A stretch of DNA of 28,628 nucleotides from a virus, in the IMG/VR virus record IMGVR_UViG_3300042923_000265, positions 1 through 28,628 of that record. One strand, given 5' to 3'. A program made the position numbers and the translations under genes. Numbering within the stretch: position 1 is the stretch's first letter; each line of letters opens with the position of its first letter. This document shows, piece after piece, positions 1 to 28,628 of this stretch. The notes beneath the pieces were generated by a model. It worked only from the letters and a program-made list of their open reading frames with translations, made no database searches and was not told the DNA's origin.

Positions 1-366
1 GAAATTATTGACCATCTAAATCAAGTGTGCGGAACCAACTATAAACACACAACAGAAGGACATAAAAAACATATTCGTGCTAGATGGAATGAAAAATACA
101 CGCTTGATGATTTTAAAACGGTTATTGATAAAAAAGCTACGGAATGGCTAAATACAGAACAAGCTAAATTTTTAAGACCAGAAACACTGTTTGGTAATAA
201 ATTTGATGGATATCTTAATCAACTAGCCGGCAATAAACAGAATAATAAACCTAAAAGTCAGTTAGATATGATTAAAAATCTATTGGGGGAAGATGATGGA
301 CCAGAAACAAACATTGAAGATACTAGCACCATTAATGTTAGCGTTTCCTCGTTCGGGGATGAATGA
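1..366 (+). CDS. Phage replication protein, C-terminal part (DnaD-like / Phg_2220_C domain)
   Basis: The reading frame is open from base 1, so this is the 3' end of a longer gene cut by the window edge. The visible 121 residues begin EIIDHLNQVCGTNYKHT and continue with ARWNEKYTLDDFKTVID and LRPETLFGNKFDGYL. This is the pattern of the conserved phage replication C-terminus (TIGR02220/Phg_2220_C), found at the end of DnaD-like replication initiators. Such proteins bind the phage origin and help recruit the host helicase. The last part is a low-complexity acidic/Ser-Thr tail. The next gene overlaps its 3' end by about 70 bases, consistent with a replication operon. Recognition is from motif memory, not from a search. 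Confidence 0.8.
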   Translation, partial: EIIDHLNQVCGTNYKHTTEGHKKHIRARWNEKYTLDDFKTVIDKKATEWLNTEQAKFLRPETLFGNKFDGYLNQLAGNKQNNKPKSQLDMIKNLLGEDDGPETNIEDTSTINVSVSSFGDE

Positions 367-829
367 GGAAAACATGAGCCTGTATGCAACGGTTCTATCT
401 GAATTAACAGAACAAGAGCTAAAAGCTGGAGTATTAAAATGTATGCGTACATGCAAATTCTTCCCCAGTATCGCGGAGATCATGGAAGTGTCTAACGATA
501 TGGTACAAGTTGCCACAAAAACAAAAGCTAAATCACCAGACGAAGCATGGAATGAAGTACAAAGACAAATGCAAGAAGCATTTATATACAAGGAGCCTAA
601 ATTTTCGACACCAGAGATTAAAACGGCAGCTTTGGCAATGGGGTGGATTGGGTTATGTGAAACTCCTACCGACCAAATAGGAACTGCTAGAGCACAGTTT
701 TTACGGCTATATGAAAGTGTATGTAAGCGTAAAAAAGAAGATCGAATAAATAATAATGTTATGCAAATAATGGGCGGACAAAATAAAACGGCAAATTTAA
801 TTAGCAAGGTTACTAAATTAATGCCGTGA
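296..829 (+). CDS. Putative replicative helicase loader/inhibitor (G39P-like)
   Basis: A 177-residue protein directly after the DnaD-like gene. The N-terminal half contains LMLAFPRSGMNEENMSLYA, then ELTEQELKAGVLKCM and CKFFPSIAEIMEVS. This arrangement (AYP-like start, helical repeat, FFPSIAEI) is typical of phage helicase-loader proteins related to SPP1 G39P, which bind the host DnaB/DnaC helicase and deliver it to the phage origin. The middle has DEAWNEVQRQMQEA and a basic stretch follows. ATG at 296 is preferred over 293 because the GGGGGA Shine-Dalgarno then lies 5 bases away. The gene overlaps the preceding one in another frame, implying translational coupling. Confidence 0.7.
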   Translation: MDQKQTLKILAPLMLAFPRSGMNEENMSLYATVLSELTEQELKAGVLKCMRTCKFFPSIAEIMEVSNDMVQVATKTKAKSPDEAWNEVQRQMQEAFIYKEPKFSTPEIKTAALAMGWIGLCETPTDQIGTARAQFLRLYESVCKRKKEDRINNNVMQIMGGQNKTANLISKVTKLMP

Positions 830-843
830 AAGGAACGAGCTAA

Positions 844-1296
844 TTGAAATACCTAAACTCACAAGGAATCAACGACCTAGGCGTCATTGGTTATATGTGC
901 GGAAATCTAAAACAAATGCGTAAACGAATAGATAAAGATTGGTCAGCAGAAACAAAGCGAGCAGTTAGTATGGCCTCTACATATACAGAAAAGGCTTATG
1001 TAGCAATTTGCAGTGAACTTGATAAGAAGCAAGGCAAATTACTTAAAAACAGGCTTAATTCTTGGATAGGTGCGAAGATGGACATTATCCGCAAGAGTGA
1101 AGTTAGGCAAGACGTATGCACGGTAGAAGTAGAGCGAGACGATTTTTATAAATTAGTTGAATATTATGTCCAAGAATGCTGTAAAGGATGTAGACAGCCG
1201 GAACGGTGTAGTTTAAGAGATATGTTTTTAAAGTATGATGTGCCGATTAGTAGGGATGAAGGTAAATGTCCATATTTTAATGATGGAGGTAAGTAA
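844..1296 (+). CDS. Conserved phage protein with C-terminal Cys cluster (DUF5651-like)
   Basis: A 150-residue protein with a TTG start, 14 bases after the helicase-loader gene. The N-terminal two thirds are helical and basic (CGNLKQMRKRIDKDW). The C-terminus carries ECCKGCRQPERCSLRDMF and GKCPYF, five to six cysteines that could hold a zinc ion. I associate this pattern with small Firmicutes phage proteins labelled DUF5651, but the assignment is from memory and the function is unknown. Position in the replication operon suggests an early role. Confidence 0.65.
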   Translation: MKYLNSQGINDLGVIGYMCGNLKQMRKRIDKDWSAETKRAVSMASTYTEKAYVAICSELDKKQGKLLKNRLNSWIGAKMDIIRKSEVRQDVCTVEVERDDFYKLVEYYVQECCKGCRQPERCSLRDMFLKYDVPISRDEGKCPYFNDGGK

Positions 1297-1530
1297 ATGA
1301 TAGATAGCAACAAATATGTAATGTCTAAATATGTTACAAAAGAAGATTTATTAAGTGACAAATGCAATGATCTTGAAAAAGAAGTTAAATTATTACGTCA
1401 ACGATTACATAATTCAAAACGTGACAATAGGACTAATAGAGATAGATTAAGAAATACGGTTTTGTTTTATCATAAGAAATACGTAAAATTGTCTAGAAAT
1501 TTTATAGAAGTAAATAGGAGTAAACAATGA
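1297..1530 (+). CDS. Small basic coiled-coil protein, unknown function
   Basis: A 77-residue highly basic protein starting directly after the stop of the preceding gene, with GGAGGT overlapping that gene's end. Residues about 20-60 form a helix rich in Lys, Arg, Asn and Leu (CNDLEKEVKLLRQRLHNSKR), probably a short coiled coil. Its stop overlaps the ATG of the MazG-like gene (ATGA), so the two are likely translated together. No family recognised. Confidence 0.6.
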   Translation: MIDSNKYVMSKYVTKEDLLSDKCNDLEKEVKLLRQRLHNSKRDNRTNRDRLRNTVLFYHKKYVKLSRNFIEVNRSKQ

Positions 1531-1808
1531 TAGATAAAGACCTAAAAACAATAGCAGATTATTTTCAACATAAGCAAGTAATGAAATTAGTCGAAGAAAT
1601 GGCAGAACTAACACAAGCTATTGCAAAATTGCATAATGATGATAACGAAGAAAATTCATTGCATGTAATTGAGGAAATGGCTGACGTTGAAATCGTATTA
1701 GAGCAATTAAAGTATTTGCTTAGAAGTACAGCAGAATTCAATATAATCAAGAAACAAAAAATAGAGCGCACATTACAACGTATAGCAGATTGTACATATA
1801 AGAAATGA
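1527..1808 (+). CDS. MazG-like nucleoside triphosphate pyrophosphohydrolase
   Basis: A 93-residue protein with LVEEMAELTQAIAKLH and VIEEMADVEIVLEQL. The paired EExxE and ExxD motifs on two helices are the metal-binding signature of the all-alpha MazG/HisE pyrophosphohydrolase fold. The length fits a single MazG-like domain. Family members hydrolyse NTPs or alarmone-like nucleotides; in phages they are thought to adjust the host nucleotide or stress pool. The start overlaps the previous stop in ATGA. The actual substrate cannot be read from sequence. Confidence 0.85.
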   Translation: MIDKDLKTIADYFQHKQVMKLVEEMAELTQAIAKLHNDDNEENSLHVIEEMADVEIVLEQLKYLLRSTAEFNIIKKQKIERTLQRIADCTYKK

Positions 1809-1818
1809 GGTAGTTAAA
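1800..1818 (+). repeat. 19-bp gene-junction repeat, copy 1
   Basis: AAGAAATGAGGTAGTTAAA occurs here and, identical, at 2035-2053. Each copy contains the stop codon of one gene and the ribosome-binding site of the next. The repeat brackets the 74-residue gene precisely. Confidence 0.8.
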
Positions 1819-2043
1819 ATGACAAGTGAAGAATTGCATGAACTGGTTGAATTGGAAAAACAAATAAAGTTTTTTGAAAAAGTTATAAGTAGCGCAGAAT
1901 GTGGTAGCGGAATTTATATTTATTCTGGAGATATGAGCCGAGCAGAAGGTAGAGAAGTTTCAGAAGGTATTCTTAAAAATAAAATACTTAAATTAATACG
2001 TGAAGAATTAGAAAATATGAGGGAAAAGTTTGGTAAGAAATGA
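1819..2043 (+). CDS. Small hypothetical protein, coiled coil
   Basis: A 74-residue charged protein: N-terminal helix ELHELVELEKQIKFFEKVI, a short Gly/Tyr-rich stretch (CGSGIYIYSGDMS) and a C-terminal helix ILKLIREELENMREKFGKK. No family recognised. It sits between MazG-like and PP-loop genes and is bracketed by two exact copies of a 19-base junction sequence carrying the Shine-Dalgarno GAGG. Confidence 0.6.
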   Translation: MTSEELHELVELEKQIKFFEKVISSAECGSGIYIYSGDMSRAEGREVSEGILKNKILKLIREELENMREKFGKK

Positions 2044-2053
2044 GGTAGTTAAA
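2035..2053 (+). repeat. 19-bp gene-junction repeat, copy 2
   Basis: Exact second copy of the junction at 1800-1818. It supplies the stop of the 74-residue gene and the Shine-Dalgarno (TGAGGTAG) of the PP-loop gene. Its last base is the A of that gene's ATG. Confidence 0.8.
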
Positions 2054-2820
2054 TGGAACTAGTTGTAGCTTCATACGGTGGCGGAACAAATAGCACAGCA
2101 GAATTAATTGAATGTGTAAAACGTAAAGAAAAAGTAGATTTAATATTATTTGCTGACACAGGGGGAGAAAGACCAGAAACATATAAATATGTGCAAATGT
2201 TTAGTGATTGGTTGGTTAACCATGGTATGCCAGGAATAATAGTAGTTAAAAAGACTGATAAAAATGGGCAGATCCTTACTTTAGAACAAAATTGTTTACA
2301 ACAAAAAGCATTACCTTCACTTGCTTATGGATTTAAAACATGTTCACAAAAATTCAAGATACAACCGCAAGAAAAATTCATAAATAATTGGCAACCTGCC
2401 GTTGATACTTGGAAAAGTGGTAATAAAATAACTAGGTTGGTTGGCTATGATGCAGGAGAAGAACGTAGAGTAAAGATTTATGAAGATAAAAAATATAACA
2501 ATCGTTATCCGTTGATCGAATGGGATATTGATCGTGATAAATGTGCACAGATAATTTTAGATGCTGGACTAGAATTACCGGGTAAATCGTCGTGCTTCTT
2601 CTGCCCGAGTACAAAAAAGAAAGAATTATTAAAAATGCGAAAAGAACATCCAGAATTATTAGAAAGAGCTTTTGAAATGGAAAGAAATTCAGAGTTAACA
2701 GTGATTGACGGATTAGGCAGAAGTTACAATTGGGAAAAATTCATACATGCAAAAGAATCTGAATTTAGTTTGTTTTGTGAGTATGAAAGCGATCAATTGC
2801 CTTGTGGTTGTTACGATTAA
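2053..2820 (+). CDS. PAPS-reductase-like PP-loop protein (adenine nucleotide alpha hydrolase)
   Basis: A 255-residue protein. Residues 7-15 (SYGGGTNST) form a PP-loop variant of SGGxxS, followed by LILFADTGGERPETY. This is the N-terminal signature of phosphoadenosine-phosphosulfate reductase/DndC-type ATP-pyrophosphatases. A cysteine pair CFFC is at residues 181-184, followed by KKKELLKMRKEHPELLERA, the usual C-terminal part of phage PAPS-reductase-like proteins. A final CGC lies at the extreme C-terminus. Family members activate or reduce sulfur compounds or modify nucleic acids through an adenylylated intermediate. In phages the substrate is usually unknown. No Dnd partners are nearby. Confidence 0.8.
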   Translation: MELVVASYGGGTNSTAELIECVKRKEKVDLILFADTGGERPETYKYVQMFSDWLVNHGMPGIIVVKKTDKNGQILTLEQNCLQQKALPSLAYGFKTCSQKFKIQPQEKFINNWQPAVDTWKSGNKITRLVGYDAGEERRVKIYEDKKYNNRYPLIEWDIDRDKCAQIILDAGLELPGKSSCFFCPSTKKKELLKMRKEHPELLERAFEMERNSELTVIDGLGRSYNWEKFIHAKESEFSLFCEYESDQLPCGCYD

Positions 2821-2952
2821 AGTATAAAAAGTAACTACAAAATAAAACATACCCCACCTAGTTTCCCCAACATCAAACAAAATATGCACGACTAGCATAC
2901 TTATATAGACAAGCATAAAATAACTAGCTTAAAACTAAAATGAGGTGAAAAT

Positions 2953-3132
2953 ATGCAAGAAATATTTACACAAATACTTAGAGTAATACTATATGCACTA
3001 ACAATACTTACAACAGTAATGTTACTAGCATACCTATATTGCTTATACGGTAAATATCAAGAGCAGAAGAAATATAAAAAGTTTGACGGTGAAACAAAAG
3101 ATAGGATTATGCGAACTATCGTGAAGAGATAA
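2953..3132 (+). CDS. Small single-pass membrane protein
   Basis: A 59-residue gene with GAGGTGA at 2942-2948 before ATG. The N-terminal half is a hydrophobic helix (ILYALTILTTVMLLAYLYCL), followed by a basic tail KYQEQKKYKKFDG, the layout of a single-pass membrane peptide with a cytoplasmic C-terminus. The 132 bases before it contain no gene, and I saw no clear promoter there. Function unknown. Confidence 0.6.
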   Translation: MQEIFTQILRVILYALTILTTVMLLAYLYCLYGKYQEQKKYKKFDGETKDRIMRTIVKR

Positions 3133-3145
3133 GGAGAAATGAAAA

Positions 3146-3337
3146 ATGAAAAAATTTAGTATTAGCTTTGATATTGATAGAGTATGGAGCAACGTTATTA
3201 TACAAGCAGAATCAGAAGAAGAAGCGGAAAGAAAATTTAATAAGTTGACTATAGGTGATTTATTAGATATGTGTGGAGAAATACCAGAAGCTGAAATTGA
3301 TGAAGTTTTCGAATTAAAAGATGAAGAAGTATTGTGA
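3146..3337 (+). CDS. Small acidic hypothetical protein
   Basis: A 63-residue acidic protein (MKKFSISFDIDRVWSNVIIQ, then ESEEEAERKF and a very acidic end). The beta-strand-like start followed by EAExxF resembles small phage proteins of unknown function in which an AESEEEA helix follows a strand. Preceded by AAGGAGA. The next gene's ribosome-binding site lies near its 3' end. Confidence 0.6.
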   Translation: MKKFSISFDIDRVWSNVIIQAESEEEAERKFNKLTIGDLLDMCGEIPEAEIDEVFELKDEEVL

Positions 3338-3350
3338 AGAGGTGAGTAAG

Positions 3351-3788
3351 TTGAAAAGACCAGATATAGATAATATAAAAAATATGTATAACGACGCTCC
3401 AATTGTTTTTATACAAGGAGCAAGGCAAGCAGTACCACAATTGATTGAGTACATAGAGCAACTAGAAAAAGATATAAAAATGTTTAGAAAAGATACTATT
3501 GACTCAATAGAAAAAGGAAAATTAAGAAACATTGAACTTGACTTGATAACAGATAAGACAAAAGAGTTGGTTGAACGCAACAAAGCATTAGAAAAGTCGT
3601 TAAATAACATTACAAAGCTAAGACCAATAGAAGAAATACACGAAGATTACGGAGACGTTTTGTTATGGGATTTAGAATCAGGCAACCAACCAGATATAGG
3701 TAGCAATCTTGATTGTAACTTTAGAGAAGACAAGTACACACATTTCTCGTTAATACCGCCTGTAGAGTTAGAAGGTGATACAAAGTGA
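3351..3788 (+). CDS. Conserved phage hypothetical protein, coiled coil
   Basis: A 145-residue protein. I chose TTG at 3351 because GAGGTGAG lies 4-5 bases upstream; the in-frame ATG at 3321 lies inside the previous gene without a good site. APIVFIQGARQAVPQLIEYI is typical of many small phage proteins, and a coiled coil follows (QLEKDIKMFRKDTIDSIEKG onward). The last codons (EGDTK) contain GAAGGTGA, which acts as the ribosome-binding site of the next gene. No known function. Confidence 0.65.
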   Translation: MKRPDIDNIKNMYNDAPIVFIQGARQAVPQLIEYIEQLEKDIKMFRKDTIDSIEKGKLRNIELDLITDKTKELVERNKALEKSLNNITKLRPIEEIHEDYGDVLLWDLESGNQPDIGSNLDCNFREDKYTHFSLIPPVELEGDTK

Positions 3789-3961
3789 AATACAACGATG
3801 AAGCGATAGAAAAGTTGATTATGTGTTTAGCAAGTCCTGATTGTGGTTGTTGTCCTAGCGAACTTGGTTTTGAAGATTTACCAAACAAAGAATGCGATAT
3901 GATAAAACACAGTAAATGCGTTAATTGTTGGAAACAATCCTTGGCAGGTGAACAAAATTGA
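3785..3961 (+). CDS. Small Cys-rich protein, upstream paralogue
   Basis: A 58-residue gene with a GTG start overlapping the previous stop (GTGA). It contains CLASPDCGCC, KEC and KCVNCW, seven cysteines and likely a zinc knuckle. It ends CVNCWKQSLAGEQN, very like the end of the next gene product (CEKCWDKALEGEQN), so the two look like diverged tandem duplicates. Its stop TGA overlaps the TTG of the next gene, and the final GGTGA serves as the Shine-Dalgarno. Confidence 0.65.
   Translation: MKYNDEAIEKLIMCLASPDCGCCPSELGFEDLPNKECDMIKHSKCVNCWKQSLAGEQN
3947..3960 (+). repeat. Coupling junction repeat, copy 1 (SD plus TTG start)
   Basis: GGTGAACAAAATTG encodes the last residues GEQN of the upstream gene and supplies the Shine-Dalgarno and TTG start of the next. 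It is identical to 4168-4181. Confidence 0.75.
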
Positions 3962-4182
3962 GTAAAAAGTTAACTATCAAAGATGAACTTAAAATAATTA
4001 AAGAAAAATGCCCAATCATATGGGAAAGTAAGTTTTATTGTGAATGCCCTAGCAGTGTTGATGATAGTCTAGACAATGCCTTTGAGATAAGTGATTATGA
4101 CGAATCATATTGTGATGTAGGATCGAATGATGGAATGTGTGAAAAGTGCTGGGATAAAGCGTTAGAAGGTGAACAAAATTGA
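3958..4182 (+). CDS. Small Cys-rich protein, downstream paralogue
   Basis: A 74-residue protein with a TTG start inside TTGA, coupled to the preceding paralogue. Residues 26-31 contain YCECPS, and the end has CEKCWDKALEGEQN. The spaced cysteine pairs suggest a zinc-binding fold. The 3' end repeats, base for base, the GGTGAACAAAATTG junction seen at its own start, so it passes coupled translation on to the next gene. Function unknown. Confidence 0.65.
   Translation: MSKKLTIKDELKIIKEKCPIIWESKFYCECPSSVDDSLDNAFEISDYDESYCDVGSNDGMCEKCWDKALEGEQN
4168..4181 (+). repeat. Coupling junction repeat, copy 2
   Basis: Exact copy of 3947-3960. Again it encodes GEQN at the end of one gene and provides the start site of the next (TTG at 4179). 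Confidence 0.75.
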
Positions 4183-4451
4183 ATTACACAATACCAAAAG
4201 ATAGACAAGAAGCAATAGAGATATTTAATAGATTAAATTATAATTTTATACTAAACAGTTTAACTAAGTACGATATGTTTATAGGTGCGTTGACTGAATG
4301 TAGTGATAAAGAGTTTAAAGAAAATACTAGATATAACGAATTTGGTACAATCCCTTGTGCAATATGTTTATATAATGAACTAAAATTGCCTTGCGCTGGT
4401 GATTGTCTTGATAATGTTGAAATTGTATTTAGTAAGCGGTGGAATGAATGA
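4179..4451 (+). CDS. Hypothetical protein with Cys residues
   Basis: A 90-residue protein starting at TTG within TTGA, coupled to the upstream gene. N-terminus MNYTIPKDRQEAIEIFNRLN. Cysteines occur in CSDKEF, IPCAICLYNELKLPCAGDC, giving a CxxC plus CxxxC arrangement that could bind a metal. No family recognised. It lies within a chain of four coupled small genes. Confidence 0.6.
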   Translation: MNYTIPKDRQEAIEIFNRLNYNFILNSLTKYDMFIGALTECSDKEFKENTRYNEFGTIPCAICLYNELKLPCAGDCLDNVEIVFSKRWNE

Positions 4452-4472
4452 ATATAGAAAAGAGGGAAATAG

Positions 4473-4769
4473 ATGAGTGTTGAACCAGAATTATATAATT
4501 TTTTACAAGAAAGAGAATGCCATTTATATAAAGAAAAAGGTGAAATTCATTCATGGGTAGCGGTTTATTTTGATGATCTAGAAGAATTTGCGAAAATTGT
4601 TGATACAAATGATGGTGATGGTGGTTTAGACGTAAAAATGTTTAATAATTATATTGCTATTGAATTAAATGATACTTTTGAATCGCTAGACCAGACAATA
4701 CATGATTATAAAAATTGTTTTCCAGAAAATGAATATGAAGATTATTTTCCAGAAGGTGAAAAGCAATGA
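4473..4769 (+). CDS. Small acidic hypothetical protein
   Basis: A 98-residue very acidic protein (FDDLEEFAKIVDTNDGDGG, ENEYEDYFPEGEKQ). It resembles small phage proteins with a WVAVYFDDLEEF strand/helix unit, but I cannot name a function. The upstream AGAGGGAAATAG gives the ribosome-binding site. Its 3' end (GAAGGTGAAAAGC) again forms the Shine-Dalgarno for the next gene, whose ATG overlaps its TGA. Confidence 0.6.
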   Translation: MSVEPELYNFLQERECHLYKEKGEIHSWVAVYFDDLEEFAKIVDTNDGDGGLDVKMFNNYIAIELNDTFESLDQTIHDYKNCFPENEYEDYFPEGEKQ

Positions 4770-4933
4770 TTAATCAATCAGAAATAAAAGAACATGCTGA
4801 CAAATTAGCGCTAGAAACAGGAAAACAAATACAGGTAACCTACAACGAGCATGCAGGAGTGCAATATTATCCTACAAGTATTAAAAGATCAGAGTGTTTT
4901 GAATTATTATATGTAACTAGTGAGGTGAAATAA
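4766..4933 (+). CDS. Small hypothetical protein
   Basis: A 55-residue gene starting in ATGA over the previous stop and ending in TAATG over the next start. Sequence MINQSEIKEHADKLALETGK, then QVTYNEHAGVQYYP. No family recognised. Its C-terminal codons (SEVK) carry TGAGGTGA, the Shine-Dalgarno of the next gene. Tight packing on both sides supports it as a real gene. Confidence 0.6.
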   Translation: MINQSEIKEHADKLALETGKQIQVTYNEHAGVQYYPTSIKRSECFELLYVTSEVK

Positions 4934-5121
4934 TGGAAGCTAGATTAATAGAGCAAGAAGTAATAAAAAAATATAATACACGAATTAAACTAACTAAAAA
5001 AGAATCAACTAATAGCCGTATTATTAAAAAACTAGAAGAATTAAAAGCAATTAAAACTAAAGAATCAAGCAGGTTTATTTACTTCGAAGTAAAAGGAAAT
5101 TGCTTGCCGATTATATTATAA
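4933..5121 (+). CDS. Small basic hypothetical protein
   Basis: A 62-residue Lys-rich helical protein (IEQEVIKKYNTRIKLTKKES, RIIKKLEELKAIK), starting in TAATG with GAGGTGA just upstream. No family recognised. It is the last intact gene before the ssb remnant, so it marks the ancestral left neighbour of ssb. Confidence 0.55.
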   Translation: MEARLIEQEVIKKYNTRIKLTKKESTNSRIIKKLEELKAIKTKESSRFIYFEVKGNCLPIIL

Positions 5122-5142
5122 AAATAAAAGGATGGGATTATT

Positions 5143-5196
5143 ATAAACAAGACGATTTTAGTTGGACGCCTAGCACGTGATCCAGAAATAAAATAA
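5143..5196 (+). pseudogene. ssb: Remnant of an ssb gene (first ~18 codons)
   Basis: AAAAGGATGGG lies 6 bases upstream of a frame reading (I)NKTILVGRLARDPEIK and then TAA. NKxILVGRLxRDPEI is the hallmark N-terminus of bacterial and phage single-stranded DNA-binding proteins. The expected ATG is ATA here, and the frame stops exactly where the OB-fold should continue. A complete but diverged ssb starts at 6112 (MNKFIGVGRLTKDVEIRYS), so this is not simply its own 5' end. It is most likely the scar of a resident ssb displaced by the RHH/HNH cassette. Confidence 0.8.
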
Positions 5197-5200
5197 AAAT

Positions 5201-5224
5201 AAAAAAACCGCTATTTTACAGCGG
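5201..5224 (-). terminator. Terminator of the RHH gene (possibly bidirectional)
   Basis: CCGCT-ATTTTAC-AGCGG hairpin. On the minus strand it is followed by seven T residues (A-run 5201-5207). On the plus strand a shorter T-run follows at about 5227-5231. It overlaps the last codon and stop of the RHH gene and would also insulate the ssb remnant. Confidence 0.7.
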
Positions 5225-5372
5225 AGTTTTTAAAACATTCTATTGATTTGTCTAATAATTTTGATACTGGAATTCCAGTAGACTCTGAATAATCTTTAAG
5301 CCAACAATATAAATCTGTTTTAATTGAATTAGAAATAGGTGTTCTAGTTTTTAACCCTCTATTTTCAGTCAT
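5211..5372 (-). CDS. Ribbon-helix-helix transcriptional repressor
   Basis: A 53-residue gene on the minus strand: MTENRGLKTRTPISNSIKTD, then LYCWLKDYSESTGIPVSKLL and DKSIECFK. A short beta-strand (RTPISNSIK), helix A (LYCWLKDYSEST) and helix B after IPVSKLLDKSIE are the RHH_3/CopG-Arc layout, which binds DNA as a dimer through the paired strands. GAGGTGA precedes its ATG, and a promoter with 17-bp spacing lies at 5391-5419. It is divergent from the HNH endonuclease gene and probably represses both through the palindrome at 5401-5428. That role is inferred from position and family. Confidence 0.85.
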   Translation of the reverse strand: MTENRGLKTRTPISNSIKTDLYCWLKDYSESTGIPVSKLLDKSIECFKNSAVK

Positions 5373-5390
5373 GTAATTCACCTCAAAATC

Positions 5391-5419
5391 ATTATATCAT
5401 TACAATTAATTTATAGCAA
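5391..5419 (-). promoter_or_regulatory. Promoter of the RHH gene
   Basis: On the minus strand: -35 TTGCTA (5414-5419), 17-bp spacer, -10 TATAAT (5391-5396). The -35 lies within the palindrome at 5401-5428. Confidence 0.75.
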
Positions 5420-5428
5420 TTAATTGTA
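5401..5428. promoter_or_regulatory. Operator: perfect 10-bp palindrome between divergent promoters
   Basis: TACAATTAAT, 8 bases, ATTAATTGTA: a perfect inverted repeat. It covers the whole -35 box of the RHH promoter and most of the -35 box of the HNH promoter. This is the expected place for an autoregulating RHH repressor. Further TACAAT/ATTGTA half-sites lie just outside it. Confidence 0.7.
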
Positions 5429-5452
5429 GTTCATTGTAGTTTATGGTATAAT
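5424..5452 (+). promoter_or_regulatory. Promoter of the HNH endonuclease gene
   Basis: -35 TTGTAG (5424-5429), 17-bp spacer, -10 TATAAT (5447-5452), followed by AGAGGTGAT and ATG at 5470. It overlaps the right half of the palindrome. Confidence 0.75.
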
Positions 5453-5469
5453 CAATAGAGGTGATAATC

Positions 5470-6111
5470 ATGATAAATATGGTTGGCAAACGATTTGGTA
5501 GACTAGTAGTTATTGAGTTTTTAGGAATAAATAAAAGTTGTAAAAGGGTATGGAAATGCAAGTGCGATTGTGGGAAAATAACTAAAGTTATAACTTCACA
5601 TTTATTAAATGGACATACACGATCTTGTGGATGCATAAGGTTAGAAAATTCAATAATTGCAACTAAAAAATCAAATACAAAACATGGAAAGTGCCATACC
5701 AGAATATATAGAACATGGATAAATATGCTTGCAAGATGTTATAACAAGAACGAGATTCATTATAAAGATTACGGAGCGAGAGGGATAGTTGTTTGTAATA
5801 AATGGAGTGAGTTTATTAATTTTTATAATTGGGCACTAGACAACGGTTATAAAGACACGTTAACGATTGATCGTATAAATGTTAATGGTAATTATGAACC
5901 TAGCAATTGTCGTTGGGCTACAAACGAACAACAAAATAACAATAAAAGAACAAATATATTTATTACTTATAATGGAGAAACAAAAACTTTAACACAGTGG
6001 GAAAGAGAACTTAAATTAACAAAAGGAATTTTGCGAGATAGAATTGTAAGATATGGATGGACAATAAAAAGAGCGCTTACAGAAAAAATTAATAATAAGG
6101 TGGTTAAATAA
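5470..6111 (+). CDS. HNH homing-type endonuclease with zinc-ribbon N-terminus
   Basis: 213 residues from ATG 5470; GTG at 5461 sits inside the Shine-Dalgarno AGAGGTGAT and is less likely. Residues about 5-57 (GKRFGRLVVIEF, WKCKCDCGK, SCGC) form the Cys-rich N-terminal unit common in phage HNH/AP2-type proteins. The core reads HGKCHTRIYRTWINMLARCY, YGARGIVVCNKW, LTIDRINVNGNYEPSNCRW, the typical nuclease block of this family. The C-terminal ITYNGETKTLTQWERELKL looks like a NUMOD-type DNA-binding module. Such enzymes cut DNA lacking the insertion and spread with flanking sequence. It lies next to the ssb remnant and ends one base before the intact ssb. Confidence 0.85.
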   Translation: MINMVGKRFGRLVVIEFLGINKSCKRVWKCKCDCGKITKVITSHLLNGHTRSCGCIRLENSIIATKKSNTKHGKCHTRIYRTWINMLARCYNKNEIHYKDYGARGIVVCNKWSEFINFYNWALDNGYKDTLTIDRINVNGNYEPSNCRWATNEQQNNNKRTNIFITYNGETKTLTQWERELKLTKGILRDRIVRYGWTIKRALTEKINNKVVK

Positions 6112-6507
6112 ATGAATAAATTTATCGGGGTTGGAAGATTAACAAAAGATGTAGAAATAAGATACTCTCAAACAGGCACAGCAGTTGCGAATTTTAATGT
6201 AGCAATATCAAGTGGATATGGAGAGCATAAACAAACTGATTTTATCCCGGTGGTAGCATTTCAAAAGCTTGCTGAGATTGTTGGCAATAATTTACTAAAA
6301 GGCAGCCAAATATTAGTAGAAGGTCGCATACAAGTTCGTAATTACGAAACACAAGACGGTCAAAAACGTTATGTGACAGAGGTAATCGCACAGAATATTG
6401 AGTTTATGAGTAGTAAGCAGAAATCAAGTGATGGACAAGCAGATAACGGTGCAAATTCGTTCGGCAAAGAAGTAGAAGTATTCCCAGATGAAGAAATCCA
6501 GTTTTAA
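6112..6507 (+). CDS. ssb: Single-stranded DNA-binding protein
   Basis: 131 residues. The OB-fold covers roughly 1-105 (MNKFIGVGRLTKDVEIRYS, FNVAISSG, FIPVVAFQKLAEIVGNNLLK, GSQILVEGRIQVRNYE). A short Ser/Gly/Asp-rich linker follows, then the acidic tip DEEIQF, which in SSB recruits repair and replication partners. It protects ssDNA during phage replication. It starts immediately after the HNH stop, with AAGGTGG inside the HNH 3' end, so it is probably co-transcribed with the endonuclease and could come under RHH control unless another promoter reads through. It differs from the remnant at 5143 in nearly half of the shared residues. Confidence 0.95.
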   Translation: MNKFIGVGRLTKDVEIRYSQTGTAVANFNVAISSGYGEHKQTDFIPVVAFQKLAEIVGNNLLKGSQILVEGRIQVRNYETQDGQKRYVTEVIAQNIEFMSSKQKSSDGQADNGANSFGKEVEVFPDEEIQF

Positions 6508-6520
6508 GGAGTGATTGACT

Positions 6521-6775
6521 ATGATTAAAACAGAAGAAGAATACTGGAATGAACGATATAATCAAGAAGAATTTCAAACGAAAATTTATTATCAAGATAT
6601 TGGTTATCAAGCAACACGACCTAGTACAATTTACAAACCAAATTTAACAATTGACGGCAATGAGTGGTGTGCATTGTACGGTGATAACTTACAAGAAGGT
6701 GTAGCAGGGTTTGGTAAATCACCAAGTAAGGCATATGAAGACTTTGATAAGAATTGGGAAGAAGAATTGAAATAA
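6521..6775 (+). CDS. Conserved small phage protein
   Basis: 84 residues from ATG 6521, preceded by AAGGAGTGA. The segment NEWCALYGDNLQEGVAGFGK, then SPSKAYEDFDKNW is a recurring phage motif (ALYGxxLQxGVAGFGxxPxxALxxFxxxW) found in small proteins beside recombination genes. Its function is not known to me. It lies between ssb and rusA. Confidence 0.7.
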   Translation: MIKTEEEYWNERYNQEEFQTKIYYQDIGYQATRPSTIYKPNLTIDGNEWCALYGDNLQEGVAGFGKSPSKAYEDFDKNWEEELK

Positions 6776-6784
6776 AAATAAAAC

Positions 6785-6804
6785 GTAGGGAGTAAAATCC
6801 CTGC
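6785..6804 (+). other. Small leader hairpin before rusA
   Basis: GTAGGGA-GTAAAA-TCCCTGC, a 7-bp stem with one G-T pair ending 14 bases before the rusA ATG and just upstream of its AAAGGTGGGAG. There is no T-run, so it is not a terminator. It may stabilise the mRNA or tune translation. Confidence 0.4.
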
Positions 6805-6818
6805 AAAGGTGGGAGAAA

Positions 6819-7232
6819 ATGATTAACTTTACTATATATGGTGAACCAACAGCGCAAGGCAGACCTAGAGCAACTTCGCGTGGCGGATTTATAAAATTAT
6901 ATGATCCAGAAAAAAGCAGATCGTATAAAGAATTAGTTTATAGCGAAGCTGTACAAGTTAAACCGGATGAATTACTGCAATGCGAATTAGTAGCAGTTAT
7001 AAACGCATATTTCAGCATACCAAAAAGCAAAAGTAAAAAATGGAAAGAACAAGCAAGAGCAGAGATAATCAAGCCAACTAAAAAGCCTGATGCAGATAAT
7101 GTTGCAAAGCTAATTTTAGATGGATGCAATGGCATTTTATACAAAGATGATAGCCAAATTGTTACCCTGATAGTTCATAAAAAATACTCTGATAATCCAA
7201 GAGTAGAAGTTAAAATTGCAAAGGCGGTGTAA
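6819..7232 (+). CDS. rusA: RusA-family Holliday junction resolvase
   Basis: 137 residues. N-terminus INFTIYGEPTAQGRPRAT matches the RusA family start (FxIxGxPxxKxRPR). The catalytic acidic block is KPDADNVAKLILDGCNGILY followed by KDDSQIV, supplying the conserved aspartates that bind Mg2+ in RusA. The enzyme resolves four-way DNA junctions as a dimer during phage recombination and may trim branched replication products before packaging. Usual family length is 120-140 residues. It lies in the ssb recombination block. Confidence 0.92.
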   Translation: MINFTIYGEPTAQGRPRATSRGGFIKLYDPEKSRSYKELVYSEAVQVKPDELLQCELVAVINAYFSIPKSKSKKWKEQARAEIIKPTKKPDADNVAKLILDGCNGILYKDDSQIVTLIVHKKYSDNPRVEVKIAKAV

Positions 7233-7235
7233 ATA

Positions 7236-7418
7236 ATGGAAGTAGTAGAAAAACAAATAATAGAAAAACAAATAGTTTTAGATAAAGAAGATCAAAAAGT
7301 ATTATTAGATGTTTTTGAAAATGTTGACTGGAGAAGATTAGGTACTAAACAAACTTGCTTTGTTAACGGTTTAATTCTTGCAATTAATAGCAGTGACGAT
7401 TATGCGAAAAATAATTAA
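7236..7418 (+). CDS. Small hypothetical protein
   Basis: 60 residues, starting three bases after rusA and preceded by AAGGCGGTG. It begins with a near repeat (VEKQIIEKQIVLDKEDQKVL) and continues DVFENVDWRRLGTKQTCFVN. No family recognised. Spacing suggests co-translation with rusA. Confidence 0.55.
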   Translation: MEVVEKQIIEKQIVLDKEDQKVLLDVFENVDWRRLGTKQTCFVNGLILAINSSDDYAKNN

Positions 7419-7436
7419 AATAACGGAGGAATAAAC

Positions 7437-8162
7437 ATGAATACTAAACTACTAGAACAATTTAAAAAAGGTGAGGTAATATTATATACACCAACGTTTG
7501 AAGATTTTAAGGCGTTAATGGAATGGTGTGATACACAAAATATCAAATGGTGTGATGGAGACAAGGCAACGCATAATATGTCGATACTGTTTGAAGCAAA
7601 TAAAAATAATACGCAAGGTATAAAAAACAATATAGACGAAATAGTTTTTATTTCATCAAGTTGTATTAAATTTAACAAAGTTACTTTTTTAGCAAAAGAC
7701 TTAGAACCAGACAAACAAACATTCACAAAAGATGATTTAAAAAGCGGAATGGTTGTTGAATATAAAGATGGTGACAGAAGATTAATTGCTGGAGACTTAG
7801 TTATAGGAGAAATTACATATGCATTGCTAAGTGATGGCTATAACGATGATTTAACTAGCAAACATGCTGATTACCTCAACATAATAAAAGTATATAATCC
7901 GCAACCGGGTTCATTAAAAGAAGTTCTTTATACGAAAGATAATTTAATTTGGGAACGTGAGAAAGAATTTGACTGGTCAAAGGTTGAAATTGATACGAAG
8001 ATATTAGTTAGTGAAGATAATAAAAAATGGGAAAAAAGACATTACCATTGTTTTAGTGACGGAATAGTATATTCTTACGAAGCAGGGAGAAGTAGTTACA
8101 CGACAGAAGGTATTAGCAATGGATGGAAATACGCCAAATTATACAAAAAAAGACAATCCTAG
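7437..8162 (+). CDS. Conserved phage hypothetical protein, multi-domain
   Basis: 241 residues with GGAGGA upstream. The N-terminal part (about 1-100) contains FEDFKALMEWCDTQNIKWCD. The central part has DLKSGMVVEYKDGDRRLIAG, a beta-rich module common in phage proteins. The C-terminal part has FDWSKVEIDTKILVSEDNKK and ends GWKYAKLYKK, another recurring phage module. It looks like a mosaic of small beta modules. No catalytic motif is visible. Confidence 0.65.
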   Translation: MNTKLLEQFKKGEVILYTPTFEDFKALMEWCDTQNIKWCDGDKATHNMSILFEANKNNTQGIKNNIDEIVFISSSCIKFNKVTFLAKDLEPDKQTFTKDDLKSGMVVEYKDGDRRLIAGDLVIGEITYALLSDGYNDDLTSKHADYLNIIKVYNPQPGSLKEVLYTKDNLIWEREKEFDWSKVEIDTKILVSEDNKKWEKRHYHCFSDGIVYSYEAGRSSYTTEGISNGWKYAKLYKKRQS

Positions 8163-8221
8163 TATACGGAAAATAAATTAACCTTATGCAAAGATAAATT
8201 TAATTATTGAGGTGAATTAAT

Positions 8222-8353
8222 TTGGTATTTATGCTTATTAGTGTTGTGGCAATAATAACAGGTTTAGCGTGTGGAATGATGATAAAAACAATGAAGTTGC
8301 TTGATGAAATTAAAGAAAGATTAGGTTGCCATAAATGCGAATTTAAGGGGTGA
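8222..8353 (+). CDS. Tiny single-pass membrane protein
   Basis: 43 residues from TTG 8222, with GAGGTGA six bases upstream. Hydrophobic N-terminus (MLISVVAIITGLACGMMI), then a basic/acidic helix KTMKLLDEIKERL and a CHKC pair near the end. Probably membrane anchored; function unknown. Confidence 0.55.
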   Translation: MVFMLISVVAIITGLACGMMIKTMKLLDEIKERLGCHKCEFKG

Positions 8354-8357
8354 TTAA

Positions 8358-8810
8358 ATGGCGATAAAAAAAGAAATCAAAGCGTATGTTGAGTGCGAAT
8401 TGCGAGATTATTTGCAAACAATACGTGATCTAGGCGAGGAGCGGCAACAGATTATTGAAAATTCGCCAATGTTTGACGATAGCGGCATTAGAGGTACAGA
8501 CATTAGTAGGACGTGCGAAAAAAAAGCCTTACAACTTATCACTAGTAAACGGCTTAAACAGATAGAGAGGACAATAGCCGCTATACAATCGGTACTTAAC
8601 GAACTGACACAAGAACAATACAAGCTAGTAGAATTAAAGTACTGGACTAAGCCACAAATTAGAACTGATGAAGGAATAGCAAAAGAGCTAAATATAGATA
8701 AAAGAACAATGTACAGATGGATAAATGTAATAGTTTTAGCTGTCAGCATTGAACTAGGATTAGTTGATCGGCTAGATTGTCAAAAACATGTCACTTTTAG
8801 GGGTGCGTAA
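8358..8810 (+). CDS. RinA-like phage late transcription regulator (1 of 2)
   Basis: 150 residues. The N-terminal helix KAYVECELRDYLQTIRDLGE is followed by ITSKRLKQIERTIAAIQSVL and LTQEQYKLVELKYW. The C-terminal helix-turn-helix reads TDEGIAKELNIDKRTMYRWI. This order (long helices, LxxEQYxLVELKYW, then a sigma-4-like HTH) is that of RinA/ArpU-type activators that turn on phage late genes. It ends the recombination block and directly precedes the structured non-coding stretch. A second, different member of this broad class lies at 14108. Confidence 0.8.
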   Translation: MAIKKEIKAYVECELRDYLQTIRDLGEERQQIIENSPMFDDSGIRGTDISRTCEKKALQLITSKRLKQIERTIAAIQSVLNELTQEQYKLVELKYWTKPQIRTDEGIAKELNIDKRTMYRWINVIVLAVSIELGLVDRLDCQKHVTFRGA

Positions 8811-9070
8811 GGTGATAAAATGATAGTGTGAAGAGTTGTAGAAATACACTTTTAATACATTTGGACATGCCAAACAGAGTCGAAACTCATCAAAATCGGA
8901 TTTGGGCATGATGGCGTTTTGCGAGTGTGGGGCAAACGCACAAAGAGAGACTTAGTAATAAGGTGGCTCAATTGAGAGACTGGTTTGCGGGTGGCTCGAA
9001 ATTAGCTGACGAGTAAGGCTACTTGTTGCGTGTCACAAGTAAAAGTAGACACGCCCTAAATAAAAAATAA
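8811..9070 (+). ncRNA. Candidate structured non-coding RNA region with H-type pseudoknot
   Basis: About 260 bases without a convincing gene, visibly richer in G+C than the neighbours. Inverted repeats: CATGCC/GGCATG (8867-8872/8905-8910), GCGTTTTGC/GCAAACGC around 8914-8939, CTCAATTGAG (8967-8976), CTCG/CGAG (8995-8998/9010-9013). At 9020-9054 stem 1 TACTTGT/ACAAGTA and stem 2 GCGTGTC/GACACGC interlock with loops of 1, 0 and 6 bases, a classical H-type pseudoknot with an A-rich third loop. Promoter and ends are not defined. One frame reads as a short ORF broken by TGA. Confidence 0.5.
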
Positions 9071-9073
9071 TAT

Positions 9074-9167
9074 GCAAGTGGCTGCACTGTGGGAAGTGCC
9101 AGAAACAAATTCCGGGTTGATTTATCTGGTGGAAACAGAAAACTTTGGTTCGATTCCAACCACTTGC
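9074..9167 (+). ncRNA. 94-nt tRNA-like RNA
   Basis: Closed by a perfect 8-bp acceptor-like stem GCAAGTGG/CCACTTGC. It has a D-like arm GCAC-TGTGGGAA-GTGC with GG in the loop and a T-like arm TTGG-TTCGATT-CCAA with the canonical TTCGA loop. The central arm (CCAGA...TCTGG extending inward) is much longer than a tRNA anticodon arm. In the alternative short fold the loop CCGGGTT lacks the U33 of real tRNAs. No CCA is encoded. It is tRNA-like, but I do not see a usable anticodon, so it may be a degenerate phage tRNA, a tRNA mimic, or part of a larger RNA with the upstream region. Confidence 0.6.
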
Positions 9168-9187
9168 TTTAATAAATAATTGTGAAG

Positions 9188-9300
9188 GTGATTAATATAG
9201 ATAACTTTTTAATGTTAATAGTTTCTCTTTGTTGGAAAAACGTTGGAAGGATTTGCGGTTATTGCCGGAATTATATTAGCAATTAAGTTTTTAGGTTAAT
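9188..9300 (+). pseudogene. Possible broken small membrane-protein gene
   Basis: GAAGGTGAT at 9184-9192 precedes a frame reading NIDNFLMLIVSLCWK. After a run of five A residues a second frame reads TLEGFAVIAGIILAIKFLG and a stop. Joined, they make one plausible single-pass membrane peptide, so a one-base slip may have broken the gene. The expected start codon is ATA (9197). Weak call; the remaining bases to 9364 hold only the leader of the next gene. Confidence 0.3.
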
Positions 9301-9313
9301 TTTGCAGGTAAAT

Positions 9314-9356
9314 ATCTCCTTTTGACGAATAGAGTAGGAAAATAGAAAAAGGAGAT
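9314..9356 (+). promoter_or_regulatory. Inverted repeat that buries the Shine-Dalgarno of the next gene
   Basis: ATCTCCTTTT (9314-9323) is perfectly complementary to AAAAGGAGAT (9347-9356) across a 23-base loop. The right arm contains AAAAGGAG, the ribosome-binding site of the gene at 9365. In RNA this hairpin would block translation unless opened. Confidence 0.6.
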
Positions 9357-9364
9357 TAGATGAA

Positions 9365-9661
9365 ATGTATTTAGAAGATGGAAAGTTTTTTAGAATTTTT
9401 ACAGTAGAAATTACTCCAAAAGGAACTGGATTTAGTGAATTTGTTGATGAAGTTTTATATAAGCAGATAGAAGACTATTTGTTTCATTTTAACGTAGGAA
9501 CTAAATTTAAGTTTGAAAAAATTATTAGTGATAACTTTAAGTTTGATATTTTTATTGCACATAATAGTAAGCCTGTTAAGTTTTCAAAAGTCCAAGAAAA
9601 AATAAATCAATTTGTTTTCGAGAATCCTAAACTTGAAAGTGTAACCGTTAGTATAAATTAA
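9365..9661 (+). CDS. Hypothetical protein with occluded ribosome-binding site
   Basis: 98 residues, MYLEDGKFFRIFTVEITPKG onward, rich in Phe/Lys/Glu, with alternating strand-like segments and no signal peptide or membrane helix. No family recognised. AAGGAG lies 10 bases upstream but is inside a 10-bp inverted repeat, suggesting translational control. The gene is followed by a strong terminator at 9677, so it may be a separately regulated transcript end. Confidence 0.6.
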   Translation: MYLEDGKFFRIFTVEITPKGTGFSEFVDEVLYKQIEDYLFHFNVGTKFKFEKIISDNFKFDIFIAHNSKPVKFSKVQEKINQFVFENPKLESVTVSIN

Positions 9662-9676
9662 TAATTGATTATTTTA

Positions 9677-9699
9677 AGCATCCTTCGGGGTGCTTTTTT
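9677..9699 (+). terminator. Rho-independent terminator
   Basis: AGCATCC-TTCG-GGGTGCT with a UUCG-type tetraloop (one T-G pair), followed by a run of T. Confidence 0.85.
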
Positions 9700-9729
9700 A
9701 ATGCCTAAAAATAAGAAAGGAGCTAAATA

Positions 9730-9888
9730 ATGCAACATAGACAGTGTAACGAATGTTTTCACTACGATCAAAAAGATGATAGATGTAAAAGCCAATCACC
9801 ATGCCTGAAATGCTCTGGGTTTGATCCAATTAATGTGTGCTATAGTGAGTTTAGCAAGCGCAAAAAAGAAATAACAGGGAAGGTTTAG
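9730..9888 (+). CDS. Small zinc-binding-type protein
   Basis: 52 residues after AAAGGAG. It contains QCNECFHYDQ, RCKSQSPCLKC and VCYSEF: seven cysteines, with CxxC spacing twice, consistent with a small zinc ribbon. The C-terminus is basic (SKRKKEITGK). Function unknown. It is too short for many gene callers, but the Shine-Dalgarno and cysteine spacing support it. Confidence 0.6.
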   Translation: MQHRQCNECFHYDQKDDRCKSQSPCLKCSGFDPINVCYSEFSKRKKEITGKV

Positions 9889-9969
9889 GATGAGTATACA
9901 ACATCACTTATCTAACCTGCTTTAATTTAATCTCATCACTTTATTTAATTATATAGTTAAAAACATTGC

Positions 9970-9999
9970 TTTATGATTAAAATTATAGTATTATATAAT
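9970..9999 (+). promoter_or_regulatory. Promoter of the HTH gene at 10014
   Basis: -10 TATAAT (9994-9999) with a -35-like TTTATG/TTATGA 17-18 bases upstream, and GAGGTGG 4 bases downstream. It lies in a 125-base gap that otherwise holds no gene. Confidence 0.6.
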
Positions 10000-10013
10000 C
10001 AAGAGGTGGTTAT

Positions 10014-10232
10014 ATGGCGATAAATATCGTTAAGGCAAAAATAATAGAGTCTGGTAAAACGATGTCGCAAGTGGTCAATGAGTTAAACGAAAAAACTAAG
10101 TTTGGTAGCGTTCAAAATCTTAGCCAAAAATTAAGTAGAGGTACATTGAAATATACCGAAGCTGAACAAATTGCAGATGCATGCAATTATGAGATCGTTT
10201 GGTTAAAGAAAAGCAGGGAGGATGGGAAGTAA
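10014..10232 (+). CDS. Small helix-turn-helix (XRE/Cro-like) regulator
   Basis: 72 residues: AKIIESGKTMSQVVNELNEK, then SVQNLSQKLSRGTLKYTEAE and IADACNYEIVWLKK. The spacing of helices 2 and 3 (MSQVVNELN...SVQNLSQKLSRGTLKYTEAEQIA) matches XRE/lambda-repressor-like HTH proteins used by phages. It has its own promoter and GAGGTGG. It may control the accessory block that starts here. Its stop overlaps the first base of the next ATG (TAATG). Confidence 0.7.
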   Translation: MAINIVKAKIIESGKTMSQVVNELNEKTKFGSVQNLSQKLSRGTLKYTEAEQIADACNYEIVWLKKSREDGK

Positions 10233-10882
10233 TGGACGATATAATAAAAGAAAAACAAAAACATGAAAGCTATGGTATGTTACAGTTTAGTCGTGTACAG
10301 GGTGGCGATACAGCATTATTTGGTAGCAGTATAATGCATAACAATACTATTAGATTAAGATTATGTGAAGGTTCTGTTTCGAGAGGATTAAACACCGATT
10401 GGTATAGTGCAGGTAAAGAGTATTTTGAAGTAGAAATGTCACAAACACAATTTGCAGAATGTATTTCATCGATGAATTGTGGCTCTGGTGTTCCTGTGAC
10501 AATTCGTAGAATCAATGGTAAACGTACAGAAAATTGCCCATTTGAAAATAAACGAATGATTTTTGAAAAAGAGTTTGAAGCTAAAATGCAAGCTTTAGCT
10601 AAGAGATTAACTGCAACGGTCGAAGATGTAAACAAACGTTTATCTGATAAAAAGCCGTTAACAATTAAGGAACGTGAAGGAATCCAAAATAGAATTAGCA
10701 ACTTTTGTACTGAAATATATTCAAATATTCCATTCGTTAATTCACAATTCAATGAACAGATGGACAAAACAGTAAATGAAGCTAAAGGCGAAATCGATGC
10801 TTTTGTGCTCAATAAAGTTACATCGCTTGGCTTGGAAAAACTAGAAGAATTAAAACAGTTAGGCGGTGGTAAAATTGACTAA
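10232..10882 (+). CDS. Conserved phage hypothetical protein (FSR-QGG-FGSS family)
   Basis: 216 residues from ATG 10232; earlier in-frame codons lack a good site, whereas GGGAGGATGGGA lies just upstream. YGMLQFSRVQGGDTALFGSS, then NNTIRLRLCEGSV, YFEVEMSQTQFAECISSMN and GVPVTIRRI match a protein often seen in tailed phages but without an assigned function. The C-terminal half is helical and probably coiled coil. The conserved N-terminal module is followed by a variable tail, as in relatives. Confidence 0.7.
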   Translation: MDDIIKEKQKHESYGMLQFSRVQGGDTALFGSSIMHNNTIRLRLCEGSVSRGLNTDWYSAGKEYFEVEMSQTQFAECISSMNCGSGVPVTIRRINGKRTENCPFENKRMIFEKEFEAKMQALAKRLTATVEDVNKRLSDKKPLTIKEREGIQNRISNFCTEIYSNIPFVNSQFNEQMDKTVNEAKGEIDAFVLNKVTSLGLEKLEELKQLGGGKID

Positions 10883-11189
10883 AAATGAAATTATGAATAT
10901 GCCAGCAGGGCGTGAACTTGACAGGGTGATTGCAGAAACGGGGTTTGGATATGAAGTGCAAGATTGTAGTAATGATATATTAAACTACAGCACAGATATG
11001 AATGACGCAATGGAACTAGCTAGATATTTCATAAGACAAGGTAAGTTCGTGTTAAATTACCTCAAAAACGAATCTAAGGGTATTGGGTGGCACTGCAATA
11101 TAAACGATCATCATGTGCATGGATGCAAAACACCGACATTGGCGATTTGCCGAGCTGCTTTATTGGCTACGATTGGGAGTGTTGATTGA
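10875..11189 (+). CDS. Phage ABA sandwich domain protein
   Basis: 104 residues. TTG at 10875 is chosen because GGCGGTGG sits just before it. EIMNMPAGRELDRVIAETGF, YSTDMNDAMELARYF and the end TLAICRAALLATIG match the small phage ABA-sandwich family (MxAGRELDxLVAE...YSTDxxAAW...AICRAALLA). The function is unknown, but it commonly neighbours DUF551 proteins, as here. The start overlaps the end of the previous gene. Confidence 0.8.
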   Translation: MTKNEIMNMPAGRELDRVIAETGFGYEVQDCSNDILNYSTDMNDAMELARYFIRQGKFVLNYLKNESKGIGWHCNINDHHVHGCKTPTLAICRAALLATIGSVD

Positions 11190-11416
11190 TGGAGTGGATA
11201 AAGTGTAGTGATAGGTTACCACAACATGAAGAAATAGTTGATATTTATGTTAAGCCGAGATTGGGCTATAGTTACAGAGCGATTGATTGTATGTATTGTG
11301 ATTATGAAGAGGATAAAGGGAATAGCAAGCATTTTTATGATGAAGAACATGATAATATTTACACACTTAAAAAGGCGACACACTGGATGCCAACCCCAAA
11401 ACCACCAACAGAATAA
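11189..11416 (+). CDS. DUF551 domain protein
   Basis: 75 residues. WIKCSDRLPQHEEIVDIYV and the end ATHWMPTPKPP are the start and end signatures of DUF551 (WIxxxxRLPxxxxxV...THWMPLPxPP), a small family of phage and prophage proteins of unknown role. The start ATG overlaps the TGA of the ABA-sandwich gene. A terminator follows at 11426. Confidence 0.85.
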   Translation: MEWIKCSDRLPQHEEIVDIYVKPRLGYSYRAIDCMYCDYEEDKGNSKHFYDEEHDNIYTLKKATHWMPTPKPPTE

Positions 11417-11425
11417 TTAAAACTA

Positions 11426-11450
11426 AGTCACCTTAATGGTGGCTTTTTTT
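11426..11450 (+). terminator. Rho-independent terminator
   Basis: AGTCACC-TTAAT-GGTGGCT followed by a run of T. It ends the transcript of the HTH to DUF551 group. Confidence 0.85.
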
Positions 11451-11470
11451 ATTTAAGAGAAGGTGTTAAC

Positions 11471-11680
11471 ATGCGAATTGGCACTAAGAAGTTTGCACTT
11501 AATATAGATTTACGCAATAAGCCAACAAAATGGCATAATGGCAAATATACAGTAATGATATGGTTAGATAGAGAAAATTGTATGCAGTGGTGGATGTTTA
11601 TACCGAGCGGTAAGCCTCATATGGGGTGGGTGAGGTTTATTAGGCGAGAGTTGGTTAATTTTAGATTGTTGTTTAGATGA
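11471..11680 (+). CDS. Small basic hypothetical protein
   Basis: 69 residues, strongly basic and Trp-rich (MRIGTKKFALNIDLRNKPTK, MQWWMFIPSGKPHMGWVRFI). It has GAGAAGG upstream. No family recognised. Its 3' end faces the minus-strand operon, and the terminator of that operon starts just beyond its stop. Confidence 0.55.
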   Translation: MRIGTKKFALNIDLRNKPTKWHNGKYTVMIWLDRENCMQWWMFIPSGKPHMGWVRFIRRELVNFRLLFR

Positions 11681-11706
11681 AAAAAAGAGCTACTTTGCGG
11701 TAGCCC
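11680..11706 (-). terminator. Terminator of the minus-strand operon
   Basis: On the minus strand GGGCTAC-CGCAAA-GTAGCTC followed by seven T residues. It overlaps the last codons of the 161-residue gene. Confidence 0.8.
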
Positions 11707-12175
11707 TTAAGTGTTGGATGTATTCTTTGATTTTTATGTTTTCTTCGGGAGTAACATAATAATTGTGTTTACTTCTGCCTGTAGGTTTATACCCTGAACC
11801 TTCGCGATAGCCACCGGCTGTTGATTTAATTTTTCCACCATAACATTTTAAAATATAATCTGTGTATTCAGGTGTTTCGGAAAATTCCTCTGCTCTGGAA
11901 ATATATGCGCTATAGTTATTTAGTCCGTCGAGCTCATCGGCTGTTATCACTTCATCTTTAAGCATTTGTTTAAACAGTTCTGCTTGCTTACAAACATTTT
12001 TAATTGTAGATTTTAAAAAACAAGATTCTACACTCATTGATTCGCCGAAAGAAACGTTTTTCCTAAATAAAATTTCATTCACAATTAAGCTAGTATTGTT
12101 AAATTTGTTGTCATAATAAATTTCAACATCTAATCCCTGACTCTTTAAATCTTCAATTAGTTTTTCGGTATTCAT
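11690..12175 (-). CDS. Accessory protein of minus-strand operon (unknown, C-terminal phage motif)
   Basis: 161 residues on the minus strand. N-terminus MNTEKLIEDLKSQGLDVEIY; middle KNVCKQAELFKQMLKDEVIT. The end GGYREGSGYKPTGRSKHNYY followed by VTPEENIKIKEYI resembles a basic, possibly DNA-binding, tail found in several phage proteins. It is the second gene of a two-gene operon, 14 bases after the first, with AAGGAG upstream. The opposite orientation and dedicated promoter and terminator suggest a moron, a gene expressed from a prophage for host or superinfection effects. Function not recognised. Confidence 0.65.
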   Translation of the reverse strand: MNTEKLIEDLKSQGLDVEIYYDNKFNNTSLIVNEILFRKNVSFGESMSVESCFLKSTIKNVCKQAELFKQMLKDEVITADELDGLNNYSAYISRAEEFSETPEYTDYILKCYGGKIKSTAGGYREGSGYKPTGRSKHNYYVTPEENIKIKEYIQHLRATAK

Positions 12176-12189
12176 TCAAATCAACTCCT

Positions 12190-12507
12190 TTATTTATTAT
12201 ATATTTCGTATTTATCCCAAATTTCATCAGCAACATCTTCGCCATTTTCTAATTCGAATTTATCTGTTAGTTTATAAAAATTTCTTGTGTTTATAAAATA
12301 ATCTTCTTTAATTTTAGGATCATCTTTTAATAATTGTTTAGCAAACATTTCAATATAAGCACTATCTTTTTTGTATGGAACCACTAAGCCGAATTTACCA
12401 TCAATTATTTTGGCACAAATTTCGTTAATTTTACTTTCTACACTTTTATCAAAATCACCAAAAAATAATTCTTTAAGTTCCGCTGCGTCCGTCCAAATTT
12501 CCGACAT
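12190..12507 (-). CDS. Accessory acidic protein of minus-strand operon (unknown)
   Basis: 105 residues on the minus strand from ATG 12507, with GGCAGG nine bases upstream; an in-frame TTG at 12516 is possible. It is acidic throughout (TDAAELKELFFGDFDKSVES, FELENGEDVADEIWDKYEIY). A small acidic protein paired with a larger basic-tailed protein could be toxin-antitoxin, anti-defence or exclusion genes. There is no motif to choose among these. It is transcribed from its own promoter at 12557-12585. Confidence 0.65.
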   Translation of the reverse strand: MSEIWTDAAELKELFFGDFDKSVESKINEICAKIIDGKFGLVVPYKKDSAYIEMFAKQLLKDDPKIKEDYFINTRNFYKLTDKFELENGEDVADEIWDKYEIYNK

Positions 12508-12556
12508 TTTAATCAACCTGCCTTTTGATTTTTATTTGTTCCCTTAACTTGATTTA

Positions 12557-12585
12557 AGTATATCACAATCAAAATTGAATTACAA
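12557..12585 (-). promoter_or_regulatory. Promoter of the minus-strand operon
   Basis: On the minus strand: -35 TTGTAA (12580-12585), 17-bp spacer, -10 TATACT (12557-12562). Close to consensus and independent of phage late control. Confidence 0.75.
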
Positions 12586-12640
12586 CCCCTAAAATCAAAA
12601 TAATTATATTAATTTTAATAAATATTTGGAGGTTAGTTAA

Positions 12641-12850
12641 ATGCCTGTATGGATAAAATTAGAACTGAATAGCGTTATAACAAACAATAATAATATTAAA
12701 ACTTTGGAACATGGACTTAGAAAAATATTAAACGACTGTGAAGTTAACGAGTATATTGATTATGGATATAAGAAAGTTTGGAATGTTGATAAAAAGCCAC
12801 AGCAGGATAATGAATATGGTCTTAAATTTAATGTTATTTTAGTTGAATAA
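12641..12850 (+). CDS. Small hypothetical protein
   Basis: 69 residues with GGAGG upstream. MPVWIKLELNSVITNNNNIK, then TLEHGLRKILNDCEVNEYID. Alternating strands and one helix; no family recognised. It lies just right of the minus-strand operon promoter, in the divergent direction. Confidence 0.55.
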   Translation: MPVWIKLELNSVITNNNNIKTLEHGLRKILNDCEVNEYIDYGYKKVWNVDKKPQQDNEYGLKFNVILVE

Positions 12851-12876
12851 GTAGGATGAGATAATTATATGTAGTT

Positions 12877-12909
12877 AGCGCATGTTGGAATTAATATTGC
12901 GCTTTATTT
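12877..12909 (+). terminator. Weak terminator-like hairpin
   Basis: AGCGCA and TGCGCT separated by 15 bases, followed by a T-rich stretch. Short stem, so uncertain. Confidence 0.4.
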
Positions 12910-12925
12910 TATGTGAGGTGATATT

Positions 12926-13225
12926 ATGTTTAAAAAATTAATTTATTGGCTAATAGGAGACAAACAGATAGTTGAGTTGCAGCAAGAAATAAAACAATAT
13001 GAAAAATCAATAGAAATATTAATGAATGAAAAAGACGAATTAATTAGAAAAAATTCTGTGTTAACATTTAAAGACCGAAACTATGAAAAAATGACCATTT
13101 TTGAAAATGTTGCAAATAGAAAAACTATAGATGATCTTAGAACTGAAAATGAGGATCAAAAACAAAGAATAGCAGAATTACAAGATATGTTGATTAGAGC
13201 ACAAGAGAGTAAATTAGGAAAGTAG
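12926..13225 (+). CDS. Coiled-coil protein with hydrophobic N-terminus
   Basis: 99 residues. MFKKLIYWLIGDKQ is a short amphipathic/hydrophobic start. Residues 16-45 and 65-95 are heptad-like helices (VELQQEIKQYEKSIEILMNE; LRTENEDQKQRIAELQDMLI). GTGAGGTGAT precedes the ATG. It may be a membrane-associated coiled-coil protein; function unknown. Confidence 0.6.
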   Translation: MFKKLIYWLIGDKQIVELQQEIKQYEKSIEILMNEKDELIRKNSVLTFKDRNYEKMTIFENVANRKTIDDLRTENEDQKQRIAELQDMLIRAQESKLGK

Positions 13226-13238
13226 AGGATACTTTATA

Positions 13239-13445
13239 ATGTTTGGAATAGAAATAATGCCAATAAGTGATTTTACATTTACTGCATGGATGATTGATAA
13301 AATAAATTTAACTTTTGGACAATTTGCTATTAAATATTTACTGTTTAATTTAACAGTCATACTGCCAATAGGATTAGCTATTATTGGAAATTACATATAT
13401 TTTGCAATGCGTAGGCAAAAACGAATTAGAAAAAAATGTGATTGA
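13239..13445 (+). CDS. Small membrane protein
   Basis: 68 residues with one clear membrane helix (IKYLLFNLTVILPIGLAIIG continuing NYIYF), preceded by an amphipathic segment and followed by a basic tail RRQKRIRKKC, giving a cytoplasmic C-terminus by the positive-inside rule. AGAGGA lies upstream. It is adjacent to a coiled-coil gene. A holin role is possible but not supported by any lysin nearby. Confidence 0.55.
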   Translation: MFGIEIMPISDFTFTAWMIDKINLTFGQFAIKYLLFNLTVILPIGLAIIGNYIYFAMRRQKRIRKKCD

Positions 13446-13463
13446 ATTTAAATCGTTGAGACA

Positions 13464-13537
13464 ATGGTTAAATAAATATTAATTAAAAGGATGAATAAAA
13501 ATGGTTAAATAAATATTAATTAAAAGGATGAATAAAA
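13464..13537 (+). repeat. 37-bp tandem duplication of a gene start region
   Basis: Two perfect head-to-tail copies of 37 bases (13464-13500, 13501-13537), each starting ATGGTTAAATAA and ending with AAAAGGATGAATAAAA. The real gene begins immediately after copy 2 with ATGGTTAAAATAATA, a partial third copy. Each full copy therefore contains a mini-ORF Met-Val-Lys-stop and a ribosome-binding site. Confidence 0.9.
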
Positions 13538-13753
13538 ATGGTTAAAATAATATATCGTGATGGAGAACCATGTGAGCATACTGGATGTTTAAATCATGTA
13601 AGCCATCCGTGTGAGTCATGTAAAAGAATAGCAGGAAGAGGAATTGTATATCAAAGTATTGATGAATCAAATGGCGAAGATATGACTAGTGAAGTAACAT
13701 TAGTGAAATTACCCGATGGAACAATAAAAATCATAAGTATTAAATATGAATAA
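13538..13753 (+). CDS. Small conserved Cys/His protein
   Basis: 71 residues: MVKIIYRDGEPCEHTGCLNH, then VSHPCESCKRIAGRGIVY. The C-x-H-x2-C-x2-H-x3-H-x-C-x2-C stretch is likely a zinc site. I recall similar phage proteins with EPCEHxGCLNHVSHPCExC. Function unknown. Its own start region has been duplicated twice upstream. Confidence 0.65.
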   Translation: MVKIIYRDGEPCEHTGCLNHVSHPCESCKRIAGRGIVYQSIDESNGEDMTSEVTLVKLPDGTIKIISIKYE

Positions 13754-13768
13754 ATACATACAATGATC

Positions 13769-13801
13769 AAGACTAAGAATTAATATTCTTGGTCTTTTTT
13801 T
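13769..13801 (+). terminator. Strong Rho-independent terminator
   Basis: AAGACTAAGAAT-TAAT-ATTCTTGGTCTT, a 12-bp stem with one wobble, followed by a T-run. Confidence 0.9.
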
Positions 13802-13833
13802 ATGCCTAAAATTAAAATTTGGAGCGTGATAAC

Positions 13834-14052
13834 ATGGATTGTGGAAATGAAATAAAAAAGAGGTTAGAAAAATTATCAGATAATAACTTAAGAGATTTAG
13901 CAAAAGAGTTTTCTCATCGAAATCATGACAATAAATTATTAGTTGAATGTATTAATGATATAGAAAAAATAGATTGTAAACATGGCACAATGGATGATTT
14001 AGAAGGATTTATTATATATGAAATGGGCAATCGTTTTTTACATCAAAAATAA
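13834..14052 (+). CDS. Small hypothetical protein
   Basis: 72 residues from ATG 13834, with GGAGCGTGAT directly upstream, the same ribosome-binding sequence as the next gene. DCGNEIKKRLEKLSDNNLRD and DIEKIDCKHGTMDDLEGFII suggest an all-helical acidic/basic protein. No family recognised. Confidence 0.55.
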   Translation: MDCGNEIKKRLEKLSDNNLRDLAKEFSHRNHDNKLLVECINDIEKIDCKHGTMDDLEGFIIYEMGNRFLHQK

Positions 14053-14107
14053 GATGTTATAAGTTTTAATTTAAGCAGTTAAATAAAATAATTCGGAGCG
14101 TGATTTG

Positions 14108-14593
14108 ATGATAATTGATATTGAAAAGCAAAATAAAACAGCAATAAAATGGATACTTAATTATTATGATCTAAAAAAAGCTTATATAGAACGTTCAGCA
14201 AACTTTAGTACATTAGGGGCAACACAATATGATGGTATGCCGCACGGAACTAGTGTAGGAAATCCTTGTGCGAATAAGATAATGACATTGCTTGATCTTG
14301 AATATCAAAAAAAATGGATTATGGTTATTGAAAAGATGGAGCAAACACTTTCGGAAAAAAGTAGAAAATATCTTGAAATTAGAAGAGATGCTGCAAGCCA
14401 GATAAGCAATAATAAAGGAATAGGAAGACCGGGATGGGTTGATTATACTCAAGTAAAATATATAGAGTGGTTTAAATATAGATATGGCAAAGAAATTGAC
14501 GCACCAACAAAACAATGCATGACTGGATGGATGAATAAAATTTTAGATGTAACAATTAGAATTGCATTTAACGATAAAGTTTTAGAAATATAA
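14108..14593 (+). CDS. RinA/ArpU-like late regulator (2 of 2)
   Basis: 161 residues. TAIKWILNYYDLKKAYIERS, then FSTLGATQYDGMPHGTSVGN, ANKIMTLLDLEYQKKWIMVI and later QVKYIEWFKYRYGKEIDAPT. Helical N-terminus, a Gly/Pro-rich link containing GMPHGxSVGNP, a sigma-like middle and a C-terminal domain fit the ArpU/RinA-type late activator group, placed as usual just before the packaging genes. A TATAAT without a good -35 lies downstream (14628), as expected for an activated promoter. Start at ATG 14108 by GGAGCGTGAT spacing. Confidence 0.7.
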   Translation: MIIDIEKQNKTAIKWILNYYDLKKAYIERSANFSTLGATQYDGMPHGTSVGNPCANKIMTLLDLEYQKKWIMVIEKMEQTLSEKSRKYLEIRRDAASQISNNKGIGRPGWVDYTQVKYIEWFKYRYGKEIDAPTKQCMTGWMNKILDVTIRIAFNDKVLEI

Positions 14594-14597
14594 TTTA

Positions 14598-14633
14598 GTC
14601 AATGACCAAAGTCAACGGAAACGGTAGTATAAT
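14598..14633 (+). promoter_or_regulatory. Candidate activator-dependent late promoter
   Basis: -10 TATAAT at 14628-14633. There is no recognisable -35 at the proper distance. Instead GTCAATGAC (palindrome, 14598-14606) and GTCAACGG (14611-14618) provide two GTCAA elements 13 bases apart. A short transcript would run to the terminator at 14687. Confidence 0.5.
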
Positions 14634-14686
14634 TACATTATCGAAAGTATGCGAAACAGGACTTATAATTTTATAAGCATAATATT

Positions 14687-14721
14687 AAGCACTTATATCT
14701 TAACTGATATGAGTGCTTTTT
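14687..14721 (+). terminator. Strong terminator before the HNH/packaging genes
   Basis: AAGCACTTATATC-TTAACT-GATATGAGTGCTT, a 13-bp stem with one G-T pair, then T-run. It lies about 50 bases after the likely start of transcription from 14628, so it either makes an ~80-nt RNA or acts as an attenuator. Confidence 0.85.
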
Positions 14722-14741
14722 AATTTGCAAAAGAGGTCAAT

Positions 14742-15050
14742 ATGCTACAAAAACAAAACCTAATAAGATTAAAAGGTCAAGCATTACAAAAATTACACAT
14801 AGAAGTATATAACTTAGATAACGGTAAATGTTGTTTGCAAAGCGAACACGAAGACGAACAGTATATTGAATATGGAACATTAGCACATCATGTTAACCAT
14901 GGCAAAGATAAAGAAGATGTAAAAGAAAACATGTTGATGTTGTGTAATAAATGTCATAGTAGAGCACATTTTAAAGATGTAAGAGAAATAAAAAGATTAT
15001 GCAAAGAATACCTTAGACAAAGGGATGGGGTAAATAAATGGAACAGTTAA
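14742..15050 (+). CDS. HNH endonuclease next to packaging genes
   Basis: 102 residues. HH at 49-50 (LAHHVNHGKDKEDV), N63, and CNKCHSRAHF with C68, C71, H72 and H76 give the H-N-H nickase core with its zinc cysteines. In many cos-type phages a short HNH protein encoded beside the terminase is required for genome cutting. The small size and position upstream of the terminase genes favour that role over a homing enzyme. The start follows AAGAGGTC. Confidence 0.85.
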   Translation: MLQKQNLIRLKGQALQKLHIEVYNLDNGKCCLQSEHEDEQYIEYGTLAHHVNHGKDKEDVKENMLMLCNKCHSRAHFKDVREIKRLCKEYLRQRDGVNKWNS

Positions 15051-15076
15051 AATGCGAAAGAAAAGGAATGATATAA

Positions 15077-15460
15077 ATGAATGATGAAGATTTAATTATT
15101 CCAGAAATCGCAGGACTACAACAACATCAATTATTATTAAAAAAAGTAGAAAATAGAATTAAAGAAGTAGGACCTAAACTAACACAATATAAAGTAGATC
15201 GTGCAAATGCTAAATCGGTATACGATGACTTACTGTCTAGTGCAAGAATAGAAGCAATAGTAAAGCACAACCTTAAAGCAAGCAATCAGACAATCATAAA
15301 TGCATATGCAAGCACGGACAGTGATGTAAAGATAGCAAAGCAAGATTGGTTGTTAAAAAAAGCATTAGAGACAAAAGCAAAAGATAGATTAGATCAGTTA
15401 CAAAGTCAAAGAGATACATTAAAAGCATTAGTAAAAAGCGAACACAATAGTTATTTTTAA
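15077..15460 (+). CDS. Coiled-coil phage hypothetical protein
   Basis: 127 residues, almost entirely helical. QLLLKKVENRIKEVGPKLTQ, VYDDLLSSARIEAIVKHNLK, DWLLKKALETKAKDRLDQLQ and a final SEHNSYF. It resembles small coiled-coil proteins found between regulators and terminase in clostridial-type phages, whose role is unknown. AAAAGGAATGATATAA gives its ribosome-binding site. Confidence 0.6.
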   Translation: MNDEDLIIPEIAGLQQHQLLLKKVENRIKEVGPKLTQYKVDRANAKSVYDDLLSSARIEAIVKHNLKASNQTIINAYASTDSDVKIAKQDWLLKKALETKAKDRLDQLQSQRDTLKALVKSEHNSYF

Positions 15461-15472
15461 AAGGAACATTAC

Positions 15473-15577
15473 ATGGATATAGATAATATAATTGGATTTA
15501 TAATAGTACTAGTATTTACAACGATAACAATTAGTTTTAATAAGGGGGAATATTATGTACGCAATAATAAATGCTAG
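15473..15577 (+). CDS. Tiny membrane peptide
   Basis: 34 residues after AAAAGGAACATTAC. MDIDNIIGFIIVLVFTTITI is one hydrophobic helix, followed by a short polar tail. Its 3' end overlaps the next gene by 23 bases in another frame, with GGGGGAA inside it acting as that gene's ribosome-binding site. Plausible but short. Confidence 0.45.
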   Translation: MDIDNIIGFIIVLVFTTITISFNKGEYYVRNNKC

Positions 15578-15752
15578 AAATAAAAAGTGGTTATATGGAA
15601 CTGATTATAATTATAACCCACGTAGACAAAGGGTATCGGAAAATAAAGCACAACTTTTTAGTGATGAAATAGAAGCGGAATTCGAATTTAAAAAAAGAAA
15701 ATGCGGTAAATGTTACAAAGTAGTTAAAGTAGAGCTAACAATTATTAAATAA
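15555..15752 (+). CDS. Small conserved phage protein
   Basis: 65 residues: MYAIINARNKKWLYGTDYNY, then PRRQRVSENKAQLFSDEIEA, ending CGKCYKVVKVELTIIK. The pattern YAIxNxRxKKWxYGTDYxYxPxRQRxS...A..EF..RKCGKxYKVVKV recurs in phages. Strand-rich, basic. Function unknown. Confidence 0.65.
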   Translation: MYAIINARNKKWLYGTDYNYNPRRQRVSENKAQLFSDEIEAEFEFKKRKCGKCYKVVKVELTIIK

Positions 15753-15783
15753 TAACACATAGGAGTAAAGTAGGTGGGGTGAT

Positions 15784-16368
15784 GTGGCAAGAGATGAATT
15801 TTGCGATAAATGTGAACTGATCGAAGAATGCAATCGATTAAAAATAGAATGTAATGCTCTGAATGCTTTATGCAAAATAGGCATAACAGAAGATAGACAG
15901 CGTAAAAGAGAATTAATTATTGAATATGCTAAACAACTAGATATTATAGAATATGAAACTTCTAAAGAACTACAAGAATTAGGAAAAAAAGTTATTTCAC
16001 ATGTTCAGGAATTAAACTTTATAGATGAATTTGAAATAAGAGTTGGATATGTCATTAGTTATGAAGCTAAAAAGAAAGATGGTAGAACGGTAGCAGCAGA
16101 TTGTAGGAAAGTAACAAGTTCTTACCTAGCATATTTACCATTTGATTTTATAATAACTTTTTATGAGCCTAATATGTCTTACATGACTGATAACCAAAAG
16201 AAAATTTTGATGATGCATGAATTAAAACATATAGAAATTGGCTATAGGGGATTAAAGATAAAACCACATGATATAGAAGATTTTGAAATAATATTAAAAG
16301 AATATGGTATAAATTGGAATGATTTTAATAAAGATGTTCCAGACATATTTAAGTTAAAAAGTGAGTAG
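15784..16368 (+). CDS. Putative phage metallopeptidase
   Basis: 194 residues from GTG 15784 after GGTGGGGTGAT. N-terminal cysteines C7, C10 and C16 (CDKCELIEEC) may bind metal. The main domain has LMMHELKHIEIG at 143-153: HELKH is an HExxH-like zinc site (H145, E146, H149), with HDIEDFE (162-168) as a probable third ligand region. This matches the phage metallopeptidase family usually found just before the small terminase. The substrate is unknown; a housekeeping or anti-host role is possible. Confidence 0.75.
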   Translation: MARDEFCDKCELIEECNRLKIECNALNALCKIGITEDRQRKRELIIEYAKQLDIIEYETSKELQELGKKVISHVQELNFIDEFEIRVGYVISYEAKKKDGRTVAADCRKVTSSYLAYLPFDFIITFYEPNMSYMTDNQKKILMMHELKHIEIGYRGLKIKPHDIEDFEIILKEYGINWNDFNKDVPDIFKLKSE

Positions 16369-16376
16369 GTGGTGTT

Positions 16377-16913
16377 ATGGAAAAGAAAAAGAAAACCACT
16401 AAAAGGAAAATAAAAAATAATACACAAACCGTCAGAGAATGGATACCTAGCGCACAATTGATAGCAATGGCAGAGATGCTTGCTGATCCTGCCGATAGAA
16501 GAACTAAAGGCGAAAAGATTAAAGATGCAGGACTGACGGAGAGAAATTTTTATCGTTGGATGAAAGATGAACGTTATATAAATTACATAAACAACATTGT
16601 TGATAAATATACTAATTCAGATTTGCCTGATGTATGGAAAGCCTTAATGCGCAAATGCAAGATGGGTGATACTACAGCCATTAAGTTGCTGTTTGATATA
16701 AAAGGCATGTTCCCTGAGTTTAAAAATAAGAAATGGTATCAAGAACAATGCTTAGAAATTGAACGTAAAAAACTTGCTATTATAGAAGCTAAAAACGGCA
16801 ATGGTGTTAATGTAATAGAAGAATCAAACAACAAAATGCTTACATTGGCTGATATGATAAATAATCCTTCTAAAGATAGATCAATGCAAGATTTTGAAAG
16901 CGAGGGTAATTGA
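16377..16913 (+). CDS. terS: Terminase small subunit
   Basis: 178 residues. Very basic start (EKKKKTTKRKIKNN), then IPSAQLIAMAEMLADPADRR, an HTH (KIKDAGLTERNFYRWMKDER) and a helical part, VWKALMRKCKMGDTTAIKLL and FDIKGMFPEF. This is the phBC6A51-type small terminase layout. The protein recognises the packaging site and loads TerL onto concatemeric DNA. The order metallopeptidase, TerS, then TerL is normal, except that three small genes and a GIY-YIG gene intervene here. Confidence 0.85.
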   Translation: MEKKKKTTKRKIKNNTQTVREWIPSAQLIAMAEMLADPADRRTKGEKIKDAGLTERNFYRWMKDERYINYINNIVDKYTNSDLPDVWKALMRKCKMGDTTAIKLLFDIKGMFPEFKNKKWYQEQCLEIERKKLAIIEAKNGNGVNVIEESNNKMLTLADMINNPSKDRSMQDFESEGN

Positions 16914-16914
16914 T

Positions 16915-17049
16915 ATGGAATCTTTTTTTTACAACGCTATACATATGACAAGAATGGAATGGCTTATTGAATACTGGTACATACATTTAGTATTAGCAAT
17001 TATTGCCGTTGGTTGTTGGGAATTTATCGAGAAAAAGTTAAGAGGATGA
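16915..17049 (+). CDS. Small membrane protein
   Basis: 44 residues starting two bases after the terS stop. Aromatic N-terminus (MESFFYNAIHMTRMEWLIEY), then the hydrophobic helix IHLVLAIIAVGCW and a basic end. GAGGG lies upstream within terS. Function unknown. Confidence 0.5.
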   Translation: MESFFYNAIHMTRMEWLIEYWYIHLVLAIIAVGCWEFIEKKLRG

Positions 17050-17054
17050 TATAG

Positions 17055-17234
17055 ATGAAAATAGTTAAGTTTACTAATGCAGAAAATAACAAACCACTAT
17101 ATTTAAACATAGATCATATAGTTTCTTTTGCTGAATCGGTAGAAGATAATCGAAAAACATATATTAAGGTAATTGGTGATTATTACCTTGTTAATGAAAA
17201 TATAGACGATGTATTATTTTTGGTTTCAGAATAA
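17055..17234 (+). CDS. Small FlbD-like phage protein
   Basis: 59 residues: MKIVKFTNAENNKPLYLNID, HIVSFAESVEDN, then YIKVIGDYYLVNENIDDVLF. The order (short strand, LYLNIDHIVSF, a beta hairpin and a C-terminal VxENxDDVxxxV helix) matches small FlbD-like proteins common in phages. Function unknown. AGAGGATGATATAG is the ribosome-binding site. Confidence 0.6.
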   Translation: MKIVKFTNAENNKPLYLNIDHIVSFAESVEDNRKTYIKVIGDYYLVNENIDDVLFLVSE

Positions 17235-17328
17235 ATATACAATGTTAACGAATAATATACATAAAAATGCTAAAATAAATGTGTTTTAATGAAAATATGT
17301 GAATAAATATTAAAAAGTAGGCGATTAT

Positions 17329-17589
17329 ATGAACAAAGCTATTAAATTATTACTTAATGATATTGAGAACTATAAAATAGAAATTGAAAGTTGTAACCGC
17401 CAAATTAAATTATTGCAAGAAAACTGTGTGCATAAGAACATGAAAGTTAGTCGTTATATTGACTATAAAACGATGTATGAAATAACGTGCCCTGAATGTG
17501 GTTATACATGTGTTTTAAGTTATTTGCAATATCAGATGATGTTTATTGAAAACTATGTGTCTGAAAGACAATGCATAAATAACGTATAA
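17329..17589 (+). CDS. Small zinc-ribbon-like protein
   Basis: 86 residues. An N-terminal coiled coil (AIKLLLNDIENYKIEIESCN) is followed by a probable zinc site: C33 and H35 (ENCVHKN), then C54 and C57 (TCPECGYTC). It has AGTAGGCGAT upstream. It may bind nucleic acid; function unknown. Confidence 0.6.
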   Translation: MNKAIKLLLNDIENYKIEIESCNRQIKLLQENCVHKNMKVSRYIDYKTMYEITCPECGYTCVLSYLQYQMMFIENYVSERQCINNV

Positions 17590-17670
17590 CACCTCTAAAT
17601 ATACAATTTGTATTTAAAATATAGTACAAAAATAGCAATAAACCTGCAAACGCTTATAAACTCTATAAAA

Positions 17671-17705
17671 ATTACTTCCTATAATGATACTTTATCGGAA
17701 GTAAT
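17671..17705. promoter_or_regulatory. Palindrome around a -10 box before the GIY-YIG gene
   Basis: ATTACTTCC (17671-17679) and GGAAGTAAT (17697-17705) are a perfect 9-bp inverted repeat. TATAAT (17680-17685) begins right after the left arm. There is no T-run, so an operator or mRNA hairpin is more likely than a terminator. Confidence 0.5.
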
Positions 17706-17734
17706 AATATTTCTTAATTGGTTGGAGGGATTTA

Positions 17735-18301
17735 GTGCAAGAGAAAAGAAAAAGAATAAAAAAATCATATCTAAATGAATTAAGACTTATAAATAAAAAG
17801 CATTGCCCTATTTGCAATAAAATTAAAAACTTAAATGAATTTAGAAATAGCTTTTGCATAGAATGCAGTAGGGAATATAACCGTAAAGAATACGCTGCTA
17901 ACAAAGAAAAATATCACGATAGATACATAGCGCGATATAGTAAGAAAGAGTATTTTGTTTATAAATTTCTTAATAAATACAATCAAACCATATACATAGG
18001 AAAAACTAAGAGATTAAAAGCTAGAATGATATCACACTTTAGAACAGATGGACATTTGCCGAGCGAGTGCTACGACAATGTAACATCTGTTTTTTATTGT
18101 CCATTACCAACTAAAATAGACATGGAAATATATGAGATATATTTGATAGATAAGATTAGACCACGATTTAATACGATTTATATCTATGAAAAAAATGAAG
18201 TATCAAACATTGTCTTGCCTGATTTGCAATGGCAAAAATACAAGGGATTTTCAAAGCTTTATAGTGTTGATGATTCTGGAGGTGATCTCGCCCTTGGCTA
18301 A
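17735..18301 (+). CDS. GIY-YIG homing-type endonuclease
   Basis: 188 residues from GTG 17735, with GGAGGGA upstream. An N-terminal zinc finger (C24PIC27 and C41IEC44) precedes the catalytic domain: VYKFLN (75-80) and IYIGKT (86-91) are the GIY-YIG strands, R97 in RLKARMISHF the conserved Arg, and E131/E134 in MEIYEIYLIDKIRPRFN the metal-binding Glu. Phage GIY-YIG enzymes of this type spread by cutting related genomes near their own position. It overlaps the start of terL by 8 bases and holds the terL ribosome-binding site, so it sits beside its probable target gene. Confidence 0.85.
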   Translation: MQEKRKRIKKSYLNELRLINKKHCPICNKIKNLNEFRNSFCIECSREYNRKEYAANKEKYHDRYIARYSKKEYFVYKFLNKYNQTIYIGKTKRLKARMISHFRTDGHLPSECYDNVTSVFYCPLPTKIDMEIYEIYLIDKIRPRFNTIYIYEKNEVSNIVLPDLQWQKYKGFSKLYSVDDSGGDLALG

Positions 18302-19597
18302 CTATTCTAACTTTTGTGAGAAGCAAGCTAATTACATAAAACAATGCTTAATTCCTAATAACTGGTTAAATGTTGCTGAGGGTGGTTAGGTAAACGTGCT
18401 TCGAAAAACGTCATAAACATCATTGCATGGTGTGCCATAATAGAAAACCATCCAGACAAACTCCATTTAGCCGCTGGTGTATCGGTAGCAACTGCTAAAC
18501 TTAATATTATTGATAGCAATGGGTTCGGAGTGCTTAACTACTTTAAGGGTCGTTGTAGGCAAGGAAAGTATCAAGATAAAGATGCGTTGATTGTTCAAAC
18601 AGTCAACGGCGAAAAAGTTATACTTATCAGTGGTGGTGGTAAAAACGGTGATGAAAGATTTATTAAAGGGTTAACACTTGGAAGTGCTTATATATCCGAA
18701 GCTAATGAGTGTGCTCAATCGTTTATTAAGGAAGTTTTTGACCGTACCATATCAAGTTCACTACGCAAGATATTATTCGATTTAAATCCTAAAGCCGAAT
18801 TACATTATTTTTATGTTGAAATATTAAATATACATGAAACTAACAATAAAAAATATCCTAGTTATGGTTACAATTACGCACATTTTACCATACATGATAA
18901 TCTTAGTTTATCATCTGATAAAATACGCGAAATACTTCGCACGTACAATAAAAAATCAATATGGTATCAACGTGATATACTTGGCCTTCGCAAAAATGCA
19001 GAAGGTCTTATTTATGATATGTGGGACGAAGAAGAAAACTCCTATGATGATGAAACAAGGCCGTTAAACTTAGAACGAATTTCAAGACATTACGTATCTA
19101 TTGATTATGGGACACAAAATCCTATGGCGTTTATGAAAATATATGATGATGGTAAAACATTATGGTTTGATGAAGAATATTATTATTCGGGCCGTACAGA
19201 AAGCGCACAGAAAACCGATGCACAGTATGCAGATGATTTAGAGAATTTTATCGGTAAAGATAATATTGGGCGTATTAAATCGCTTTCAGGATGCATTATT
19301 GATCCATCGGCAGCTAGTTTTAAAGCTGAATGCAATCAAAGACATATAAGAACCAAAGATGCTGATAATGCGGTTTTAGATGGTATACATATGGTTGCAA
19401 GTATGATACAGAAACGTTTAATACGAGTGCATAAACGATGTACTAATTTTAGGTTGGAAGTATCAAGCTATATTTGGGATGAGAAAAAAGGCAAGAATGG
19501 CGAAGATGTTCCTTTAAAAGAAAATGATCACTGTATGGATTTAACACGATATCTAGTAAAAACGGTAATATCACCTAGAAGAATAGCTAATAGTTAA
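18294..19597 (+). CDS. terL: Terminase large subunit, interrupted by a 5-nt frame break in Walker A
   Basis: Starts at TTG 18294 after GGAGGTGATC. The first 31 codons end KQANYIKQCL, then NNWLNVAEGG and TAG (18387). The frame continues after 5 extra bases as KRASKNVINIIAWC at 18392, so joined parts give EGGKRASKN, the Walker A loop, and a normal length of about 432 residues. Walker B region is GSAYISEANEC. The C-terminal nuclease has HYVSIDYGTQNP, IIDPSAASF and ENDHCMDLTRY. TerL drives DNA into the prohead and cuts it. Conventional calling would report only 18530-19597. Either the gene is mutated, or a recoding event (GGT hop over TAG) rescues it. Confidence 0.85.
18384..18391 (+). other. Frame-break site in terL (GGT-TA-GGT)
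   Basis: Codon GGT (18384-18386) is followed at once by TAG. A second GGT (18389-18391) overlaps the G of the stop and is in the downstream frame. A 5-base hop from GGT to GGT would yield the exact uninterrupted Walker A. Confidence 0.7.
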
Positions 19598-19605
19598 GGA
19601 GGTCG

Positions 19606-21084
19606 ATGCTGCACATGAAGAAAAGAAACAGAAATATAAAGGCAGCTGATAACAAAGTGCAGCAACCTGAACGAAAGCAAAAGGCTTATGATGCGTTTGC
19701 GAATGCTGCCGCTAGAACTGGTTTTGGGACAAACTCACTTATGGAATCAACTGAATATCCATTAGTACGGTTAACTCGTAATTACCAGTTAATGCAAAGC
19801 CTTTATCGTAGTCATTGGATTGTACGCAGAATCATAGATACAATTCCAGAAGATTGCTGTAAGAATTGGTATACGGTTAAAACACAGATTGCACCTGATT
19901 TATTAGATAGATTTAGAAAAACAGAAAAGAAAACAAGTACTAAAGCTAAAATATTAGAAGCAATGAAATGGGGGCGGTTGTACGGTGGTGCAGCCGCTAT
20001 TGTTTTAATTGAGGGACATGAGGATATACTAGATCAACCTTTGGATTATGAAACAATTTTACCCGGTAGTTATTGTGGTTTATTGGTTCGTGACCGTTGG
20101 TCTGGAATTTCACCGGGGACTAATTTAGTAGAAGATCCAAGAGATGTTGAATATGGTTTACCTGAAGATTATCGTGTGACTACAAATGACGGCAAGGTAT
20201 TCACAGTACATCATTCACGTGTATTACGATTTATTGGTCGCGATGTGCCATTTTGGGAGAAACAAGCGGAAGTAATGTGGGGAGTATCGGAAATTGAACA
20301 TATTTACGATGAACTTCGCAAACGTGATAACACATCATGGAACATTGCTAACTTGATTTTTAGAGCATATCTAATTACACTTAAAATGAAAGACTTAGAT
20401 CAAATATTAGCTATTGGTGATGAACAGGCACAAAAAGACTTATATAACATTGTACAAGCACAAAATTGGCTCATGAGCAACCAAGGCATGTTGGCGTTAG
20501 GTGCTGACGACGCACTAGATTCTAAAGCGTATTCATTCGCTGGACTTAGTGACGTATACGAACAATTCATGATGGATATATCAGGAGCGGCAGAAATACC
20601 AGCTACTAAACTGTTTGGTCGTTCACCTGCCGGAATGAATGCAACTGGCGAATCTGATTTACAGATTTATTATGATAGTATTAGTCAGAAACAAGAATCA
20701 ACCCTTTCGCCCGTAATTGATAAGCTATTACCGATTATGGCATTAAGCGAATGGGGATACATCCCTGATGATTTAGATTATGACTTTAATCCAATTGCAA
20801 GCATATCACAGAAAGATAAAACTGATTTAGGTTCTAGGTCTGCTGAAACTATTGGCGGTGCATTTGATCGTGGATTAATTAGTCAAAAGATAGCATTAAA
20901 AGAACTTCGCCAACAATCAGAAATTACAGGAATGTTTACCAATATTACAGATGAAGATATTGAAAATGCTGACGATGAAGTTCAGATGCCCGGAGAGGTA
21001 GGAATGTTTAATGACATGGAAACCACAACGCCGGATAGAGACGGATTACCAGAAGCTACTAACGAACCTATTCAACCAATTTAG
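19606..21084 (+). CDS. Portal protein (DUF1073 family)
   Basis: 492 residues, start at ATG 19606 (or 19615) after AAGGAGGT. YPLVRLTRNYQLMQSLYRSH, WIVRRIIDTIPEDCCKNWY, WGRLYGGAAAIVLIEG, VHHSRVLRFIGRDVPFWE and PATKLFGRSPAGMNATGESD are the conserved landmarks of the DUF1073 portal family. Twelve copies form the ring through which DNA enters the capsid and to which TerL docks. The C-terminal tail is acidic and variable. Family size is about 450-500. It follows terL by 8 bases and overlaps the minor head gene. Confidence 0.9.
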   Translation: MLHMKKRNRNIKAADNKVQQPERKQKAYDAFANAAARTGFGTNSLMESTEYPLVRLTRNYQLMQSLYRSHWIVRRIIDTIPEDCCKNWYTVKTQIAPDLLDRFRKTEKKTSTKAKILEAMKWGRLYGGAAAIVLIEGHEDILDQPLDYETILPGSYCGLLVRDRWSGISPGTNLVEDPRDVEYGLPEDYRVTTNDGKVFTVHHSRVLRFIGRDVPFWEKQAEVMWGVSEIEHIYDELRKRDNTSWNIANLIFRAYLITLKMKDLDQILAIGDEQAQKDLYNIVQAQNWLMSNQGMLALGADDALDSKAYSFAGLSDVYEQFMMDISGAAEIPATKLFGRSPAGMNATGESDLQIYYDSISQKQESTLSPVIDKLLPIMALSEWGYIPDDLDYDFNPIASISQKDKTDLGSRSAETIGGAFDRGLISQKIALKELRQQSEITGMFTNITDEDIENADDEVQMPGEVGMFNDMETTTPDRDGLPEATNEPIQPI

Positions 21085-21853
21085 TACTCAGATAATAACC
21101 TCTCGTAAACGTGATGCAATTATGAATATGGCAAATAAAATGATTAAATCAAAATGGTTTAAAGATTATGCTACAACAGCAGCTTATCGAATGATAACGA
21201 TGACTCGCATAGATACGGCTAAGTCATGGCGTTCAGCCGCTAGAAAATCAACACATGGTAAAGAAGTATTTGAATTACTTCGCAATGAAACAGATAACGA
21301 TATGATGTTTCAAAGTTTACTTGAAAGAAACGTACATTATATTAAATCAGCACCAATTGATATGGCTGAACAAATGGTTGAACATATATCAGAAGCACAA
21401 ATTACAGGTAGACGACCAGAACAGATTGCTAGTGAATTAAAAGAGCTATTCCCACACATGACTAAGGGTAAAGCTCAATTGATTGCTAGAACTGAATCTG
21501 CAAAGGCATCATCTGAACTAGTGCAATCTAGAGCAGAACGATTAGGCTTTAACTGGTATATATGGAGAGCCATAGGGCATGAAAATAGAGGAAATGGTAA
21601 ATATGGCGATGGTAGAGTCCGTAAATCTCATGCTTATATGGATGGTGTCTTAGTTAATTATAATGATCCTCCTAGTCCAGAAGCATTAATCGGCATAGCG
21701 TCATATGGTCACTACAATGCAGGCGAAATATTTAATTGTAGATGCTTTGCAAGTGTAGTATTTGATATTAACGAAATATCTTTTCCACATAAAGTTTATC
21801 ATGCAGGTAAAATTCAGATGATGACTAAAGCTAAATTCAAGGAGATTATGTAG
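21011..21853 (+). CDS. Minor head protein (phage Mu F-like / SPP1 gp7-like)
   Basis: 280 residues, starting at ATG 21011 inside the portal gene, a 74-base overlap with GGTAGGA upstream. N-terminus TWKPQRRIETDYQKLLTNLF; middle LIARTESAKASSELVQSRAE. The C-terminal signature is DGRVRKSHAYMDGVLVNYND, PPSPE and AGEIFNCRCFA, typical of Mu F-like head morphogenesis proteins. A few copies are packaged per head and associate with the portal or ejected DNA. The order portal then minor head is the usual one. Confidence 0.9.
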   Translation: MTWKPQRRIETDYQKLLTNLFNQFSTQIITSRKRDAIMNMANKMIKSKWFKDYATTAAYRMITMTRIDTAKSWRSAARKSTHGKEVFELLRNETDNDMMFQSLLERNVHYIKSAPIDMAEQMVEHISEAQITGRRPEQIASELKELFPHMTKGKAQLIARTESAKASSELVQSRAERLGFNWYIWRAIGHENRGNGKYGDGRVRKSHAYMDGVLVNYNDPPSPEALIGIASYGHYNAGEIFNCRCFASVVFDINEISFPHKVYHAGKIQMMTKAKFKEIM

Positions 21854-21855
21854 TT

Positions 21856-22200
21856 ATGAAAGTCGTTAGAATACTAGATGAATTCAGAGTTATTATTGAT
21901 TATGGATATAAACATGGTGCTAAAGAAGATGATATTTTAACAATAAAATCTAAAATAGGGATACCAATACATGATTGCGATACTCATGAATATTTAGGAA
22001 CGTATTTTAACGAAAAGGCAACAATATCTCTCTCGGTTATTTATGATAATATGTCAATTTGCGTAAATACAAAAACAAGCATATATTACGAACGGTTAAA
22101 CGTTAGCCATACACAGATTAGTTGTTGTGATAATGATAAAATAATTAATTTATGTGATCCAGTATATTTAATTGATAAAAATAGGAAATATATAGTATAA
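21856..22200 (+). CDS. Small beta-rich hypothetical protein
   Basis: 114 residues: VRILDEFRVIIDYGYKHGAK, EDDILTI, then ATISLSVIYDNMSICVNTKT. The IDEF-x-VIIDYG-x-KHG-x3-DDIL pattern is shared with small bacterial and phage proteins with a beta-barrel-like module, but I know no function. It follows the minor head gene by two bases. A structured RNA element follows its stop. Confidence 0.6.
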   Translation: MKVVRILDEFRVIIDYGYKHGAKEDDILTIKSKIGIPIHDCDTHEYLGTYFNEKATISLSVIYDNMSICVNTKTSIYYERLNVSHTQISCCDNDKIINLCDPVYLIDKNRKYIV

Positions 22201-22205
22201 TACAT

Positions 22206-22256
22206 GTGTGGCTAGGTTATGCAGACCGAACGGAGATAGCCTGTCTCCTGCCACAT
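22206..22256 (+). ncRNA. Compact structured RNA element between head genes
   Basis: Closing stem TGTGGC/GCCACA (22207-22212/22250-22255). Inside lie GGAGA-TAGCCTG-TCTCC (22232-22248) and, alternatively, GGCTA/TAGCC and GGT/ACC pairings across CTAGGTTATGCAGACCGAAC. It is GC-rich in an AT-rich surround and untranslated. It has no T-run, so it is not a terminator. It could be a translational switch, an RNA processing site or a packaged RNA signal. Confidence 0.5.
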
Positions 22257-22276
22257 TATATAAGGCAAATAATACT

Positions 22277-22290
22277 AAGGCGGTGTTATG
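22277..22290 (+). repeat. Junction repeat AAGGCGGTGTTATG, copy 1
   Basis: Fourteen bases containing Shine-Dalgarno and ATG. Identical to 22541-22554, bracketing the 87-residue gene. Confidence 0.75.
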
Positions 22291-22291
22291 A

Positions 22292-22555
22292 ATGTCGACA
22301 AGCGTTCTTGGCAATATGACTGATGAAGAAAAATTAAAGTTAAAGAAACAATGTGAATTTATTTTAAAAGGATGTTTTAGTGCAGATAATCCAGCAATAG
22401 TTAGTCCTGAAATGTACGATATGTTTGCTGAACTTGGGTTATGTGAACAAAGAGATAAGGTACCAACAATAAGCGATCCTAAATTAACAGAAAAAATTAT
22501 AGCTGACCTTGAAAAATCTTTACTTTGTACATCTGCTGATAAGGCGGTGTTATGA
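22292..22555 (+). CDS. Small hypothetical protein in head module
   Basis: 87 residues. MSTSVLGNMTDEEKLKLKKQ, then CEFILKGCFSADNPAIVSPE and MYDMFAELGLCEQRDK. Helical; three cysteines; no family recognised. ATG at 22292 is used; ATG at 22288 is out of frame. It lies between two copies of a 14-base junction and ends in ATGA overlapping the next gene. Confidence 0.6.
   Translation: MSTSVLGNMTDEEKLKLKKQCEFILKGCFSADNPAIVSPEMYDMFAELGLCEQRDKVPTISDPKLTEKIIADLEKSLLCTSADKAVL
22541..22554 (+). repeat. Junction repeat AAGGCGGTGTTATG, copy 2
   Basis: Exact copy of 22277-22290 at the next gene start. Confidence 0.75.
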
Positions 22556-22965
22556 TGTTTAATAATGGATTTTATAAAGTTGATAATGAAAAAATAAAGA
22601 AAGCTAAACAGTCAATTAATTCTCAAAGACAAGGTTTATCACAAGCAAATACAGACGGAGAAGAAAAATTCATAAAAACAGTAACAGTTGAATTAGAAGG
22701 TAATTTACCACCATATCGTGCGGCGTGGTTTTTATATTCTAAAGTTAATGATAAAGATGAAATAATAAATCCAAATCAAATTGATTCATATATTATAATT
22801 AGAGATATAACTGAACAAGAAGCAATGGAAAAACTTGAAACGCTTAAAGATATAGAATTATATACCGCAATTAAAAATATTGGAACTGTAAAATGTAAAT
22901 TTTTAGATTATAAATATGATGAACATTATTATGAAATTAAAAATGGGAATTTGGTAATGTTATGA
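22552..22965 (+). CDS. Hypothetical protein
   Basis: 137 residues starting in ATGA. A polar N-terminus (NEKIKKAKQSINSQRQGLSQ) precedes a mixed strand/helix domain (FIKTVTVELEGNLPPYRAAW, TEQEAMEKLETLKDIE, YYEIKNGNLVML). No family recognised. It ends in ATGA over the next start. Confidence 0.6.
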   Translation: MMFNNGFYKVDNEKIKKAKQSINSQRQGLSQANTDGEEKFIKTVTVELEGNLPPYRAAWFLYSKVNDKDEIINPNQIDSYIIIRDITEQEAMEKLETLKDIELYTAIKNIGTVKCKFLDYKYDEHYYEIKNGNLVML

Positions 22966-23159
22966 AATACTGTAAATATTGCAATAGACAAGTTAGACCT
23001 ATATCAAATCGCAAAGGTGTAAACTGGCTACTAGTAATAGCACTAACATTGCTAAGTGGTGGCATATTCCTTGTTATCTATTTAGGCTATAAACTGTTAT
23101 GTGGCATGTTTAGAAGCAGTGACGATTGTGTTTGTCCTATATGTAATGCAAAACTATGA
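22962..23159 (+). CDS. Membrane protein with split zinc-ribbon (first of two)
   Basis: 65 residues. A zinc pair (YCKYC) at the N-terminus, a 25-residue hydrophobic segment (WLLVIALTLLSGGIFLVIYL) and a second pair (CVCPIC) at the C-terminus. The two halves of a zinc ribbon thus flank a membrane segment, which fits a hairpin with both ends on one side. It resembles the gene at 23775 in layout. Function unknown. Confidence 0.6.
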   Translation: MKYCKYCNRQVRPISNRKGVNWLLVIALTLLSGGIFLVIYLGYKLLCGMFRSSDDCVCPICNAKL

Positions 23160-23168
23160 GGTGATAAT

Positions 23169-23447
23169 GTGGAATTTTTAACAGATTATTTTTATTATAA
23201 AAAAGATAATTATAGGATAGGATTTACGGGAACAACTTCATTCAATATATACTTAAATGATAAATTAATAATAAATAAAGATTTAATACCAAAGCAAATA
23301 GTAAAAGCAGTATCTATAGCGTTATCTAATGCATGGAGAAGTGAATTTACCGAAAATACAATGAAGAATATTTATAAAGATATAATATCTAATTTACAAG
23401 AAGATAAATATTGCAAATTAGATTATGCTAAGAAACAATTAATTTAA
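23169..23447 (+). CDS. Small hypothetical protein
   Basis: 92 residues from GTG 23169 with GAGGTGAT upstream. FLTDYFYYKKDNYRIGFTGT, then YLNDKLIINKDLIPKQIVKA and SNAWRSEFTENTMKNI. Strands then helices; no family recognised. A terminator follows. Confidence 0.55.
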   Translation: MEFLTDYFYYKKDNYRIGFTGTTSFNIYLNDKLIINKDLIPKQIVKAVSIALSNAWRSEFTENTMKNIYKDIISNLQEDKYCKLDYAKKQLI

Positions 23448-23479
23448 ATATTAAAAACTTTAACTTAATACGATTACCA

Positions 23480-23508
23480 AAGAACACTTATTTTTAGGTG
23501 TTCTTTTT
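23480..23508 (+). terminator. Rho-independent terminator
   Basis: AAGAACAC-(10 nt)-GTGTTCTT followed by TTTTAT. It separates two groups of small genes within the head module. Confidence 0.8.
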
Positions 23509-23535
23509 ATTTTGCCCAAAAGGAGATAATGCGAA

Positions 23536-23778
23536 ATGAATAATAAATTATATTGCCCTCATTGCAATGCAGATACAGGCAAATATGCAAATAGAGATAC
23601 ATTGACTAACACGATTATAGAATGTCCTGAATGCGGATTTAAAAGTATATCGATAGCATTTAGTTTGCAAAAGATAAAGCCACTTTCGATAAATATTGAA
23701 ATTAATGATGAAAAATTAAAAGAAATTAAAGAAATGTTAGATAATCAAAGAAATGATATGCGAGGTGTTATGGTATGA
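23536..23778 (+). CDS. Small zinc-ribbon protein
   Basis: 80 residues. YCPHCNADTGKYANRD and ECPECGFK provide two CPxC pairs about 20 residues apart, a classical zinc ribbon. The C-terminal part is a charged helix (NDEKLKEIKEMLDNQRND). AAAGGAGATAATGCGAA is the ribosome-binding site. It ends in ATGA over the next gene. Confidence 0.65.
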   Translation: MNNKLYCPHCNADTGKYANRDTLTNTIIECPECGFKSISIAFSLQKIKPLSINIEINDEKLKEIKEMLDNQRNDMRGVMV

Positions 23779-24005
23779 AATGTCCACAATGTGAAACAGA
23801 CATAACCCCAATCTATAAGTCATCTATCCAGCTTAGTTATATAGCATTATTTATTATCTCTGCAATCACGCAGGGATATTTTTTAATCCCGTATGGTTTA
23901 TTTAGATTGTTTGCAATATTTTTTACAGGAGAACATCATTGCCCATTATGTAACCATAATTTTGGGAGAGCAACAAAGTATTTTAATAAATATTTTAAGA
24001 GGTGA
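23775..24005 (+). CDS. Membrane protein with split zinc-ribbon (second of two)
   Basis: 76 residues. [14 protein letters not shown], then a long hydrophobic stretch ([29 protein letters not shown]), then [18 protein letters not shown]. CPxC pairs flank a membrane hairpin, as in the protein at 22962. Start overlaps the previous stop. Function unknown. Confidence 0.6.
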
Positions 24006-24010
24006 TTATA

Positions 24011-24184
24011 ATGCCTTTGGAATCTGGAAGTTCACAAAAAGCCATTTCTAAAAACATTTCTGAAATGATTAATTCAGGGCATCCACAAAAACAAGCGATT
24101 GCCGCATCTTTATCTAATGCAAGGAAATCACAAGATGTTCGACCTATTTCGGGCGTTGATTCAATAATTGGTTTAAGGAGGTGA
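24011..24184 (+). CDS. Small conserved phage protein (SSxKxISKNI type)
   Basis: 57 residues from ATG 24011 after [28 protein letters not shown], then [20 protein letters not shown] is a well-conserved phage motif of unknown function. Its 3' end PISGVDS resembles NPISGADS near the end of the scaffold protein at 26001. The last codons are the Shine-Dalgarno AAGGAGGTGATCC. Confidence 0.7.
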
Positions 24185-24235
24185 TCCTTGTCTATACAGG
24201 GCTAATCCCCCTGAAACTAATGAAAGGAGAAAACT

Positions 24236-25348
24236 ATGACGATAGGAAACCCAAGTATTAATAATATACCACCAATGACAGGAAGGATGCTAAACGAAGC
24301 AGGTGAAATAGTGAATATAGCGGATTTATTTACAGGGTTAAGTGGCGCGGTTAAGCCAACAAATTATATTTATGTTGGTAAAAATGGCAATGATACCACA
24401 GGTGATGGTAGTGCAAATTTACCTTATTTAACGATTAGTAAAGCTATTACGGTTGCAAGTTCAGGAACAACTATTTTTATATTTCCCGGTACATATGCGG
24501 AAAGTATTACATTTAAAGCTGGTGTAAATTTAACGTGTAGCGTACAGTATGGAGTTTATATTACAGGTAATCACGTAGCTAGTTTTACAGGTACAGTTAT
24601 TTGTGACAACATTGTATTTCAAAATGCTTCTTCTGCTGCATCTGGAACAACATTAGCTATTAGCGGTACAATAGCGTTAAACTTGCAATTATTTAATTGT
24701 TTTGTTAATAGTCAATCAACGTCTGGTGCAGGTGATGCAATAGTATGGACCAATACAAACGCATCTAGTAAATTACAAATTGTTGATGGTAATTCAAGTG
24801 TAACAGCATCAAATTCAACAGCACGTTGCTTTTATGCAACTACTGGAGCGGCTGGAAGTGTTATTGCTAACCGTGTGTCATTTAAATTAGACAATCCAAA
24901 CAACGTAGCTTTGGCGATAGGTGGAGCGATTACATTTACACATACATCTGACGCTGTAATAGGTCAAGTTGTTGTTGCGAACACTGCCGTTTATGTAGGT
25001 TCATTAGTAGCATTAACTACTACGTCAGTAGCGGCATTTACAACAACAGCGAGTGGAGTGTCGGTGTTATCTAGCGTTCCAATCATAACTACAGCATCAC
25101 CAGCAGTTGCTGGTACAGGTGGATTTGCATTCGTAGCGATTGAATACTTATCTACTGGTGTTGGTGGTGCTAGTACTTTAAACGGTGGACTTGGTGCTTC
25201 ACCATTAACTATGGCCCCAATCAGGATTAGATCATCCACTTTGTTACCATCTGGCGCAGTGTCAGCCGGAGCACTATCTGGAACATTTGAATTTGATGGG
25301 ACACATTTATATTTTACAATTGGAACTACGAGAAGCGTAGTAATTTAA
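24236..25348 (+). CDS. Beta-helix fibre-like structural protein
   Basis: 370 residues, rich in Ser, Thr, Ala and Gly, with no membrane segment. IYVGKNGNDTTGDGSANLPY, LTISKAI and FIFPGTYAESITF are the usual opening of a right-handed parallel beta-helix (DUF1565-like: GxDxxGxGSxxxPYxTIxxAI). The rest is repeated short strands. The C-terminus SGTFEFDGTHLYFTIG is common at the end of phage fibre and collar proteins. It lies between the minor head and scaffold genes, so it may be a head or neck fibre that contacts carbohydrate rather than the main tail fibre. Confidence 0.7.
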   Translation: MTIGNPSINNIPPMTGRMLNEAGEIVNIADLFTGLSGAVKPTNYIYVGKNGNDTTGDGSANLPYLTISKAITVASSGTTIFIFPGTYAESITFKAGVNLTCSVQYGVYITGNHVASFTGTVICDNIVFQNASSAASGTTLAISGTIALNLQLFNCFVNSQSTSGAGDAIVWTNTNASSKLQIVDGNSSVTASNSTARCFYATTGAAGSVIANRVSFKLDNPNNVALAIGGAITFTHTSDAVIGQVVVANTAVYVGSLVALTTTSVAAFTTTASGVSVLSSVPIITTASPAVAGTGGFAFVAIEYLSTGVGGASTLNGGLGASPLTMAPIRIRSSTLLPSGAVSAGALSGTFEFDGTHLYFTIGTTRSVVI

Positions 25349-25364
25349 AGGAGGAATAAAATTA

Positions 25365-25934
25365 ATGATTAGTGATAACATTCAAGTTGTAGTTGGTACA
25401 CAAGCGGTTAGTAAAACAAATCCATTACCAACACAATCTCAGGAACCAACAAAGGCAACCTATGGTATTGCAAGCGTAGGGAATACACCAGCGGCAACAC
25501 CTACCGATGTAGCAACTCTTTATGGATCAGCAACAAAAACAGTAAAAGTAAAACGTGTAACAGTATCTGGGGTTGCAACAACGGCAGGAACAATGCAAGT
25601 TTTATTAACAAAACGTACAGCAGCTAATACGGCTGGCACCTCAACAACATCTACAATTGGTCAATTTGATAGTACTGATACCGCAGCGACAGCAGTTGCA
25701 AAAATATATACAGCTAATCCAACTAGTCTTGGTGCAGGTGTTGCATTATCTGCTCAATTACTTAACTTTGGTGTAGCTGGTGCAGCAGGAACAGTTGTTT
25801 TTGACTTTGCTAATAGAAATGATAAGGCTATTATTTTAAACGGAATTGCAGAAGGCTTGGCAATTAATTTAAATGGCGGTGCTGTTCCTTCCGGTGGAAC
25901 GTTTGGCTACACAATCGAATTCGAAGAAGTATAA
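25365..25934 (+). CDS. Structural/decoration-like phage protein
   Basis: 189 residues, beta-rich and poor in aromatic residues. VGNTPAATPTDVATLYGSAT, KTVKVKRVTVSGVATTAG, then LTKRTAANTAGTSTTSTI and IYTANPTSLGAG. This ATPTDV...GSATKTVKVxRVxVSG...KRxxANTxGTST pattern recurs in virion proteins of many phages without a named role. GGAGGAATAAAATT upstream is the same as before the major capsid gene. A terminator follows. Confidence 0.65.
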   Translation: MISDNIQVVVGTQAVSKTNPLPTQSQEPTKATYGIASVGNTPAATPTDVATLYGSATKTVKVKRVTVSGVATTAGTMQVLLTKRTAANTAGTSTTSTIGQFDSTDTAATAVAKIYTANPTSLGAGVALSAQLLNFGVAGAAGTVVFDFANRNDKAIILNGIAEGLAINLNGGAVPSGGTFGYTIEFEEV

Positions 25935-25948
25935 ATAATCTTATTTTA

Positions 25949-25977
25949 AAACTGGTTAAATAGACCAGTTTATTTTT
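25949..25977 (+). terminator. Rho-independent terminator
   Basis: AAACTGGT-TAAATAG-ACCAGTTT followed by ATTTTT. It separates the fibre/decoration genes from the protease-capsid genes. Confidence 0.8.
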
Positions 25978-26000
25978 ATGTCTTAAAGAAGGTGATCAAA

Positions 26001-27323
26001 CTGTCAAGAGCATATTACGGCAGTAGATTTAGTCCAAATATGACAAAGACACCGGAAGGATATTTGATATGTCATAACGCGCCAATTGGTAGGACTGGTT
26101 GGCAAGAATACTTATCAGAAGAAATTGCTGGTGCGTCAGGCAATATACCTGCTCAATTATACCGAAGCCCTGAGGAAGTCTTTAGTTCTGCATCAATTGC
26201 TAGTTGGGAAGGAAAGCCAGTGACAGATGAACATCCACCTGTATGGTTATCTCCTAGCAATATAAATGCATACATGAAAGGCGTAACTACTAATGTAAGG
26301 CAAGGCAAGGATAATGAATCGGATTTGCTTTTAGCAGATTTAATTGTATATGATCCGAATTTAATATCTGAGATAGATGCAGGTAAACGAGAAGTATCAG
26401 GCGGCTACGATTATGATTGCATACCAATCGAAGGACAAGATGCCAAATTTACACAAAATAATATTCGTGGTAACCATGTTGCAATTGTTCGCGAGGGTAG
26501 AGCTGGTAGTAGAGTAGCTGTTAAAGATGAAAAACCAAAAAATATTGGAGGTAAAAAAATGTCAAAATTAAGTAAAGACACTATTTTAGGTAAAATGTTC
26601 AAGGCTTTTGCCGTGGATGCTGAACCAGAAGAAATAGCGGCTGCATCTGAAATGATGCATAAGAATGAAAAATCGGAAGATGCTGAACCAACAGGAATGG
26701 TAAAACCACAGCAAACGACCGTTACAAGTAAAGATGCAGAACCGTTACCACAACCATCACAAGAAGGTAAAGTAATCGAACTATTAAATAATATTGTTGA
26801 ACGGCTTACAGCTCTTGAACAAAGCGATAAAGCTGTACATGCTGATTTACCAAAACCTAAAAGTGCATTAGATGAATTAGTAGCTGAACTTGAAACACCA
26901 CAAGAACAACAACAAGAAACATTATCAGAAGGTATTGAACCTGACTATGACGATGAATCGGCAGTTACTATTGATCCTGAACAGTTGCAAGATGAAGCAC
27001 CAACGCTAACAGGTGAAGAACTTCCTAAAAATCCTATTTCGGGGGCAGATAGTCGCGCAGCAATTAAAATGGCAATCTCAGCAATTCGCCCAACCATTGC
27101 GGCAATTAAAAATCCAGCAGAACGTAAGCAAGCAGAAGATAGACTCGCTAAAACATTCCGCGAACAACTTAAATCAACTGGCGGGAATCCAATGGGTGCT
27201 TACAAAGCTATGCTTCAACCAATGAAACCAAAAGCGAAGGATTCTAAAGATGATCCTAGCAAACTTGGAGAAGAATGGAAATTAAAATACAATCCACATT
27301 ACAACAACAAAGGAGGTAAATAA
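26001..27323 (+). CDS. DUF2213 prohead protease-scaffold fusion
   Basis: About 440 residues. CTG 26001 (SRAYYGSRFSP) is favoured because AAGGTGAT ends just upstream; GTG at 25992 lies inside that site. The N-terminal domain (about 1-180) is DUF2213: MTKTPEGYLICHNAPIGRTG, WEGKPVTDEHPPVWLSP, EVSGGYDYDC and GNHVAIVREGRAGSRV. It is thought to be the maturation protease; the His and Ser in DEHPP, VSGGY and GNHVAI are candidate catalytic residues. The C-terminal 250 residues are acidic, helical and Gln/Glu-rich, as in scaffolds, ending LGEEWKLKYNPHYN. A nested start at 26559 could make scaffold alone. Confidence 0.85.
   Translation: MSRAYYGSRFSPNMTKTPEGYLICHNAPIGRTGWQEYLSEEIAGASGNIPAQLYRSPEEVFSSASIASWEGKPVTDEHPPVWLSPSNINAYMKGVTTNVRQGKDNESDLLLADLIVYDPNLISEIDAGKREVSGGYDYDCIPIEGQDAKFTQNNIRGNHVAIVREGRAGSRVAVKDEKPKNIGGKKMSKLSKDTILGKMFKAFAVDAEPEEIAAASEMMHKNEKSEDAEPTGMVKPQQTTVTSKDAEPLPQPSQEGKVIELLNNIVERLTALEQSDKAVHADLPKPKSALDELVAELETPQEQQQETLSEGIEPDYDDESAVTIDPEQLQDEAPTLTGEELPKNPISGADSRAAIKMAISAIRPTIAAIKNPAERKQAEDRLAKTFREQLKSTGGNPMGAYKAMLQPMKPKAKDSKDDPSKLGEEWKLKYNPHYNNKGGK
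26559..27323 (+). CDS. Nested scaffold protein from an internal start
   Basis: In frame within the DUF2213 gene, GGAGGT (26547-26552) lies six bases before ATG 26559. This would give a separate 254-residue protein beginning MSKLSKDTILGKMFKAFAVD. It covers the acidic helical part only. The arrangement is like lambda Nu3 inside C, where scaffold is made in excess of protease. The start site is stronger than that of the full gene. Not proven by sequence alone. Confidence 0.65.
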   Translation: MSKLSKDTILGKMFKAFAVDAEPEEIAAASEMMHKNEKSEDAEPTGMVKPQQTTVTSKDAEPLPQPSQEGKVIELLNNIVERLTALEQSDKAVHADLPKPKSALDELVAELETPQEQQQETLSEGIEPDYDDESAVTIDPEQLQDEAPTLTGEELPKNPISGADSRAAIKMAISAIRPTIAAIKNPAERKQAEDRLAKTFREQLKSTGGNPMGAYKAMLQPMKPKAKDSKDDPSKLGEEWKLKYNPHYNNKGGK

Positions 27324-27325
27324 TT

Positions 27326-27841
27326 ATGCCTGGTAGCTCAATTGGAATCACAATGAATATTGGTTATCCCGGCAGTTTCGCTCGTAACGCGGACTGCATT
27401 ATTTTAAATCGTGGGGTACTTGCTACTGATTTAGTAAATGTAGCGTTTGGCGATCCTGTAGTATTAAACTCTGACAACACGGTTAGTAAATTTGGTGCAA
27501 GTAATACGGCAGCACAATTCGCAGGGGTTGCAATTCGTGAAGTTAAACAAGCACAAGATTACTATACTCCTGCTGGCTATTATAAACCCGGTACACAAGC
27601 AGATATTCTTACACGTGGTGGAATTTGTGTACAAGTTCAAAATGGCACGCCTACTGCTGCTGGTGGCGCAGTTTACTTGCGTACAGTTGCAGGTTCTCTT
27701 GCTACACCAGTTGGCGGTTTTGAAGCTGCTGCTGCATCCGATGGTGGTACTACAATTTTACTTAATAATGTAGTATTTGCAACTGGAAATATTGATGCTA
27801 ATAACATCGCAGAAATTACAATTCTTACGAGACATGCGTAA
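27326..27841 (+). CDS. Head decoration / structural cement protein
   Basis: 171 residues after AAAGGAGGTAAATAATT. NIGYPGSFARNADCIILNRG, FGDPVVLNSDNTVSKFG, FAGVAIREVKQAQDYY, GYYKPGTQADILTRGGICVQ and GGAVYLRTVAG. This is the conserved phage cement protein encoded between DUF2213 scaffold and DUF2184 capsid genes. It binds the capsid lattice after expansion and strengthens it. Confidence 0.8.
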   Translation: MPGSSIGITMNIGYPGSFARNADCIILNRGVLATDLVNVAFGDPVVLNSDNTVSKFGASNTAAQFAGVAIREVKQAQDYYTPAGYYKPGTQADILTRGGICVQVQNGTPTAAGGAVYLRTVAGSLATPVGGFEAAAASDGGTTILLNNVVFATGNIDANNIAEITILTRHA

Positions 27842-27858
27842 TAAAGGAGGAATAAAAT

Positions 27859-28628
27859 TTGTTTAACTTTAATAATGGTGCTCCTATGAGTACTTTAAAA
27901 ATCCCAGCTTCATTAAGAGCGCAAGATGCTGCTACTAGCGGTGGTCTTGCGTTTTTAGTTGGTGAGCTTGAAAAACGTGATCCAAAACTACGTGAACCAT
28001 TAACTAGTGTTACGTATCCACGCGATATTGTAATTAAAACTGGTGGCGGTTTCGTTGAAAACGTATCTGCATATAACGTATCATATGCAACTTCCGCAGG
28101 TGCTGACGGTGGTATTATTGGTGGCGAAACTAATAGTATTCCAATGATGCAAGCTGATATTGGAAAAGACATTTACAAAGTATTTAGTTGGGCACATATT
28201 TTAAAAGTACCTTTTGTTGATCAACAAAAATTACAAAATATCGGACGCTCACTTGATGATTTATTGGATAAAGGTATTCGTTTAAACCATAACAAAACTA
28301 TGGACCGTAACGTATACGTTGGGTTCCCTAACCTTGGTACATATGGCATTGTAAACAATCCAAATGTTACTCATGGTTCTGCTGCTGCTGGTGCTTCTGG
28401 TAGCACATTATGGGCAAATAAAACACCTGATGAAATTTTAGATGATATTAATGAAGTTATGAACGCTACTTGGGCAGCTTCTGAATATGATTTATCTGGT
28501 ATGGCTAATCATATCTTAGTACCACCTGAAAAATACAAATATTTAGTAGCTCGTAAAGTAAGTGCAGCGGGTAATATTTCTATTTTGCAATTCTTACTTG
28601 AAAATAACATCGGCAAAAATCAAGGTAT
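27859..28628 (+). CDS. Major capsid protein (DUF2184 family), partial
   Basis: Starts at TTG 27859 after AAAGGAGGAATAAAATT and runs off the right edge; 256 residues are visible. MFNFNNGAPMSTLKIPASLR, then SGGLAFLVGELEKRDPKLRE, SVTYPRDIVIKTGGGFVENV, ETNSIPMMQADIGKDIYKVF and ANHILVPPEKYKYLVARKVS match DUF2184/major capsid proteins of phages that also carry DUF1073 portals. It forms the capsid shell with an HK97-type fold expected for this family. The TTG start explains why ATG-based calling misses the first residues. Confidence 0.88.
   Translation, partial: MFNFNNGAPMSTLKIPASLRAQDAATSGGLAFLVGELEKRDPKLREPLTSVTYPRDIVIKTGGGFVENVSAYNVSYATSAGADGGIIGGETNSIPMMQADIGKDIYKVFSWAHILKVPFVDQQKLQNIGRSLDDLLDKGIRLNHNKTMDRNVYVGFPNLGTYGIVNNPNVTHGSAAAGASGSTLWANKTPDEILDDINEVMNATWAASEYDLSGMANHILVPPEKYKYLVARKVSAAGNISILQFLLENNIGKNQG

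Follow-up and report, generated by a model that had tools for sequence, protein, structure and literature searches.

This locus raises the question of how a phage reads its DNA-packaging motor gene, terL, when five extra bases, with a stop codon first, break the gene at the ATP-binding loop. The window (the whole stretch analysed; 28,628 nt, positions 1 to 28,628 of IMG/VR virus record IMGVR_UViG_3300042923_000265) reads, at Walker A of terL, GAG GGT GGT, then TAGGT, then AAA CGT. We consider it likely that TAGGT is a programmed recoding site passed by translational bypassing, and that the insert travels with, and probably shields terL from, a homing endonuclease; the hop, the fused product and the protective role are what we infer from the comparisons below. 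The features of the locus were as follows.

16377..16913, + strand: small-terminase-like gene with an HTH_Tnp_1_2 domain (Pfam PF13022, E 6.4e-15), in the position of terS of relatives
17735..18301, + strand: GIY-YIG homing-type endonuclease gene (ORF, 188 aa; Pfam PF01541, E 7.5e-9), overlapping the terL start by 8 nt
18278..18285, + strand: terL ribosome binding site, GGAGGTGA
18294..18386, + strand: N-terminal part of terL, 31 codons up to ...NVAEGG, its translation conserved in intact relatives
18378..18385, + strand: purine-rich, Shine-Dalgarno-like GAGGGTGG made of Walker A codons, directly 5' of the break (putative role)
18384..18386, + strand: proposed take-off codon GGT (Gly)
18387..18391, + strand: 5-nt insert TAGGT, in-frame stop TAG first, recurring in relatives
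18389..18391, + strand: proposed landing codon GGT, sharing the last base of the stop
18392..19597, + strand: remainder of terL from AAA (KRASKN...), 401 codons plus stop (Pfam Terminase_3, E 9.5e-6)
19606..21084, + strand: portal gene, intact, 3' of terL (Pfam PF06381, E 1.6e-113)

Translation of terL starts at a TTG (18294) behind GGAGGTGA; the N-terminal frame (18294-18389) gives LANYSNFCEKQANYIKQCLIPNNWLNVAEGG and then the stop, with about 31 residues ahead of the break, and the remainder is open from AAA at 18392 to the stop at 19597 (KRASKNVINIIAW..., 401 aa). An earlier sequence-only reading had placed the split within Walker A (VAEGG-TAG at 18387-18389, KRASKN resuming at 18392), and its coordinates were correct. 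It had also proposed that deleting five bases repairs the gene; with TAGGT omitted, the product AEGGKRASKN is indeed the Walker A loop of the intact relatives L005, L007 and L097. The GGT-TAG-GGT layout that it described stood in part: the take-off codon, the stop and the matching GGT are present, but not as separate codons, since the string is GGT TAGGT AAA and the first G of the would-be landing codon is the last base of TAG. The neighboring portal and head genes, which it took to be undamaged, were found intact 3' of terL (Pfam). The ORF overlapping the terL start, absent from that reading, is the GIY-YIG endonuclease. A second intact terL was sought, and only one TerL copy was present in the window record; the 69-kb contig of L090 has one distant extra TerL, the sole such case.

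The same insert was present on contig IMGVR_UViG_3300042934_000367, which is 99.98% identical to the window over 5,846 nt. Alleles of the window's TerL family were collected partly by similarity to the downstream part and partly by sequence patterns. Among 65 distinct alleles, the gap at the Walker A junction was 0 in 53 and exactly +5 nt in 12, a share that is not a frequency, as the pattern-found alleles were chosen for +5; no other gap length occurred at the junction, with 0-60 nt allowed. Alleles reached by protein similarity alone likewise had gaps of 0 or +5 only. Thus, 11 other alleles have 5-nt, stop-bearing inserts at, or one codon off, the window junction, the presence in related phages for which the sequence-only reading had called; its opposing case, close relatives all uninterrupted, was the reverse of what was found. 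An assembly or sequencing error in the window, conceivable for a sequence whose source is an IMG/VR virus record, is extremely improbable: a second record has the same insert, and many assemblies, and isolate genomes too, have related but different inserts at this very codon. The simple alternative of a frameshift mutation or assembly error raised by the sequence-only reading fails on the same recurrence, and the insert at Walker A looks programmed rather than erroneous.

In all 12 inserts, an in-frame stop is followed by two bases; TAG, TAA and TGA are each used, so the stop has been kept through base changes. Type A (9 alleles) has GGT, then TAGGT, TAGGC, TAAGC or TGAGC, then AAR; type B (L003, L004 and L092) has GGC AAR, then TGACT or TGACG, then CGN. 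The codon before the stop was GGT in 9/9 type A alleles versus 9/53 intact alleles (Fisher p 2.4e-6, uncorrected for kinship). The landing codon was AGC rather than GGY in three of the nine type A alleles (L093, L096 and L192); AGC would pair with the take-off tRNA at two of three positions. Type B inserts (AAR, TGACK, CGN) have no cognate landing codon. After the Lys codon, the type B insert TGACK forms a stop-start overlap (ATGA or GTGA), with AAGG six bases earlier.

Several other candidates were tried at these loci. A 5-bp transposon footprint was rejected on the sequence, as the insert is not flanked by an exact duplication. The apparent long terL insert of L021, L022 and L053 proved to be none: their terL is complete (429 aa), and a short ORF comes after it. 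No tRNA, and so no phage-encoded special tRNA, was found in the window or in the examined parts of the other inserted loci. Interrupted terL genes were not evident among 83 and 391 related bacterial genomes, in which the frames that matched TerL best are of sufficient length to contain the N-terminal part. The TerL of L092 (minus strand) has, besides its Walker A insert, an intein-like insertion (CITGDTLIDT...GRIIHATDDHPILT) near the C terminus.

Bypassing had been proposed earlier for the terminase of Streptomyces phage Hau3 (Smith et al. 2013, as given in the review PMC5009743). The Hau3 insert also sits in Walker A (KGWG, TTACTCCGGT, KDPLLA), with a Gly take-off codon (GGC) and a Gly landing codon (GGT), in an actinophage TerL family unrelated to that of the window. 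A scan at this site yielded 49 distinct inserted alleles, 4 to 16 nt in insert length and covering all three frame classes; the intact alleles, all distinct, number at least 106. A related gene occurs in 1,509 phage records, and among those listed nearly all were intact. The A-site codon was TTA (UUA) in 22 inserts, a stop in 21 and another codon in 6, giving a stop or UUA in 43/49. The landing codon was GGC, GGT or GGA in 42 inserts (a Gly landing matching a Gly take-off), AGC in 4 and another codon in 3. An in-frame stop was present in all 11 inserts of length 3n. When the distinct inserts were considered, 31/37 ended in GGN, for which shuffles expect 3.8 (31 was reached in 0/20,000). Where the A-site codon was a stop, the take-off codon was mostly GGT (16/21); where it was UUA, mostly GGC (15/22). 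The insert of L288 is TAGGT, identical to the five letters of the window. Isolated Streptomyces phages with a Walker A insert are Hau3, GreenWeasel and BroPlease. One actinophage allele (L272) has a 4-nt insert, AGGC, with no stop or UUA in the A site; this may be a real frameshift mutation.

A Gly codon, a stop or slow codon, and a Gly codon before the Lys at which reading resumes, at variable distance, is the arrangement that bypassing with codon re-pairing predicts; of the mechanisms considered, no other predicts matching codons at variable distance. With its recurrent stop-bearing inserts and the Gly/Gly flanks of a second TerL family, the ribosome bypass suggested by the sequence-only reading is the best-supported explanation. 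The ribosome would read EGG as far as its second Gly (take-off GGU), with the stop then in the A site; the peptidyl-tRNA-Gly would release and slide 5 nt forward to the GGU overlapping the stop; and translation would restart at AAA, so that a full TerL with an unbroken Walker A (AEGGKRASKN) is made. Five nucleotides is the shortest hop that fits a stop and a Gly landing codon with one base shared. The wobble pair of take-off GGT with the usual tRNA-Gly may ease release. In both TerL families, the Walker A codons immediately before the P site are purine-rich and Shine-Dalgarno-like, and those upstream of the window site may drive the ribosome forward by pairing with it, as in the Hau3 proposal. 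There is a precedent in prfB, where a Shine-Dalgarno-like sequence before the P site drives forward slippage.

Three other ways of obtaining TerL from such alleles were weighed. If the ribosome shifted by -1 or +2 at the stop, the loop would gain one or two residues (EGG-LG-KRASKN or EGG-G-KRASKN in the window; EGGK-MT-R or EGGK-T-R in type B). One rule of this kind would serve both insert types, and the -1 frame always encodes Leu-(Gly/Ser) in type A and (Met/Val)-Thr in type B; nevertheless, GAGGGTGGTTAGG has no slippery heptamer (X XXY YYZ), the conserved P-loop would be lengthened, and the rule fails for the actinophage inserts, which fall into three frame classes and still keep the Gly landing codon. 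We regard such a shift as unlikely. Termination-reinitiation, by which the downstream part would be made separately and TerL would be two chains, is possible at the ATGA or GTGA overlaps of type B, with AAGG ahead of them; type A alleles, the window among them, do not allow it, as the usual start is missing from their junction (TTA replaces ATG/GTG). A gene split in this way would also be cut inside the ATP-binding loop, and the in-frame-length actinophage inserts with stops would be unaccounted for, making this quite improbable as an account of the locus. Removal of the insert from the RNA before translation, either as a very short intron-like segment or by editing, would not depend on a matching codon and so would fit type B, but an Rfam search found no credible intron or ribozyme in 16300-20200, we know of no system that takes out 5 nt, and the initial stop and final Gly codon of the insert would be left unexplained; our confidence in it is very low.

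Purifying selection acts on both halves of the interrupted terL. Between L081 and L084, both inserted, omega was 0.06 for the N-terminal part and 0.11 for the C-terminal part (64 synonymous and 36 nonsynonymous changes); omega was 0.14 for the C-terminal parts of L084 and L085, and the window and L095 differ in that part by 15 synonymous changes and 1 nonsynonymous change. These values bear on the suggestion that the inserted alleles are dead or dying, left in defective prophages by homing endonuclease cleavage and inexact repair. The adjoining endonuclease genes and the patchy distribution with intact sisters are in keeping with decay, but selection on both halves, the fixed 5-nt length, a stop codon that survives base changes, the presence of such inserts in isolated phages and an allele abundant enough for assembly in two records all speak against it, and we give it little credence.

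The distribution of the inserted state on the TerL tree requires 9 changes, of which at least 7 fall on well-supported branches, and intact sisters adjoin inserted alleles (L096/L120 and L192/L005), which argues for repeated gain, loss or transfer of the insert. Compared over window positions 18278-22594, L003 is 98.75% identical downstream, with a sharp swap at the terL start; the two do not share the type of endonuclease, the N-terminal part of TerL or the type of insert, a pattern that gene conversion around the insert site would be expected to leave.

The genes directly upstream of terL encode GIY-YIG endonucleases in the window and L005, NUMOD4-HNH proteins in L081, L084, L088 and L090, and HNH-AP2 proteins in L003, L004 and L192. 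Within the window's TerL family, a homing-type endonuclease was upstream of 8/12 inserted versus 1/53 intact alleles (p 8e-7); corrected for kinship, 3.2 pairs agreed and 0 disagreed (p 0.25, with few independent pairs). When the ORFs upstream of 52 intact alleles were scanned against Pfam without bias, a homing-type endonuclease was found in L005 only, where the gene is present and terL intact; the remaining ORFs were mostly small-terminase-like. In three inserted alleles (L085, L092 and L093), terL directly follows terS and there is no endonuclease gene, the state expected of an orphaned insert. In the actinophage family, HNH genes were directly upstream in about 10/46 inserted versus 1/46 intact alleles (p 0.007), a weaker link because some actinophage HNH genes are packaging parts. 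The insert would thus accompany a free-standing homing endonuclease whose gene lies directly upstream (GIY-YIG in the window), and would probably shield terL from it.

The window site works like translational bypassing in a setting like that of T4 gene 60 with MobA, and we propose it as a candidate member of short-hop bypassing, with matching codons (GGT/GGT) and a stop (TAG) in the A site. A close likeness is the terminase of Hau3 and prophage StrepC.1, where the insert also lies in Walker A of TerL and both take-off and landing codons are Gly; in Hau3, purine-rich sequence also lies just upstream, and reading resumes at AAG. Hau3 differs in its 10-nt insert, UUA in the A site, other TerL family and Streptomyces host, whereas the window has 5 nt, TAG, a clostridial-type TerL family and an adjoining GIY-YIG gene; in the review's account, the Hau3 bypass was read as a use of the host's rare UUA codon (PMC5009743). 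T4 gene 60 likewise has a Gly take-off codon, an immediate UAG, a matched landing codon and a homing endonuclease gene directly upstream (PMC5009743), and its pairing of endonuclease (mobA) and bypass resembles that of GIY-YIG and insert here. Gene 60 is a topoisomerase gene with a 50-nt gap, a nascent-peptide signal and stem-loops; in the window, the fold of 18330-18450 was weaker than shuffles (z +1.36), with no T4-like take-off stem-loop. Because no stem-loop was seen and gene and gap differ, the site was not classed as the gene 60 type. Stop-hops in Escherichia coli are also short hops over a stop between matched codons (PMC5009743), but they are synthetic and in frame (9 nt for one residue), whereas that of the window would be natural, selected and out of frame. 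The byps of Magnusiomyces mitochondria are many short inserts tolerated by bypass, several imperfectly matched (PMC5009743); they differ in being mitochondrial, genome-wide and unconnected to one gene loop or to phage endonucleases.

The following is new as far as the literature searched shows: clostridial-type phages have 5-nt versions based on a stop codon, inserts recur in two TerL families, their Gly-stop-Gly-Lys design is consistent, and they are associated with endonuclease genes. Tentatively, and as a serious possibility rather than a firm claim, short bypass inserts with free-standing homing endonucleases may form a widespread class of mobile cassette that targets phage terminases at their Walker A codons; its origin or spread would have been repeated many times, in no fewer than two unrelated TerL families, among clostridial and actinobacterial phages; the endonuclease would cut the conserved terL loop of a rival, and the insert, tolerated by a hop of 5 to 16 nt, would immunize its carrier. 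If so, type B inserts would be recoded in a second way, one that does not depend on a matching codon. The alleles described here take the link between homing endonucleases and bypass from one example to a recurrent pattern. Knowledge of bypassing has so far come, in essence, from a single well-proved case in phages, T4 gene 60, together with the proposal for Hau3 and the mitochondria of yeasts. With about 60 natural alleles of an essential gene, varied in hop length, stop and landing codon, the rules of short hops could be read off and tested; some of these alleles belong to laboratory-grown phages. Annotation pipelines split or discard such probably functional terminases, as with that of GreenWeasel, deposited as three ORFs.

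BroPlease (L350) has the Walker A insert alone, without one in the Walker B region. A second probable bypass insert lies near Walker B in Hau3 (L230, approximately 2915-2945) and GreenWeasel (L349, approximately 2795-2825), where the sequence reads TCT, TTAACGGTCC, ACG, with a Ser take-off codon, UUA and a Ser landing codon.
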